Under the pieces are notes generated by a model. It was not told the origin of the DNA and searched no databases. It was given only the letters and a program-made list of their open reading frames with translations. Positions 1 through 64,000 of a stretch of DNA of 64,000 nucleotides are shown one piece after another; the stretch's first letter is position 1; the number at the start of each line of letters is the position of its first letter. Made by a program: the position numbers and the translations under genes. The stretch covers positions 11,247 to 75,246 of the forward strand of contig JAGRGU010000067.1 of the NCBI GenBank assembly GCA_020445335.1, given 5' to 3'. The stretch is from Gammaproteobacteria bacterium (GTDB lineage: Bacteria; Pseudomonadota; Gammaproteobacteria; Chromatiales; Chromatiaceae).

Positions 1-2
1 TG

Positions 3-461
3 GCACCTGCCTGGATATCGCTGCTGATTCTTCATGCACGCTACCAGGATGGCCCCTACCTGCTGCTGTTCCTGATGATTTTGATCTGGGTGGCGGACAG
101 CTGCGCCTATTTCGCCGGCAGACGCTGGGGGCGGGTCAAGCTGGCGCCGCTGATCAGTCCCGGCAAGACCCGCGAGGGGGTCTACGGCGCGATGGTCGGA
201 GCGGCGATCTGCGGAGTGCTGCTGCACCAGTTGCGCCCGCAGACCGGACCGCTCTATCTGCTGGTAGTCCTGTCGGTACTGGTGGCGCTGATCTCCGTGA
301 TCGGCGATCTCTTCGAAAGCGTGATGAAGCGGCAGGCGGGTCTCAAGGACAGCGGCGCGCTGCTGCCCGGGCATGGCGGCATGCTCGATCGAATCGACAG
401 TCTGACGGCGGCGGCGCCGCTGTTTCTGCTCGGGATGCTGCTGTTGGAGGCGGTGGGATGA
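3..461 (+). CDS. cdsA: phosphatidate cytidylyltransferase, C-terminal part (5' end outside window)
   Basis: Makes CDP-diacylglycerol from phosphatidic acid and CTP in the inner membrane, the entry point to all phospholipids. The reading frame is already open at base 3, so the N-terminal half lies upstream of the window. The visible part has hydrophobic membrane segments, the SPGKTREG block near the middle and the CdsA family signature near the C-terminus: MKR, then KDSG, then [12 protein letters not shown]. The stop overlaps the dxr start in an ATGA arrangement, so the two genes are translationally coupled. The order cdsA-dxr-rseP-bamA is standard for gammaproteobacteria. Confidence 0.95.
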
Positions 462-1636
462 AGGGGCTGACAATCCTCGGCTCCACCGGCTCGATCGGCG
501 TTTCGACACTGGATGTGGTGGCGCGCCATCCGGATCGTTTCAAGGTGGTGGCGCTGACCGCCAACCGCAACGTCGACAAGCTGTTCGAGCAGTGCCGGGA
601 GTTCCACCCCGCTTACGCGGTAGTGGCCGATGAACGCGCTGCGGACGGGCTCGAACGGCGCCTGCGCGAGGCCGGTCTGGAGACACGCGTGCTGACCGGG
701 GTTGAGGGGCTGGAGCGCGTCGCGGCGCTGGCGGAGGCGGATTTCGTGATGGCCGCCATCGTCGGTGCGGCCGGACTGTTGCCGGTCCTCGCCGCCGCGC
801 GTGCCGCCAAGCGGATACTGCTGGCCAACAAGGAGGCGCTGGTGGTGGCGGGCGATCTCTTCATGCAGGAGGTGGAGCGACACGGCGCCGAGGTGCTGCC
901 GATCGACAGCGAGCACAACGCGCTTTTCCAGTGTATGCCGGAGAGCCATCGCAACGGCCTGGAACGCGCGGGTGTCAGACGCATCCTGCTGACCGCCTCG
1001 GGTGGGCCTTTCCGAACCGCGGCGCCCGCGATGCTCGCGACCGTGACCCCCGAACAGGCGTGCAACCACCCCAACTGGGAGATGGGGCGCAAGATCTCGG
1101 TCGATTCCGCGACGATGATGAACAAGGGGCTCGAGGTGATAGAGGCCTGCTGGCTGTTCGCCACCGGCGCAGACCGGGTCCAGGTGGTCGTCCATCCGCA
1201 GAGCGTGATTCACTCGATGGTCGAATACGCGGATGGCTCGGTACTGGCCCAGCTCGGCAATCCCGATATGCGCACCCCGATCGCGCACGCACTGGCGTGG
1301 CCGGAGCGGATCGACGCCGGCGTCCCGAGCCTGGATCTGTTCGCCGTGGCCAGGCTCGATTTCGAGCCGCCCGACATGCAGCGATTTCCCTGCCTGCGGT
1401 TGGCCTACGAAGCGATTGCGCAAGGGGGGACGGCGCCGGCGGTACTGAACGCCGCAAACGAAATCGCGGTGGCCGCCTTCCTCGAGCGACGCCTCGGATT
1501 CGACAACATCCCCCGGGTCATCGAGCGCACGCTGGAACGGATGCCCGTGCAGCGCGCCGCGAGTCTGGCGGAGCTGCTGCAGGCCGACCGCGAGAGCAGG
1601 TTGCTGGCGGAACAACTGGTTTCGGAGCTGGTCTGA
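458..1636 (+). CDS. dxr: 1-deoxy-D-xylulose 5-phosphate reductoisomerase
   Basis: Second enzyme of the MEP isoprenoid pathway: rearranges and reduces DXP to 2-C-methyl-D-erythritol 4-phosphate with NADPH. The 392-residue protein has the N-terminal dinucleotide motif GSTGSIG (residues 8-14) and the metal-binding Asp150-Ser151-Glu152 in [10 protein letters not shown], with the same numbering as in E. coli. The GGPF block and the [18 protein letters not shown] region follow. The ATG overlaps the cdsA stop by four bases, which fixes the start. It is followed 29 bases later by rseP in the same direction. Length and motifs are typical; nothing looks damaged. Confidence 0.97.
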
Positions 1637-1665
1637 AGCTGAGATTCGATATCATATAGAACGCC

Positions 1666-3033
1666 ATGGATTCATTGCTGTTCACGATAGCCTCCTTCAT
1701 TATCGCGCTGGGGATTCTGATCACCGTGCACGAGTACGGCCACTTCTGGGTGGCACGGAAGCTGGGTGTAAAGGTGCTGCGCTTCTCGGTCGGTTTCGGT
1801 CGTCCGCTGTGGAAACGGGTCGGTCGGGACGATGGCACCGAGTACGTGGTGGCTGCGATTCCGCTCGGCGGCTACGTCAAGATGCTGGACGAACGCGAAG
1901 GCGAGGTCACCGCTGACGAACTCGGGCGTGCCTTCAACCGGCAGCCGCTCCCGGTGCGCAGCGCTATCGTGGCGGCCGGACCGGTGTTCAACTTCATATT
2001 CGCCATCGTCGCTTTCTGGCTGATTCTCGTCGCCGGCGACAGCGGTACCCGCCCTTGGGTCGGAGAGGTGACGCCGGGCTCGGTCGCTGAACTGGCCGGA
2101 TTCCAGCCGGATGATGAGCTGAGGATGATCGCCGACCGTGTCACGCCGAGCTGGGAGGCGGCGGTCTACGCACTGCTGCGTGAGGGGGTCGAGGGACGGG
2201 ATCTGACGGTGCGGGTCAGCGACCGCGATGGCTACGAACAGTTGCGGGTGATTCCCGGCGAGCAGCTGGCGGCGATGAGCGACGACGGAGGGCGGATACT
2301 GCAGAGGTTGGGTCTGGCACCCAAACGGCCCAGTGTGCCGCCGCTGATCGGACAACTCGTCACCGGCGAGGCGGCTGACAGGGCGGGATTGCGCAGCGGC
2401 GATCTGATACTCACCGTGGAGGGTGAATCCATTCCCACCTGGGAGGCACTGGTCGCCCGCATCCGCGACAATCCGGGTCGCTCGCTGGAGTTCGGCGTGG
2501 AGCGCGAGGGGAGCTATCTGACAATGCCGGTGCTGGTGGGGAGCCGTGAGGAGGCGGGCAGGCGCATGGGACGCATCGGTGCCGGGGTCGATATCCCCGA
2601 TGACCTCTACGACGACTATCGCAGCGAGTTCAAGCTGGGACCGATCGAAGCGGTCGGCGCCGCAGTGGCGAAGACCTGGGATATGTCGTCGTTCATGCTG
2701 CGCATGCTCGGACGGATGCTGATCGGCAAGGCTTCGGTGGAGAATCTGAGCGGTCCGATCTCGATCGCGCAGACAGCGGGGAAAACGGCCAGCTACGGCT
2801 TTATCTACTTCCTCAAGTTTCTCGCTCTGGTGAGTATCAGTCTGGGAGTTCTGAATCTGCTGCCGGTGCCGGTGTTGGATGGCGGCCATCTCTTCTACTT
2901 TCTGCTCGAGGCGCTGAAGGGCGGCCCCCTCTCCGAGGAGTTTCAGCTGCAGGGGCAGAGGATCGGTATCGCACTGTTGCTGGCGCTGATGGTGCTCGCA
3001 TTCTACGTGGATATCACGCGCTTGCTGGGATAG
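1666..3033 (+). CDS. rseP: site-2 protease RseP (RIP metalloprotease)
   Basis: Intramembrane zinc protease that cleaves the anti-sigma factor RseA to release the envelope-stress sigma factor, and clears remnant signal peptides. The 455-residue protein has the zinc site HEYGH at residues 22-26 in the first transmembrane helix, two PDZ domains (roughly 115-190 and 220-290) on the periplasmic side, and the second active-site motif LLPVPVLDGG, whose Asp405 is the third zinc ligand. C-terminal transmembrane helices end the protein. It lies directly upstream of bamA, as usual. No obvious Shine-Dalgarno sequence precedes the ATG. Confidence 0.97.
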   Translation: MDSLLFTIASFIIALGILITVHEYGHFWVARKLGVKVLRFSVGFGRPLWKRVGRDDGTEYVVAAIPLGGYVKMLDEREGEVTADELGRAFNRQPLPVRSAIVAAGPVFNFIFAIVAFWLILVAGDSGTRPWVGEVTPGSVAELAGFQPDDELRMIADRVTPSWEAAVYALLREGVEGRDLTVRVSDRDGYEQLRVIPGEQLAAMSDDGGRILQRLGLAPKRPSVPPLIGQLVTGEAADRAGLRSGDLILTVEGESIPTWEALVARIRDNPGRSLEFGVEREGSYLTMPVLVGSREEAGRRMGRIGAGVDIPDDLYDDYRSEFKLGPIEAVGAAVAKTWDMSSFMLRMLGRMLIGKASVENLSGPISIAQTAGKTASYGFIYFLKFLALVSISLGVLNLLPVPVLDGGHLFYFLLEALKGGPLSEEFQLQGQRIGIALLLALMVLAFYVDITRLLG

Positions 3034-3161
3034 TCTTCGAAGTTTAATTATACTTGCGCGACTGGCAGTCTGTCGGGTCTTGGCGACGGTGCTTGTGCAA
3101 CCATAAGAAGCTGGGGCTTACGGGTCTCCGGGTAAAGACAAACGATCGAAACAGCCACCAA

Positions 3162-5456
3162 ATGAAGAGACTAACCGGACTTATCGCCTCGCTGCTGTTG
3201 ACCATTTTCCTCTACTCGCCGCCAATGCCTGCGGCAGAGGCGTTCGAGGTGACCGATATCCGTGTCGAGGGGCTGCAGCGCATCTCGGCCGGTACCGTGT
3301 TCAACTATCTGCCGGTCAGAATCGGGCAGCGGATCGCGCCAGGCGATACCGCAGGGATCATCCGTGAACTCTACAAGACCGGCTTTTTCAAGGATGTCCG
3401 CCTGGAGCGCGATGGCGGAGAGCTGATTGTATTCGTGCGCGAACGCCCGGCAATCGCCAAAATCGATATCAGCGGCAACGACTCGATGGAGACCGATCAG
3501 CTGCTGCTCTCGCTGAAGGATATCGGCCTGTCGGAGGGACGGGTGCTGAACCGCTTCATCCTCGATCGCATCGAGCAGGAGCTACGCCGGCTGTTCTTCA
3601 ATCTCGGCAAATACGGCGTCGAGGTGAAGACTACGGTGACCCCGCTGGAGCGCAACAGGGTAGCGGTCGGCATCGAGATTCGCGAGGGTGTCACCGCGCG
3701 CATAAAGAAGATCAATATCGTCGGCAACCAGGCGGTCGAAGATGAGGATCTGCTGGAAGAGTTCGAGCTCAGTCCCTCCAACTTTCTGTCGTTCATTTCG
3801 AAGAACGACCAGTATTCCCGCCAGAAACTCTCCGGCGACCTGGAGAAGCTGCGCTCCTATTATCTCGATCGCGGTTTCATCAACTTCAAGATCAATTCGA
3901 CCCAGGTCTCGATCACGCCGAACAAGCAGGATATCTACATAACCATCAATATCGCCGAGGGCGATGTCTACCGTATCCGCGAGATCAAACTGACGGGCGA
4001 TCTGGTGGTGGAGCCGGAGAAGTTCTATCCGCTGATCCACCTCGAGCGCGGCACTGAGTTTTCGCGCAAGGCAGTGCTCGGCAGTTCGGAGCGCATCAGC
4101 TCTATGCTGAGCGACGTCGGCTACGCCTTCGCCAACGTCAACAACATTCCCGATATCGACGAGGAGACCAAGCAGGTTGACATCACCTTTTTCGTCGATC
4201 CCGGCAAGCGTGTCTACGTCCGTCGTATCAACATGAGTGGAAACAACGAGACCCGCGATGAGGTGCTGCGGCGCGAGATGCGGCAGATGGAAGCCGCCTG
4301 GTTCTCGGCGGTGGCGGTAAAAGAGTCGAAAAAGCGTCTGCAGCGGCTGAACTATTTCGAACAGGTCAATATCGAAACCCCGGCAGTACCAAACTCGACC
4401 GATCAGGTGGATGTCAACGTCAAAGTGACCGAGAAGCCGGCCGGCCAGATCGGCGCGGGCATCGGTTACTCGCAGTCGCAGGGAGCGCTGTTCAACGCCA
4501 ATATTTCGGAGAACAACTTTCTCGGCACCGGCAAACGTATCCATGCGGCGCTCAATACCAGTTCGGCCAACCGCACCTACTCGCTCGGGTACACCAATCC
4601 CTACTACACCATCGACGGTATCAGCAGGGGCTTTTCGCTCAGCTATAAGAAGACCAATTTCGAGGAGGTCGATACCGCGCGCTATCTGATAGACGCTTTT
4701 GTGGCAGGCGTTACCTTCGGCATTCCCACCAGCGCCAATGATCGCCTGATCTTCGAGCTGGAGCTGGATGCGACCACGTTCAAGCTCGATAACGATGCGT
4801 CGACCGAGCTGCGCGACTTTCAGGATGACAATGGCAAGGATTACCTGAGCCTGCGGCCGACGCTGAGCTGGTCGCACGATTCCAGGGATTCGGCGCTGAT
4901 GCCCACCGAGGGCGGTTACCAGCGCGTTTCCGGCAGTTTTTCGATCCCAGGCAGTGATCTTGAGTACTTCCGTGTCGAATACTCCAATAAGTACTACATC
5001 CCACTGAGCAAGAGTTTCACTCTGGCGCTGAGAGGCGATGTCGGTTACGGCGACTCCTACGGCAGTACGACCGAACTACCGCCCTGGGAGAACTTTTTCG
5101 GCGGCGGTCGCAAGACGGTACGTGGCTTCAAAGATTTCAGTCTCGGTCCGCGCGACAGCAACAATGACCCGCTTGGCGGCAATTTGCGCCTGGTGGGTAA
5201 TTTGGAGATTCTGTTCCCGGCGCCGTTCAAACTTATGGAGAAGACGGTGCGTCTCGGCCTTTTCGTCGATGCCGGCAACGTTTACGATATATCCGACGGC
5301 AATTTCGATCTGGGCGAACTGAGGTACTCGACGGGTTTCTCCGGATTCTGGCTCTCTCCGTTCGGCGCTTTCGGTATCAGCTTCGGTATCCCGTTGAACG
5401 ATAAGTCTGACGACGATACAGAGATATTCCAGTTTGCATTTGGATCGGCATTCTAA
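3162..5456 (+). CDS. bamA: outer membrane protein assembly factor BamA
   Basis: Central barrel of the BAM complex, which folds and inserts beta-barrel proteins into the outer membrane. The 764-residue product has an N-terminal signal peptide (Met-Lys-Arg, hydrophobic stretch, cleavage near PAAEA). Five POTRA repeats fill about residues 25-425, and a C-terminal 16-strand barrel ends in an aromatic residue (AFGSAF). The lid-lock motif VRGF is present, with Arg654. The frame is open further upstream to 3054, but ATG 3162 was chosen because it directly precedes the signal peptide. No strong ribosome site is seen. It sits between rseP and skp, its usual neighbours. Confidence 0.96.
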   Translation: MKRLTGLIASLLLTIFLYSPPMPAAEAFEVTDIRVEGLQRISAGTVFNYLPVRIGQRIAPGDTAGIIRELYKTGFFKDVRLERDGGELIVFVRERPAIAKIDISGNDSMETDQLLLSLKDIGLSEGRVLNRFILDRIEQELRRLFFNLGKYGVEVKTTVTPLERNRVAVGIEIREGVTARIKKINIVGNQAVEDEDLLEEFELSPSNFLSFISKNDQYSRQKLSGDLEKLRSYYLDRGFINFKINSTQVSITPNKQDIYITINIAEGDVYRIREIKLTGDLVVEPEKFYPLIHLERGTEFSRKAVLGSSERISSMLSDVGYAFANVNNIPDIDEETKQVDITFFVDPGKRVYVRRINMSGNNETRDEVLRREMRQMEAAWFSAVAVKESKKRLQRLNYFEQVNIETPAVPNSTDQVDVNVKVTEKPAGQIGAGIGYSQSQGALFNANISENNFLGTGKRIHAALNTSSANRTYSLGYTNPYYTIDGISRGFSLSYKKTNFEEVDTARYLIDAFVAGVTFGIPTSANDRLIFELELDATTFKLDNDASTELRDFQDDNGKDYLSLRPTLSWSHDSRDSALMPTEGGYQRVSGSFSIPGSDLEYFRVEYSNKYYIPLSKSFTLALRGDVGYGDSYGSTTELPPWENFFGGGRKTVRGFKDFSLGPRDSNNDPLGGNLRLVGNLEILFPAPFKLMEKTVRLGLFVDAGNVYDISDGNFDLGELRYSTGFSGFWLSPFGAFGISFGIPLNDKSDDDTEIFQFAFGSAF

Positions 5457-5473
5457 AATTTTGGAGAAAGATT

Positions 5474-5983
5474 TTGAAAAGCTCAGTTTTGATTCTGACA
5501 ATCCTTGCTCTGTTTTCTGCGGTAAATGTCGCTGTGGCGGAGGAACTGCGTATCGGCGTGGTTGACGTCACCAAGCTGCTGGAGGAGTCCCCCCAGGCGG
5601 AAGAGCTCAGAAAACGCCTGGATTCTGAATTCCAGCGGCGCAGCAAGGATCTGCTGGCAAAACAGAAGCAGTTGAAGAATCTCAGCGACAAGCTCTCGCG
5701 CGACGGAGCGGTGATGAGCGACGCCGAGGTGAAACGGCTGGAGCTGGATGTGCGCACCCGTCGCCGCCAGCTCAAATCGGCGAGCGACGAATTTCGCGAG
5801 GATCTGAACCTGCGCCGCAACGAAGAGTCGCAAAAACTCCGTCGCCAGCTGACCGAGGTGATCCACCAGCTGGGTAAGGACGAGAATATCGACCTGATTC
5901 TCGACAACGCGGTCTACGCCAGTGCGCGCGTCAATCTAACCGATAAGGTGTTGCAGCGCCTCAACGCACAGTTCCGTAAATAG
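5474..5983 (+). CDS. skp: periplasmic chaperone Skp/OmpH
   Basis: Trimeric jellyfish-shaped chaperone that carries unfolded outer-membrane proteins across the periplasm to BAM. The 169-residue protein has a signal peptide (about residues 1-21, ending at VAVAEE), then the conserved LRIGVVDVTKLLEESPQAE start of the body. A long charged coiled coil at about 45-125 forms the tentacles. The start is TTG at 5474, supported by GGAG seven bases upstream. It lies 17 bases after bamA, so it is probably co-transcribed. A 7-bp hairpin follows the stop and covers the lpxD start. Confidence 0.94.
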   Translation: MKSSVLILTILALFSAVNVAVAEELRIGVVDVTKLLEESPQAEELRKRLDSEFQRRSKDLLAKQKQLKNLSDKLSRDGAVMSDAEVKRLELDVRTRRRQLKSASDEFREDLNLRRNEESQKLRRQLTEVIHQLGKDENIDLILDNAVYASARVNLTDKVLQRLNAQFRK

Positions 5984-5985
5984 AG

Positions 5986-6002
5986 ACGCGGGACCCCCGC
6001 GT
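5986..6002 (+). other. hairpin overlapping the lpxD start codon
   Basis: Perfect 7-bp inverted repeat ACGCGGG / CCCGCGT with a 3-base loop. Its last base is the first base of the TTG start of lpxD, and no Shine-Dalgarno sequence is visible between skp and lpxD. It could limit independent initiation at lpxD. This is inferred from sequence only. Confidence 0.4.
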
Positions 6003-7045
6003 TGAAATATCGTCTGGCAGATCTGGCAGCGCGGATCGGCGCCGAGTTGCAGGGGGACGCCGACTGTGAAGTAGACTCGGTGGCGCAGCTGCAGGATGCG
6101 ACAGCGGGGAGCATCAGCTTCCTGGCCAACAGCCAGTACCTGAAACACCTGGCATCGACCCGTGCGGCCGCCGTGATCCTGAGCCCGGAACTGGCAGTGC
6201 AGGCGCCGGGCAACGTTCTGGTCAGCACCAATCCCTATCTCTGTTACGCCAAGGCGGCGGCGCTGCTCCACCCGCAAGCGGCGTTCACCCCGGGGCGCCA
6301 CCCCTCCGCGGTGATCGACCAATCGGCCCGCATAGCCGGCGATGCCTGGATCGGCCCCTGCAGCGTGATCGAGGCGGAGGTGGAGATCGAAGGCGGCGTC
6401 TTCATAGGACCCGGCTGCGTGGTCGGCCGCGGCTGCCGAATCGGCCTTGGCAGCAGACTGGTGGCGCGGGTGACGCTCTGTTCCGGTACCCGTATCGGCG
6501 AACGTACGCTGATCCACCCGGGTGCGGTGCTTGGCAGCGATGGCTTCGGTCTGGCCAACGATGAGGGGCGCTGGATCAAGGTTCCGCAGCTGGGCGGGGT
6601 CGTGATCGGCAATGACGTAGAGATCGGCGCCAATACCACCATCGACTGCGGCACCATCCGCGACACGATTATTGCCGATGGCGTCAAGCTGGATAATCAG
6701 ATTCAGATCGCCCACAACGTGGAGATCGGCGAGAACAGCGCGATCGCCGGGTGCGCCGGCATCGCCGGATCGACCAAAGTGGGCAGAAACTGCACGCTGG
6801 GCGGCGGCGTCGGTCTGGCCGGTCATCTGGAGATCGGGGACAACGTCCACTTTTCCGGCCAGTCGCTGGTTACACGCTCATTCGACAAGCCCGGCTACTA
6901 CAGCGGCAATCTGCCGGCGGTTGCCAATGGCGAGTGGCGAAAAACCGTTGCCCGCATTCGGCGATTGGATGATATCATGCAGCGCCTCAAGGCGGTGGAG
7001 AGGCGGCTCAAAGCGCTCGATAGCCAACCTCAAAAGGGCGACTAG
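6002..7045 (+). CDS. lpxD: UDP-3-O-(3-hydroxyacyl)glucosamine N-acyltransferase
   Basis: Third enzyme of lipid A synthesis: transfers a 3-hydroxyacyl chain from ACP to the 2-amino group of UDP-3-O-acylglucosamine. The 347-residue protein has the N-terminal uridine-binding domain (residues 1-100, with the FLANSQY block), then a left-handed beta helix made of hexapeptide repeats. The catalytic His238 lies in [11 protein letters not shown], followed by a short C-terminal helix. The TTG start has no ribosome site and lies in a hairpin; no better start is available in frame. It is 18 bases behind skp and upstream of fabZ, the standard order. Confidence 0.95.
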
Positions 7046-7088
7046 CATAGGGCGGCAGAGACTGCCAACAGCTTCCGGGAGTAGAGTT

Positions 7089-7538
7089 TTGATCGCGATG
7101 GATATACACAAGGTGCTGAATCTTCTGCCGCACCGGTACCCCTTCTTGCTGATCGACAGGGTTCTTGAATTCGAACAACACGAGCGGATTCTGGCGACCA
7201 AGAATGTCACCTATAACGAGCCGTTTTTCAACGGGCATTTTCCGATCCGCCCGGTGATGCCGGGTGTGCTTATCGTCGAAGCGATGGCGCAGGCGACCGG
7301 TCTGCTGGCTATGGAGTCCAATCCGGAAACGGTCAGCGAAACCTCGATCTATCTTTTCGTGGGCATAGACAAGGCGCGTTTCAAACGCCAGGTGGAGCCC
7401 GGTGACCAGCTGGTGATAGAGATGCGGCAGAAGTCGATGCGACGCGGCATCGGTTTCTTCACCGGCACCGCGAAGGTCGATGGGGCGATCGCGGCGACCG
7501 CCGATATCATGTGCACCGCCAGGGATTTCGGCACTTGA
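7089..7538 (+). CDS. fabZ: 3-hydroxyacyl-ACP dehydratase FabZ
   Basis: Dehydrates 3-hydroxyacyl-ACP to trans-2-enoyl-ACP in fatty-acid elongation and competes with LpxA/LpxD for hydroxyacyl-ACP. A hot-dog fold of about 149 residues is recognised from [13 protein letters not shown] and the catalytic pair His50 (FFNGHFP) and Glu64 ([10 protein letters not shown]). Two starts are possible. TTG 7089 has GGGAG seven bases upstream. ATG 7098 (giving MDIHKVL, a common N-terminus) is 16 bases from that site, so the TTG is preferred here. The stop TGA overlaps the TTG start of lpxA. Confidence 0.95.
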
Positions 7539-8305
7539 TCGATTCGCGCGCAGTGGTGGATCCCGGGGCCGAGCTCGACCCCGAGGTAAGCGTTGGCCCG
7601 TTCAGCATCATCGGTCCGGGGGTGCGCATCGGCCGCGGCACGCAGATCGGACCGCACGCCGTGATCAAGGGAGCGACCACCATCGGTCGTGGCAACCGCG
7701 TGTTTCAGTTCGCCTCCATCGGGGAGGACCCTCAGGACAAGAAATACGCCGGCGAAGAGACCCGACTCGAGATAGGTGACGGCAACGTTTTCCGCGAGTT
7801 CGTCACGATCAACCGGGGCACCGAGCAGGATGCGGTGACGACGCGCATCGGCGACGACAACCTGTTCATGGCCTATGTACACGTGGCGCACGATTGTCAG
7901 ATCGGCAGCCACGTCATCATGGCAAACGCGGCTTCCCTCGGCGGGCACGTGCGCATCGACGACTACGCCATTCTCGGCGGCTTCACCATGGTGCACCAGT
8001 TTTGCCGCATCGGCGCGCACGCCTTCTGTGCCATGGGTTCGGGTATTTCCAAGGATGTACCGCCCTATGTCATGGTTGGCGGTCATCCTGCCAAGCCGCA
8101 CGGCATCAACAGCGAAGGGTTGAAGCGCCGCGCTTTCAGCGAAGCGCAGATTCAGCAGATAAAGCGCGCCTACAAGGCGCTCTACATGCGTCAGTTGGGC
8201 CTGGAGCAGGCGATCGAGGAGATCGTGTCGCTTGCCGAAGAGGCCCCCGAGATTTCGCTCTACGTCGATTTTCTGCGTAATCGGCAGCGAAGTATCGTTC
8301 GCTGA
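7535..8305 (+). CDS. lpxA: UDP-N-acetylglucosamine O-acyltransferase
   Basis: First step of lipid A synthesis: moves a 3-hydroxyacyl chain from ACP to the 3-OH of UDP-GlcNAc. It is a 256-residue left-handed beta-helix protein with hexapeptide repeats throughout the N-terminal two thirds and a helical C-terminus. The catalytic His is in HVAHDCQIG (His119, with the companion His116), matching His125/His122 of E. coli. The TTG start was chosen because it begins at MIDSRAVV, where LpxA homologues begin, and overlaps the fabZ stop as TTGA. An ATG at 7511 would add eight unsupported residues. Confidence 0.95.
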
Positions 8306-8361
8306 GCATTGTCGCCCGGGTGGCGCGATTCTGCGTTCACTCCAATTCCAACGGTTGTCCG

Positions 8362-9507
8362 ATGAGAATAGGAATTGTAGCCAACGAACCCTCGGGTGAT
8401 CTGCTCGGTGCTTCGCTGATGCGCGAGTTGCGACGGCGGTGTCCCGATCTGACTTTCGAGGGTGTCGGCGGACCACGCATGGCGGCCGAAGGGCTGGACA
8501 CGCTCTACCCCCTGGAGCGGCTCTCGGTAATGGGGCTGGTGGAGGTCCTCAAGCACCTGCCCGAGTTGATCTCCATTCGCAGCGGCCTCAAGCACCACTT
8601 CCTTGCCCGCAGGCCCGATGTTTTCATCGGCATCGATGCGCCCGATTTCAATCTTGGGTTGGAGGCATACCTCAGGCGAAAGGGAATCCCGACGGTTCAC
8701 TATGTCAGTCCGACCGTCTGGGCCTGGCGGCCCGGGCGGGTCAAGAAGATTCGTGCCTCGATCGATCTGATGCTAAGTGTATTCCCTTTCGAAGAGGCGT
8801 TTCTGCGTGACCACGGGGTTCCTGTCGCCTATGTCGGACACCCGCTGGCGGATGAGATACCGCTACAGCCGGATAGTGATGCCGCGCGTTGCCGCCTCGG
8901 TCTGCCACCCGAGGCACGGGTCGTCGCGCTGCTGCCCGGGAGCAGGATGAGCGAAGTCGAGCTGCTGGCCGAAACCTTTCTGCGCGCGGCGGAACTGTTG
9001 CAACAGCAGCTTCCGGAACTCCGCTTCGTCGTGCCGATGGTGAACCGGCGGACCCGTTCCGCGTTCGAGACGATCTGGCGAGCGCGCAGCCCGGGTCTGC
9101 CGCTGATGCTGCTCGAAGAGGCGTCGCGCGATGCCATGCTGAGCGCCGAAGCGGTTTTGACCGCTTCGGGTACTGCGACGCTGGAGGCGTTGCTGCTCAA
9201 ACGGCCGATGGTGGTCGCCTACAAGGTTAACCCTTTGACCTACCACATAGTCACCGGCTTGCAGCTGATCAAAACACCGCATATCGCGATGGCGAATCTG
9301 CTGGCAGGAGAGGCGCTCGCGCCCGAGTTCATCCAGCACCAGGCGACACCGCAAGCGCTCGCGGCGGCGCTGCTCGATCTGCTGCGGCAGCCGCAAAAGC
9401 GCGCGCGGATCGCGGCCAGGTACACGCAGATCCATCAACAGCTGCGGTGCGATTCGAGTGCCCGCGCGGCCGACGCGGTACTGCAGCTACACCGGGAGCG
9501 GCAATGA
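8362..9507 (+). CDS. lpxB: lipid-A-disaccharide synthase
   Basis: GT19 glycosyltransferase that condenses UDP-2,3-diacylglucosamine with lipid X to form the lipid A disaccharide at the inner membrane. The 381-residue protein starts at [13 protein letters not shown], the conserved N-terminus of the family (E. coli LpxB has 382 residues), which is why the upstream frame from 8320 was not used. Conserved blocks include [33 protein letters not shown] and [10 protein letters not shown]. The stop overlaps the rnhB start as ATGA, so the two are coupled. Confidence 0.96.
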
Positions 9508-10097
9508 GCACCGGCTACCCGCTACTGACGGCAGGCGTGGACGAGGTCGGCCGGGGTCCCTTGGCTGGCGCGGTGGTGGCAGCGGCGGTGATTCTCGATC
9601 CGGATCGGGAGATAGTGGGGCTCGCCGATTCCAAGAAGCTGAGCGGGAAGCGCCGACAGGCGCTCGCCGTCGAGATTCGCGAGCGGGCGCTGGCCTGGGC
9701 ACTCGGCCGCGCCGAGGTCGAGGAGATCGATCGATTGAATATCCTGCAAGCCAGCTTGCTGGCGATGCGCCGGGCGGTGGAGGCGCTGCCGCGGGCACCG
9801 CAGCTGGCGCTGATCGACGGCAACCGCTGTCCCCCGCTGGCTTGCGCTGCCGAGGCGATCATTGGCGGCGACAGCTCGGTGGCGGCGATCAGCGCCGCTT
9901 CGATCCTGGCCAAGGTGGTCAGGGACGACGAGATGGTCGAGCTCGACCGGCGTTATCCCGGCTATGGGCTGGCGAACCACAAGGGCTACCCCACCAGAGC
10001 GCATCTGTTGGCGCTGCAGAGCCTCGGCGTCAGCGAGATTCACCGCCGCTCTTTCGCCCCGGTCAGGCGCCTGCTGACGACCCCGACGGGGCGCTAG
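9504..10097 (+). CDS. rnhB: ribonuclease HII
   Basis: Removes misincorporated ribonucleotides and RNA from RNA-DNA hybrids using divalent metal. The 197-residue protein shows the RNase HII signature [13 protein letters not shown] (catalytic Asp-Glu pair near the N-terminus), LADSKKLS, and the later acidic and [14 protein letters not shown] blocks with ANHKGYPT. The start ATG overlaps the lpxB stop by four bases; the longer frame from 9447 lies inside lpxB and is not needed. It sits between lpxB and dnaE, its normal position in gammaproteobacteria. Confidence 0.95.
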
Positions 10098-10139
10098 CGG
10101 AGTACTGCACGGCGGCTGCGGCTGTGGTTAAATCTGCCC

Positions 10140-13691
<3,552 letters not shown>

Positions 13692-13817
13692 ACGACGCGG
13701 GGTGGCGCAGCCCGTGTTCAAGCGGGGTTTAAGGCGCGGATCAACGCATCCGCTTGCCGCTTCGGAACAGCCGTTCGAGCACGAAGAGAGCAGGCCGGCG
13801 ATCCAAGTGATCACCGA

Positions 13818-13847
13818 TTGGCGTAACCCAGACGTTACCGGTATATT
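13818..13847 (+). promoter_or_regulatory. candidate sigma-70 promoter of accA
   Basis: TTGGCG (13818-13823) and TATATT (13842-13847) are separated by 18 bases. The predicted transcription start falls at or next to the accA ATG (13854), and no Shine-Dalgarno sequence is present, so the transcript could be leaderless. This is a sequence match only. Confidence 0.4.
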
Positions 13848-13853
13848 TTCACG

Positions 13854-14810
13854 ATGGACTTGAATTTCCTCGAATTTGAACAGCCGATCGCCGAACTTGA
13901 AGCGAAAATTGAAGAACTTCGCCTGGTCGGCAACGACAACGAAATCAACATCCAGGACGAGGTGAGCCGGCTTGAGGAGAAGAGCCGCAGTCTCACCGAG
14001 TCGATCTTCTCCAGCCTGAAACCCTGGCAGGTGGCGCAGATCGCACGCCACCCGCAGCGTCCCTACATGCTCGACTATGTGGCGCATATCTTCGATGACT
14101 TTCAGCAGTTGCATGGCGACCGGGCGTTCAAGGACGATCACGCCATCGTCGGTGGGTTGGCGCGACTGGATGGGCGTCCGGTGATGCTGATCGGCCACCA
14201 GAAAGGGCGTGATACGGCGGACAAGATTCACCGTAATTTCGGCATGCCCCGACCCGAGGGATACCGCAAGGCGCTGCGGCTGATGCAGCTGGCGGAACGT
14301 TTCAAACTGCCGCTGCTCACCTTTATAGACACGCCGGGAGCCTATCCGGGTGTGGATGCCGAGGAGCGTGGGCAGAGCGAGGCGATCGCGCGCAATCTGC
14401 TGGTGATGGCGGGACTGAAAACGCCGATCGTCTGTACCATCATGGGCGAGGGCGGTTCGGGCGGTGCGCTGGCGATCGGCGTGGGCGACCGGGTCATGAT
14501 GCTGCAGTACAGCACCTACTCGGTGATTTCACCCGAGGGGTGCGCCTCGATTCTGTGGAAAAGTGCGGACAAGGCACCGTTGGCGGCGGAAGCGATGGGA
14601 ATCACCTCTGACCGGCTGAAGGAGCTGGGGCTGATTGATACCATTGTGCCCGAGCCGTTGGGTGGGGCGCATCGCGACGTGGAAAGCATGGCGCGCAACC
14701 TCAAACTCAGTCTGCTCGAAGCACTGGAGTATCTTGACGGCATTCCGGCGGACAGACTGCTGGAGAGCCGCTACCAGCGACTCGCTTCCTACGGGGAGTT
14801 TTCCGACTGA
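13854..14810 (+). CDS. accA: acetyl-CoA carboxylase carboxyltransferase subunit alpha
   Basis: Alpha half of the carboxyltransferase that makes malonyl-CoA, partnered by AccD encoded elsewhere. The 318-residue protein starts [20 protein letters not shown], matching the conserved family N-terminus and fixing the start. Further conserved blocks are [72 protein letters not shown] and [11 protein letters not shown]. No ribosome site precedes the ATG; a promoter-like pair ends seven bases upstream. It is followed 19 bases later by tilS. Confidence 0.97.
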
Positions 14811-14829
14811 AGCAGCGCTCACGACCGGG

Positions 14830-16170
14830 ATGAGGCTGACAGCGGAAAGATTGCTGCGGTTCCTGGAACTTTTGCCCCCGGCCAGCCACTATCGGGTTGC
14901 CTACAGCGGCGGTCGCGACTCGCACGTACTGCTACATCTACTGGTGTCTGCGCACACTGCCGGCGACCTCCGTTCGCGGGTCAGCGCGATCCACGTCAAC
15001 CATGGCCTGCAGGCCGGGGCGGACAGCTGGCAACGGCACTGCCGGCGCGTCTGCGAGCAGCTCGGTGTCGAATGCGCACTCGTCAATTTGGCGTTGCGGC
15101 CGAAACCGGGCGAGAGCCTCGAAGCCGAGGCCCGCACGGCGCGTTATCGAGCACTATTGCCGTTGATAGAGGCGGGAGAGACGCTTCTGACGGCACATCA
15201 TCAGGACGATCAGGCGGAGACAGTACTGCTGCAGCTGCTGCGCGGCGCAGGCCCGGCGGGGCTTGCAGCCATGCCGGCGTCTACCAGTTTCGGCAAGGGG
15301 ATGCTCGCCAGGCCATTGCTCGACGTCGACGCCGATGCGCTGACCGACTATGCGCTGCGGCATGGACTTGCGTGGGTCGAGGATCCGAGCAATGGCAGCC
15401 CGCGCTTCGCCCGAAACTACCTGCGGCAACAGGTGATGCCGCTGCTGCGTGCGCGTTGGCCGGCCATGACCCGGACCCTCTCCCGCAGTGCGCGCCACTG
15501 CGCCGATTCCCAGCAGCTGATCGACTCAATCGCAGAGCAGGATCTTTCCCGGCTCGTGGCGAAGGAGAGCGGTGCGCTGGATCTTCCAGGGGTGCTGTTG
15601 CTGGCGCCGCCCCGGGCACGCTCGGTGGTTCGCTCATGGGTGAAGGGAGCCGGTTTCCCCACGCCGGCAAGCGCACATCTGGAGCGTCTGCTGCATGAGA
15701 TGGAGAGCGCTGCCTCCGATCGCAATCCCGTGGTCCACTGGCCTGGCGTGGAGGTGCGACGCTACCGTCGGCAGCTCCATATCATGGCACCGCTGCACCC
15801 CATTGCCGTTGGCACGCGAATCGGCTGGGAGGGAAGGGTGGCGCTGCCGCTGCCTGTCGGGGAACTGGTCGCGATTGCGGGCGTAGGCGGAATCTCTCGC
15901 GAGCGCTGGCTGAGGGGAGGGTTCGAAGTCCGCTTCGATAGCGGCGTCGATCGAATCAGAATCGCCGGCAGGGGTCACTCGACCGAATTGAAAAAGCTCT
16001 ATCAGCAGCATGCGATCCCGCCATGGCTGCGGCCTCGGGTGCCGTTGATTTTCCAGCAGGATGAACTGCTCGCGGTTGCCGACCTGTGTGTTTGCGAACC
16101 TTTCGCCGCGGCGCAGGACGCGCCCGGATTCCGGCTCAAGTGGCGCCGGCAAGCACTGGAGGAGCGCTAA
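14830..16170 (+). CDS. tilS: tRNA(Ile)-lysidine synthase
   Basis: Attaches lysine to C34 of the CAU anticodon of tRNA-Ile so that it reads AUA. The 446-residue product carries the ATP PP-loop SGGRDS (residues 26-31), then INHGLQ-type and HHQDDQAETVLLQLLRGAG blocks typical of TilS. The C-terminal two domains end in the DLCVCEPFAA region. ATG 14830 gives the standard N-terminus; the frame is open upstream inside accA but without family similarity. It is the last gene of the long plus-strand block and converges on the cNMP/rhodanese gene. Confidence 0.95.
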   Translation: MRLTAERLLRFLELLPPASHYRVAYSGGRDSHVLLHLLVSAHTAGDLRSRVSAIHVNHGLQAGADSWQRHCRRVCEQLGVECALVNLALRPKPGESLEAEARTARYRALLPLIEAGETLLTAHHQDDQAETVLLQLLRGAGPAGLAAMPASTSFGKGMLARPLLDVDADALTDYALRHGLAWVEDPSNGSPRFARNYLRQQVMPLLRARWPAMTRTLSRSARHCADSQQLIDSIAEQDLSRLVAKESGALDLPGVLLLAPPRARSVVRSWVKGAGFPTPASAHLERLLHEMESAASDRNPVVHWPGVEVRRYRRQLHIMAPLHPIAVGTRIGWEGRVALPLPVGELVAIAGVGGISRERWLRGGFEVRFDSGVDRIRIAGRGHSTELKKLYQQHAIPPWLRPRVPLIFQQDELLAVADLCVCEPFAAAQDAPGFRLKWRRQALEER

Positions 16171-16203
16171 TCGCTGCACCAGTCCGGTGGATAGAACGTC
16201 CCG

Positions 16204-17256
16204 CTAGCGCTTCCTGCCGCCGGCGGAGATGCCCCCTTTCAACACGTAGGCATCGAATCCCAGCTGTCCCAGCAGAAATGCCGCGGCTGAACTGCGCTGC
16301 CCGGTGTCGCAATAGAGTACGAACTTCTGGTTGCGGTCCATCGTCGCCGCCTGCTGGCGCAGCTGGTGCAGCGGAATGTTGATGGCGCCGGGCAGGGCCG
16401 AATTGCGGAACTCGCTCTCCAGACGGGTATCCACCCGAATCGCCCCTTCGTCGACCAGGTCTGCCGCCCGCTGGGCATCGACCCAGTTGAGCAGCGGCTC
16501 CTCCATCAGCTCGGCGAAGTCGGTTTTCGACAGGCGCATCAGTTTGCCGTCGGTGATCATGATGACGGTGGCGTTGCGTGGCGCTTCCGAAATCAGCGCC
16601 TCTTCGCCGAAACTGTCGCACGGCCCCAACTCCGCAAGCGTGTTCTGACCGGTGCCGACCGGCCGGTACACCTTGCAGCGCCCCTGCTTGATCATATAGA
16701 AGTAGTCGCCGGTTGCACCGTACTCGATGATCTGCTCGCCCGCTTTGACATCTATCTCCTGCAGCCGCGCAAAGAGCGACTGGATATTGGCTGCAGGCAG
16801 GCGCAGAAAGGCGCTGGTCTGCAGCATCGACATCATCCACTCACTATCTTCAGCCGAAGGCACACGTTGGGGGCGTTTCGGCTTACTGGGTGGGAAATCG
16901 GGAGCGAACTGGCCCCAGGCGAGCAGTTTCTCCATCAGTTGCGTATCGACCCGGACCAGGGTGGCGGTATCGGAGATGACCTCTCCCTTGAATTGTCGCG
17001 GTTTGAAATTTCCCAGCGCGTAGAGCGCCTCTTCGCTTCCGGAACTGATATCCGAGTAGCGCCCGTCACCGGCGGACTCCCTAACGGTTCCGGTCAGCAG
17101 AAAGATCGAATCGGTATCTTCATCGCCGATGTTGAAGACCACATCGCCGCGACTGAGGCGTTCCGCCTTGGATTTTGCCGCCAGATGCAGAAGGCTGTCA
17201 TCGTAGAGTGCACTGATGGGAATCAGGGTGCGAAATTTGTTCAGATCCAAGTTCAT
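16204..17256 (-). CDS. double cyclic-nucleotide-binding domain protein fused to a rhodanese domain
   Basis: A 350-residue soluble protein with three modules: an N-terminal CAP-like sensor domain (about 20-110, GDVVFNIGDEDTDSIFLLTG), a second and better conserved one (about 147-255, containing FGEEALISEAPRNATVIM, the phosphate-binding-cassette region), and a C-terminal rhodanese domain (about 260-345). The rhodanese active-site loop is intact with Cys316 (YCDTGQRSS), so sulfurtransferase or related activity is possible. There is no helix-turn-helix, so it is not a Crp-type regulator. It is monocistronic and divergent from prfB. The role is unknown; coupling of nucleotide or redox sensing to sulfur transfer is inference. 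Confidence 0.85.
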   Translation of the reverse strand: MNLDLNKFRTLIPISALYDDSLLHLAAKSKAERLSRGDVVFNIGDEDTDSIFLLTGTVRESAGDGRYSDISSGSEEALYALGNFKPRQFKGEVISDTATLVRVDTQLMEKLLAWGQFAPDFPPSKPKRPQRVPSAEDSEWMMSMLQTSAFLRLPAANIQSLFARLQEIDVKAGEQIIEYGATGDYFYMIKQGRCKVYRPVGTGQNTLAELGPCDSFGEEALISEAPRNATVIMITDGKLMRLSKTDFAELMEEPLLNWVDAQRAADLVDEGAIRVDTRLESEFRNSALPGAINIPLHQLRQQAATMDRNQKFVLYCDTGQRSSAAAFLLGQLGFDAYVLKGGISAGGRKR

Positions 17257-17500
17257 AGCCGACGATCCAGGTTGTACCGGCAGACAGCCGCAGTCGCTTC
17301 AATAATATAACGGAGCCAAGCCTGATAACTTGATCATGCTCAGACTAACAACCGGGCCGACAGTGCAAACCCATACAGAAAATACCACAGAATCGGACCG
17401 ATCATAGCGCCGAGGAGCGCTGTTCGGGCTCTCGTACCGAGTTTTCGCCACCAAGGGTTCTGATGTAATATTCACGGCTTGGTTTGACGAGGTGCAAAGC

Positions 17501-18599
17501 ATGCAGGATCTCAATCCCATCGTTACGAAAATCGGAGAACTTCAGGGGCGCGCCGACTCCCTTAGGGGGTACCTTTGACTTCGACGGCAAACAGGAGCGA
17601 CTGACCGAGGTTCTGAGGGAGCTGGAGAGCCCGGAGATCTGGAACGACCCGGAGTATGCGCAGAAGCTCGGCAAGGAGCGCGCCGCGCTGGAGGCGGTGG
17701 TTGTGACGCTGGAGGCGTTGACGAGCGGCTTGAGCGATGCCCGCGCGCTGCTCGAGCTGGCGGTCGAAGAGGAGGACGAAGAGGCCGTGGCGGCTGTAGC
17801 GGAGGATCTCGAAGCGTCGGAGAGGAGGGTTTTCGAACTCGAGTTCAGACGCATGTTCTCCGGCGAGATGGATACCACCAATGCGTTTCTGGACATCCAG
17901 GCCGGATCCGGAGGTACCGAAGCGCAGGACTGGGCGGAGATGCTGTTGCGCATGTATCTGCGCTGGGGCGAACAGAAAGGGTTCAAGACGGAGCTGATGG
18001 AGGTATCGCCGGGCGAGGTGGCGGGGATCAAGTCGGCCACGATCCGTTTCGAAGGCGAGTATGCGTTCGGCTGGCTGCGTACCGAAACCGGTGTACATCG
18101 GCTGGTGCGCAAATCCCCGTTTGACTCCGGCGGTCGCCGCCACACTTCGTTCAGCTCGGTGTTCGTGTCGCCCGAGATCGACGATTCGGTGGAGATCGAA
18201 ATCAATCCCGCGGACGTGCGCACCGACACCTACCGTGCCTCCGGTGCCGGCGGTCAGCACGTCAACAAGACCGATTCGGCGATTCGCCTGACCCACATCC
18301 CGAGTGGCATCGTGGTGCAGTGCCAGAACGACCGTTCCCAGCACAAGAATCGCGACCAGGCGTGGAAGCAACTCAAGGCCAAGCTTTACGAACTGGAGAT
18401 GCAGAAGCGCAACGAGAGCCAGCAGGCACTGGAGGAGTCCAAGGCCGATATCGGCTGGGGCAGCCAGATCCGCTCTTACGTACTGGACCAGTCACGCATC
18501 AAGGACCTGCGTACCGGAGTCGAGACCGGCAATACCCAGGCGGTTCTGGATGGCGCACTGGATCAGTTCATCGAGGCAAGCCTCAAGAGCGGCCTCTGA
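17501..18599 (+). CDS. prfB: peptide chain release factor 2 (programmed +1 frameshift)
   Basis: Recognises UGA and UAA stop codons and releases the peptide. Translation starts at ATG 17501 and runs 25 codons to an in-frame TGA (17576-17578); shifting +1 after CTT continues from GAC 17577 to give a 365-residue protein, the E. coli length. The shift region carries AGGGGG upstream of CTT-TGA-C, the classic autoregulatory slippery site. The body shows the stop-codon-recognition tripeptide SPF (RKSPFDSGG) and the catalytic GGQ ([12 protein letters not shown]). lysS follows in the same direction, the usual prfB-lysS pair. Confidence 0.97.
17564..17579 (+). promoter_or_regulatory. prfB programmed +1 frameshift signal
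   Basis: The internal Shine-Dalgarno-like AGGGGG sits directly upstream of TAC-CTT-TGA-C. When RF2 is scarce, the ribosome pauses at TGA and slips +1 on CTT, so RF2 controls its own level. The layout matches the known bacterial prfB element. Confidence 0.95.
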
Positions 18600-18692
18600 G
18601 CCGAACGCATCTGAGCGCGGAGGTCGGCGCGCTCGCAATCGATTTACCAGCGGGGATAGAACAGGCTGGCCGACTGTCGGGCCGGCCCCGGT

Positions 18693-20189
18693 ATGAGCAT
18701 AATGAACGAAGACGAAAACAGACTGATTGCCCAACGGCGCGAGAAGCTCGCCGCTATTCGTGAGCGCGGGGTCGCCTTTCCCAACGATTTCAGGCGCAAT
18801 GTGGTGGCTGGTGAACTGCACGCCGAATATGGCGGGCGGGACGCCGATGAACTGGAAGCGCTCGGCATACGCGTGCGCATCGCCGGCCGTATGATGAGCC
18901 GGCGCATCATGGGAAAGGCCAGCTTCGCCCATGTGCAGGATATGTCGGGCAAAATCCAGGTGTTCGTGCAGCGCGATTCGCTGCCCGAGGGCTACTATAA
19001 CCAGCAGTTCAAGAAAGAGCTGGATTTGGGCGATATCGTCGGCGTCGAGGGTGTGCTGTTCAAGACCAAGACCGGGGAGCTGAGCGTACGCTGCGACGCC
19101 TTCCAGCTGTTGACCAAATCCCTGCGTCCGTTACCGGAGAAGTTTCACGGACTCACCGATCAGGAGCAGCGTTACCGTCAACGCTATCTCGATCTGATCA
19201 TGAACGAAGCCTCACGCGAGACCTTCCGCGTGCGGACCCGGATCATCCAGTCGATGCGGAATTTCCTCAACAGCCAGGACTTTCTCGAAGTCGAAACCCC
19301 GATGATGCAGGCGATCCCCGGCGGTGCCACCGCGCGGCCGTTCATGACCCATCACAATGCGCTGGATATGCAGCTGTTCCTGCGTATTGCGCCCGAACTC
19401 TACCTCAAGCGACTGGTCGTCGGCGGCTTCGAACGGGTCTACGAAATCAATCGGAATTTTCGCAATGAGGGGCTCTCGACGCGCCACAATCCGGAGTTCA
19501 CGATGGTCGAGTTCTATCAGGCCTACGCCGATTTCCACGACCTCATGGACCTCACCGAAGAGATGCTGCGGACGATGGCGAAGGAGGTGCTGGGCACGAC
19601 GCTGATCGGCTACCAGGGCGAGACATTCGACTTCGGCAAACCCTTTCAGCGGATGAGCGTGAAAGAGTCGATTGTGCACTTCAATGAGGCGATTCAGGCC
19701 GATGATCTGGATGATCCGGCGTTGGCGCGCGCGCACGCCGAACGCCTCGGGATTCCACTCAAGCCGGGTTACGGGCTTGGCAAGGTACAGATCGAGATAT
19801 TCGAAAAGACGGTCGAGCACCGGCTGCTGGAACCCACTTTCATCACCGCCTATCCGACCGAGGTCTCACCGCTGGCGAGGCGCAACGACCGGGATCCGTT
19901 CGTCACCGACCGCTTCGAGTTTTTCGTCGGCGGTCGCGAGATCGCCAACGGCTTCTCCGAGCTCAACGACGCCGAGGACCAGGCCGAGCGGTTCCGGCAA
20001 CAGGTGGCCGAAAAAGAGGCGGGCGACGAGGAGGCGATGCACTTCGACGCCGACTATATCCGCGCGCTCGAGCATGGCATGCCGCCGACCGCCGGCGAGG
20101 GAATCGGAGTGGACAGGCTGGTGATGCTGTTTACCGACTCTGCCTCGATCAGGGACGTGCTGCTCTTCCCGCACATGCGCCCGGAGTGA
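18693..20189 (+). CDS. lysS: lysyl-tRNA synthetase, class II
   Basis: Charges tRNA-Lys. The 498-residue protein has an N-terminal OB-fold anticodon-binding domain (about residues 65-145, [22 protein letters not shown]) and a class II catalytic core. Motif 2 is [25 protein letters not shown] and motif 3 is [16 protein letters not shown]. An ATG at 18702 is an alternative start three codons later. It lies about 95 bases behind prfB and converges on the small coiled-coil gene at 20211. Confidence 0.96.
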
Positions 20190-20210
20190 CGCAGGCACCG
20201 TCGGCGCGGC

Positions 20211-20672
20211 TCAATCGTCGATTCGGCACTGCTGCAGGAAGCTCTCCAGCCCAAGCGCCTGGGCGTGCGCTTTGAGCGCCTTCGGCCTCGCACCGCGTTC
20301 GTTCACGGTATAGATCTGCGCTTCGTCCGGCGGGATATTGTGATAGCTGCCAGCCGGAATCCGGACGGTCGGGACAGCAGGTTTTGCCGCTTTACGCCGC
20401 TTTCGGACCACCTTTTTGCGCGTCGCTTTCGGTGCTGGGGCAAGGGTTCTGGACTTGGTGCTCCGACGGTCGATTCTGGTCAGTATCCGCCCCAGCTCCT
20501 TGCGGTAGTGGCGTACGAACATCTCCATATCCAGATCCGCCTCCTGCAGCCGGCCGAGCAGCTCAGCGTGCGCCGACTCCAGCGCTTCCCGCGACTGCTC
20601 TTCGCGCGCCTGTTCGGCTTCCAGCCTGGCGAGCTTGCTTTTCAGTGATTCGATCTCTCTTTTTCTGCTCAT
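20211..20672 (-). CDS. small basic coiled-coil protein with an H-NS-like layout
   Basis: Unrecognised 153-residue protein. An N-terminal heptad-rich, highly charged coiled coil (about residues 1-70, starting MSRKREIESLKSKL) is followed by a lysine/arginine-rich linker (about 80-105, KATRKKVVRKRRKAAK). The C-terminal domain ends RGARPKALKAHAQALGLESFL. That tail loosely resembles the DNA-binding end of H-NS-type proteins (GRGRxPKWL...LEDFL), and coil-linker-tail is the H-NS order, but the core aromatic residues differ. ATG 20672 is preferred over an in-frame start at 20849, which would overlap the HDOD gene. It lies downstream of the HDOD gene on the same strand and converges on lysS. Confidence 0.6.
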   Translation of the reverse strand: MSRKREIESLKSKLARLEAEQAREEQSREALESAHAELLGRLQEADLDMEMFVRHYRKELGRILTRIDRRSTKSRTLAPAPKATRKKVVRKRRKAAKPAVPTVRIPAGSYHNIPPDEAQIYTVNERGARPKALKAHAQALGLESFLQQCRIDD

Positions 20673-20737
20673 CAACTGCTCCTGGGATTGGCTGCCGGCG
20701 TGGGGTATGCCGCTGCATCCCTCGTCCGGCTGGGCCG

Positions 20738-21556
20738 CTAGAGAAAAATCTGTTTGACGTTGTCTATATCCTCGGCGACCCCTTCGATTTCGATCACCTC
20801 GACCTCTGGCTCCAGACCCATTTTTGAGAAAGCGGGCGCCAGCATCCACGCCGGATCCATCCCCTTTACAGTCTGCATGCGCGCCACCTGGACGATGTCG
20901 ACATAGTCTGCGCGGGGTCCGCCGTCGTAGTTCCGGTCGTTGTAGTTCTCGGGTACTTTGATCAGCGCCTCGGAGAAGCCCCAGGTCTCGAGAATCAGCT
21001 TGCCGATCTCCGGGCTGAGGTTGGTGACGAACCTGTCCAGCGTCACAGGATCGCCCATCAGATCCGGATAGTTGTCCGCCATGGTGAGGATCGGGAGACC
21101 GCCGATGTTGTGGATCAGCCCGGCCAGCATCGCCTGATCCCGGTCCAGGCCGACGCTGCGCGCCAGCGCGCGGCAGATGGCGGCCACCTGAACGCTATCC
21201 TCCCAGAGTCCGCGTAGCCGGCTGTCCAGGGTATCCGAGGTCGCCTGGAAGATCTGTTTCATTGCCAGGCTCACCACCAGGCTGCGGACCAGCTTCTGTC
21301 CCAGGCGGGTAACCGCCATCTGGATGTTTTCGATCGGGATGCGACCGCGGTAGAGCGGACTGTTGGCAACCTGCAGCAGCCGCGCCGAGAGCGCGGCGTC
21401 GGTTGCCACCATCTCGGCGATCTGCTGCGCGGTCGAGTTGTCCTGCTCGACGGCATCGCGAATCTTCAGGGCCACTTCCGGCAACGTTGGCAGCGTGATT
21501 TTGTTCTGCTCGATGGCGCTGCGCAACTGTGAAGCGAATTCGGCTTCGTTGATCAT
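20738..21556 (-). CDS. HDOD domain protein
   Basis: A 272-residue protein that is almost entirely an HDOD domain, the HD-related output module found in signalling proteins. Characteristic blocks are LPTLPEVALKIRDAV, the LSARLLQVANSPLYRG segment near residue 60 and AMLAGLIHNIGGLPIL near 145. The metal-binding His-Asp pair of true HD hydrolases is replaced (HN in LIHNIG), so enzymatic activity is unlikely. Its start overlaps the ygfZ stop by four bases (ATGA), so the two are translationally coupled. It probably acts as a stand-alone regulatory or adaptor protein; its partner is unknown. Confidence 0.88.
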   Translation of the reverse strand: MINEAEFASQLRSAIEQNKITLPTLPEVALKIRDAVEQDNSTAQQIAEMVATDAALSARLLQVANSPLYRGRIPIENIQMAVTRLGQKLVRSLVVSLAMKQIFQATSDTLDSRLRGLWEDSVQVAAICRALARSVGLDRDQAMLAGLIHNIGGLPILTMADNYPDLMGDPVTLDRFVTNLSPEIGKLILETWGFSEALIKVPENYNDRNYDGGPRADYVDIVQVARMQTVKGMDPAWMLAPAFSKMGLEPEVEVIEIEGVAEDIDNVKQIFL

Positions 21557-22599
21557 GGGTTCGGGTTCTGCTCCTGTTCGAAGGGGTAGGGCAATGGGTT
21601 GAAACTGAGCGTCGCCCCGGTGGTGCTGCCGAGATGGATCTGCTCCTGCTCCTGGCGCTCGATCTCAACCACGGCGAGCAGCTCGTAGCCGCCGTTGGGC
21701 GAGGGCGCCGCGTCGACGACTCTGCCGCTGGCGCGGTCACTGTCGCTGCGCTCCGCGAACAGCTCGTCGCCGGGTTGTGGCGGCGTATCGCTGTCGACCG
21801 TCGCCAGATACATGCGCCGCTTCACCTTGCCGAGATATTTGGTCCTGGCAACCACCTCCTGGCCGGTGTAACAGCCTTTGGTGAAGCTGACTCCGTCGAT
21901 CAGCTGCATGTTGGCCATCTGCGGCAGAAAGGCTTCGCTGGTGGCGCCGTGAATCGTGGGAATGCCGGCGCGGATACGTTCCAGCGCCCAGCGCTCGCTA
22001 TTCACTGGCGTGGCCGAGCGTGCCAGCCGCTGCCACAGCTCGATCATCGCCTGCGGTGGGCCGATCAGTTCGAAGCGCGGCCGCTCTCCGGCGTGGCGCA
22101 GCAGCGTGACCCTGCCCTCCACGACCGCTTTCCAGGGCCGCTCGGGCAGTCGCCCGAACAGCTCACCGAGCAGCGCTTCGGCGCTTCTGCCGAGCACGCC
22201 GAAGCGCGCCCAACGATCGCTGGCGTCGGCGATCACCACATCGGACATCAATACGAACATCGGCAGCCGCTTGAGCAACGTCTGTTGGGTGGCGCGCGGC
22301 ATCTGCAACAGATAGCCGTCCTGCTGGTGGAAGGCGATGAAACTCGCCTGCATGCGCCCCTTGGGCGTGCACAGCGCGCTGATCTGGAAATGCTCCGGTC
22401 CGATGTTGCGCACGTCGTTGGTGGTCTGGCCCTGGAGAAAGAGCTCACTGTCGCCACCGGTCACCGAGATCAGGCCGAGGTGCGAGAGGTCGACCAACTG
22501 GCAGTCACCTTCGGTTTCGACAGGAGGGAACTGAACCCTCTCGTCAACATCTATGCGGGCTGCCTGGGAGTTGAGAAAATCTTGCCAGTCACTGTTCAT
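21553..22599 (-). CDS. ygfZ: tRNA-modifying protein YgfZ (folate-binding, GcvT-like)
   Basis: Folate-dependent factor that supports iron-sulfur enzymes such as the tRNA methylthiotransferase MiaB. The 348-residue protein has the GcvT-like fold: LSHLGLISVTGGDSELFLQGQTTNDV near residue 35-60, FISFHQQDGYLL-type strands, and the diagnostic motif KGCYTGQEVVAR near residue 240, whose Cys is essential in E. coli YgfZ. Its end overlaps the HDOD gene by four bases. It is divergent from the RNase II-family gene across a 150-base spacer that holds a -10-like TATAAT on the other strand. Confidence 0.93.
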   Translation of the reverse strand: MNSDWQDFLNSQAARIDVDERVQFPPVETEGDCQLVDLSHLGLISVTGGDSELFLQGQTTNDVRNIGPEHFQISALCTPKGRMQASFIAFHQQDGYLLQMPRATQQTLLKRLPMFVLMSDVVIADASDRWARFGVLGRSAEALLGELFGRLPERPWKAVVEGRVTLLRHAGERPRFELIGPPQAMIELWQRLARSATPVNSERWALERIRAGIPTIHGATSEAFLPQMANMQLIDGVSFTKGCYTGQEVVARTKYLGKVKRRMYLATVDSDTPPQPGDELFAERSDSDRASGRVVDAAPSPNGGYELLAVVEIERQEQEQIHLGSTTGATLSFNPLPYPFEQEQNPNP

Positions 22600-22683
22600 T
22601 GGGACTCTCTGAATGCCGCTGTGATTCCATATTGGGCGACATGATAAGAGAAATATCTGCAGGTGTCAGGCTGAATAAGTCGC

Positions 22684-22689
22684 TATAAT
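22684..22689 (+). promoter_or_regulatory. candidate -10 element of the RNase II-family gene
   Basis: A perfect TATAAT lies 60 bases upstream of the ATG at 22750 in the spacer between divergent genes. No convincing -35 box is visible 16-18 bases upstream, so an activator or an extended contact may be needed. Confidence 0.4.
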
Positions 22690-22749
22690 CTTTCCCTCTT
22701 CACTGCCAACCCGTTCATTGTCGTCGCAAAACGTTCCATCGGTAATCGC

Positions 22750-24573
22750 ATGTCCGTCCACTCAATCGCGTCCGCCTCACTGGTGCTCTACAAACAGTCG
22801 CCGGCCAAGGTGGTCGGCATTGCCGACAAGGTCGAGATAGAGCTCGAGGGCGGCAAACGTAAACGGGTGCGCTTCAAGGACATCGCGCTGCTGCATCCCG
22901 GGCCCGTGACGACGCTGCCGCCGGCCGAGCCAGCGGGGGGCGAACTGGAGGAGGCCTGGGAGCTGTTGGCAGAGGAGCGGTGCGATCTGGAGGAGCTGGC
23001 AGGGTTGATTTACGGCGAGTTCACACCGACAACCGCCTGGGCCAGCTGGCAGCGGGTGGCGGAAGGGCTCTATTTCGAGGGTGACAGCGAGCGGATAAGC
23101 GCCCGCAGCAGGACGCAGATCGAAGCCGATATCGCGGCCAGAGAAGCGAAGGAGAGGGCGGAGCGGGAGGAGCGGGAGTTCTATCAGCGCCTGCAGCAGG
23201 GCCAGCTGGAAGCGGTGGATCACCTCCGTCTGCGCGAGGTGGAACAGTTGGCACTGGGACAGAGCACCAGAAGCCGGATCCTGGCGACACTGGGCCATGC
23301 CGAGACGGAGGTGAATGCGCACCGCACGCTGGTCGAGGTCGGCTACTGGCCCACGACCGTAAACCCCTGGCCCGGGCGTCTGGCGTTGCCGCTGGCGGAC
23401 CCGGACGCCGCGCTGCCGCAACTTGCCGACGAAGCGCGCACCGATCTCACGCACCTGCAGAGTTTCGCCATCGACGATGCCGGCAGTATGGACCCCGACG
23501 ATGCCATCAGCCTGGATGGCGACCGGATATGGGTACACGTTGCCGATGTAGCGGCGCTGGTCCCGCCCGACTCCGCGATCGATATCGAGGCACGCGCCCG
23601 GGCCGCGAATCTTTACCTGCCAGAGCGCATCGTACATATGTTGCCGGCGGCGTTGACGCCAGCGCTCGCGCTTGGTCTGACGCAGCGCTCGCCGGCGCTG
23701 TCGTTCGGCTTCCGTCTCTCGGAGCGGGCTGAGCCGGTCGATCTGCAGGTAATACCCAGCTGGATCTCGGTCCGACGCAGCACCTACAGGGAAGCCAACG
23801 AAGCGATCGGGCGCGAGCCGTTGGCGACGCTGAAACGGCTCGCCGAGCGCTACCAGGCGCGGCGCAGGGCGCAGGGTGCGATCAATCTCGACCTGCCCGA
23901 GGCCAGCATCAAAGTGAGTGCCGACGGCGAAATTGCGATCCGGCCTCTGGAGAACCTGCAGAGTCGTGCGCTGGTGACCGAGTTGATGCTGATGACCGGC
24001 GAGGTGGTTGCCGGCTATGCGCTGGCCAACGACATTCCCATCCCCTTTGCCTCACAGCCCCCTGCCGATGCGACTGCACCCGGCGAGGATATGGCAGCGC
24101 GTTACGCTTTCAGGCGGCTGATGAAACCCTCGCTGGCGCGGACGCTGGAGGAGCCGCATGCCGGCCTCGGGCTGGCACGCTACACCCGGGTTACCAGTCC
24201 GTTGCGGCGCTATCTCGATCTGGTGGTGCATCAGCAGCTGCGCCGCCATCTACGGGGGCAGGAGCTGCTTTCATCTGCGGCCGTGAGCGAGCGTATCGAT
24301 CTCAGCGCGCCTGCCGCGGGCAGCGTCAGGCGAGCCGAACGTCACTCCAATCTGCACTGGAAGCTGCTCTATCTGCAGAGCCGGCCGCAGTGGCGCGGCG
24401 AAGGTATAGTGGTGGAGCGACAGGAGCAGCGCGTGACGTTGATCATTCCCGATCTGGCGATGGAGGTGCGTATGCGCTACAGCGGCCCGGCGGAACCCAA
24501 CGCCCGGCTGCAACTGGCGGTCCGCGAAATCGATGTGCCGGATCAGTTGGCCCGCTTCCGTGTACTCTCCTGA
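22750..24573 (+). CDS. RNase II/VacB-family ribonuclease (RNB domain)
   Basis: Predicted 3'-5' exoribonuclease. The 607-residue protein has an RNB catalytic domain from about residue 230. The four metal-binding acidic residues of RNase II are conserved: Asp242, Asp248, Asp250 and Asp251 in IDDAGSMDPDDAISL. RYTRVTSPLRRYLDL occurs later, the family RNA-end-binding block. The first 220 residues do not look like the paired cold-shock domains of E. coli RNase II; they contain an SH3-like start and a long charged helix (about 125-160). It resembles the shorter environmental RNB proteins rather than Rnb or RNase R. It lies 94 bases upstream of the ATPase trio. Confidence 0.88.
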   Translation: MSVHSIASASLVLYKQSPAKVVGIADKVEIELEGGKRKRVRFKDIALLHPGPVTTLPPAEPAGGELEEAWELLAEERCDLEELAGLIYGEFTPTTAWASWQRVAEGLYFEGDSERISARSRTQIEADIAAREAKERAEREEREFYQRLQQGQLEAVDHLRLREVEQLALGQSTRSRILATLGHAETEVNAHRTLVEVGYWPTTVNPWPGRLALPLADPDAALPQLADEARTDLTHLQSFAIDDAGSMDPDDAISLDGDRIWVHVADVAALVPPDSAIDIEARARAANLYLPERIVHMLPAALTPALALGLTQRSPALSFGFRLSERAEPVDLQVIPSWISVRRSTYREANEAIGREPLATLKRLAERYQARRRAQGAINLDLPEASIKVSADGEIAIRPLENLQSRALVTELMLMTGEVVAGYALANDIPIPFASQPPADATAPGEDMAARYAFRRLMKPSLARTLEEPHAGLGLARYTRVTSPLRRYLDLVVHQQLRRHLRGQELLSSAAVSERIDLSAPAAGSVRRAERHSNLHWKLLYLQSRPQWRGEGIVVERQEQRVTLIIPDLAMEVRMRYSGPAEPNARLQLAVREIDVPDQLARFRVLS

Positions 24574-24667
24574 GAGATTCCGTTTGCGCGCCCGAGTGGA
24601 TAATATCGACCCGTTGGGCGCCATGCCGTTTTCTTGAGTCTGCGGAAGTTCATCCAAGGAGTTACCG

Positions 24668-24862
24668 ATGTCAGAATCCCCAAGCGATCCCAAGTCAGCC
24701 GAACAGCTGCAGGGCTCCGCACTGGCGTTCGCCAGGTTCTGCGAAGCCGAGTTCGAGCGTCGCCGCAATGCCGGCGAATCTTTTGCCGAGGCGGACTATC
24801 GCGAAGCGATGGAGATGGTCGTGAGCAGGCTGTCGCTGCTGGAGATGGAGGGGGAGGGATGA
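24668..24862 (+). CDS. small acidic protein (64 aa) preceding the membrane ATPase
   Basis: Not a recognised family. The 64-residue product is acidic and mostly helical, with LAFARFCEAEFERRRNAGESF and a C-terminal MEMVVSRLSLLEMEGEG helix; it has no signal peptide or membrane segment. A strong ribosome site AAGGAG lies six bases upstream of ATG 24668. Its stop overlaps the ATPase ATG as ATGA. This tight coupling and clean start make it a real gene. An accessory or regulatory subunit of the ATPase is inferred from position only. Confidence 0.75.
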   Translation: MSESPSDPKSAEQLQGSALAFARFCEAEFERRRNAGESFAEADYREAMEMVVSRLSLLEMEGEG

Positions 24863-26751
24863 TCATCACCGACCTGCATGCAACCAATTTTCTCAAATAC
24901 GCCACGCTGGATCTGCCCGAGCTCCCCCAGCGGGGGGTGATTGCGATCGCCGGCGCCAACGAAGCGGGCAAGAGTTCGCTTGGCGAGATGATCTGCTTTG
25001 CGCTCTTCGGGCGCACCTATTCGCTCGACCAGACGCAGCTGGAGAAGCTGATCAGGTGGGGCGAAACGCACTGTTCGGTCAGGCTCTGTTTCCGTATCGA
25101 TGACAGCGGCCACTTCGAGGTGGCGCGTTTTCTCGATCGCGACGGTAACCAGGGAGCGCGACTCAATCGCGTTGGTGAGGAACAGCCGCTTGCCCGCGGT
25201 CGCGAAGCGGTCGCCAGCGAGATGGCGGAGCTGCTCGGCTTCGGCTATGACGAATTCATCGAGTCCTTCTATCTTGCGCAGCGGGAGATCACCACGCCGC
25301 ACCCGCACAGCCACGCGGTCAAGGCGATGGCTGGGATCACCAAGCTGGAACTCGTGACCGATCAGTACCGCGCGGAGATCGCGGAGTTCGGCCAGAGGGC
25401 CGGGGAGATGGAGCGACAGCAACAGCGCCTGTCGTCAGAGCTGTCGGCGCTGGCGATCGACCCGCTGGCGCTGCCCGAGCTGCAGGCTGAAAGTGGCGCG
25501 GCGACGGTCGAACTGGAAGCACTGGAGCTGGAGCGAGGCGAGCTGGAGCAGACCAGTCAGGCGTATCAGGCGGGTTTCCCGGAATTTCGCAGCGCGAGCG
25601 GCGCGCTTACCAGAGCCAAACTGCTGCGCTTCATACTCCTGTTGCTGGCGCTGGTTCTGGTTGCGACCTGGGCGCTGATTCACTATCAGCCGGACGCTCC
25701 TCAGAGCCTGTCGCTGCAACGGATGCTGCACGCCTGGATGCCCGCGTGGAGCCTGCAACGGCTCCCCTGGCTGCTATGGGCAGGTGCGGCGGCAGCGCTG
25801 CTGTTCCTGCTCGCCTGGATCAGGGTTGCCGCGGTGCGCAGCAGAGCTGAGAGACTGCGGGGCGTGGCCGCGGCGCTGGTGCAGAGAATGGAGGGCGTCG
25901 CCGGTCTCGGCGGCACGGCGGAGGTGCAGGCGCAAGAGGATGTTGACGAGGGAGCGCAGGTGGATGCTGTCGAGGAGATGGTCGAGAGCGAGCAGGCGCC
26001 GTCACGTTTCGCTTTCGACGACACACTGCGGGAGTTGTTGCCGCGGGTGAAGGGTTACGCGGCGGAGCCGGACGAGGTGCGCAGCTCGGTTGGCGGGCTG
26101 CTCGCCCGTCTGCACCAGCAGTCGCAGCAACTGCAAGGTCGTCACGGCGAACTGGAGCAGCAGATTCGCGACGAACGGGTACGGCTGCAGAAAGCGGAGG
26201 AACTCGACCGTATCGACGCCGACATGGCTACGAACCAGCGCGACTATCAGCGCCGGATCGAACTGCGTGAGTTGGGTCGAGAGCTGCTGACGGGCGCGGC
26301 ACGGCATCTGTCGCAGCGCTTTAATCGCGATCTTCGCGATCTGGTCGGTCGCACCCTGCCGCTGTTCACCGAGGGGCGTTACGAGCACCTGCAGATCGAT
26401 GACGACCTTACGGTGCGCGCCTTTTCCACGGAGAAGCGCGATTTCATGAATCTGGAGGAGATCTCCAGCGGCACCCAGCGGCAGATAATGCTGGCCCTGC
26501 GGCTGGCGCTCTCCGAGGAGCTGGCCAACAAGTCGGTCCGCGGCCGCCAGTTCCTCTTCCTGGACGAGCCTTTCGCCTTTTTCGACCGCCTGCGCACCGA
26601 AAGCTCCATTCGCGTGCTACCGGAGTTGAGTGACGTGATCACCCAGATCTGGGTCGTGGCACAGGAGTTTCCGCAGCAGCAGAATTTCGAGCGGATGCTG
26701 GTGTGCGAGCGCGAGCAGACCGAGTTGTCGACCTCGGAAGCGGCCGGATGA
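24859..26751 (+). CDS. membrane-anchored SbcC/RecF/YhaN-like AAA ATPase
   Basis: A 630-residue ATPase of the RecF/SMC/SbcC superfamily. The N-terminal half-site has Walker A GANEAGKSS (Lys38) and a QREITTPHPH block typical of AAA_23/27 SbcC-like proteins. The C-terminal half-site has the ABC signature SSGTQRQ (537-542) and Walker B FLFLDEP (565-571). Between them are a coiled coil (about 170-235), two transmembrane helices (about 255-275 and 303-323) and a second coiled coil (about 395-440). Two membrane helices inside the coil recall Bacillus YhaN. No SbcD/YhaO-type nuclease is adjacent. Start and stop overlap small flanking genes as ATGA. The role is probably in DNA structure processing or repair; this is inference. 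Confidence 0.85.
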   Translation: MIITDLHATNFLKYATLDLPELPQRGVIAIAGANEAGKSSLGEMICFALFGRTYSLDQTQLEKLIRWGETHCSVRLCFRIDDSGHFEVARFLDRDGNQGARLNRVGEEQPLARGREAVASEMAELLGFGYDEFIESFYLAQREITTPHPHSHAVKAMAGITKLELVTDQYRAEIAEFGQRAGEMERQQQRLSSELSALAIDPLALPELQAESGAATVELEALELERGELEQTSQAYQAGFPEFRSASGALTRAKLLRFILLLLALVLVATWALIHYQPDAPQSLSLQRMLHAWMPAWSLQRLPWLLWAGAAAALLFLLAWIRVAAVRSRAERLRGVAAALVQRMEGVAGLGGTAEVQAQEDVDEGAQVDAVEEMVESEQAPSRFAFDDTLRELLPRVKGYAAEPDEVRSSVGGLLARLHQQSQQLQGRHGELEQQIRDERVRLQKAEELDRIDADMATNQRDYQRRIELRELGRELLTGAARHLSQRFNRDLRDLVGRTLPLFTEGRYEHLQIDDDLTVRAFSTEKRDFMNLEEISSGTQRQIMLALRLALSEELANKSVRGRQFLFLDEPFAFFDRLRTESSIRVLPELSDVITQIWVVAQEFPQQQNFERMLVCEREQTELSTSEAAG

Positions 26752-26933
26752 GCGACCCCTATCGCTCCTGCTCGGTCTGTCGCTTCATGCGCAGTCTGGC
26801 CTTCAGCGCCATTGGCGCTGGCGTGGTCGGCTATGGCGCGTTGGCGCTGGGGTTTCGACAGGAGAATGCGATCATCGCCGCGTTCTTCGGCGCGCTGGGG
26901 GCGGTACTCTGGGCAGGGCGGCGTAAGGGGTGA
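26748..26933 (+). CDS. small two-helix membrane protein with a CxxC motif (61 aa)
   Basis: A 61-residue protein that starts MSDPYRSCSVCRFM, with a Cys-x-x-Cys pair at residues 8-11. Two hydrophobic helices follow (about 14-31 and 37-53), separated by GFRQEN, and a positive tail WAGRRKG ends the protein, so both ends are probably cytoplasmic. The start overlaps the ATPase stop as ATGA, which makes it part of the same translational unit. No family is recognised. It may be a membrane partner of the ATPase. Confidence 0.7.
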   Translation: MSDPYRSCSVCRFMRSLAFSAIGAGVVGYGALALGFRQENAIIAAFFGALGAVLWAGRRKG

Positions 26934-26940
26934 CGGGCAG

Positions 26941-27423
26941 CTATCGCGCCACGTCGACCAGGGTCGGTTGCAGCACCCGCTGCAGCTCTTTCGGATCGAG
27001 CGACAGCAGGTAACCCCGCGCACCGCCGTTTATGTATATCGCCGCCAGTTCGAGGATCGAGCGCTGGCAGTAGACCGGCATCTCCCTGCGCGTGCCGAAG
27101 GGTGAGGTGCCGCCCACCTGGTAGCCGCTGTGGACATTGGCGCGCGCCGGTGCGCAGGGCTGGATCGATTTCACACCCAGCGTTCTGGCCAGCGCCTTGG
27201 TCGATACTTCGCGGTCGCCATGCATCAGCACGATGAGCGGCTGAGCATTCTCATCCTGCATGATCAGCGTCTTGATTACGAGGTGCTCGTCCACTCCCAG
27301 CTCGCTTGCGGAGAGTGCGGTGCCACCCCCCTCCTGATAGCGGTAGTGGTGGTCGGTGAACTCGACACCGGCCTCGCGCAACACCCTGACCGCCTGGCTT
27401 ACCTGCTGTTTTTTCCTGGCCAT
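26941..27423 (-). CDS. ybaK: Cys-tRNA(Pro)/Cys-tRNA(Cys) deacylase YbaK
   Basis: Trans-editing enzyme that hydrolyses Cys-tRNA(Pro) formed by mischarging. The 160-residue protein has the YbaK/INS fold: VIKTLIMQ with the functional Lys near residue 71, LIVLMHGDREVSTKALAR, and the diagnostic C-terminal block GYQVGGTSPFGTRREMPVY. The start codon ATG 27423 opens onto a 137-base spacer shared with the divergent gene at 27561. Its 3' end faces the ATPase operon with only seven bases between the stops. Confidence 0.94.
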   Translation of the reverse strand: MARKKQQVSQAVRVLREAGVEFTDHHYRYQEGGGTALSASELGVDEHLVIKTLIMQDENAQPLIVLMHGDREVSTKALARTLGVKSIQPCAPARANVHSGYQVGGTSPFGTRREMPVYCQRSILELAAIYINGGARGYLLSLDPKELQRVLQPTLVDVAR

Positions 27424-27560
27424 ATACGTCGTAATCGTGGTTTGATTGTCGCCAGCGGTCGCTTGGAGTTCTGAACAACAGACCGCGTCCGCCCGTCGCG
27501 CGGTCCACCGGAACCACAGCGCGGAAGAGGGTCCGGAGCAGGAGAACGGGAGGAGGTGGT

Positions 27561-28055
27561 ATGCGCAGAATCTATACCTTGCTGGCCGATTTGGCCAGCT
27601 GCCAGAGTCTAATCCGGTCGTTGCAGCAGGAGGGCGTTCCGGAGCGTCATCTGCATGTGGTTGCCGGTCTGCGCCATCAGCTCGAAGGTTTGCCCGAAGC
27701 CAACGCCTGGCAGAAGAGTCAACTCGCCCGCGGTATCAGCATCGGTGCGCTGCTCGGAGCCGGCGCCGGCCTTCTGGCTGGCCTGCTGGCAGCGGCGTTG
27801 CCGCCGGCGGGACTGCTGGTCGGCGCGGATGCAGTCGCTGCAAGCGCAGCGGCGGGTGCCTGTTTCGGCGCACCGGTAAGCGCGCTGATGAAGGTGCATG
27901 CGCACAACCACAAGCTCGACCGTTTTCACCGCGATATAGAACAAGGCAAGTTGTTGCTGATCGTAGACGTCAGCAAGTCGCAGCTCGCAGCCGTCACCGC
28001 ATTGATCGGACGTCATGGCGCGCTGGCTGCCAAATCGGCCGGGGTGCCCGCCTGA
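27561..28055 (+). CDS. DUF1269-like glycine/alanine-rich membrane protein
   Basis: A 164-residue protein of unknown function, similar in layout to the DUF1269 group. A soluble start (MRRIYTLLADLASCQSLIRSL, then ERHLHVVAG and LPEA) precedes a long Gly/Ala-rich hydrophobic region (about residues 58-112) that can form two membrane helices. A conserved C-terminal soluble part, KLLLIVDVSKSQLAAVTALI, follows. A strong ribosome site GGAGG precedes the ATG. Its stop TGA overlaps the apparent CTG start of hrpB, so the two may be coupled. Confidence 0.8.
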   Translation: MRRIYTLLADLASCQSLIRSLQQEGVPERHLHVVAGLRHQLEGLPEANAWQKSQLARGISIGALLGAGAGLLAGLLAAALPPAGLLVGADAVAASAAAGACFGAPVSALMKVHAHNHKLDRFHRDIEQGKLLLIVDVSKSQLAAVTALIGRHGALAAKSAGVPA

Positions 28056-30580
28056 AAGCACAGGATTCGCTACCCATTCGGGCGGTCCTGCCGCAGCTGA
28101 AAAGCTCGTTGGCGGCAGCTTCGGTGACGCTGCTCAGCGCACCGCCCGGGTCTGGCAAGACCACACTCATTCCTCCGCAACTGCTGGCGGAATCCTGGCT
28201 GAACGGCAACAAAATCCTGCTGCTCGAGCCGCGAAGGCTGGCGGCCAAGGCAGCCGCGACGCGTATCGCCTGGTTGCTCAACGAAAAGGTGGGTGAGCGC
28301 GCCGGCTACCGGGTGCGCCTGGAGAGCCGGATCTCCCGACAGACGCGGATCGAGGCGGTTACCGAAGGGCTGTTCATCCGTCAGCTGCAGCACGATCCGG
28401 AGCTGAACGGCGTCGGTCTTGTCATTTTCGATGAGTTTCACGAACGCAGCCTCGATGCGGATCTGGGACTGGCGCTGGCGCTCGATGCGCAGCGCGGCCT
28501 GCGCGACGATCTGCGCCTGTTGCTTATGTCGGCGACACTGGACCTGGATTCGCTGCGTGCACTGATACCGGACGCGGCTATCGTGCGCAGCGAGGGCTTC
28601 GGTTATCCGGTCGAACAGCGCTATCTGGCGCGTGAATCCAGCACCGGGCCGGTACCGACCGCGATTGCCGGCGTGCTGCGCGCACTGCGCGAGCGCGGTG
28701 ACGATATTCTGGTCTTTCTTCCCGGAAGCGGCGAGATCGGTGCGGTCGCCAGAGCACTGCAGCAGCAGCTTCCCGAGCAGTTCGTGATCTGTCCGCTTTA
28801 CGGCGATCTCACCCAAGAGGATCAGATGCGTGCGCTCTCTCCGGATGCACTGGGGCGCCGGCGGATCGTACTCTCGACTTCGATCGCCGAGAGCAGCCTG
28901 ACACTGGAGGGGATAGGCACGGTTGTCGACAGCGGCTGGTCGCGACGACCGCAATTCGATCCCAACAGCGGTCTGACCCTGTTGCGTACAGTACGGGTCT
29001 CCCAGGCTTCCGCCGACCAGCGCAGCGGCCGCGCCGGCCGACTTGGTCCCGGGTGCTGTTACCGCCTGTGGACGCAGGCTGCCGCCACCGCGTTCCCCGC
29101 GCAAACGCGGGCTGAGATCGTCGACGCCGACCTGGCGCCGCTGGCTTTGCAACTGGCGTTATGGGGGGTCGACGAGGTCTCTGCGTTGAGCTGGCTGGAT
29201 CCACCACCGCAGGGTGCGCTCGCGCAGGCGCGCGAGCTTCTGATCGAACTGCAGGCGCTCGATCAGCGGGGAGTCATCACCGCGCATGGACGGGCGATGG
29301 CGGGGCTTTCGCTCCATCCGCGTCTGGCGCACATGTTACTCAAGGCCGGAGAGCGGGGCGCAGGCGCGCTGGCGGCGGACCTCGCCGCGATCATCTCCGA
29401 ACGGGATATCCTGCGGCGCGATCGAGGAGAGTGGACAACCGATATCGAAACGCGCCTGCGCTTTCTGGATCGTTGGCGCGATCGTGGTGCCAAAGCGATC
29501 GAAGAGGGAGTGATGAATACTTCTGCCTGTCGCCGTGTGGTCGCCAGCAGTCGCCAGCTGCGCGAGTCGATCAAGGGCATTGACGGTGATCCCGAGACAT
29601 CACTCAGCCCTGGCGAACTGCTCTCCTTTGCTTACCCGGACAGAATCGCGCGGCGCCGGGAAGGGGGGCACACCGGTTATCTGCTGACATCGGGGCGGGC
29701 AGTCAGGCTGGCGCAGGAAGATCCGCTGGCGGGTGGCGACTATCTGGTCATCGCTGCGCTGGACGCAGGCGCGAGAGAGGGGCGTGCCTATTTGGCCGCA
29801 TCGATCTGTTTGCGGCGCATCCGGGCGATACATCAAACAAGAATTAAATGCGTTTCTGACGTAAAATGGGATATAAGTTCGCAATCCGTGCTTGCGGAGC
29901 GGCGTGAGATGCTGGGGGCGGTGGCGCTCGATACGCAACCGCTCGATGAACCTGATGCCGAATCCGTTTCGAGTGCAATGCTCGAAGGGGTACGGAGGAT
30001 GGGTTTGGATTCACTGCCTTGGAGTCGTGAAGCAAGGGATCTGCAACGGAGAGTCGAGGCGCTTCGCCGGTGGCGACCGGAGGGAGGGTGGCCTGATCTC
30101 TCTAATGAAGCATTGTTGCGAGGTATCGAAAGCTGGCTGCAGCCCTGGCTGGGCGGAATGACTCGCCGGAAGCATCTGCATCGGCTCGATGTCGCGACTA
30201 TTATCGCGGGCATGGTCGGTTGGCCGGGCCTCGAGCGTCTGGATGCACTTGCGCCGACGCACATCGAGGTACCCAGCGGATCACGCAAGCGGCTAGAGTA
30301 TACCGAGGCATACGCGCCGGTATTGAGAGTGCGGCTGCAGGAGATGTTCGGCCTGCAGCAGACGCCTAGTGTGTGTGACGGCGAAGTGCCGGTGATGCTG
30401 CATCTGCTTTCACCCGCACAGAGGCCGGTGCAGATTACCCAGGATCTCGCGGGATTCTGGCAACGGACCTACAGTGAAGTGCGCAAAGAGTTGCAGGGTC
30501 GTTATCCAAAACACTACTGGCCCGAGGATCCCTCGCAGGCGGTAGCGATCAAAGGCGTACGGCCCGGGCAAAAGCGGTAA
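28052..30580 (+). CDS. hrpB: ATP-dependent helicase HrpB
   Basis: DExH-box helicase of the HrpA/HrpB family; the cellular role is poorly known. The roughly 842-residue product shows Walker A SAPPGSGKTT (Lys36), box II DEFHER (Asp127 to Arg132), motif III SATLD, the STSIAESSLTLEG and QRSGRAGR motifs of domain 2, and the HrpB-specific C-terminal half ending in HYWPEDPSQAVAI. Homologues begin about five residues before SLPIRAVLPQL. No ATG, GTG or TTG exists there in frame; the only fitting codon is CTG 28052, overlapping the previous stop as CTGA. The next ordinary codon is TTG 28109, too far inside. The start is therefore uncertain. Confidence 0.92.
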   Translation: MKAQDSLPIRAVLPQLKSSLAAASVTLLSAPPGSGKTTLIPPQLLAESWLNGNKILLLEPRRLAAKAAATRIAWLLNEKVGERAGYRVRLESRISRQTRIEAVTEGLFIRQLQHDPELNGVGLVIFDEFHERSLDADLGLALALDAQRGLRDDLRLLLMSATLDLDSLRALIPDAAIVRSEGFGYPVEQRYLARESSTGPVPTAIAGVLRALRERGDDILVFLPGSGEIGAVARALQQQLPEQFVICPLYGDLTQEDQMRALSPDALGRRRIVLSTSIAESSLTLEGIGTVVDSGWSRRPQFDPNSGLTLLRTVRVSQASADQRSGRAGRLGPGCCYRLWTQAAATAFPAQTRAEIVDADLAPLALQLALWGVDEVSALSWLDPPPQGALAQARELLIELQALDQRGVITAHGRAMAGLSLHPRLAHMLLKAGERGAGALAADLAAIISERDILRRDRGEWTTDIETRLRFLDRWRDRGAKAIEEGVMNTSACRRVVASSRQLRESIKGIDGDPETSLSPGELLSFAYPDRIARRREGGHTGYLLTSGRAVRLAQEDPLAGGDYLVIAALDAGAREGRAYLAASICLRRIRAIHQTRIKCVSDVKWDISSQSVLAERREMLGAVALDTQPLDEPDAESVSSAMLEGVRRMGLDSLPWSREARDLQRRVEALRRWRPEGGWPDLSNEALLRGIESWLQPWLGGMTRRKHLHRLDVATIIAGMVGWPGLERLDALAPTHIEVPSGSRKRLEYTEAYAPVLRVRLQEMFGLQQTPSVCDGEVPVMLHLLSPAQRPVQITQDLAGFWQRTYSEVRKELQGRYPKHYWPEDPSQAVAIKGVRPGQKR

Positions 30581-30961
30581 GCGTGGTGTGGTTGCATACG
30601 GGATGCTCCGGGGGCTCCCGATGCTTATCCGGAATGGGTGTGATGCCAGTCCGGTTGATCGGTTAAGCAAGGCGCGGATCGCGAATTGCGGGAGTCGTAT
30701 AGCGACTGAGCAACCGGAGGTTACGACTGAATCACAGAATTGGCCGGCTGTAGCTAAGTAATAACAATAAACAACGATAAACATTATAAAAAAAGGTGAA
30801 ACGGTGTTCAGTACCCCGCAACGCGGGGAGCTGGAACGCAATGGATTGCCTGGTCTCTTCTAGTTGTACGGCAAAGGGTGGAGCCGGCTATCGCAGCTGC
30901 TCCAAAAATAGAGAGTGCACGGTGTCTCCAGGGGTGCCGCTGCAAATTGGAGATTAATGCA
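30581..30961 (+). other. long leader/intergenic region upstream of rpfF
   Basis: 381 bases without a supported gene. It contains an AT-rich tract (about 30755-30795) unlike the GC-rich surroundings, a short hairpin AGTCG/CGACT near 30693-30707 and a 6-bp hairpin CCCCGC-AAC-GCGGGG at 30814-30828 that lacks a following T run. An open frame from 30878 extends rpfF upstream but shows no family similarity. This is the likely promoter and leader region of rpfF. Confidence 0.5.
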
Positions 30962-31852
30962 ATGAGCGTTCAAGCAGCAGAAAACAGAAGCAACCAATTT
31001 GAGAATCTGGATCTGGTATTCGAACCGCAGCATCAGGTGGTGTGGGCACGCTTCAGGTATGCCGAGAGACCCTGCATGAGTCAGTCTCTGCTGCGTGACG
31101 TCGCGGCAGCGCAGCAGCTGATCGTCGAACAGGCGACCCGCGAATACCACGCGGGTAACAGCGGGCGGCTGAAGTATCAGGTGCTGGGTTCAGCCATGAA
31201 AGGGGTCTTCAGTCTTGGCGGCGATCTGGCCCATTTCGTGGAATTGATCAGGCGTGGTGACCGCGACCAGCTGAAGGTCTATGCAACCGCTTGCGTGGAG
31301 GTGCTCTACCGCTCCGCGACCAGCTACGGCCTGCCATTTACCACCATCTCGCTGGTTCAGGGCGAGGCGCTTGGCGGGGGCTTCGAAGCGGCGCTTTCGG
31401 CCAATCTGCTGATTGCCGAGAAACAGTCGCGGTTCGGATTCCCCGAGACCGTCTTCGGACTGTTTCCCGGCATGGGGGCTTTCAGTTTTCTGGCACGCAG
31501 ACTCAACCCCGGTCTGGCCAAACGGTTGATCAGCAGCGGCAAGGTGCACACAGCGGAGGAGCTCTACGACATGGGTGTTGTCGATCTCCTGGTCGAGGAG
31601 GGCGAGGGTGAGGAGGCGGTCTACGATTACATTCAGCGTCAGAAGACACGCAGCTCCGGGCTCTACGCGTTGGACAAGGTGGTGGAGCAGTACAACCCGC
31701 TGAAATACGAAGAGTTGATCGATGTGGTCGATCTCTGGGTCGATACCGCGCTTGAGCTGTCGCCCAAGAATCTGCGGCTGATGGAGTATCTGGTGGCTGC
31801 ACAGCGGCGCCGCTGGGTCGATACTACGCATCTGCGCTCGGTCGTGGTCTGA
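30962..31852 (+). CDS. rpfF: DSF synthase RpfF (crotonase-family)
   Basis: Makes cis-2-unsaturated fatty acid signals (DSF family) from 3-hydroxyacyl-ACP by combined dehydratase and thioesterase activity. The 296-residue crotonase-fold protein has the oxyanion-hole region FSLGGDLAHF (83-92). The two catalytic glutamates of Xanthomonas RpfF (141 and 161) are conserved here as Glu142 (GEALGGGFEAA) and Glu162 (FGFPETVFG). GGAG at 30949 supports ATG 30962. It converges on rpfC across a hairpin. With rpfC, an ACP, a ketoacyl synthase and rpfG nearby, the identification as a signal synthase rather than an enoyl-CoA hydratase is strong. Confidence 0.93.
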   Translation: MSVQAAENRSNQFENLDLVFEPQHQVVWARFRYAERPCMSQSLLRDVAAAQQLIVEQATREYHAGNSGRLKYQVLGSAMKGVFSLGGDLAHFVELIRRGDRDQLKVYATACVEVLYRSATSYGLPFTTISLVQGEALGGGFEAALSANLLIAEKQSRFGFPETVFGLFPGMGAFSFLARRLNPGLAKRLISSGKVHTAEELYDMGVVDLLVEEGEGEEAVYDYIQRQKTRSSGLYALDKVVEQYNPLKYEELIDVVDLWVDTALELSPKNLRLMEYLVAAQRRRWVDTTHLRSVVV

Positions 31853-31870
31853 TCTGCGGAGGGAGTGAAC

Positions 31871-31901
31871 TGGAATAGCGCGCCGGGTATCCGGCATTCC
31901 A
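31871..31901. terminator. candidate bidirectional terminator between rpfF and rpfC
   Basis: Inverted repeat TGGAAT...GCCGG-GTAT-CCGGC-ATTCCA with a five-base bulge on the left arm, lying between two convergent stop codons. There is no T run, so rho-independent activity is uncertain. Confidence 0.4.
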
Positions 31902-31902
31902 C

Positions 31903-34533
31903 TTAGTGCACTGCGGGCCTGGCAAACTCCAGCGCGCCGGAAAGCGCTTCTATGGCTCTGTCGACGCCCGCCTGGAGCGCCTCGATCTGTTGCTGCGCAC
32001 CTGTGCCGGCCAGGTCGCGTTCCGTGGATTGTTCTGCCGCCGCCGCCAGTGCCGCCAGCTCCTCCAGACCCAGGTTCAGACTCGAGCCTTTCAATGCGTG
32101 GGCGAGCGCGCGGTATCGTTTCTGGTCCTTACTCTTTGCTGCCGCCTGCATATCGTGCAGGATCTGGCGGCTGTCCCGAACCATGTTGTCGAACAGACGT
32201 CGCAGCAAGTCTCCGTCTCCGGAGAGTGCCCGAATCTCGCTCAACGTCTCCGGGTCCAATATCACCGGTTCATGTTTGCCTGAGTCTCTCTGCTGGCGTC
32301 CGTTTGGCGATCGATCCCCCCCAAACTCACTCTGCATGGCGATGCTCTGTCCGCTCGCATTGGCAACCGCGGAGAGCAGTTTGCCGGAAGAGACCGGCTT
32401 GGTGAGAAAGTATTTGATACCGGCTTCCTCGCACTCCCTGCGGGCGTTCACGGTGGCGTTGGCGGTCAGCATGATAAACGGTATCGGGTTGTCGTCGCTG
32501 GCGTTGGCAAATCTGTACATGCGGTAGGTATCTATCCCGCCCATTTCCGGCATCTGCATATCGACGATTACCAGGTCGTAATGCTCTCTCTCCAGCGCTT
32601 CAAGTACCTGCTCGCCGTTCTCCACCAGGTGATGCTGATGGCCCGCACGCTCGAGGATTCGCCCGGTTACTATGCGATTAATGCTGTTGTCTTCGGCCAC
32701 CAGAATCTTCAAAGGGCGCTGCGCGCTGCGGTTGCGCGTGAAGTGGTCAGACAGCGTGATCACCCCTTCGTCGCGCAGGTGGTTGACGCGTGAAGCGTGC
32801 AGCGCGTTGAACAGCAGTGCCTTGTCCAAGGGGCGATGGAGGAAGTAGATGGTGTTGCCGGACTGCTCCAGCTCTTCCGGCAGTACCTGGGTCTCCTCCG
32901 ACTGCACGATCAGGATGGTGATATTCGAGAATGCCAGTTCCTTGCTGAGCGAGACGAGGAAGCGGCTGGTCTCGGGATCGCAGGCCAGGTTGTCCAGAAT
33001 GATCACCTCAAACGGGCTGGCCTCGCTGTTGCCATGAATGAGCAGCCGCAGCGCCTCGCGCGTATTGGCGGCGTCTTTGTACGGGACCCCCCAGCCGGAG
33101 AGCGTGTGGGTGATATCGGATTCCTTACCCGGTTGGCGGCACAGGCGCATGACATGACACTCGTGTAGCTGGCGGATCTCCTCTTCATTGACCCACTCCC
33201 GCTGGTGCTCGAATTCGATATCGAACCAGAAGGTCGAACCGACACCTGGCGTACTCTGCAAGCGGATGCGCCCCCCCATCAACTCCACCAGCTGGCGCGC
33301 GATCGAGGTGCCGAGTCCGGTGCCGCCGAACCTGCGGGTGGTGCTCTCGTCGGCCTGGGCGAAGTTTTCGAAGATCCGGCGCTGGGCGGTCTCATCGATG
33401 CCGATTCCGGTATCGATCACCTCGAAGCGAATCAGTGAATGCGCGCCATCGGTGCGCACCGGGTGACAACGCAGTTCGACCGAGCCTCTTTCGGTAAACT
33501 TGATCGCGTTGCCAAGCAGATTGAGCAGTACCTGGCGAAGGTGGTGAGGGTCTCCGATCAGTCGATAGGGCGTCTCCAGACCGATGTGAGAGATCAGCTG
33601 CAACTGCTTTGCTTCAGCGCTGACGGTGAGCATTCTCAGGGTCGCGGCAATCAGTCGATGCAGGTCGAAACTGGTCTTTTCAAGTTCCAGTTTTCCAGCT
33701 TCGATCTTGGAGATGTCGAGAATGTCTTCAACCAGCTTCAGCAGGGTGTGCCCCGAAGCGCGGATGATCTCGGCATACTCTTTCGCTTCAGGCTCCATTT
33801 TGCAGGCACGCAGCAGATCTCCGGTGCCGATGATGCCGTTCAGGGGGGTACGTATTTCGTGGCTCATCCGCGCCAGAAACTCGCTCTTGGCTTGATTGGC
33901 GATCTCGGCGCGCTCACGCTCCGCCTGCAGACGGCGAATCAGTACCGCGATATAGCCGGGGAGTACGATCATCGCTACCAGCAGCCCTATGCCGATGGAG
34001 GTGTTCGCTTTCCAGAAGTCGTTCAGCATCAATGCGCCGCTGAACCCAGCTACCGACATCGCGGCCGAGAGATAGAGGTAGCGCTCTCCATAACGGAAGC
34101 CGTTGCCGAAAGTAATCCAGAGGCAGCCTGCCCACCAGGGCGCACCGATCTCTCCGGTAGTCATCATGGCGACGCTGAACGAACCGATATCGGCGATGAT
34201 TCCGAGGGTGATGCGGTGTGTGGAACGCCCCGGCCAGACCAGGAACGAGAGTAGTACCGCGATACCGAATCCCATGTGCACCGTGAAGAGCAGAATACCG
34301 CTCTCCACCAGCCAGGCTTCGCTCTCGATATCGTGCGCGACCAGGCTGAGATATAGCAGGATGAGTGCTATCATCACCACCCTGACGACAGCCTGTTCAA
34401 CCTCGGTGTTCGGATTCTCCCTGAAGGTATTGCGCAGGGGAGAAAAAAGGGCGCCAAGCAGCGCCGATCCCTGTCCGGATGAAGTTGGTGCGTTGCCCTT
34501 GTCGTCTCTTGTTGGACCGGTTTTTACCATCAT
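31903..34533 (-). CDS. rpfC: hybrid sensor histidine kinase RpfC (DSF receptor)
   Basis: Inner-membrane receptor for DSF that phosphorylates RpfG and, in Xanthomonas, also binds RpfF to hold back signal synthesis. In this 876-residue protein about five or six membrane helices (residues 50-200) are followed by HisKA with phospho-accepting His225 (SHEIRTPLNG) and HATPase_c (about 335-455, DTGIGI and GGTGLGTSIA). A degenerate receiver (about 465-595) lacks the acidic pair. A complete receiver with Asp658 (VIVDMQMPE) follows (about 608-730), then a C-terminal Hpt domain with His812 (LAHALKGSS). Xcc RpfC has 726 residues; the extra pseudo-receiver explains the difference. It is divergent from the ACP gene across 48 bases. 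Confidence 0.92.
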   Translation of the reverse strand: MMVKTGPTRDDKGNAPTSSGQGSALLGALFSPLRNTFRENPNTEVEQAVVRVVMIALILLYLSLVAHDIESEAWLVESGILLFTVHMGFGIAVLLSFLVWPGRSTHRITLGIIADIGSFSVAMMTTGEIGAPWWAGCLWITFGNGFRYGERYLYLSAAMSVAGFSGALMLNDFWKANTSIGIGLLVAMIVLPGYIAVLIRRLQAERERAEIANQAKSEFLARMSHEIRTPLNGIIGTGDLLRACKMEPEAKEYAEIIRASGHTLLKLVEDILDISKIEAGKLELEKTSFDLHRLIAATLRMLTVSAEAKQLQLISHIGLETPYRLIGDPHHLRQVLLNLLGNAIKFTERGSVELRCHPVRTDGAHSLIRFEVIDTGIGIDETAQRRIFENFAQADESTTRRFGGTGLGTSIARQLVELMGGRIRLQSTPGVGSTFWFDIEFEHQREWVNEEEIRQLHECHVMRLCRQPGKESDITHTLSGWGVPYKDAANTREALRLLIHGNSEASPFEVIILDNLACDPETSRFLVSLSKELAFSNITILIVQSEETQVLPEELEQSGNTIYFLHRPLDKALLFNALHASRVNHLRDEGVITLSDHFTRNRSAQRPLKILVAEDNSINRIVTGRILERAGHQHHLVENGEQVLEALEREHYDLVIVDMQMPEMGGIDTYRMYRFANASDDNPIPFIMLTANATVNARRECEEAGIKYFLTKPVSSGKLLSAVANASGQSIAMQSEFGGDRSPNGRQQRDSGKHEPVILDPETLSEIRALSGDGDLLRRLFDNMVRDSRQILHDMQAAAKSKDQKRYRALAHALKGSSLNLGLEELAALAAAAEQSTERDLAGTGAQQQIEALQAGVDRAIEALSGALEFARPAVH

Positions 34534-34581
34534 CTCAACAGCGCCAGCTTGCGCTAGAAAGGAAATCTGTCTCTAAATTCC

Positions 34582-34827
34582 ATGGATACCAATATCTACT
34601 CTGTTGTGGTCAAGGCTATCGCCAAACAGAAGCAGATCAGCGAAGCGGTTATCGACCGGAACTCCTCCCTCGAATCGCTGGGTGTTTCGTCGCTCGACGC
34701 CATCACCATCGTCTACGAGGTCGAGGAGATTCTCGATATCGAGATCCCAAACGAAGCGCTCGAAAACTTGACCACAGTTCAGGATATATTGGACGGAATA
34801 TCTCAATTGGTCCAGTCAAAGGCATGA
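34582..34827 (+). CDS. dedicated acyl carrier protein
   Basis: An 81-residue ACP with the phosphopantetheine site at Ser37 in LGVSSLDAITIVYEVEE; the usual DSL is SSL here, so it is not the housekeeping AcpP. Acidic helices before and after match the four-helix ACP fold. It shares an operon with the ketoacyl synthase three bases downstream. It lies between the DSF receptor and effector genes, so a role in building or presenting the acyl chain used by RpfF is likely, though inferred. The ribosome site is weak, and the ATG lies 48 bases from the divergent rpfC start. Confidence 0.9.
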   Translation: MDTNIYSVVVKAIAKQKQISEAVIDRNSSLESLGVSSLDAITIVYEVEEILDIEIPNEALENLTTVQDILDGISQLVQSKA

Positions 34828-34830
34828 TTT

Positions 34831-36036
34831 ATGACCAAAAAAGTGGTCGTAACCGGTCTTGGCGCACTCTCTGCTCTGGGCGGTAACAGGTACGAATTCT
34901 GGGATTCGCTACTCTCGGGAGAGAGCGGTATCCGCCCTCTGACAGGTGATTTTCCCGGACAGTTGAAGATTGTATCGGCCGCCCAGATTCAAAATTTCGA
35001 CAGTCAACTGCACTTCTCCGCCGACAGGCTCCCGCAACTGGACCGTTACTCGCAGTTAGCCCTCGTCGTTGCTCGCGAAGCGGTGACCGACGCCGGGTTG
35101 GATGCCATTGAGCTGCAATCCGCGGCGCTGGTCGCAGGCACCGGTTGCGGCGGAAAAGAGACCGACGAGCAGGCCTACCGGCAACTCTACCTCGACGGTC
35201 GCAAGCGTCTGCATCCGCTGACCATCCCGAAAGGGATGCCCAGCGCCCTGGCGAGCCAACTGAGCATGGATCTGGGTGTGACCGGGCCGGTGTTCGCCGT
35301 CACCAGCGCCTGTGCTTCGAGCAACCACGCGGTGGCTCAGGCATTGATGCTGGTGCGTAGCGGGATGGCCGAGGTCGCGCTCGCCGTCGGCTCCGATGCG
35401 CCATTCAGCTTCGGGTTGCTCAAAGCCTGGGAGGCGCTGCGCGTGTTGAGCCCGGACACCTGCCGCCCTTTCAGCGCCGATCGCAAAGGATTGGTGCTGG
35501 GAGAGGGGGCGGGTGCGTTGGTGCTCGAGTCGGAATCGCATGCGCGCCGGCGTGGCGCGCGGATATTCGCCGAGCTCCTGGGATGCGGCATGTCGGCGGA
35601 CGCCGGCCATATCACGGAGCCATCGGTGGATGGTGCTTCCCGGGCGATACGGAGTGCTCTGCACAATGCCGCGTGTTCTGCCAATGCTATCGACTACATC
35701 AATGCTCACGGGACCGGCACCGAACTCAACGATATCACCGAGACACGGGCGATCCGGCAGGCGCTGGGCGCGCAGGCGGAGCGGGTCGCCGTCTCGTCGA
35801 CCAAATCAATGCATGGTCACGCACTGGGCGCCGCCGGTGCGCTGGAACTGGTTGCGACGATCCTCGCGGTCTATACCCAGACCGTTCCCGCGACGCAGAA
35901 TTTTACCGTTGCGGGAGAAGGATGCGATCTCGACTATGTGCCGAACGATGCCCGCGAGATGAAACTACGCTGCGCACTCTCCAACTCGTTTGCGTTCGGG
36001 GGCCTGAACGCGGTTGTGGCGGTTGCTGCCTACTAG
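34831..36036 (+). CDS. beta-ketoacyl-ACP synthase, FabF type
   Basis: Condensing enzyme that elongates an acyl chain with malonyl-ACP. The 401-residue thiolase-fold protein carries the full KAS II active site: Cys161 (VTSACASSNHA), His293 (NAHGTGTELND), Lys325 and His330 (KSMHGHALGAAG). Conserved FGG-type GGLNAVV ends the protein. It sits three bases behind the ACP gene, so the pair probably works together. No ketoreductase, dehydratase or malonyltransferase is present here, so these steps must be shared with general fatty-acid synthesis. Its stop lies 19 bases from the end of the convergent methyltransferase gene. Confidence 0.92.
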   Translation: MTKKVVVTGLGALSALGGNRYEFWDSLLSGESGIRPLTGDFPGQLKIVSAAQIQNFDSQLHFSADRLPQLDRYSQLALVVAREAVTDAGLDAIELQSAALVAGTGCGGKETDEQAYRQLYLDGRKRLHPLTIPKGMPSALASQLSMDLGVTGPVFAVTSACASSNHAVAQALMLVRSGMAEVALAVGSDAPFSFGLLKAWEALRVLSPDTCRPFSADRKGLVLGEGAGALVLESESHARRRGARIFAELLGCGMSADAGHITEPSVDGASRAIRSALHNAACSANAIDYINAHGTGTELNDITETRAIRQALGAQAERVAVSSTKSMHGHALGAAGALELVATILAVYTQTVPATQNFTVAGEGCDLDYVPNDAREMKLRCALSNSFAFGGLNAVVAVAAY

Positions 36037-36055
36037 CTCTCTTTGCACCCGGTTC

Positions 36056-37111
36056 TCAAGTGGGTCGTGTGAAAAGGAATTGGCCGTTGCCATAGATTTC
36101 GCCGTTGCAGGGGGCGAACAGGACCACTTTACTGAGCACGAAGTAGTCGTTCCAATGACGAATCTGACGTTCATCGAGCACACTTCCCTGGAGCCGTTCA
36201 ATCGACTGCCAATAGCGCAGATGCCAGGCGTCCAGCGTCCTCCAGTAGTTGAGGCCGTTCAGATACCAGCTCCGCTGCAATTGAAAATGCCCGGTCTGGC
36301 ATTCGATGATGGATTTCGGCCAGATATGGCCCCCCGGGAAAAATCGTCCGATCAGCGTCTTGTCGGAGTCATGGTAGTGGGGCAGCAAGGGGTTTGAGAC
36401 GATTAGGTGAAGAAAAAGCCGGCCACCGGGCTTCAGCATCAGCGCGATCTTTTCGAACGCAAGCTTGAGGTTGTGCACATGCTCGAATGCGCCCACGGCA
36501 AATACCAGATCATACTCTCCGACGCCGATTCTCGCCGGCTCAACACTGCCGAAATCATCGGTGATCAGATCGAGTTTGCAACCGTAGAGCGGGTGTGACG
36601 GATCGTTTTGACAACGTTTTATATAGTCGCTCTGCACCCGGCTGGGGGTGATGCTGGTGATGTTGCAACCGGGATGGCACTCCGCCAGATGGGTTTCGAG
36701 TGGGCCGAAACCACAGCCGATATTTAGGACCCTCTCATTTTCACCGATTTCGGCACGGATACAGATTAACTCCAGCTTCGCCCGTTGCGCCTGCTCCAGA
36801 GTGGCGTGTGAGCCGAGGATGCTCTCCGGCCGCTCACCGTAATAGGCCATGGTGTAGGCGAGATATCGCTTGTCCAGGAATCCCCGAAACAACTCGAAGG
36901 GGGCATCGAAATGCTCCTCCATCAGGGGACCGGTCTGGTCCCACATCGGCCCCTGGTCGGTCTGAATCAGCGCTTCGGTCAGTAAAACCGGATTCGTCGT
37001 CAGTGCTCGGTATTCGCGGCTGAAGTATCGTGTCAGTCGCCGCTCGTAAAGTGTGAGTTCTTCCGAACCCTGTGCAAAGATGCCTGCTTTGTGAAGACGC
37101 TGTCTCAGCAT
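36056..37111 (-). CDS. cyclopropane-fatty-acid-synthase-like SAM methyltransferase
   Basis: A 351-residue relative of Cfa, which adds a methylene from SAM across acyl-chain double bonds. The SAM motif I is VLNIGCGFGPLETHLA (about 128-143). Compared from memory with the E. coli Cfa bicarbonate site (Cys139, Glu239, His266, Ile268, Tyr317), Glu210 (FEHV), His235 and Ile237 (LHLI) and Tyr289 (GLNYWRTL) are retained. The cysteine of SCAYW is replaced by Met88 in YTMAYY. FFPGGHIW and the C-terminal YFVLSKVVLFAPC-type region also match. It is the last gene of the rpfG operon, 24 bases after the RpfC paralogue. Its substrate is unknown; the DSF signal or its precursor is a guess from context. Confidence 0.85.
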   Translation of the reverse strand: MLRQRLHKAGIFAQGSEELTLYERRLTRYFSREYRALTTNPVLLTEALIQTDQGPMWDQTGPLMEEHFDAPFELFRGFLDKRYLAYTMAYYGERPESILGSHATLEQAQRAKLELICIRAEIGENERVLNIGCGFGPLETHLAECHPGCNITSITPSRVQSDYIKRCQNDPSHPLYGCKLDLITDDFGSVEPARIGVGEYDLVFAVGAFEHVHNLKLAFEKIALMLKPGGRLFLHLIVSNPLLPHYHDSDKTLIGRFFPGGHIWPKSIIECQTGHFQLQRSWYLNGLNYWRTLDAWHLRYWQSIERLQGSVLDERQIRHWNDYFVLSKVVLFAPCNGEIYGNGQFLFTRPT

Positions 37112-37135
37112 CCAGGGGCCTTGACAGGCGGAGGG

Positions 37136-39025
37136 TTAGTCGAAATGGCTGTCATTTTCCGAAGCGTCCTGTCCAATCAGGTACGCATGAAGCGCATTAT
37201 TGGAGAGGCGGCAGCATTCGGTGATCTCCTGCAACAGTGCTTGTGCGGTCTCTGGAAAATCCGCATCGCCGATGCGCGTCGCAGCGGTTGCGAGAGTGAA
37301 CAGCTTGATCGTGCCGAGACCTCCCGCGCCATCTTTCAAAGCATGGCCAAGATCTCGAAACTGGCCGGCTTGGCCCTTTTCTGCGGCTCGCTTCATTGCC
37401 GTCAGGATACGACGATTGTCGCGGTTGAAACTGTCGATAAGATCGGAGAGCAGTTTCATGCCGCCGCCAAGACGTTCGATCTCCATCAGCCTGTTGGTAT
37501 CCAACGTGCTGCCGCTCTCGGCTCCATCTGAACCCGCTGCCGTGCGTTGCCCGCCACGCAGCAGGTGGGGCTCGCTGCTGATCTCCTTGGCGACCTTTTC
37601 GATTGCCTCAAGGTAGACCGAAGGCTCGGCGTGGCGCTCAATCGTGGCGCTGATTCCCGCGTCCCGGCAGCGTGCAATGAATTCCGCTTCCTTTTTTTCA
37701 TCCTCGATCAGCATGATGAAGGGAACCCACTGACGGTCTATACGCGTGAAGCGGTAGAGTTTGAACGCCTCCAGCCCGGAGACCTCCCGGATGTTGCTCG
37801 AAACCAACGCCATATCGAAACGGTGACTGTCGAGTGCATCGAGCACACGCGCGCCATTGTTGACGCTGAATACACGATGACCGGCTTTCTTAAGCAACGC
37901 CATCAATCGTTGCCGGGTGCTGAATTCGTCGTCCGCGACCAGAAGGCTGAGCGGCTGGTGGCCCGATCGCGTGGCCACATGATCGATCAGCCTGACCACC
38001 TGCTGATCCGCTTCCGGTTTTGCGTAAGTGCTCTGTAAGGCATCGAAAAGAAAGGTTTTGCTCACCGGTGTCGAAAGCAGGCGCGTGTAACCGGCGTGTA
38101 GCAGCTTGTCGCGTTGCCGCCCCTGATTATCGAAACCGATGTGGATCAGATAGAGCCCCTGGAGCAGGGCTTCTGAGCGCACCAGTTGTGCGAACTGGGC
38201 ATCATCCATCCCTATTCTGCCATGATCTACTATGACACCGTGGAAAGGTCCGGCCGATTTGTGGGCATCGATAAGGGCATGCAGCGCGCGAGCGGCATTC
38301 TCGCACTTGACGGTCAGCGTGCCCCAGGTTTCAAGCTGTTCGACGATTCCGTAGCGATCTTCCATGTCACTGGAGAGAAGCAGTACGCGTTTGCCCTGAA
38401 GATTGTCCCCATTTGCCACACGCGGCGGTGGTCGGGGCAGCTGTGCCTGCTCCTCGTCCTGACTTTGGACCGGGGTGGCGGCCTCATCCTGCCGGGCAGG
38501 GACTGCAGCAGGGGTCACCTGGCGGTATAGCAGAGGCAGCAGCAGGGCGCAGAGCAGAGTCGTACCCAGCAGCAGATTTTGTTGCCAGTAGTCATTGATG
38601 AGCAGCAGAGCGCCGAATCCTGCAGCGATCGGAGCAGCCAGCAAAAGTAGATGAGAGGCACCGAAGCGCCGCAAGTGATCGAATCCGACGACTCCGTAGA
38701 GCAGTGCGAGGGGAGCAGTCTGCGCCGGGCCGGTGTGCAACAGCGCGGTCAGCATGACGCAGTCGAGCAACAAGCCAAGGAGGGGACGCCAACCCGTAAC
38801 CCTGGCGTCAGCTCTTACCCAGAGCCAGATCGCGAGGGGAAGCAGCAGCAGGATCGTCGCCTGTGCCGTAAGCAGAGACAACGGCGGCTGGGTCTGGAGA
38901 AAAAAAAGCGCGTAGAAACCGACAGCACCCGCCACCACCCGGATGCCGGCTTGATGTCGCTCATGGTTGACCAGATCGACCGTGGTCGTCTGATCTTCGC
39001 TCTTCACTGGGGAAGTCTCTTCCAT
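37136..39025 (-). CDS. kinase-less RpfC paralogue (membrane domain, two receiver-like domains, Hpt)
   Basis: A 629-residue protein with five or six N-terminal membrane helices whose last part (FGALLLINDYWQQ) parallels RpfC (FSGALMLNDFWKA). It has no HisKA or ATPase domain. Two receiver-like domains follow: the first keeps a central Asp (VIVDHG); the second keeps the acidic pair (VADDE) but has Ser409 at the phospho-acceptor site. A C-terminal Hpt domain with His561 (LGHALKDGAGG) ends it. Xanthomonas RpfH, encoded in the same place, is only a membrane domain related to RpfC. ATG 39025 was used; a TTG at 39049 overlapping the rpfG stop is possible. Confidence 0.85.
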   Translation of the reverse strand: MEETSPVKSEDQTTTVDLVNHERHQAGIRVVAGAVGFYALFFLQTQPPLSLLTAQATILLLLPLAIWLWVRADARVTGWRPLLGLLLDCVMLTALLHTGPAQTAPLALLYGVVGFDHLRRFGASHLLLLAAPIAAGFGALLLINDYWQQNLLLGTTLLCALLLPLLYRQVTPAAVPARQDEAATPVQSQDEEQAQLPRPPPRVANGDNLQGKRVLLLSSDMEDRYGIVEQLETWGTLTVKCENAARALHALIDAHKSAGPFHGVIVDHGRIGMDDAQFAQLVRSEALLQGLYLIHIGFDNQGRQRDKLLHAGYTRLLSTPVSKTFLFDALQSTYAKPEADQQVVRLIDHVATRSGHQPLSLLVADDEFSTRQRLMALLKKAGHRVFSVNNGARVLDALDSHRFDMALVSSNIREVSGLEAFKLYRFTRIDRQWVPFIMLIEDEKKEAEFIARCRDAGISATIERHAEPSVYLEAIEKVAKEISSEPHLLRGGQRTAAGSDGAESGSTLDTNRLMEIERLGGGMKLLSDLIDSFNRDNRRILTAMKRAAEKGQAGQFRDLGHALKDGAGGLGTIKLFTLATAATRIGDADFPETAQALLQEITECCRLSNNALHAYLIGQDASENDSHFD

Positions 39026-39045
39026 TTCGGCCCATTGTGCCTGAT

Positions 39046-40098
39046 TCAACCGTTTCCGACTGATTTGCTTAGGCTGTTCCGGATAGACATTATTTTTTCC
39101 AGTTTGTTGAAAAAGGCATCGACACAGTCCGGATCGAAATGCCTGCCTCGCTGTTCTCGCATATAGCTTAGCGTATTGTCGACCGACCACGCCTTTTTAT
39201 AAGGGCGGGTTGACAGGAGTGCGTCAAACACGTCGGCTACGGCGACAACCCTTGCTTCAATAGGCGTATTTTTCCCAGTCAGTCCGTTCGGGTAACCATG
39301 GCCATCGAATCTTTCGTGGTGACCGAGTGCGATCAGCGCGCCGGTTTTAAGAAAGCAGGAGGGGCTGTCGCGCAGAATCTCGTAGCCGATCAGGGTATGG
39401 ACCTGCATGCTGCTCCACTCCTGCCGGGTGAGTCTTCCGGGTTTCAACAGTATCTGGTCGGGTACGCCGATCTTGCCGATATCGTGCATCGGTGCGGCAT
39501 GGCGGATGACATTGCAGGTCTCTTTTTCCAGGCCCAGTTCGCTGGCGATGAGGAACGCGTATTCGGCCATTCGAACCACATGGTTACCCGTCTCCTCGTC
39601 ACGATATTCGCCCGCTTTGGCCAGTCTCAACAGCGTCTCTTTTTCACGTTCCTCGAGCTCGGAAGTCTTGGTATGAACCTCCTGTTCCAGCCAGCGCGCG
39701 CGATCCTTGATGATCTGCTGCTGTTGGCTGAGCTGCAACAGATTACGGCAACGTGCGCGACATTCATGATGATCGATGGGTTTGGAGAGAAAGTCCGTGG
39801 CGCGTGCCTCGAGTGCGCGGTAGCGGACCGACTTGTCGTCCACACAGGTGATGATCACGATTGGAACATCCATACAGGCCGGTATCTGGCGGACCCATTG
39901 GGTGAACTCGACGCCATCCATCACCGGCATCTTGTAGTCGGTGATGATCAGGTCGGTGCGGTTCTTCTTGGCCCAATCCAGCGCCCGAACCGGGTCGGAG
40001 AAGCTCTCTACGTGGATATCCCTATCAATTGATCGGATCAGCTCCTCAAGGATCATCCTGCTTATCGATTGATCATCGAGAATTAACACGGTGGACAT
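39046..40098 (-). CDS. rpfG: RpfG-type response regulator with HD-GYP phosphodiesterase domain
   Basis: Output of the DSF pathway: a cyclic-di-GMP phosphodiesterase activated by phosphotransfer from RpfC. The 350-residue protein has an N-terminal receiver with Asp8-Asp9 and phospho-acceptor Asp54 (IITDYKMPVMDG), a coiled linker (about 125-160), and an HD-GYP domain. The HD-GYP domain shows His205-Asp206 (MHDIGK), HHERFDGHGYP at 260-270 and VADVFDALLSTRPYKKAW. All catalytic signatures are intact. It is the first gene of the operon that continues into the RpfC paralogue and the Cfa-like gene. Confidence 0.95.
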   Translation of the reverse strand: MSTVLILDDQSISRMILEELIRSIDRDIHVESFSDPVRALDWAKKNRTDLIITDYKMPVMDGVEFTQWVRQIPACMDVPIVIITCVDDKSVRYRALEARATDFLSKPIDHHECRARCRNLLQLSQQQQIIKDRARWLEQEVHTKTSELEEREKETLLRLAKAGEYRDEETGNHVVRMAEYAFLIASELGLEKETCNVIRHAAPMHDIGKIGVPDQILLKPGRLTRQEWSSMQVHTLIGYEILRDSPSCFLKTGALIALGHHERFDGHGYPNGLTGKNTPIEARVVAVADVFDALLSTRPYKKAWSVDNTLSYMREQRGRHFDPDCVDAFFNKLEKIMSIRNSLSKSVGNG

Positions 40099-40646
40099 GC
40101 TTGGGTACCCGGTCAGTTGGTATTGGCCTGCGTCGGCGTTCCAAGCCGCCTGTGTTTGTTATATTGCGACGCTCAAGCCGAAAATAACTAAAGTCTTCCG
40201 AAGTCTAATTCATTCAAAAACAATTTGATAGCGCGTTTATATCCCAAATTGTGGAAGTTTGTGTGCTGTCGGGACCCGCGCACTACGGTCCGTCCAGGCG
40301 GGAATCGCACTTCGACCGCGACTTTTGTTCGTCAGAGCACGGCGGAAACGCGGATCCGCTTATCCGCTGGCGGATGACGGCGTGCGCTTTGAACAGGCCA
40401 TCCGTACCGACGGTGACTCTTCGTGTGGCCTGCTGTCGTAGGTTTGTGCTCGACTCCAGCACGGCGAAATTACATTAATGTCGTTATTGATAGAATTGAA
40501 ATTATTAGAATTACAAAATCTCAAATTCTGGAAGGGAGGACTCGGATGAAGGGTCTGCCAGAACAGTATTCAGCTGCAGTTTGAAGCCACAGGTTCGAAC
40601 CGATGGCGTACTCACGGTCCAGTCACCCTGATCTGCTATGCAGATC
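40099..40646. other. intergenic region upstream of rpfG
   Basis: 548 bases without a supported gene, between the rpfG start and the thrH stop. It has two AT-rich tracts (about 40180-40250 and 40475-40535) and should include the rpfG promoter. A 12-residue open frame on the plus strand (40546-40584) follows a very good ribosome site (GGGAGG, 40534-40539). Longer open frames here show no recognisable protein features. Confidence 0.4.
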
Positions 40647-41264
40647 TCAGGCGGGAAGATCGCGGTCGCTGGCTGCGAGGAACGCGGTACGGAAAGCCTG
40701 GTAGTCGTGAACGACCGGAAACTGCGGGAACTCATCGATGACGTTCTGCGGTGGACGGAAAAGAATGCCACGGTCTGCCTCGGCGAGCATACTGGTGTCA
40801 TTGTAGGAGTCTCCGGCCGCGATTACGCGAAAATTGAGGCTGTGGAGGGCACGTACCGATGCCCTTTTGGGATCTTTCTGGCGCAGTCGATAGTTCTGCA
40901 CCATGCCGTCGGCGTCCACTTCCAGTTTGTGGCAGAGCAGCGTTGGGTGGCCGAGTTGGCGCATCATTGGCGCAGCGAACTCGTAAAAGGTGTCCGAAAG
41001 GATCACTACCTGGAATCTTTCACGCAACCAGTCGAGGAACTCGCGTGCGCCTTCCAACGGGCCCATGCCATCGATCACCTCCTGTATGTCCGGCAGACCC
41101 AGCCGGTGCGCCCGCAGGATACGCAGCCGTTGTGTCATCAGCACGTCATAGTCCGGTATATCCCTGGTGGTCGCCTTCAACTCGTCGATGCCGGTGCGTT
41201 TGGCGAAATTGATCCAGATCTCGGGGATGAGCACCCCTTCCAGGTCAAGGCAGGCGATTTCCAA
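40647..41264 (-). CDS. thrH: ThrH: phosphoserine phosphatase / homoserine phosphotransferase
   Basis: HAD-superfamily enzyme that in Pseudomonas aeruginosa removes phosphate from phosphoserine and can pass it to homoserine. The 205-residue sequence follows ThrH very closely: HAD motif I CLDLEGVLIPEIW (Asp7, with Glu9 in place of the usual second Asp), the cap TTRDIPDYDVLM, motif II VILSDTFYEF, Lys in LRQKDPKR, and the metal motif AAGDSYNDTSML. It is a single gene on the minus strand behind the rpf region; no link with signalling is evident. Confidence 0.94.
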   Translation of the reverse strand: MEIACLDLEGVLIPEIWINFAKRTGIDELKATTRDIPDYDVLMTQRLRILRAHRLGLPDIQEVIDGMGPLEGAREFLDWLRERFQVVILSDTFYEFAAPMMRQLGHPTLLCHKLEVDADGMVQNYRLRQKDPKRASVRALHSLNFRVIAAGDSYNDTSMLAEADRGILFRPPQNVIDEFPQFPVVHDYQAFRTAFLAASDRDLPA

Positions 41265-41608
41265 CTGGACTCTCCTTCTTGGTCGACGTTGTACGTGGCG
41301 AAAAACAGCTGTTTGTCAACTCTGTTATCAGCACAAGAGTATCTGACTAACGCCAGAATGGCCGACGTATCCGTGGGGACGAATACGCATGAGTCAGTGG
41401 TGCGGTATGGTAACAGACTCCGTTGTTCGGGAAAGGGTTGCCTGCAGTACCCGTTTTCAGGAACCAGGGAGAGCCGATAATTCTATTGTCGCCCCAACGC
41501 GACAAAGCAGTCGCTTGATCAACAGCTTGGCATGCTGACTTTCTGAACCATATTCCGTGGAGATGAAAAACCCCGCCGAAGCGGGGTGTGTTTAGAGTCC
41601 AGGAAAGT
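41265..41608. other. intergenic region between thrH and the PEP-CTERM gene
   Basis: 344 bases. It contains the terminator of the PEP-CTERM gene (41566-41586), a small GCGAC-AAAGCA-GTCGC hairpin near 41500-41515, and presumably the thrH promoter. No supported coding region is seen. Confidence 0.4.
41566..41586 (-). terminator. rho-independent terminator of the PEP-CTERM gene
   Basis: On the minus strand: CCCCGC-TTCG-GCGGGG followed directly by TTTTT. It is a six-base GC stem with a stable UUCG-type tetraloop and T run, 23 bases after the stop at 41609. This is the clearest intrinsic terminator in the window. Confidence 0.85.
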
Positions 41609-42325
41609 TCATGCGCTTGACTTATTGCGATGCCGCCTGAAGCCGAGGCCGACCAGGCCAAGACTCATCAATGTCAGAGTGGCGGGCTCCGGTACTTCCA
41701 CCCAGATGCGGTACGCGAAATCCTGGTCCGTTATCGAACTCCAGGGTCCGTCGTGCGGTCCGGCCACAACGCTTGGTGCACCGCCTACGGAACGCATGGC
41801 GTCATACTGTTCGCTGCCGACCGTGGGACCGGCACCGAGCGCATCCGCCCAGTTCCAGGGGGTGGAGGAAGAGGCCGAAGCGTTGGCCACGCTGAACCAG
41901 TAGTCCTGCCCGCTGGTCAGTAGTACATCCATTGGCGACCAGTTGGCAGAGAAGAAAAATATCCCATCGCCATCGCTATCTACACCGGCGGCGGATACGA
42001 AATGCTGGGCGATGGCTGGCCAGGAAGGGGCACCGCTGGAGTCGCTATGGAACGTGATCTCCCAAAGGTCGCTTGCCGCTCCGGCGGTGACCGGTGCGGT
42101 GCCCCACCAGTCGACGCGCACCACGCGGCCGCTCACCGCGGGAGTGAAATCATCGGCGAGTACCGGACCGGTGGTACCGTGTATGGAGGCGTGCGTGGAG
42201 TCGACGCCGTTGCCCGGGCCACCCTCGGTCCACTCGTAGGCGATGATGGACGCCCTGACTACACCCGAAAACACCAACAATAGAGCGAGGAGCGTGCTTT
42301 GCCATTTTACTGATCCGGTCGTCAT
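41609..42325 (-). CDS. secreted PEP-CTERM protein
   Basis: A 238-residue exported protein. A signal peptide (STLLALLLVFSGVVRASI, about residues 10-27) is followed by a mature part rich in Ser, Gly, Ala and Trp with no recognised enzyme domain. The C-terminal sorting signal has VPEPATL, a hydrophobic helix MSLGLVGLGF and the basic end RRHRNKSS. Such proteins are anchored and processed by exosortase (EpsH/XrtA), which is not in this window, and usually accompany exopolysaccharide. ATG 42325 is preferred over an ATG four codons upstream because GGAGG lies five bases before it. A clear terminator follows. Confidence 0.88.
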   Translation of the reverse strand: MTTGSVKWQSTLLALLLVFSGVVRASIIAYEWTEGGPGNGVDSTHASIHGTTGPVLADDFTPAVSGRVVRVDWWGTAPVTAGAASDLWEITFHSDSSGAPSWPAIAQHFVSAAGVDSDGDGIFFFSANWSPMDVLLTSGQDYWFSVANASASSSTPWNWADALGAGPTVGSEQYDAMRSVGGAPSVVAGPHDGPWSSITDQDFAYRIWVEVPEPATLTLMSLGLVGLGFRRHRNKSSA

Positions 42326-42728
42326 ATCCACCTCCATACTTGTTTATAAATATGCAGTGAAAAACCCTGCATAAAATAAGCCTTATAATAAAAGTGTATA
42401 AAAAACAGTATCTAATGTTTTTAAACAGAGAGATCTTCTTTGGATTGTGTAAAAAATACTGACATAGGCTCCACCATGTTTATGCTTTCGAAGCTTCTGT
42501 CGGTAAGCTGCAGAGAGCGGAAAATGCACCTTTCCGGTTCAATGGAGAAATTGAGAAGGGAGTGATGCGCGGCAGGACCGACGAACCGGCATCCGGTCGG
42601 CGTCTGTGTACGGGTTGTGTGGGTGAAACAGCCTTCTCTGCACAGGTTCCGAGGATGGATCACCGGCAGAGCACGCGGAACATTGGGTTCCAGACAGACG
42701 TGTACGTCGGACTCGATGAGAAGGTAGT
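42326..42728. other. intergenic region between the PEP-CTERM gene and tRNA-Glu
   Basis: About 400 bases. The part next to the PEP-CTERM gene (42345-42425) is strongly AT-rich and probably holds its promoter; no sigma-54 type GG-N10-GC pair was found by eye. An 80-codon open frame on the minus strand (42421-42663) has no ribosome site or family features and is not called. Confidence 0.4.
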
Positions 42729-42804
42729 TGGTACTCCCTAGGGGAATCGAACCCCTGTTACCGGCGTGAGAGGCCAGCGTCCTAGACCGCTAGACGAAGG
42801 GAGC
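42729..42804 (-). tRNA. tRNA-Glu (anticodon CUC)
   Basis: 76 bases including an encoded CCA end. The cloverleaf closes well: acceptor stem GCTCCCT/AGGGAGT (with a terminal G-U), D-arm TCGTCTAGCGG, anticodon stem CTGGC/GCCGG with loop CTCTCAC (anticodon CTC), and T-arm CAGGGG-TTCGATT-CCCCT. The body is similar to bacterial tRNA-Glu. CTC rather than TTC means it reads GAG. A sigma-70 promoter lies just upstream. Confidence 0.95.
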
Positions 42805-42824
42805 GTCTCTTGGTGAGGAGGTGT

Positions 42825-42852
42825 ATTATACGCAAGCTCGCGCCGTCCTCAA
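42825..42852 (-). promoter_or_regulatory. sigma-70 promoter of tRNA-Glu
   Basis: On the minus strand TTGAGG (42852-42847) and a perfect TATAAT (42830-42825) are separated by 16 bases. Transcription would start about 14 bases before the tRNA 5' end at 42804, which fits a short 5' leader. Confidence 0.7.
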
Positions 42853-42892
42853 GAGGACAGGCGCTTTTTCTGCCGCTTGCCGGTAAATTCGA

Positions 42893-44236
42893 TTGCGTGC
42901 TGAAATCAGCGTTGGTCAGAGAAGGAAAAGAACGATCGCAACTCCCGAAATTATTCCCCGTACCGCGCACAACATCTCCCGCGCAAGCATCAGTGAAAAT
43001 GCGGTAAAAGTGCTCTACCGGCTAAGAGGTGCGGGCTATCAGGCCCATCTCGTCGGTGGAGGCGTACGCGATCTTCTGCTGGGACGGGAGCCCAAGGACT
43101 TTGACATTGCCACCGATGCCCGGCCCGAGCAGGTCAAGGCGGTATTTCGCAACTGTCGCTTGATCGGCCGCCGATTCCGTCTCGCGCATGTCCACTTCGG
43201 TCGCGAGATTATCGAGGTGGCCACCTTCCGTAGCATGCAGGATCTGGAGGCGGGTGGAGAGAGAGCGTTCGATAACGGGATGCTGCTCCGCGACAACGTC
43301 TACGGCACTATCGAGGAGGATGCGCTGCGGCGCGACTTCACTGTCAACGCGCTCTATTACAACATCGACGATTTTTCGGTGATCGACTACGCCGGTGGGC
43401 TGAAGGATCTGAGTGAGGGCGTGTTGCGCCTGCTGGGGGATCCCGAGATCCGTTTCCGAGAAGACCCGGTACGTATGCTGCGGGCGGTGCGGTTTGCGGC
43501 CAAACTCGGTTTCCGCCTGCACCCCTCCTGCGAAGCGCTGCTGGGACCCTCCGCCGCACTGCTCGAGAGTGTTCCGGCAGCGCGACTTTTCGATGAAGTC
43601 CTCAAACTGTTCATGGGTGGAACCGCGGTCCAGGCTTTCGAAAAGCTACGCCACTACAATCTTTTCGCACAACTTTTTCCGGGAACAGACGAGGCTCTCG
43701 CACACGAGGAGCACGACTTTCCGGTCACTTTCGTCGTCAAGGGATTGCACAACACTGACTTGCGGATCAGAGAGGGGAAGCCGGTGACCCCCGCGTTTTT
43801 GTTCGCGGTGCTGCTTTGGGAGCCGGTTCGCAAGCTCGCGGAGGAGGCAGTCGCCGCTGGAGAGCCCCCTTCATTGGCGATGCAGACCGCGGCTTCGGAG
43901 GTGCTCTCGCGCCAGATCCAGTGCACCTCCGTGCCGAAACGCTTCAGTCTGCCGATGCGCGAGATCTGGCAGTTGCAGCACCGATTCGACACCCGTGTCG
44001 GCAAACGGGTCAAACGCTTGCTGGCACATCCGCGTTTCCGCGCCGCCTACGACTTTTTGCTGCTTCGGGCCGAAGCCGGGGAGGCGGATCCCGATTCGGC
44101 CAGATGGTGGAGCGAAATCCAGGACGCTGATGCGGAGGCGCAAAGCGATCTGTTGCAGCGCGAGGGGGGGAACAGTGGCCGTCGGCGACGACGCCGGCGG
44201 CGTCGATCTTCGGCGCCGGAGCGTTCTGAGGGTTGA
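42893..44236 (+). CDS. pcnB: poly(A) polymerase I
   Basis: Adds A tails to RNA 3' ends and marks them for decay. The 447-residue protein has the class II nucleotidyltransferase core: LVGGGVRDLLLGREPKDFDIAT with the catalytic acidic pair (near residues 68-70), then FRNCRLIGRRFRLAHVHFG, DALRRDFTVNALYY and REDPVRMLRAVRFAAKLGF. The tail after about residue 425 is very arginine-rich, typical of PcnB RNA-binding ends. The only upstream start is TTG 42893, with no good ribosome site, so the first 20 residues are uncertain. It is followed directly by folK, as in many gammaproteobacteria. Confidence 0.94.
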   Translation: MRAEISVGQRRKRTIATPEIIPRTAHNISRASISENAVKVLYRLRGAGYQAHLVGGGVRDLLLGREPKDFDIATDARPEQVKAVFRNCRLIGRRFRLAHVHFGREIIEVATFRSMQDLEAGGERAFDNGMLLRDNVYGTIEEDALRRDFTVNALYYNIDDFSVIDYAGGLKDLSEGVLRLLGDPEIRFREDPVRMLRAVRFAAKLGFRLHPSCEALLGPSAALLESVPAARLFDEVLKLFMGGTAVQAFEKLRHYNLFAQLFPGTDEALAHEEHDFPVTFVVKGLHNTDLRIREGKPVTPAFLFAVLLWEPVRKLAEEAVAAGEPPSLAMQTAASEVLSRQIQCTSVPKRFSLPMREIWQLQHRFDTRVGKRVKRLLAHPRFRAAYDFLLLRAEAGEADPDSARWWSEIQDADAEAQSDLLQREGGNSGRRRRRRRRRSSAPERSEG

Positions 44237-44745
44237 TGGCCGTTTCCTCGGGCGATTGGAGCAAGGTCTTTCTGGGGTTGGGCAGTAATCTGCAGTCACC
44301 CCGCGATCAGATTCTGCGGGCTTTTCGGGCGTTGCAACAGCTTCCCGAAAGCCGTGACGCGGTCTGTTCCCCATTCTATGCATCGCTGCCGATGGGTCCG
44401 GCCGACCAACCCAACTACATCAACGCTGCGGTGCGGCTCTTGACCCGGCTGCCGGCAGAACGTCTGCTTGGCGAGATCCAGAGTATCGAGAATGCGCAGG
44501 GGCGGGTGCGCGGCCGCCGTTGGGGCGCAAGGACCCTGGATATCGATCTACTGCTCTACGGGCAGGAGATTATCGACAGGCCGGAACTGCAGGTGCCGCA
44601 CCCAGGTATACCGAACAGACTGTTCGTTTTGCGCCCGCTGCTCGACCTGGAGCCTCTGCTCTCCATCCCGCAGTTCGGCCTCGCGTCGCTGCTCGCCGAG
44701 CGGCTGGAGGCAGCGGGCGCCGATCCTCCCGTAGCTGTTCCGTAA
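44236..44745 (+). CDS. folK: 2-amino-4-hydroxy-6-hydroxymethyldihydropteridine pyrophosphokinase
   Basis: Transfers pyrophosphate from ATP to hydroxymethyl-dihydropterin in folate synthesis. The 169-residue HPPK shows [16 protein letters not shown] at the start, [20 protein letters not shown] and the metal-binding [16 protein letters not shown] block near residues 90-105. The ATG shares one base with the pcnB stop; a TTG one codon upstream is an alternative. The gene order pcnB-folK-panB-panC is the standard cofactor cluster. Confidence 0.95.
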
Positions 44746-44836
44746 GGCGGCCAACAGTGTATATTTCAGCGCACCGGCGGATATTTTCCGCTGGCTTCCG
44801 TTGTCGATCGTCACCGAATCAGGAGTAGACACCGTT

Positions 44837-45634
44837 ATGTCGCAGACGACCACCACCACATTGCTGCAGAAGAAGCAGCAGGGCGAGAAGATCACCATGC
44901 TGACCAGCTACGACGCCAGCATGACGAAAGTGCTTGAGCGGGCGGGTATCGACACCATACTGGTTGGCGATTCTCTCGGCATGGTGATTCAGGGGCAGCG
45001 CAGCACGCTGCCGGTCGAGATCGACGAGATGATCTACCATACCCGCTGCGTGGCACGCGGACTCGGCAGCGCGCTGCTGATCGCGGATATGCCTTTCATG
45101 AGCTACAACTCGCCGGATCAGGCGCTGCATAACGCGGCGCGGCTGATGAAGGAGGGCGGCGCGCACATGGTCAAACTGGAGGGCGGCGCCATGCAGCTTG
45201 ACACCGTGCACCATCTCAACGACTACAGCATTCCGGTTTGCGCGCATCTCGGCCTGACGCCGCAGTCGGTGCACAAGCTGGGTGGCTACCGGGTGCAGGG
45301 AAAGGATGAGGAGTCGGCGCGAGTGATCAAGGAGGATGCCATGGCGCTGGAGTCGGCGGGGGCGCAGATACTGGTACTCGAGTGCGTGCCTTCCGCACTG
45401 GCCGCCGAAATCAGTCGGGTGCTGCGCATACCTGTAATCGGTATCGGTGCCGGCGTCGATTGCGATGGCCAGGTGCTGGTGGTCTACGACATGCTGGGTA
45501 TCACTTCCGGACACAAACCCCGTTTCGTAAAGGATTTCATGGCCCAGGCCGGCTCGGTCGAGGGCGCGGTGGCGGCCTATATCGAGGAGGTCAGAGCAGG
45601 TCGATTTCCCACCGAGGAGCACAGCTTCAAATGA
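44837..45634 (+). CDS. panB: 3-methyl-2-oxobutanoate hydroxymethyltransferase
   Basis: First committed step toward pantothenate: adds a hydroxymethyl group from methylene-THF to alpha-ketoisovalerate. The 265-residue TIM-barrel protein contains [32 protein letters not shown] (metal-binding Asp), [23 protein letters not shown] and [24 protein letters not shown] 44837 was chosen over an upstream in-frame ATG at 44801 because AGGAG lies upstream and family members begin here. The stop overlaps the panC start as ATGA. Confidence 0.96.
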
Positions 45635-46479
45635 TCACCGAGGCGACCATCGAGGGCTTGCGTGCACAGGTTGCGGACTGGCGTGCGGAGGGCAGGCGGG
45701 TTGCGCTGGTACCGACCATGGGCAATCTGCACGCCGGCCACGTGCAGCTGGTAAAACAGGCGCGTACGGTCGCGGATCGCGTGGTGGTTTCAATTTTTGT
45801 CAATCCGATGCAGTTCGGCGAGGGTGAGGATTTCGACAGCTATCCCCGTACCATGGAGGCGGACGGCGAAAAGCTGGCAGCCGAGGGTACCGATCTGCTG
45901 TTCGCACCCGGTGTCGCCGAGGTCTACAGGCGGCCACAGGCTGAGCAGACGGTGGTGGAGGTTCCCGGACTCTCGGCGATACTCTGCGGTGCTTCGCGCC
46001 CCGGACACTTTGCCGGCGTCGCAACCGTGGTGTGCAAGCTCTTCAACATGGTACAGCCGGATGTCGCACTGTTCGGCGAGAAGGATTTTCAGCAGCTGAT
46101 GGTGATTCGTCGTATGGCGGAGGATCTCGAGATTCCAGTGGAGATCATCGGCGTGGCGACAGTGCGCGAGGCAGATGGTCTGGCGATGAGCTCCCGCAAC
46201 GGCTACCTCGATGCGGATGAACGCTTGCGCGCGCCGGCCGTCTATCGCTCGTTGCAAGAGACATCCGAGCGCATTCGCGACGGAGCAGGCGACCTGGGGC
46301 AGCTGGAAGCGCGCGCCAGGCAGCAGCTCGAGGCGGCCGGATTGAGGCCGGACTATTTTCATATCCGCCGGGCGAGCGATCTGCAACCGCCAACCGACCA
46401 GGACAGGGAACTGGTTATCCTGGTGGCCGCATATCTGGGTGGTGCGCGCCTGATAGACAATCTGACACTGACCCGCTGA
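45631..46479 (+). CDS. panC: pantothenate synthetase
   Basis: Condenses pantoate and beta-alanine with ATP. The 282-residue protein has the nucleotidyltransferase signature [15 protein letters not shown] (HxGH near residue 34-37), [21 protein letters not shown]-type block, [30 protein letters not shown] and the KMSKS-like MSSRNGYL. The start is fixed by the four-base overlap with panB. panD is not present here. Confidence 0.96.
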
Positions 46480-46491
46480 TCCACTGACACC

Positions 46492-48264
46492 ATGAAATTC
46501 TCGCCGGCACTGCGCAGGCTCTTCTGCCTGCTGATTCTGCTTTCGCTTCCTATCGCTCCGTTCGCTCAGGAGAGCTCCGCCGAGCAGAGTGCGCCGACCG
46601 CCGCGCCGCTGACGGAAAAAGCGCCGGTACCATCGGCGCTGGCCTCTCCTCGAGCTACCATGGCCAGCTTTCTGCACGCGATGAATGACATCAAGCGGGG
46701 CGATCCGGAACGAATCGGGGATGCGTTATCCACGCTCGATCTCTCCGCGATCAACACCATCGTGCGGCGGGAACGCGGAGAAGATCTGGCCTGGACGCTG
46801 CTCGAGGTGCTGGATCGTACCCGCATCATCGTGCTGGAGGAGATTCCCGAAACCACCGAAGGCAACCCCTACGTGGTGGCGGACTACTTCATCGGCAAGG
46901 TGAGCATCTCGCGCGTTGCCGACGGCCGTTGGCTCTTCGACCGTGAAACGGTCGCCAAACTGCCGCAGATCCTGGACAAACTTGCCAAACAGCGTCGTCT
47001 GAAGGGGGGCGAGCAGGACGAGGTCCATCTGCCGCTGCATATCCGTATGCGGGAGGCGATTCCGGAGCGCCTGAAGCGGCGCGTGCTGCTGTTGGAGAAC
47101 TGGCAATGGGTCGGACTGTTCCTGTTGACGCTGGCCGGTGTGGTGGCCGACAAACTGCTCTCGCTGCTGCTGCGTTCGCTGATCCGGCAGTGGCAGCGCC
47201 GCACCAGGCACAGCGAATACCGTAACCTGTCCGACCAGATACTGAGACCACTCGGCCTGATGGCGATGGCGGTGATCTGGTGGTTCGGCATCAATCTGCT
47301 GGGGCTGCCGGAGAACGCGCTGTTGATCCTGCTGGTGGCAGTCAAGTTTCTTGCCAGCATCTCGGGAGTCTGGGCCGCCTATCGACTGGTGGATCTGATC
47401 GGAGTGCGGCTCATCAAGTACGCCGCGCAGACAGAGAACAAGCTGGACGACGCGCTGATGCCGCTGATTCCGAGGGTGCTGAAGGTCTTCATCACCGTCA
47501 TCGGCGTGGTTTTCATCGCCGACAATCTCAATATGGATGTCTCCAGCCTGCTGGCGGGTCTCGGGCTGGGCGGTCTGGCGTTCGCGTTGGCCGCCAAAGA
47601 TATGGTGCAGAACCTGTTCGGCTCGGTGACGGTACTGCTGGATCGTACCTTCACCGTGGGTGACTGGGTGATCGTCGGCGATGTCGAGGGAAGCGTCGAG
47701 CAGATAGGTTTCCGCAGCACTCGCATCCGTACCTTCTACAACTCGGTGGTGACAGTACCGAACTCCAAATTCATAACCGCGGAAGTCGATAATATGGGGG
47801 AACGGCGCTATCGGCGCCTCTCCTGCAAGCTGTCGCTCACCTACGATACCCCGCCGGAGAAGATCGAGGCGTTCTGCGAGGGGGTGCGCGAACTGATCCG
47901 GCTGCACCCCTACATGCGCAAGGACTACTATCAGGTCTATCTGAACGAATTCGCCGCGTCGTCGCTGGAGGTTCTGCTCTACGTCTTCTGGTCGACGCCG
48001 GAGTGGAATACCGAACTGCGCGAGCGGCACCGGTTTCTGCTCGACATCCTGCGTCTGGCCAAACGTCTCGGCGTCGAATTCGCCTTCCCCACGCAGACAC
48101 TCTATATGCGATCCGAGTCCGGCACGGACGAATCGGGGGTGAAGAGGGCGTTCACCGCCGCCGATGCCGAGGCGCAGGGGAGGGATCTGGCGCGCGGGAT
48201 CGTCGACGAACACCTGGGTCTCGGGGTGAAGCCCCCACCGGTGGTCTTCCCGCGTGTCGACTAG
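46492..48264 (+). CDS. MscS-family mechanosensitive channel, large form
   Basis: A 590-residue small-conductance-type channel. It has a signal peptide (about residues 1-25, ending at FAQES), a periplasmic domain of about 170 residues and several membrane helices (first near 205-225, others at 250-330). The pore helix with LLAGLGLGGLAFALAAKDMVQ starts at residue 354, followed by the beta domain with LLDRTFTVGDWV and VPNSKF, and a cytoplasmic alpha-beta vestibule. The long N-terminus separates it from E. coli MscS (286 residues) and is more like the YbdG/YnaI or plant-type groups. It lies 12 bases behind panC and converges on glgA. Confidence 0.88.
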   Translation: MKFSPALRRLFCLLILLSLPIAPFAQESSAEQSAPTAAPLTEKAPVPSALASPRATMASFLHAMNDIKRGDPERIGDALSTLDLSAINTIVRRERGEDLAWTLLEVLDRTRIIVLEEIPETTEGNPYVVADYFIGKVSISRVADGRWLFDRETVAKLPQILDKLAKQRRLKGGEQDEVHLPLHIRMREAIPERLKRRVLLLENWQWVGLFLLTLAGVVADKLLSLLLRSLIRQWQRRTRHSEYRNLSDQILRPLGLMAMAVIWWFGINLLGLPENALLILLVAVKFLASISGVWAAYRLVDLIGVRLIKYAAQTENKLDDALMPLIPRVLKVFITVIGVVFIADNLNMDVSSLLAGLGLGGLAFALAAKDMVQNLFGSVTVLLDRTFTVGDWVIVGDVEGSVEQIGFRSTRIRTFYNSVVTVPNSKFITAEVDNMGERRYRRLSCKLSLTYDTPPEKIEAFCEGVRELIRLHPYMRKDYYQVYLNEFAASSLEVLLYVFWSTPEWNTELRERHRFLLDILRLAKRLGVEFAFPTQTLYMRSESGTDESGVKRAFTAADAEAQGRDLARGIVDEHLGLGVKPPPVVFPRVD

Positions 48265-48404
48265 CGGGCTGTTGAATATCTACTCATGCGGCATGCCAGG
48301 GTGTTAAAAATGGCCTCGGCATGCCCATTTACTGAATTGAAGACTGCGTTTTTCGACTATCTTGGTCTCGTCTTGCACTCGCCTGAGCAAATCTCAGCAG
48401 CCTG
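48265..48404. repeat. candidate small repeat/MITE-like element between mscS-type gene and glgA
   Basis: A stretch of 140 bases that fills the space between two stop codons exactly. Its ends form an imperfect inverted repeat (GGCTGTTGAATAT at the left, AGGCTGCTGAGAT on the opposite strand at the right). It holds two copies of the palindrome GGCATGCC (48290-48297 and 48318-48325). Base composition is more balanced than the neighbours. It could be a mobile-element remnant or a terminator region; copy number elsewhere cannot be seen. Confidence 0.35.
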
Positions 48405-49913
48405 TTAAGCCAGCTTCGCCAGCGGGTTGCTCGCCGGGTTATCGATCGCCTGATGGTAGATCTCGAGGTAGTGCTCGGCGCTGCTGTCCCAGCTGAAGTC
48501 CTGTTGCATACCGTGCTGCGCAAGTTTCTCCCAATAGACCCCCGGACGACGGCGAAAATCGAGCGCTCGCTGGATCGTTCGCCATAGTGTATTGCCGTCG
48601 GGGTGGTCGAAGACAAAGCCGGTTGCAGTGCCGTCGAGCAGGTTGCGCGGCGATGCGTCGACCACGGTATCGGCGAGTCCGCCGGTGCGATGGACGATGG
48701 GTACGCTGCCGTAGCGCAGGCTGTAGAGCTGATTGAGGCCGCAGGGCTCGAACCGCGACGGCATGATGAAGCAGTCGCATGCGGCTTCGATGCGATGCGC
48801 CAGCGCTTCGTTGTAGCCGATCACCACTGCAATACGCTGCGGATGCAGGTCGCGTTGGGCATTTAGTACTTTTTCCAACGCCGGGTCGCCGCTGCCGAGA
48901 ATCACCAGCTGCGTCTCGGGCCGGTCGATCAGGCCGGGTAGCACCTGCAGAATCAGATCCACCCCTTTCTGTGCCACCAGGCGACCGATATGGCCAAACA
49001 GCACCGCGTTCTCATCGACCGGGAGCCCCAGTTCCTGCTGCAGCGCGGTCTTGTTGCGGCGTTTGAGACTGAAAGTGCTGGCGTCAAAATGTTGTGCGAT
49101 AGCGGGGTCCGAGGCGGGATCCCAGGCTTGGTAGTCGATACCGTTGAGAACGCCCCGGAGCCGATCCTCGCGATGCCGCAACAGCCCCTCGAAGCCGTAA
49201 CCCAATGACGAGGTGAGGATCTCTTTGGCGTAAGTGGGGCTGACTGTGGTGACCCAGTCGGCAAAGGCCAGTCCCCCTTTGATGAAAGAGAGGTTGTTGT
49301 GAAACTCCAGCCCCTGATGGCTCCAGAGTTTCCGGTCAAGCGCCAGCAGATCGAAGGTGGCGCGGTTGAAGTTGCCCTGGTAGGCAAGGTTGTGAATGGT
49401 GAAGATGCTGGCGGGACGATTGTCCTCGAACGCCAGCTGCGCCGGCACCAGACCCGTCTGCCAGTCATTGCAGTGAACCAGGTCCGGGTGCCAGCTTAGC
49501 CCTGCTCGATTCAAGGCAAGCGCGACGATCGCCTGGCAGAAAAGGGCGAACCGTTGCGCGTTGTCAGGCCAGTCTTTGCCGTCCGCACCGGTATAGGGGT
49601 TGCCCGGCCGGTTGAACAGGGCAGGCGCGTCGACCAGATAGAGCGGAACCCGCTCTTCGCCGAGGCGGCCCTCGAGAATCCTGACCTCGCCCTGATGGCC
49701 GCGCAGATTCAACATCGCCACCGTGGTCAACGGCTTGGCCCCTTCCACCGCCTGCGGATAGGCGGGGAGCACGACGCGGACATCTTGCCCGAGGTGGGCG
49801 AGTGCTAACGGCAGACTGCCGGCAACATCGGCCAATCCCCCGGTCTTGATCAGGGGTTGCGCCTCACTGCTGGCGAAGAGAATTTTCAGCGGTTTCTGCG
49901 ATTGAGTGCTCAT
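48405..49913 (-). CDS. glgA: glycogen synthase (ADP-glucose)
   Basis: GT5 enzyme that extends alpha-1,4-glucan chains from ADP-glucose. The 502-residue protein starts ILFASSEAQPLIKTGGLADVAG, with the ADP-glucose-binding KTGGL at residues 23-27. The catalytic-domain blocks include HNLAYQG, HIGRLVAQKG and the GT-B acidic motif PSRFEPCGLNQLYSLRYG near residue 385. It is divergent from pgi. Together with glgB and glgC nearby it completes the classical glycogen-building trio. Confidence 0.96.
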   Translation of the reverse strand: MSTQSQKPLKILFASSEAQPLIKTGGLADVAGSLPLALAHLGQDVRVVLPAYPQAVEGAKPLTTVAMLNLRGHQGEVRILEGRLGEERVPLYLVDAPALFNRPGNPYTGADGKDWPDNAQRFALFCQAIVALALNRAGLSWHPDLVHCNDWQTGLVPAQLAFEDNRPASIFTIHNLAYQGNFNRATFDLLALDRKLWSHQGLEFHNNLSFIKGGLAFADWVTTVSPTYAKEILTSSLGYGFEGLLRHREDRLRGVLNGIDYQAWDPASDPAIAQHFDASTFSLKRRNKTALQQELGLPVDENAVLFGHIGRLVAQKGVDLILQVLPGLIDRPETQLVILGSGDPALEKVLNAQRDLHPQRIAVVIGYNEALAHRIEAACDCFIMPSRFEPCGLNQLYSLRYGSVPIVHRTGGLADTVVDASPRNLLDGTATGFVFDHPDGNTLWRTIQRALDFRRRPGVYWEKLAQHGMQQDFSWDSSAEHYLEIYHQAIDNPASNPLAKLA

Positions 49914-50075
49914 TACGACGATGGCTGGCGGCGGCTATGGCTGCTCCGGTGAGGCGCAGTTTGGTGGCGATACCGCGGCGTTTGCAAAAAGTTGCGCTAT
50001 TATAGCCATCTTTTTCGGGAGGCCGGCAATATGTCTCCCTGCTCCAGAAACCAAAAGTACGGGAAGTAGACGACC

Positions 50076-51719
50076 ATGAAGCGCATCGATTCCAGTGATG
50101 AGTGGCTGGCCCTTGAGAGACACTGGGAGGAGATGGCGCCGCAGCAGATGCGCGCCTTGTTTGCGCAGGATCCGGAGCGATTTCGCCGTATGTCCCTGCA
50201 GAGTTGCGGAATTCTGCTCGACTACTCCAAGAATCGTATCAACGATCGTACCCTGGAACTGCTGCTGGCGCTGGCACAGCGGGCCGGACTGGATTACTGG
50301 ATCGAGCAGATGTTCGGCGGCGGCCGAATCAACCTGACCGAGGGGCGGGCGGTGCTTCATGTCGCACTGCGCAACCGCTCGCAGCTTCCGGTACTGCTGG
50401 ACGGCGAGGATGTCATGCCCGCGGTACGCGAGGTGTTGGCGCGTATGGAGCGCTTCAGTGAGCAGGTGCGCAACGGTGACTGGCTGGGTCACAGCGGCAA
50501 ACGGATCACCGATGTCGTTAACATCGGCATAGGCGGTTCCAACCTGGGTCCATTGATGGTATGCGAGGCGCTCAGGCACTATCAGAGCCCTGAACTGCAG
50601 GTTCATTTCGTCTCCAACGTCGATGGCACCCACTTGGTGGAGACGCTGAAACCGCTGAATCCGGAGACGACCCTGTTCGTCGTCGCCTCGAAGACCTTCA
50701 CCACGCAGGAGACGCTGGCCAACGCGCATGCGGCGCGGCGCTGGTCGCTGCAGGCAATGGGTGATGAAGCGGCTATTGCGCGGCACTTTGTCGCCGTCTC
50801 CACCAACGCCGCGGCGGTGAGCGCATTCGGCATCGATACCGCCAACATGTTCGGTTTCTGGGATTGGGTGGGTGGCCGCTATTCGCTCTGGTCGGCGATC
50901 GGATTGCCGATCGCGCTGGCAGTCGGTATGCCAGGTTTCCTGGAGCTGCTGGAGGGCGCGTACGAGATGGACGACCATTTCCGCACCGCCGAGCCGGCGC
51001 GCAACATGCCGGTACTGCTGGCGCTGCTCGGCGTCTGGTACCACAATTTCGGTGGCGTGCGTACCCACGCCATCCTCCCTTACGACCAGTATCTACGTCA
51101 TCTGCCCGCCTATCTGCAGCAGGCAGACATGGAGAGTAACGGCAAGGGTGTGACCCGCGATGGCCGACGTGTCGACTACACCACCGGACCAGTGGTCTGG
51201 GGAGCAGCGGGAACCGACGGCCAGCACGCCTTCTATCAGCTGATTCATCAGGGCACTCAGCTGATCAGCAGCGATTTCATCGCGCCGATTCACAGCCACA
51301 ACGAACTCGGCGACCAGCATCTGAAACTGATGGCCAACTTCTTTGCGCAGACCGAAGCGTTGATGCGCGGGCGTACCTCGGAGGAGGCGGCCGCGGAACT
51401 GACCGCCGCGGGGCTCGACCCGACACAGGTGGCCGCGTTGCAGCCGCACAAGGTCTTTCCCGGCAACCGGCCGACCAATTCACTACTGATCGATCGCCTG
51501 ACGCCGCGCCGGCTGGGGTCGCTGATCGCGCTCTACGAACACAAGATTTTCGTGCAGGGGGTCATCTGGCAGATCAACTCCTTCGATCAGTGGGGCGTGG
51601 AGTTGGGCAAACAGCTGGCGGGCGTGGTCCTCGATGAACTGGATCCCGCCGCAGCCGTGGGCGCGCACGATGCTTCAACCTGTGGCCTGATCGACCACTT
51701 CAAACGTCATCGCGGTTGA
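50076..51719 (+). CDS. pgi: glucose-6-phosphate isomerase
   Basis: Interconverts glucose 6-phosphate and fructose 6-phosphate, linking gluconeogenesis to glycogen. The 547-residue protein has the family features [55 protein letters not shown] and [11 protein letters not shown]. The GIBHSHNE-type active-site segment appears as [14 protein letters not shown], and the C-terminal [11 protein letters not shown]. Its position between glgA and glgB fits a supply role for glucose phosphate. Confidence 0.96.
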
Positions 51720-51739
51720 ACCGTGTATAGCTGGAGATA

Positions 51740-51770
51740 TTCATGAGCGGCGCTTGCCACCGCTCATGAA
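51740..51770. terminator. candidate bidirectional terminator between pgi and glgB
   Basis: Perfect 11-bp inverted repeat TTCATGAGCGG / CCGCTCATGAA with a nine-base loop, midway between two convergent stop codons. There is no T run on either side, so its termination strength is unclear. Confidence 0.5.
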
Positions 51771-51782
51771 TGTGCTCCTGGA

Positions 51783-53957
51783 CTAAACTTCCGGTTGCAG
51801 GATCAGCATGCCCAGCGGCGGCAAAGTCAATTCGACCGACTGCGGCTGCCCCATCCAGCTGACCGGCTGTGACTCGACCAGCCCCTCGTTGCCCAGATTG
51901 CTGCCGCCGTAGAAGACCGAGTCTGAGTTGAATACCTCTCTCAGCGCGCCTGCTTGCGGCAGTCCGATACGGTAGTTTTCGCGCGGTACCGGGGTGAAGT
52001 TCAGAATCACCACCACAAAGCTACCGTCGACCGCCCAGCGCAGGTAACTCAATACCGACTGGCTGGCATCGTGGCAGTCGATCCACTCGAAGCCGCTGCC
52101 CTCGAAATCGAGTTCGTGCAGCGCCGGTATCTCGCGGTAGAGCTTGTTGAGTTGGCTGACCAGGTCGCGCATGCCCCGATGGCGCTGATAGTCGAGCAGA
52201 TACCAGTCGAGCGCACGCGCCTCGCTCCACTCGCGTCCCTGGGCAAACTCGCTTCCCATGAACAGCAGCTTGCGACCCGGATAGGTGAAGAGGTAGCCGT
52301 ACAGCAGCCGCAGACTGGCGAAGCGCTGCCAGTCGTCACCCGGCATCTTGTCGAGCATCGAGCCCTTGCCGTGCACCACTTCGTCGTGCGAGAAGGGGAG
52401 TACGAAGTTCTCGGTGAAAGCGTAGAGCAGGCCGAAGGTGAGCAGGTCGTGGTGGTAGTGGCGATAGACCGGGTCCTTGGTCAAATACGACAGCGTGTCG
52501 TGCATCCAGCCCATGTTCCATTTCATGCTGAAGCCGAGCCCTCCGAGCCAGATCGGCCGGGATACCTGCGGCCAGGCGGTGGACTCCTCGGCGATGGTCA
52601 GCGTGCCGGGGAAGCGGTCGTGCGTCACGCTGTTGAGATGCCGCAGGAACTCGACCGCCTCCAGGTTCTCGCGGCCACCGTATTTGTTCGGAATCCAGTC
52701 ACCGGCGTCGCGCGAGTAGTCGAGATAGAGCATCGAGGCCACCGCGTCGACACGCAACCCGTCGAGATGAAACTCCTCGAGCCAGTAGACGGCGCTGGTG
52801 AGCAGGAAGTTGCGCACCTCCTCGCGGCCGTAGTTGAAGATCAACGTGCCCCAGTCGCGATGTTCCCCACGCCGCGGGTCTTCGTGTTCGTAGAGTGCGC
52901 TGCCATCGAACCGGGCCAGCGCGTGCGCGTCCTTGGGAAAATGAGCGGGAACCCAGTCGAGGATGACGCCTATGCCGAGCTGGTGCATATGATCGACGAA
53001 AAAGCGGAAGTCGTCGCCGTCGCCAAAGCGGCTGCTCGGCGCGAAGTAGCCGGTCGTCTGGTAGCCCCAGGAGCCGTCGAACGGATGCTCGGTGATCGGC
53101 AACAGTTCGATATGTGTAAAGCCGAGCTCGGAGACGTAGGCGCCCAGTCGCAGCGCGAGCTCGCGATAGTTCAGGAACTCTCCCTGGTCGCCGTGCTGCC
53201 AGGAACCGAGATGGACTTCGTATACCGACATTGCCGCCCGTTGCCAGTTGCTGTTTGCGCGTGCGCTCATCCAGGCCTCGTCGCCCCACTGGTGGACGGA
53301 GGGGGCAGAGATGACGCCGGCATTCTCCGGTCGCATCTGAAACTGGGTGGCAAAGGGATCGTTCTTGACCAGCACGTCGCCGTTCTTGGCGCGCAGTTCG
53401 AAGCGGTAGAGAGTGCCGGGAGCCAAATCCGGTATGAAGAGCTCCCACACCCCCGAGCCGCCGCGGTTGCGCAGCGGGTTGACCCGACCGTCCCAGCGGT
53501 TGAAATCGCCGATGACGCTGACCCGGTCGGCGTTCGGCGCCCAGACCGCAAAGAGGATGCCGGAAGCCCCCTCCACGCTGTGTGGGTGCGCGCCGAATAC
53601 CCTGTAGGCGTGCCAGTGCTTTCCCTGACCGAACAGATGCAGGTCGAATTCGCGCAGCTGGGGCGGGAAGCAGTAGGGGTCGTAGCCGCTGTGGAGAACT
53701 CCGTCGGCGTCCCTCCAGTGGACCTGGTAGCGTTCCGGAATCTGTTCCGGGGCGCCGTACCATTCAAAAAAATCGGTCCCTTCGATGCGTTGTAACGGTT
53801 CTGTAATGCCCGGGATGTTTACCTCTTCAGCGTAAGGCAGAAACAGTCTCACCAGCGCATGTTTGCCCTGTGTGTGTCTGCCCAGCACTTCGAAGGGGTC
53901 GTGGTGGCGGGATTCCAGAATACGAATCAGTGATTCTTCAAGCGAATGCTTTTCCAT
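51783..53957 (-). CDS. glgB: 1,4-alpha-glucan branching enzyme
   Basis: GH13 enzyme that makes alpha-1,6 branches in glycogen. The 724-residue protein (E. coli 728) has two N-terminal beta domains (CBM48 about 125-215, [24 protein letters not shown]-like). The catalytic barrel has the nucleophile Asp404 (GLRVDAVAS), the acid Glu in [10 protein letters not shown] and [10 protein letters not shown], and the C-terminal beta domain ends the protein. It is divergent from glgC, with which it shares the 162-base spacer 53958-54119. No defect is seen. Confidence 0.96.
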
Positions 53958-54119
53958 AGGGTGGATACTTCTCTCCAGGGTGGGCTTGAAAACGGTCGAT
54001 TCTGCAGCCTTAAGTCAATAAGCCGGGAGTAGATGGTATGTTAGCATATACTCAGATGCCAGCATTCGACATGCGCTCGAATTGCCGGTCGACAATTAGC
54101 AGTCAGAGGAGAGAGAAGG

Positions 54120-55391
54120 ATGGCAACAGAGAACCAGGATCCGCGTTTTGTCAGTCGCCTGACCAAGAACACACTGGCAATGATTCTGGCGGGCGGACGC
54201 GGTTCGCGTCTCCGACATCTGACCATGTGGCGCACCAAGCCTTCGGTGCCATTCGGCGGCAAATTCAGAATCATCGACTTCCCGCTATCCAACTGCATCA
54301 ACTCGGGTATACGCCAGATCGGGGTGCTGACGCAGTACAAGGCGCATTCGCTGATCCTCCACCTGCAACGCGGCTGGAGCTTTCTGCGCGGCGAATTCGG
54401 CGAGTTCGTCGAGCTGCTGCCGGCACAGCAGCGGATCGAGAACAACTGGTACACCGGCACCGCCGATGCGATCTACCAGAATCTGGATATTCTACGTAAC
54501 CACAATCCCGACTATGTGCTGATCCTGGCCGGCGACCACATCTACCGGATGGACTATGGCACCATGATCGCCGAGCACGTCGAGAGTGGGGCCGACATGA
54601 CGGTCGGTTGCATCGAAGTGGATACCGATACGGCCAAAGAGTACGGCGTCATGGCGGTTGACGAGTCCAACCGGATCCTCGAATTTGCCGAAAAACCGGA
54701 ACAGCCGAAATCGATTCCCGGACGCGAAGGGGTGGCGCTGGCGTCGATGGGGATCTATGTCTTCAACCGCGCTTTCCTGTTCGAGCAGCTGATCAAGGAT
54801 GCCGATACACCCAACTCGACGCACGACTTCGGCAAGGATATCATCCCCGCGGTGATCGAAAAGTACCGCGTGATGGCCTACTCTTTTCGTGACCCGAAGA
54901 GCGGCAAGCAGGCCTACTGGCGTGATGTGGGTACCGTGGACGCCTTCTGGAAAGCCAACCAGGAGCTGATCGGCGTGACCCCGGAGCTGAATCTCTACGA
55001 CAAGTCCTGGCCGATCTGGACCTATCAGGAGCAGCTGCCGCCGGCGAAATTCATCTTCGACGATGACGAACGGCGCGGCATGGCGGTCGACTCTATGGTC
55101 TCCGGCGGATGCATCATCTCCGGTTCCACCGTGCGCCATTCGTTGCTGTTCTCGAATGTCCGAGTCAACTCCTACAGCGAAGTCAGCGATTCTGTTCTGC
55201 TCCCTGACGTCGAAGTGGGGCGCAACTGCAAGATCAGCAAGGCGATTATCGATCATGGCTGCAAGATCCCCGAAGGCACGACCGTCGGTGAGGATCTGGA
55301 GGCGGACGCCAAGCGCTTTTATGTCTCCCGCAATGGCGTGGTACTGGTTACGCCCGATATGCTGGGACAGGTTCTGAACTATGTCCGTTGA
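54120..55391 (+). CDS. glgC: glucose-1-phosphate adenylyltransferase
   Basis: Makes ADP-glucose, the regulated step of bacterial glycogen synthesis. The 423-residue protein has [16 protein letters not shown] (nucleotide loop), [42 protein letters not shown] and the C-terminal beta-helix with the regulatory domain. A purine-rich ribosome site (GAGGAGAGAGAAGG) precedes the ATG. The stop overlaps the following GH57 gene by 11 bases, so the two are translationally linked. Confidence 0.96.
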
Positions 55392-57081
55392 TATCAAATT
55401 GAAGGTGGTGCTCTGTTGGCACATGCACCAGCCAGATTACCGCGGGCCCGAGCAGGGCGACTACCAGCTGCCGTGGGTCTATCTGCATGCGACCAAGGAC
55501 TACGCCGATATGATCTCCCATATCGAGCAGAATCCGGACGCGCGGGCGGTGGTCAACTTCGCTCCGGTACTGCTCGAGCAACTCGAGGACTATGCGCGGC
55601 AGATCGAGAACTGGCTGGCGCAGGGTGAACTGATTCGGGACCCTCTGCTCGCCGCGCTGGCGGGCCCAGGCCTACCGCAGGATGCTGCTGCGCGGGGCGA
55701 GTTGATTCGCAGCTGCCAGCGCGCCAACGAACAGCATCTGATCGAACGCTTTGCCCCCTTCTCCCGACTGGTCGAGATCGCCCGGGCGGTAGAGCAGCAC
55801 GAAGAGTCGCTGCTCTATCTGAATGACCAGTTTCTTGCCGACCTGCTGGTCTGGTATCACATTGCGTGGATGGGCGAATACGCGCGCAGCAATGATCTGC
55901 GCATCGAGTCGCTGGAGAAGAAGGGCACGGGTTACAACAGTGATGACCGCCGCGCGCTGGTCGCAGCGATCGGCGACCTGATATCCGGACTTGTCGACCG
56001 CTATGGGAAGATGGCCAGGGAGGGGCGAATCGAACTCTCCGTCACGCCCTATGCCCATCCGATCGTGCCACTGCTGCTGGACCTTCACAGCGCACGCGAG
56101 GCAATGCCTGAGATCACCATGCCCGATGTCACCAGTTATCCGGGCGGGGAGCCGCGGGCGCGCTGGCACATCCGGCGTGGCATCGAAGTCTTCCGCAAAC
56201 ACTTCGGCTTCACGCCCAAAGGATGCTGGCCGTCGGAGGGCGGTGTCAGCAGCGAGACCTTGCGCCTGCTGGAAGAGGAGGGTTTTCTCTGGGCGGCCAG
56301 CGGGCAGCAGGTGCTGCACAACAGCCTGAGCGCGTTCGGTGGCGGTGAGCCGCTACCCGAGAACTGGGTGCATCAGCCGTACCGGCTCGAAGAGAGCAGG
56401 CTCTGCTCCTTTTTTCGCGACGACGGACTCTCCGATTTGATCGGTTTCACCTACGCCGACTGGCACGCAGATGACGCAGTAAGCAATCTGGTGCAGCATC
56501 TGGAGACGATTGGCGAGGCCACCGGGAACCAGCCCAATCGTGTGGTCTCGATCATCATGGATGGCGAGAATGCCTGGGAATATTACCCGCGAAACGGCAG
56601 CTTTTTTCTCAAGGCTCTATACGAAAAACTGGCTTCCCACCCGAAGCTCGAGCTAACCACCTTCTCCGAGTGCATCGACTACAAGAGCGATGTGCCGAGT
56701 CTCTCTGAACTGGTCGCGGGAAGCTGGGTATACGGCACCTTTTCGACCTGGATCGGCGATCCGGACAAGAATCGAGCCTGGGAGATGCTGGTAGAGGCCA
56801 AGCAGGCCTACGATAAAGTGCTGGCATCGGCAAAACTGAGTTCGGATGAGCGAGAGGCGGCCACACTGCAGTTGGCGCATTGCGAGGGGTCCGACTGGTT
56901 CTGGTGGTTCGGCGACTATAACCCCGGTGACACGGTCAGCGATTTCGAACGCCTGTTCCGTCTTCAATTGACCTATCTCTATCAGCTGATCAAGGTGCAA
57001 CCGCCCGATTATCTCGCCCATGCGTTCGCCCACGGCAGCGGCGATCCGGCGCTGGGTGGCGTCATGCGGCAGAGTAACTGA
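55381..57081 (+). CDS. glycoside hydrolase family 57 alpha-glucan enzyme
   Basis: A 566-residue GH57 protein, cytoplasmic (no signal peptide). Conserved region 1 is [11 protein letters not shown] at the start. The presumed nucleophile is Glu286 in [10 protein letters not shown] (region 3) and the acid/base Asp394 in [12 protein letters not shown] (region 4). GH57 includes alpha-amylases, 4-alpha-glucanotransferases and branching enzymes, and these motifs do not separate them; an amylase or glucanotransferase acting on glycogen is most likely here. It overlaps glgC by 11 bases and is followed 10 bases later by malQ. Confidence 0.9.
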
Positions 57082-57091
57082 GGGGGTGTCG

Positions 57092-58573
57092 ATGAGTCAT
57101 CCACCCTATCAGGCAAGCCTCGATCGTCGTCGTGCAGGGTTGTTGCTTCACATCACCTCGTTGCCGGGGCGCGGCAGCTGCGGTGATCTTGGTGCGGACG
57201 CCTACCGTTTCGTCGATTTTCTGCAACAGGCGGGTGTCAGCGTCTGGCAGACGCTCCCGGTTGGTCCCACGCAGGAGGATGGCTCTCCTTACCAGTCCAC
57301 TTCGATGCACGCGGGCAATCCCCGTTTGATCAGTCTGCACGGACTTGCCGAGCAGGGGCTGATCGACGCGTTGCCGGACGGTGCGATCAGCGACGATAAA
57401 AAGCGCCGGCTGCTTCGCCTGGCGTGGCAGAATTTCGAAGCGTCGGCGTCGGATTCGATCAGAGGGGAGTATCAGGCTTTTCTTCGGCAGCACCGGGAGT
57501 GGCTGGATGACTACGCGCTGTTCAGGGCTCTGCAAGAGGAGCAGGGCGACCGCTGCTGGTGGCACTGGCCCGCAGTCATCCGCGATCGGGAGCGTGGCGC
57601 CCTGGAGTCGGCGCGCCAGCGGTTGAACAAAGCGCTCGCCTTCATACGCTTCGAGCAGTTTCAGTTTTTCAGCCAGTGGATGGCGTTGAAAAAGTACGCC
57701 AACGAACGCGGCGTCCGGATGTTCGGTGATATGCCGATCTTCGTTGCCCACGACAGTGCCGAGGTATGGGCCCAGCGGGAGCTGTTCGAGCTCGATGCCG
57801 AGGGACAGCCAACGGTGGTGGCCGGGGTTCCTCCCGACTATTTCTCGGCCACCGGGCAGCGGTGGGGAAATCCGCTATACCGTTGGGACCGCCTTGCGGA
57901 GGATGACTTCTCATTCTGGGTCGCCCGTCTCAAAACCCAGCTGCTGCTTTTCGATCTGATCCGTGTCGACCACTTCCGCGGTTTCGAGGCCTATTGGGAG
58001 ATTCCGGCACAGAACGAACACGCCATCGACGGGCGCTGGGTCAAGGCGCCGGGCGAAGCGCTTTTCGAGCGTCTGCACGAGATCTACGATCCATTGCCGC
58101 TGGTGGCGGAGGACCTGGGGTTGATAACACCCGAAGTGGCGGAGATGCGCCGACAGTTCGGGCTTCCAGGGATGAAGATTCTACAGTTCGCTTTCAGCGG
58201 AGGCGCTGACAACCCCTACCTGCCGTTTCGGCACGAGAGTAACTCGGTCACCTACACCGGTACCCATGATAACGACACCACCCTCGGTTGGTATCTGGAT
58301 CTGGACGATGCCGCCAGACAGCACGTGGATGACTATCTCGGACGCTCGAGGGAAGCGATGCCCTGGCCGATGATCAGGTGCGCGCTCGCTTCGCGTTCGC
58401 GGCTCGCGGTGTTGCCGATGCAGGATCTGCTTGCGCTGGATGGCGAGCACCGAATGAATCTTCCGGGCACCATCGGCGGCAACTGGAAGTGGCGCTTCCA
58501 GTGGCAGCAGCTGGATCACACGCTGGCCCGACGACTCTATCGGCGCGTGGAGATGTACGGCCGGCTGGCCTGA
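57092..58573 (+). CDS. malQ: 4-alpha-glucanotransferase (amylomaltase)
   Basis: GH77 enzyme that shuffles alpha-1,4-glucan segments during glycogen turnover. The 493-residue protein is the compact bacterial type (E. coli MalQ has 694). It shows the start RAGLLLHITSLPGRGSCGDLG, LPVGPTQEDGSPYQSTSMHAGNP, FGDMPIFVAHDSAEVW, the catalytic RVDHFRGFEAYWEIP (nucleophile Asp), AEDLGLITPEV (acid Glu) and TGTHDNDTTLGW. ATG 57092 has GAGGGGG just upstream; the frame open from 57020 lies inside the GH57 gene. Confidence 0.95.
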   Translation: MSHPPYQASLDRRRAGLLLHITSLPGRGSCGDLGADAYRFVDFLQQAGVSVWQTLPVGPTQEDGSPYQSTSMHAGNPRLISLHGLAEQGLIDALPDGAISDDKKRRLLRLAWQNFEASASDSIRGEYQAFLRQHREWLDDYALFRALQEEQGDRCWWHWPAVIRDRERGALESARQRLNKALAFIRFEQFQFFSQWMALKKYANERGVRMFGDMPIFVAHDSAEVWAQRELFELDAEGQPTVVAGVPPDYFSATGQRWGNPLYRWDRLAEDDFSFWVARLKTQLLLFDLIRVDHFRGFEAYWEIPAQNEHAIDGRWVKAPGEALFERLHEIYDPLPLVAEDLGLITPEVAEMRRQFGLPGMKILQFAFSGGADNPYLPFRHESNSVTYTGTHDNDTTLGWYLDLDDAARQHVDDYLGRSREAMPWPMIRCALASRSRLAVLPMQDLLALDGEHRMNLPGTIGGNWKWRFQWQQLDHTLARRLYRRVEMYGRLA

Positions 58574-58634
58574 TGCCCGCTCAGGGTGGAGATCTGCGTT
58601 CAGCAGAATCGATTTTTTTGACGAGGAGTTGACA

Positions 58635-59510
58635 GTGACCAGAACGATCAGAAAGGCAGTCTTTCCCGTTGCGGGTCTGGGTACCCGATTTCTACCTGCA
58701 ACCAAGGCGAGCCCGAAAGAGATGTTGCCGATTGTCGACAAGCCTCTGATCCAGTACGCGGTGGAAGAGGCGGTGACGGCCGGCATCGAAGTGATGGTGT
58801 TCATCACCGGGCGCAACAAGAGCGCGATCAGTAACCATTTCGATACTGCCTACGAGTTGGAGAGCGAATTGGAGGCACGTCATAAGGACAAGCTGCTGGA
58901 GCTGGTCCGTAATATCACACCGCCGCATGTCTCCTGCGTCTTCATACGCCAGAACATGCCGTTGGGACTCGGTCACGCGGTGCTCTGTGCCGAGCCGGTG
59001 GTTGGCGACGAACCCTTCGCCGTGGTGCTGGCCGACGATCTGATCGACGATGGCAGTCGCGGCTGTTTGCGGCAGATGGTCGATATCTTCTCGAAGACGG
59101 GCTGCTCGATCCTGGCAACCGAGCAGGTGGCGCCCAGCGAGACTGCCAGCTACGGTATCGTCGATATCTCCGAGCAGGGGGAGCTGGTCGAGGTGAACGG
59201 TATCGTCGAGAAGCCCAGGCCGGAGGACGCTCCCTCAAACCGCGGCGTCGTGGGGCGCTATATCCTCACCTCGGGTATCTTTCACCAACTGTCGCAGACC
59301 GGGCGTGGCGCCGGTAATGAAATTCAGTTGACCGACGCTATCGCGCGACTGATGTCGAAAGAGCGGGTGATGGCCTATAACTTCAAGGGCCAGCGCTACG
59401 ATTGCGGCAGCAAATTGGGATACCTGCAGGCAACTGTCGATTACGCGATCAACCACCATCATCTGGGCGCGGAATTCGAGGAGTGGTTGCGCAACAGAGT
59501 ATCGGGTTGA
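58635..59510 (+). CDS. galU: UTP-glucose-1-phosphate uridylyltransferase
   Basis: Makes UDP-glucose for polysaccharide and lipopolysaccharide synthesis. The 291-residue protein has AVFPVAGLGTRFLPATKASPKEMLPIVDKPLIQY at the start (nucleotide loop and Lys) and VLADDLIDDG. IVEKPRPEDAPSN and YDCGSKLGYLQATVDYA follow near the end. GTG 58635 is chosen because GAGGAG lies six bases upstream; a TTG two codons earlier would touch the ribosome site. It closes the glycogen/nucleotide-sugar cluster. Confidence 0.96.
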   Translation: MTRTIRKAVFPVAGLGTRFLPATKASPKEMLPIVDKPLIQYAVEEAVTAGIEVMVFITGRNKSAISNHFDTAYELESELEARHKDKLLELVRNITPPHVSCVFIRQNMPLGLGHAVLCAEPVVGDEPFAVVLADDLIDDGSRGCLRQMVDIFSKTGCSILATEQVAPSETASYGIVDISEQGELVEVNGIVEKPRPEDAPSNRGVVGRYILTSGIFHQLSQTGRGAGNEIQLTDAIARLMSKERVMAYNFKGQRYDCGSKLGYLQATVDYAINHHHLGAEFEEWLRNRVSG

Positions 59511-59544
59511 TCCTTCCCGCCAAGGGCGGCTGAGAGCGTAAATT

Positions 59545-61093
<1,549 letters not shown>

Positions 61094-61096
<3 letters not shown>

Positions 61097-61132
61097 TCGG
61101 GGTGATCCGCCGCCGGCGGATCACCCCGATCA
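61094..61132. terminator. large perfect inverted repeat after hemF (bidirectional terminator candidate)
   Basis: Two perfect 19-base arms (TGATCGGGGTGATCCGCCG and its complement) separated by one base. The left arm begins with the hemF stop codon and the right arm ends seven bases before the stop of the convergent VPLPA-CTERM gene. It has very high GC and no T run. A transcription-end or mRNA-protecting role is likely for both genes. Confidence 0.6.
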
Positions 61133-61139
61133 GAGGTTT

Positions 61140-61853
61140 CTACGCCGGGATATGGATAGCCGATGGGACGCGTCGTCTGCGCGAGACCAGCCCCAGACCG
61201 GCGAGTCCGGACAGCAGCAGCGGCAGGGTCGCCGGCAGCGGTACCGGCGAGGGTGTCAACGGCGCATCGAAGCTCTGTCCCGGATTGAGTGCGCCGAACG
61301 AGGCCAGCTGCGGCCCGTTCCAGCTGAAATCCGTATAGTAGCGTCCGCTGCCGGCAAGCTGCAGTGATTCGAGTGCAGAGCCCGAGCTGCTCTCGGCAAC
61401 CGGCAGTGATTCGCTGCTGAGGCCGCTGGCTGGCCCTTCCGTGGCGGTGACAATACCTTCGTAACTGAGAAACTGCACCACCTGATCGAGCGGGTCGGCC
61501 AGAGCGATGCCGTCGGGGCCGTTCTGCAAGCCGGGCGTGGTGAAGGCGAGCAGGCCGAAGCCGGTGCCGAGATCGGGCAGGGTGCCGTTCAGCATCAGGC
61601 TTTTGTAAAGATCCCCTCCGTTGCCGTTGTAGAAAAGCAGTTGCCAGCCGTCGAGCACCGTTCCACCAGGTCCTGCAATCTCCACCCCCTCATTACTGTC
61701 GCTGCCGCTGTTGTCGTAGTGGAATTCGTTGATGAATACGGACAATCCATTCGCGGCATGTGGCGATAACGGAAACCCTGCAATCGCGAGTGATAGCAGT
61801 AGGGTGCGAAACAGGGTTGATAGTGAAACGGTTGGCGCGGGTAGTGCGTTCAT
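61140..61853 (-). CDS. secreted VPLPA-CTERM protein with a lamin-tail-like domain
   Basis: A 237-residue exported protein: signal peptide (SLSTLFRTLLLSLAIAGFPL, cleavage near HAANG), then INEFHYDNSGSDSNEGVEIAG and TVLDGWQLLFYNGNGG, the pattern of a lamin-tail (LTD) immunoglobulin-like domain. At the C-terminus VPLPATLPLLL, a hydrophobic helix and RRRR form a VPLPA-CTERM sorting signal. ATG 61853 is preferred because AAGGAG lies seven bases upstream; two ATGs further out lack one. No nuclease domain is attached. It is presumably surface-anchored by an exosortase encoded elsewhere. Confidence 0.85.
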   Translation of the reverse strand: MNALPAPTVSLSTLFRTLLLSLAIAGFPLSPHAANGLSVFINEFHYDNSGSDSNEGVEIAGPGGTVLDGWQLLFYNGNGGDLYKSLMLNGTLPDLGTGFGLLAFTTPGLQNGPDGIALADPLDQVVQFLSYEGIVTATEGPASGLSSESLPVAESSSGSALESLQLAGSGRYYTDFSWNGPQLASFGALNPGQSFDAPLTPSPVPLPATLPLLLSGLAGLGLVSRRRRVPSAIHIPA

Positions 61854-62114
61854 CGGGACTCTCCTTGTCATGGTTTGAGTGCGAATACCGGACATATCCT
61901 TATGCCCAGAAAAAAGTCTATTTCAGTTTGCTTGGGAAATAAAGTATTTCCCGATAATCCCGTTCAAATAAATTGCCGACCCGTCGCTAAGGCAGGGGCA
62001 GGTTCTAGCGAGAGTACCTATAACTGCCGCGTGATTTCACTTCGGCTGGCACGCTGCGCTTGATCGACCGATAATATGCGGTTTGTTTTCAGACCCACTT
62101 CAGGACAGAGAGCG

Positions 62115-62786
62115 ATGAGCAACGACACGAATGTAACTTGGCACGAGCACCAGGTCTCCCGCGAGAAGCGGGAACGGCTGAACGGACACAAGGGGTGCGT
62201 GATCTGGTTCACCGGCCTCAGCGGCTCGGGCAAGAGTACCGTCGCCAATGCGCTCGACCACTTGTTGTACCGTCTCGGCATACACTCGGCGGTGCTGGAT
62301 GGCGACAATGTCAGACATACGCTCAACGCCGGTCCACAGATGCTGGAAGATCGCCACAGCCCGGAATTCGCCAAGCGCTTCGGACTCGGTTTCAGCGCCG
62401 TCGATCGCGAGGAGAACATCCGCCGAATCGGTGCGGTGGCGCAGCTCTTCGCCGAAAGCGGAGTTGTCGCAGTGACCGCCTTCATCAGTCCCTACCGCGT
62501 GGATCGCGACCGGGTGCGCAAGACGCTGAAAGAGGGAGAGTTCATCGAGATTTTCATGGATACGCCTATTGCCGTCTGCGAAGAGCGGGATCCCAAGGGG
62601 CTCTACAAGAAGGCGCGTGCCGGATTGATCAAGGGCTTTACCGGTATCGATGACCCCTACGAGGCCCCTGAGTCGCCCGAGCTGACGTTGACAGCTGAGA
62701 ACAAGACGCCTGATCAGCTGGCCGAGGAGGTTCTGGCCTTTCTGCAGGCGCGGGGAATCTGTCCGTCTGCGACCGGGGAAGATTGA
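62115..62786 (+). CDS. cysC: adenylylsulfate (APS) kinase
   Basis: Phosphorylates APS to PAPS. The 223-residue protein has Walker A TGLSGSGKST (33-42), VLDGDNVRHTLN, the ENIRRIGAVAQLFAESG block, AFISPYR, the FIEIFMDTPIAVCEERDPKGLYKKARAG segment and GIDDPYEAPESPEL, all standard for CysC. ATG 62115 begins at the family N-terminus; an ATG 13 codons earlier is unsupported. It is alone rather than fused to CysN, and the next gene starts four bases after its stop. Confidence 0.95.
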   Translation: MSNDTNVTWHEHQVSREKRERLNGHKGCVIWFTGLSGSGKSTVANALDHLLYRLGIHSAVLDGDNVRHTLNAGPQMLEDRHSPEFAKRFGLGFSAVDREENIRRIGAVAQLFAESGVVAVTAFISPYRVDRDRVRKTLKEGEFIEIFMDTPIAVCEERDPKGLYKKARAGLIKGFTGIDDPYEAPESPELTLTAENKTPDQLAEEVLAFLQARGICPSATGED

Positions 62787-62789
62787 ATC

Positions 62790-63749
62790 GTGACCGACTT
62801 TTTTGTCTTCAACGGCGATGCCGACGGGATATGTTCGCTGCAACAGTTGTTGCTGGCGGAATCTCCCACGGATTTCGAGCTGATCAGCGGTGTAAAGCGG
62901 GATATCGCGCTTCTCTCTCGGGTCGAGGCGAAGCGCGGCGATCGCGTGACGGTACTGGATATTTCGCTCGACAAGAATCGCCAGCCACTGCAACGACTGC
63001 TGGCCGACGACGTCAGCGTGCGCTATTTCGATCACCACTATGCCGGCGATGTCCCGGATTCACCGTCACTGGAGACGCATATAGATACAGATGCCAGCAG
63101 GGGGACCAGCTATCTGGTCGATCGCTATCTCGCCGGCCACAGCCGTGCCTGGGCGGTTGTCGGCACATTCGGCGACAACTTCGACGCCACGGCGAAGCAG
63201 CTGGCAGAACCGCTCGATCTGTCGTCGACAGAGCTGGAGCGACTGCGCGAACTGGGCATTTTGCTTAACTACAACGGCTACGGCAGCTCGATCGACGATC
63301 TCCATCTGCCGCCGGTCGAGCTGTTCCGGCGCATCCGGCCTTTTGCCGACCCATTGCGGTTCGCAGCGGAAGAGGTGACCTTCAACCGACTTCGCGAGGG
63401 ATATCGCGCCGATATGGAGGCGGCCGCGGCGCTGGAACCGCAGCTGGAGAAGCCCGGACACGCGCTCTATCTGCTGCCGAACGAACGCTGGTCGCGGCGG
63501 GTGAGCGGCGTATTCGCCAATCGGCTGGCGCAGGCCGCTCCAGAGCGCGCGCATGCCATTCTGACCGAGCTGGAACAGGGCGGCTATCTGGTGAGCGTAC
63601 GGGCGCCAATCGCCAACCCGGATGGCGCGGACGAGCTGTGCCGGCGGTTTCCGACGGGCGGAGGGCGCAAGGCGGCGGCCGGCATCAACCATCTGGCGGA
63701 GAGTGATTACCAGCCGTTCGTCGATGCCTTTGCAGAGACCTATCGTTAG
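62790..63749 (+). CDS. DHH-family phosphoesterase-like protein
   Basis: A 319-residue protein with the marks of the DHH superfamily (RecJ, NrnA and relatives): Asp10 and Asp12 in FNGDADGICS (motif I), Asp33-type strand VLDIS, the DHH motif Asp81-His82-His83 (YFDHHYAG), a later Asp, and the C-terminal glycine-rich substrate motif GGGRKAAAGI. The spacing is short and the type is closer to small oligonucleotide or unknown phosphoesterases than to RecJ. The start is GTG 62790, four bases after cysC, so it is co-transcribed with it. A possible link with PAPS or pAp turnover is inferred from that neighbour only. Confidence 0.82.
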   Translation: MTDFFVFNGDADGICSLQQLLLAESPTDFELISGVKRDIALLSRVEAKRGDRVTVLDISLDKNRQPLQRLLADDVSVRYFDHHYAGDVPDSPSLETHIDTDASRGTSYLVDRYLAGHSRAWAVVGTFGDNFDATAKQLAEPLDLSSTELERLRELGILLNYNGYGSSIDDLHLPPVELFRRIRPFADPLRFAAEEVTFNRLREGYRADMEAAAALEPQLEKPGHALYLLPNERWSRRVSGVFANRLAQAAPERAHAILTELEQGGYLVSVRAPIANPDGADELCRRFPTGGGRKAAAGINHLAESDYQPFVDAFAETYR

Positions 63750-63821
63750 TTCTGCCACGCACTGCAGGGAGTGGCGCGCTTCTGTTTCTATTCGACAGAC
63801 CCGCAAGTAGAATAGCGCCAC

Positions 63822-63908
63822 GCCCGGGTGGCGAAATTGGTAGACGCAAGGGACTTAAAATCCCTCGGTAGTGATACCGTATCGGTTCGACCCCGATCCC
63901 GGGCACCA
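63822..63908 (+). tRNA. tRNA-Leu (anticodon UAA)
   Basis: 87 bases including the encoded CCA. Acceptor stem GCCCGGG/CCCGGGC, D-arm GTGGCGAAATTGGTAGAC, anticodon stem AGGGA/TCCCT with loop CTTAAAA (anticodon TAA), a long variable arm (CGGTAGTGATACCG) typical of leucine tRNAs, and T-arm ATCGG-TTCGACC-CCGAT. All stems pair perfectly. A TAGAAT-like element lies about 10 bases upstream. Confidence 0.96.
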
Positions 63909-63928
63909 ACTCTCATGCTGGTCTCTTC

Positions 63929-64000
63929 TCAATCCTTGCTATATCCCAGTGCGCGATCGACCACTGCCAGAATTCGGCGGGAGTGGCCGGGTGTGCTTCC
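63929..64000 (-). CDS. possible C-terminal end of a gene continuing beyond the window
   Basis: On the minus strand the last 23 codons before a TGA at 63931-63929 are open and read like a protein tail (TPGHSRRILAVVDRALGYS). It runs off the window edge, so family and function cannot be told. Chance opening over this length is possible. Confidence 0.3.
   Translation of the reverse strand, partial: GSTPGHSRRILAVVDRALGYSKD

Follow-up and report, generated by a model that had tools for sequence, protein, structure and literature searches.

What does a Rad50-like ATPase do when its coiled coil is predicted to run into the membrane, and with which of its neighbors does it work? The question is raised by three overlapping genes in a 64,000-nucleotide stretch of DNA (“the window”; contig JAGRGU010000067.1, positions 11,247 to 75,246) from a gammaproteobacterium of the family Chromatiaceae. 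An initial annotation read these genes as a coupled trio: a tiny acidic protein, an SbcC/YhaN-like ATPase anchored in the membrane, and a tiny CxxC membrane protein. Here, we describe which of these genes belong together, what the ATPase resembles, and a possible mechanism.

Gene layout

All genes described here are on the forward strand. The first of the three, P1 (24668..24862), encodes an acidic protein of 64 amino acids with a predicted two-helix hairpin, and is the constant genetic partner of the ATPase. The second (24859..26751) encodes the Rad50-like ATPase, a protein of 630 amino acids with a coiled coil and, at its center, a predicted two-helix membrane hairpin. The third, P3 (26748..26933), encodes a CxxC protein of 61 amino acids with hydrophobic segments. 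As first noted, the P1/ATPase and ATPase/P3 junctions are both ATGA overlaps. A strong ribosome-binding site had been assigned to the first gene only; in fact, a GGAGG word (24847..24851) also precedes the ATPase, placed inside the 3' end of P1 and spaced 7 bases from the ATG. In 75 of the 81 loci that make up our main set (see below), the ATPase start has upstream of it a purine-rich word resembling a ribosome-binding site (any of seven words of 4–6 bases). A promoter and terminator scan gave nothing above chance.

In the window, the P1–ATPase pair is surrounded by YgfZ-, RNB- and YbaK-type genes. The RNB-domain gene, for an RNase II-type exoribonuclease (22750..24573), ends 94 bases before P1, the position originally given for it. 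Its product has the domains HTH_RNase_II and RNase_II_C_S1, and scores far under the equivalog cut-offs for RNase II and RNase R. The two small proteins were described as members of no recognized family, and this is borne out: P1 has no match in Pfam, NCBIfam or PADLOC at E ≤ 1, and P3 has a single one, a Pfam line with an E-value of 0.4 that is below its cut-off.

P1 and the ATPase are a two-gene unit

P1 and the ATPase form one two-gene unit. Our main set of loci (n = 81) consists of the window plus 80 relatives in named genomes, chosen as the best of 229; most of the relatives are from Gammaproteobacteria or from genera including Sedimenticola and Thiodiazotropha, and a few are of no stated class. 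A P1 profile has a match upstream of the ATPase in all 81 loci of this set. The profile was built from 16 seed sequences, some of which come from contigs of loci that were then scanned; three further counts are independent of the choice of seeds. First, there is the count of 4-bp overlaps: the offset of the P1 stop relative to the ATPase start is +4 in 75 of the 81 loci, −2 in four, +1 in one and −76 in one. Second, a scan for P1 alone across 274 genomes of the class gives 25 matches, all within ~240 bp of an ATPase gene and none of them solitary. The ATPase itself is found in 27 of the 274 genomes (E ≤ 1e-30), and 25 of the 27 have P1, the exceptions being the genomes of loci L179 and L180. 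Third, the ATPase is patchily distributed within the family (18 of 34 genomes), and P1 is absent from 13 of 13 family genomes that lack the ATPase, all of them at least 98 percent complete; P1 is found in the control genomes G002 and G012, which have the ATPase.

A larger set of 121 loci comprises the 81, a further 20 from the class, and 20 from another class of the same phylum. Here, P1 lies no more than 250 bases upstream of the ATPase in 118 loci, with at least two classes and 117 distinct ATPases represented; three of the 118 matches are weak (L213, L221 and L230; E 5.6e-4 to 3.7e-3). P1 was not found at L179 and L180, which are distant, or at L215, where the contig begins 45 bases upstream. 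With a narrower P1 profile, 17 of the 20 loci of the other class give a match. Some loci share contigs, and identical ATPases were removed only for the set of 117 distinct sequences and for the covariation analysis. At L180, a different small reading frame, of 100 codons, ends at the ATPase start.

The pair can be missing as a pair. In G001, a genome of the same genus that is 98 percent complete, and in G017, the gene order is RNB gene, P3, YbaK-type gene; P1 and the ATPase are missing together, and both flanks are kept. At the site of the missing pair in G001, just before P3, there is a short reading frame with a ribosome-like word (L241, 7110–7178), possibly a deletion remnant.

P3 and the RNB gene as bystanders

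The initial annotation made conservation of both small genes with the ATPase a test of their partnership. This conservation is seen for P1, as described above, and not for P3, which occurs at only 14 of the 81 ATPase loci (13 of 74 among loci with at least 400 nt downstream). A single complex of P1, the ATPase and P3 would fit the ATGA overlap between the ATPase and P3 genes in the window, and it would fit the 7 genomes in which P3 adjoins the ATPase, out of 13 genomes with P3 among 55 genomes of relatives. In the other six, P3 lies on a different contig (four genomes, including G031, where a contig end truncates the ATPase) or is found without any ATPase (two genomes). P3 is also retained in G001 and G017, where the P1–ATPase pair is missing. 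We therefore consider a three-protein complex highly improbable, and judge P3 to be an independent bystander.

The RNB gene fares no better as a functional neighbor: it is present in 33 of the 34 family genomes irrespective of the ATPase, which only 18 of them have. Among the 69 loci that have enough upstream sequence or an RNB match, it lies a short way upstream of P1 in 34, and further off in two more. We place this syntenic neighbor outside the unit.

The ATPase has a Rad50-type head

Judging from its sequence and its modeled fold, the ATPase has a split ABC head of the Rad50 type, in which a coiled coil connects the N- and C-terminal halves. It carries motifs read as Walker A, the Q-loop, the signature and Walker B. 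Of 117 aligned sequences, 116 have the Walker B glutamate (Glu570) and 114 the Q-loop glutamine (Gln141). The residue that aligns with the H-loop histidine of Rad50 is Gln596, with glutamine in 116 of the 117 sequences and a gap in one. Thus, the nucleotide site first described as complete is so with regard to Walker A, the Q-loop, the signature and Walker B, and is not with regard to the H-loop, where histidine is replaced. Because of this replacement, ATP turnover may differ from that of Rad50.

In a profile search, the closest solved sequences are those of archaeal Rad50 (5f3w, E 1.6e-38); E. coli SbcC is matched with an E-value of 1.4e-4. The NCBIfam model Rad50_Sulf matches the ATPase at E 4.1e-19, similar to the best PADLOC E-value (see below), yet scores far under its cut-off. 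An AlphaFold2 model of the ATPase (mean pLDDT 88.8, pTM 0.65) aligns with Rad50 heads over 354 residues (VIA Z 31.4, rmsd 4.9), and has a Foldseek match with an E-value of 6e-16. No SMC hinge model is among the 11 Pfam families matched at E ≤ 1; the apex of the coiled coil is instead the predicted membrane hairpin.

A predicted membrane hairpin in place of the zinc hook

The predicted hairpin (25624..25836) consists of two hydrophobic segments, at residues 256–274 and 308–326, and the loop between them. Of the 81 ATPases, 74 have exactly two hydrophobic segments, six have one, and one has three. Among longer ATPases, of 720–800 amino acids, most have two segments positioned ~105 residues further along, and a few have one or three, by a simple measure. 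In the 111 of 121 sequences in which both segments could be placed, lysine and arginine together average 4.9 per 18 residues before the hairpin, 0.86 in the loop, and 3.9 after the hairpin. Since the loop is poor in lysine and arginine, both arms should be cytoplasmic. The hydrophobic segments and this charge pattern support, as a prediction, the earlier proposal that two helices within the coiled coil hold the ATPase at the membrane.

The CxxC motif of a zinc hook is absent from the window ATPase and from 113 of the 121 ATPases; in the other eight, a CxxC lies outside the membrane hairpin. The hairpin is predicted to occupy the place that the zinc hook has in Rad50.

Is there a nuclease?

The initial annotation noted that no SbcD-type nuclease gene is adjacent to the ATPase, and the source genome agrees: it has five Metallophos matches, none on the contig of the window. 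The sole SbcD-family gene among them lies 11 bp before an sbcC gene, whose product of 1083 amino acids is a full-length match to TIGR00618 (357 bits, under the cut-off of 478.5). SbcD at E ≤ 1e-20 is missing from 14 of 20 genomes with the ATPase, nine of the 14 being at least 95 percent complete. Nor does SbcD track the ATPase within the family, where it is present in 5 of 18 genomes with the ATPase and 4 of 16 without it (Fisher p = 1). The search would overlook a YhaO-type gene, since the one in G118 reaches 49 bits, short of the cut-off of 77.65; the 14 genomes are thus without SbcD proper, and may have a weaker phosphoesterase of the Mre11/YhaO type.

These observations bear on the reading that the ATPase is a divergent SbcC with a membrane anchor, acting in DNA repair with the SbcD of the genome or another Mre11-type nuclease. 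The Rad50 head, evident in both sequence and fold, and the presence of sbcD in the source genome are what this reading would predict, and a weaker phosphoesterase outside the reach of the search could serve as its nuclease. However, the one sbcD of the source genome is paired with a full-length sbcC of its own, most of the ATPase genomes have no SbcD at the threshold used, and the distribution of SbcD is indifferent to that of the ATPase. We regard this reading as quite unlikely, and the possibility raised in the initial annotation, that an SbcD encoded elsewhere accounts for the function, finds no support here.

Comparison with Rad50, YhaN and Lamassu

The ATPase shares with archaeal Rad50 and SbcC the split ABC head, the coiled coil, and the Walker A, Q-loop, signature and Walker B motifs, and these proteins are its best matches by sequence and by fold. 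It differs from them in having a membrane hairpin for the zinc hook and glutamine for the H-loop histidine, and in being adjoined by a P1 gene, with no SbcD gene beside it. It is also much shorter than SbcC (630 versus 1083 amino acids for the SbcC of the source genome).

The description of the ATPase as SbcC/YhaN-like holds for its Rad50/SbcC-type character and does not hold for a specific tie to YhaN. YhaN (Pfam AAA_27, PF13514) is likewise a family of Rad50-like ATPases, and is present in a Bacillus subtilis control; by contrast, PF13514 gives the window ATPase 15.9 bits, below its cut-off of 22. The YhaN family is found in 2 of 114 genomes of the class (E ≤ 1e-15). Of these, G118 has a P1-paired ATPase as well, so that a single genome carries both families. 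The YhaN-family piece in G118 is beside a phosphoesterase gene, is interrupted by stops, and is cut by the contig end. Unlike YhaN with YhaO, the window ATPase has no phosphoesterase gene on its contig. In Bacillus subtilis, the RNase gene yhaM presumably adjoins yhaN/yhaO.

A third family is that of the Lamassu protein LmuB and the PADLOC family mads_3, which, like the window ATPase, are Rad50/SMC-like ATPases with a short coiled coil. They provide its best PADLOC matches (mads_3, E 1.8e-18, 65 bits, over most of the protein; LmuB, E 1.6e-13; neither has a curated cut-off), and 9hqu and 9uxh match it by fold. These similarities raise the possibility of an anti-phage or anti-plasmid system, in which the ATPase would be a membrane-held sensor of incoming DNA, as in Rad50/SMC-like defense ATPases such as Lamassu. 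The patchy presence of the ATPase in the family is what such a system might show, and a position at the membrane would suit guarding against entering DNA. However, the window ATPase differs from Lamassu in its membrane hairpin and in keeping the Walker B glutamate, and none of the proteins encoded beside it in the window (P1, P3 and RNB) matches a PADLOC family at E ≤ 1, the LmuA effector and LmuC included. Its neighbors in the window are of YgfZ, RNB and YbaK type. Among 50,697 phage records there is no match (E ≤ 1e-5), a pattern-based scan for viral contigs also gave none, and only three plasmid records match, covering 29 percent of the query. A role in defense is unlikely on this evidence.

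According to PMC10586767, Rad50 and SMC ATPases work on DNA together with a partner, either a nuclease or a kleisin; the same review presents Rad50 along with its zinc hook and with Mre11, and counts Lamassu among Rad50-like defense systems. As tested, the P1-paired ATPase family fits neither the Rad50–Mre11 nor the Lamassu description.

A possible mechanism

The reading that we prefer, at a little under even confidence, is a membrane-tethered Rad50-like complex without a nuclease of its own, in which the predicted hairpin of P1 replaces the helix-loop-helix by which Mre11 binds Rad50. The coiled coil would end in a hairpin of two helices spanning the inner membrane, with a short loop exposed to the periplasm, and its stalk would suspend the heads in the cytoplasm. 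Two heads may, as those of Rad50 do, close around two ATPs, and so grip DNA or a DNA-bound partner. With no nuclease encoded in the unit, P1 would sit in place of the helix-loop-helix of Mre11. The outcome would be an ATP-gated tether or clamp for DNA at the membrane, rather than a machine that cuts DNA. The binding of P1, the site at which it binds, DNA binding, and the cellular role are all parts that we infer.

The proposed role of P1 is an analogy. The helix-loop-helix of Mre11 binds Rad50 where the coiled coil has its base (PMC5786021). In the predicted fold of P1, there are helices at residues 16–35 and 41–61 (mean pLDDT 79.5), and P1 might act on the ATPase in a similar way. Comparison of the P1 profile with the SbcD of the source genome gave no signal in these 64 amino acids (probability 0.2 percent). 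A search of PDB sequences with P1 found no solved structure, with the best line, to cullin-3 (E 0.03), judged to be due to chance. The best hit in a fold search, with a Z of 5.3 among 53 chains, was to a designed helical protein and has no evidential value. Covariation between P1 and the ATPase (117 pairs, effective number 85) gave no signal: the top z was 6.47, as compared with 6.16 ± 0.30 in 60 within-cluster re-pairings, and the top raw value, 0.369, was less than the null maximum of 0.383. This null is soft because many clusters are single sequences.

Alternatively, the head might not act on DNA at all: the ATPase would be an ABC engine bound to the membrane and powering an envelope process, with P1 as a cytoplasmic regulator. 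A membrane hairpin with a short loop, the near-universal glutamine at the H-loop position, and the lack of SbcD (E ≤ 1e-20) in most genomes examined are all consistent with such an engine. Set against this, the nearest relatives by sequence and fold are the heads of Rad50 and SMC-type proteins, which act on DNA, and the ATPase has no permease-type Pfam domain above cut-off. We consider an envelope engine unlikely, if less so than a role in defense.

More tentatively, the clamp can be viewed as a nuclease-free membrane counterpart of Mre11–Rad50, in which a transmembrane hairpin stands for the zinc hook and a free-standing helix-loop-helix mini-protein stands for the nuclease. It might then be an inner-membrane, ATP-gated DNA clamp found in at least two classes of the phylum. 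In the literature searched (titles and the openings of abstracts), no membrane-anchored Rad50-like ATPase is described; broad classifications of ABC ATPases may already list the clade. If the proposal is true, the clamp has been separated from the cutter, in a membrane-tied family whose only partner has 64 residues. The two genes would then offer a compact system in which to study the control of a Rad50 head, and the way in which DNA may be held at the bacterial membrane.

Gene neighbors in relatives

Apart from P1, P3 and the RNB gene, the neighbors of the ATPase in relatives were judged by eye. At the loci from the other class (L213–L232), genes frequently seen, as read from translations, are one for a PstS-like phosphate-binding protein after the ATPase and an ATP-grasp-like one before P1.

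Follow-up and report, generated by a model that had tools for sequence, protein, structure and literature searches.

The rpf cluster of the window

The stretch of DNA analyzed here (the window, 64,000 nucleotides) carries a cluster of rpf genes containing an ORF on the reverse strand at 37136..39025, with its ATG at 39025 and its stop at 37136. The 629 aa product is a membrane-anchored, kinase-less paralog of RpfC, the hybrid histidine kinase that senses diffusible signal (DSF), and we coined the label RpfX (gene rpfX) for this protein and its orthologs. Checking of the ORF upheld the coordinates and strand assigned in an earlier reading of the sequence alone; an alternative, longer GTG ORF reaching 39190 merely overlaps the neighboring rpfG.

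rpfG (39046..40098, reverse strand), encoding a receiver and an HD domain, lies 20 bases upstream of rpfX on the same strand and is its likely partner. Directly downstream is a gene for a Cfa-like methyltransferase (36056..37111, reverse strand), and the cluster also holds a FabF-like ketosynthase gene (34831..36036, forward strand), an rpfC encoding a complete hybrid kinase with a canonical Hpt motif, HALKG (31903..34533, reverse strand; RpfC1 type, see below), and a homolog of the DSF synthase gene rpfF (30965..31852, forward strand), the start codon of which is uncertain, the ORF opening at 30878. The ketosynthase and methyltransferase remain in the rpf cluster of many relatives and could tailor a DSF-type fatty acid signal. 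Elsewhere in the window, positions 41609-42337 (reverse strand) encode a small protein that looks secreted and ends in a PEP-CTERM-like sequence (VPEPATLTLMSLGLVGLGFRRHR).

Domain architecture of RpfX

RpfX aligns with the window RpfC over the pseudo-receiver, receiver, and Hpt regions (BLASTP, 30% identity, E 2e-39), with a separate match between the membrane domains (28%, E 3e-10). The parallel in domain order drawn by the sequence-only reading is borne out by these matches, and the membrane domain of RpfX is related to that of RpfC. Pfam recognizes a receiver at residues 362-475 (E 6e-10), a sub-threshold Hpt (14.8 bits against a cut-off of 24.6), and neither HisKA nor HATPase in RpfX, whereas the window RpfC shows all of these domains. 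The final membrane helix stops near residue 170 and pseudo-receiver 1 begins near 213; in between, a linker of some 40 residues takes the place of HisKA and the ATPase. Because the matching stretch of the window RpfC holds its whole kinase core (215-441), a hidden kinase in RpfX can be ruled out, and the claimed absence of HisKA and ATPase stands on both Pfam and the domain borders. A local deletion or assembly artifact was likewise ruled out, RpfX being carried by 51 genomes, single-contig ones included.

In a structural model of the whole protein, membrane helices fall between residues 15 and 170 (38516..38983, reverse strand, as are all RpfX features), followed by pseudo-receiver 1 (213-332; 38030..38389), receiver 2 (360-484; 37574..37948), and a helical bundle, the pseudo-Hpt domain (510-628; 37142..37498); the mean pLDDT of 71 and pTM of 0.29 make the arrangement of the domains unreliable. 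Pseudo-receiver 1 lacks the lysine that is also missing from the window RpfC. A structural search with the whole model was swamped by receiver matches, and the Hpt was folded separately. Modeled alone (pLDDT 86), it matched HptB and the ArcB HPt at TM 0.85, and a profile of the region likewise had the ArcB HPt as its first match (E 1e-5). At the level of the predicted structure, the C-terminal bundle is confirmed to have the four-helix HPt fold.

Distribution and gene neighborhood

Searches covered 55 relatives, a scan of named genomes, and then all 210 genomes of the family of the window bacterium, many of which are drafts. RpfX orthologs were found in 51 of the 210, distributed over 12 genera and including several Sedimenticola, symbionts of the tubeworms Escarpia and Lamellibrachia, and the lucinid clam symbionts Candidatus Thiodiazotropha; these names suggest that the family is Sedimenticolaceae. 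No kinase-less RpfX was confirmed outside the family among 369 genomes sampled across the class; the candidates in G506 and G513 were short matches cut by contig ends, that in G506 showing part of a kinase. Our literature searches found no paper joining DSF with Thiodiazotropha and, for RpfC and Sedimenticola, only a tubeworm symbiont genome paper.

Wherever a locus has rpfG in view, rpfX is the next gene downstream and shares its strand. Most of the gaps between the two measure -4 to 33 bases; those of the tubeworm symbionts and a small number of other loci measure 144-291 bases. Typically the cluster runs rpfG, rpfX, cfa, fabF (opposite strand), rpfC, rpfF (opposite strand), and 49 of the 51 rpfX genomes contain a further RpfC-type match. 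The frequent placement of cfa directly after rpfX could mean that RpfX is a scaffold for the adjoining methyltransferase, which would tailor a signal or lipids at the membrane, but this role is very improbable given that cfa does not adjoin rpfX in genus g81 or Thiodiazotropha, that cfa and fabF occur without rpfX in G229, and that an apparent RpfX-Cfa fusion in G080 was rejected, a run of unknown bases separating its two parts.

Several local variations were seen. Thiodiazotropha genomes (L056-L058, L060, L061; L135-L141) have two rpfC loci, one convergent with rpfX and the other beside rpfF, which is located elsewhere with its own RpfC having a canonical Hpt that reads HAIKG (Gly four residues after the His, position H+4). 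In one of these genomes (G009) the rpfF-linked RpfC is split into two open frames (L135:3983-6554). The rpfX of the Escarpia spicata symbiont (L055:6851-8896, L116) is disrupted, leaving two open frames (506 and 157 codons), through either decay or sequencing error. Many relatives (L046:4846-5643, L051:4522-5349, and others) encode a protein of about 265 aa between thrH and rpfG, the receiver-like C-terminus of which matches the receiver region of RpfX; no gene of this kind occupies that place in the window.

Descent of RpfX and relation to RpfH

Trees were built on the receiver-receiver-Hpt part with 44 and 60 rows. All RpfX formed one clade in both (support 99/97 and 100/98, respectively), and the window RpfC fell in a separate group, RpfC1. 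The tree neighbors of RpfX are kinase-bearing RpfC proteins, here called RpfC2, the joining branch being moderately supported (88/86), and several RpfC2 genes sit directly after rpfG (genus g77, G085, and G012b). As RpfX is a single clade nested among kinase-bearing RpfC2, several of them beside rpfG, it apparently descends from an old RpfC2 by a single loss of the kinase core, and not from the adjacent RpfC1. Both kinase-bearing paralogs occur in one cluster in G012 (L036), where the consecutive genes are rpfG, RpfC2, rpfF, and RpfC1, with both sensor genes intact.

Judged from close pairs, in which dN/dS is 0.07-0.29 for RpfX and 0.09-0.20 for RpfC of the same genomes, RpfX is under purifying selection. 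That it is a decaying duplicate without function might be read from its lost catalytic residues and the broken rpfX of the Escarpia spicata symbiont; values of dN/dS well under 1, its presence in 12 genera, and the conservation of an invariant Asp565 together with other clade-specific positions make decay highly improbable.

RpfH, reportedly described in 2000, is the kinase-less membrane protein whose slot the sequence-only reading assigned to RpfX. It has no clear role known in Xanthomonas, and four genes were changed in the mutant (PMC3744752). The assignment holds for position: rpfX follows rpfG and precedes rpfC on the same strand, with cfa and fabF (the latter on the other strand) intervening in the window. 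It fails for descent. G488, judged Xanthomonadaceae-like because its RpfF scores above the NCBIfam cut-off, has a 910 aa ORF that begins within the end of rpfG (L127:5089-7821) and joins an RpfH-like membrane domain in frame to RpfC. In the tree, where it is the one RpfH-like sequence, this domain groups with Xanthomonadaceae RpfC at 100/99 and not with RpfX. On this phylogenetic evidence RpfX is not orthologous to Xanthomonas RpfH, and a kinase-less RpfC copy after rpfG seems to have arisen twice, in the Xanthomonadaceae (RpfH) and in the family of the window bacterium.

Membrane domain

The membrane part of RpfX evolves far faster than that of RpfC. Its helix count is about five or more for the window protein and its tubeworm-symbiont orthologs, about four for most of those from Thiodiazotropha, and two for those from Sedimenticola and several others; G083, G084, and G071 have no helix left. 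The DSF-sensing motif of RpfC, R-x-D-S-E-x-x-Q (PMC5391125), was found in none of 31 RpfX and, in relaxed form, in 13 of 38 RpfC, the strict form being missing from the window RpfC as well.

These observations bear on a further proposal of the sequence-only reading, a decoy receptor, taken here as one for DSF that soaks up signal; the membrane domain might equally form dead heterodimers. The homology of this domain to that of RpfC and the E..Q pair of the sensing segment, kept in the window RpfX, would fit either version, but a domain reduced or gone in many orthologs does not, and the missing motif is no more than supportive of this objection, since the window RpfC lacks the strict form too. 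We consider a decoy very improbable and infer that the membrane part is mainly an anchor and not a conserved signal sensor.

Receiver 2 and pseudo-Hpt residues

Receiver 2 keeps D365 and D366 and has Ser409 in place of the phospho-Asp, Ile440 in place of the Thr, and Arg464 in place of the Lys, so that the Ser409 and the missing Lys pointed out previously are both confirmed. The phospho-Asp is present in 8 of 31 RpfX and the second acidic residue in 2 of 31; in the RpfC comparison set these two residues and the Hpt His are each present in 37 of 37. His561 (codon 37343..37345) is indeed retained in the window protein, as had been noted, and in 20 of the 31 orthologs. It is replaced in the other 11 by Gln (6), Leu (3), or Gly (2), losses that fall on at least three branches of the RpfX tree.

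By contrast, Asp565, four residues after the His (codon 37331..37333), is invariant in all 31 orthologs, even those without the His, and stands where an HPt usually has a small residue (Gly, Ser, or Ala). At the same position, 29 of the 37 RpfC have Gly, 3 (from alphaproteobacteria) have Ser, and 5, every one from Thiodiazotropha, have Asp. Asp at H+4 was reported in 0.04% of surveyed HPts (4 of ~10,000), and the G68E substitution at this position in yeast Ypd1 lowers phosphoryl acceptance to 0.3% of wild type while leaving binding to Sln1-R1 intact (Kd 0.5 uM versus 0.94 for wild type), the comparison being with Glu in a eukaryotic protein, as Asp is absent from the Ypd1 substitutions tested (PMC6341664). 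Asp at H+4 may not always abolish transfer in this family, because the rpfX-convergent RpfC of five Thiodiazotropha species carries it despite an intact kinase, receiver, and His; against this, related genomes have another RpfC with Gly at H+4.

A phosphate sink or auxiliary Hpt resembling RcsD, as also entertained by the sequence-only reading, would be in keeping with the His561 and HPt fold of the window protein. It is nevertheless scarcely credible for a family with a dead receiver 2, with the His lost from 11 of 31 members, and with an invariant Asp565 where Glu abolishes acceptance in Ypd1 (PMC6341664). The pattern of the pseudo-Hpt, the dead receiver 2, and the shrinking membrane domain together disfavor both the sink and the decoy. 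The preservation of RpfX without its phosphate-handling parts suggests that it works by gripping partners rather than by passing phosphate.

Proposed partners and mechanism

Two partners are plausible for such a binding protein, RpfG and RpfF. RpfX could bind RpfF via its dead receiver 2, holding or releasing the DSF synthase and so providing a second sequestering or partner-swapping site. Receiver 2 has as its best PDB match 3m6m_D, in which the receiver of RpfC is bound to RpfF (E 8e-12; next match 7e-7), and in Xanthomonas the RpfC receiver-RpfF interaction represses DSF synthesis without phosphorelay, with partner swapping having been proposed (PMC4504480). On the other hand, rpfX is coupled to rpfG and not to rpfF, which in Thiodiazotropha lies elsewhere with its own RpfC. 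The RpfC receiver residues contacting RpfF, reportedly Q496 and E504 (He et al. 2006), correspond to Arg and His in the window RpfX, but these positions are variable among local RpfC too. Binding of, or competition for, RpfF is ranked second to RpfG binding and regarded as unlikely.

RpfG is the most likely client because rpfX and rpfG are neighbors in every lineage, even with rpfC or rpfF elsewhere, although this adjacency could be a matter of inheritance and not of function. The reading that we favor, at about even chances, is that RpfX is a preserved membrane-anchored pseudo-relay protein that docks receivers, most likely that of RpfG, without phosphotransfer, and acts as a brake or tether on RpfG. 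An old RpfC2-type copy would have remained beside rpfG, lost HisKA and the ATPase once in the ancestor of the family, and been kept as a binding protein, its pseudo-Hpt docking receiver domains while being unable to pass phosphate. At the membrane, RpfX would hold RpfG, an HD-type c-di-GMP phosphodiesterase, or competitively keep it from the Hpt of RpfC. It would thus come between the intact, DSF-sensing RpfC and the output of RpfG, raising the activation threshold of RpfG. A more specific version, in which a membrane-bound bacterial pseudo-HPt from a gutted quorum sensor clamps the RpfG receiver via the invariant H+4 Asp, with the same slot filled independently in the Xanthomonadaceae by RpfH, is put forward tentatively and is more doubtful than the general reading.

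Comparison with known systems

RpfX resembles RpfC in its membrane domain, the order of receiver and Hpt, its place in the same cluster, and common descent, and differs in having no HisKA or ATPase, a dead receiver 2, Asp at H+4, and a short linker. RcsD and RetS are membrane sensor paralogs with degenerate kinase parts that either assist or oppose a sister kinase; the Hpt of RcsD works and RetS retains a kinase-like core, whereas RpfX lacks such a core and probably also a working Hpt. The plant pseudo-HPt AHP6 inhibits a phosphorelay, and is thought to do so by competing for partners (PMC7402358). It has an HPt fold unable to relay, as RpfX probably does, but AHP6 is a plant protein that has lost the His, while RpfX is bound to the membrane and has the Asp at H+4 as its fixed change.

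Among bacterial proteins, LFTS_00515 of Leptospirillum ferriphilum, a kinase-less receiver and Hpt protein encoded beside RpfC and RpfF, was interpreted in the original paper as half of a divided RpfC (PMC8357829); compared by its description, it has a layout similar to that of RpfX, but the window also has a complete RpfC. RpfH and RpfX are both kinase-less RpfC copies placed directly after rpfG. RpfH consists of the membrane domain only, whereas RpfX keeps the receivers and Hpt, with the membrane part dispensable. Retention of a kinase-less RpfC copy next to rpfG thus seems to have two independent examples, RpfX being the second. The residue pattern of RpfX predicts binding without transfer, via Asp565, and, if this is true, the protein would add a nonenzymatic layer to DSF signaling in tubeworm and lucinid clam symbionts.
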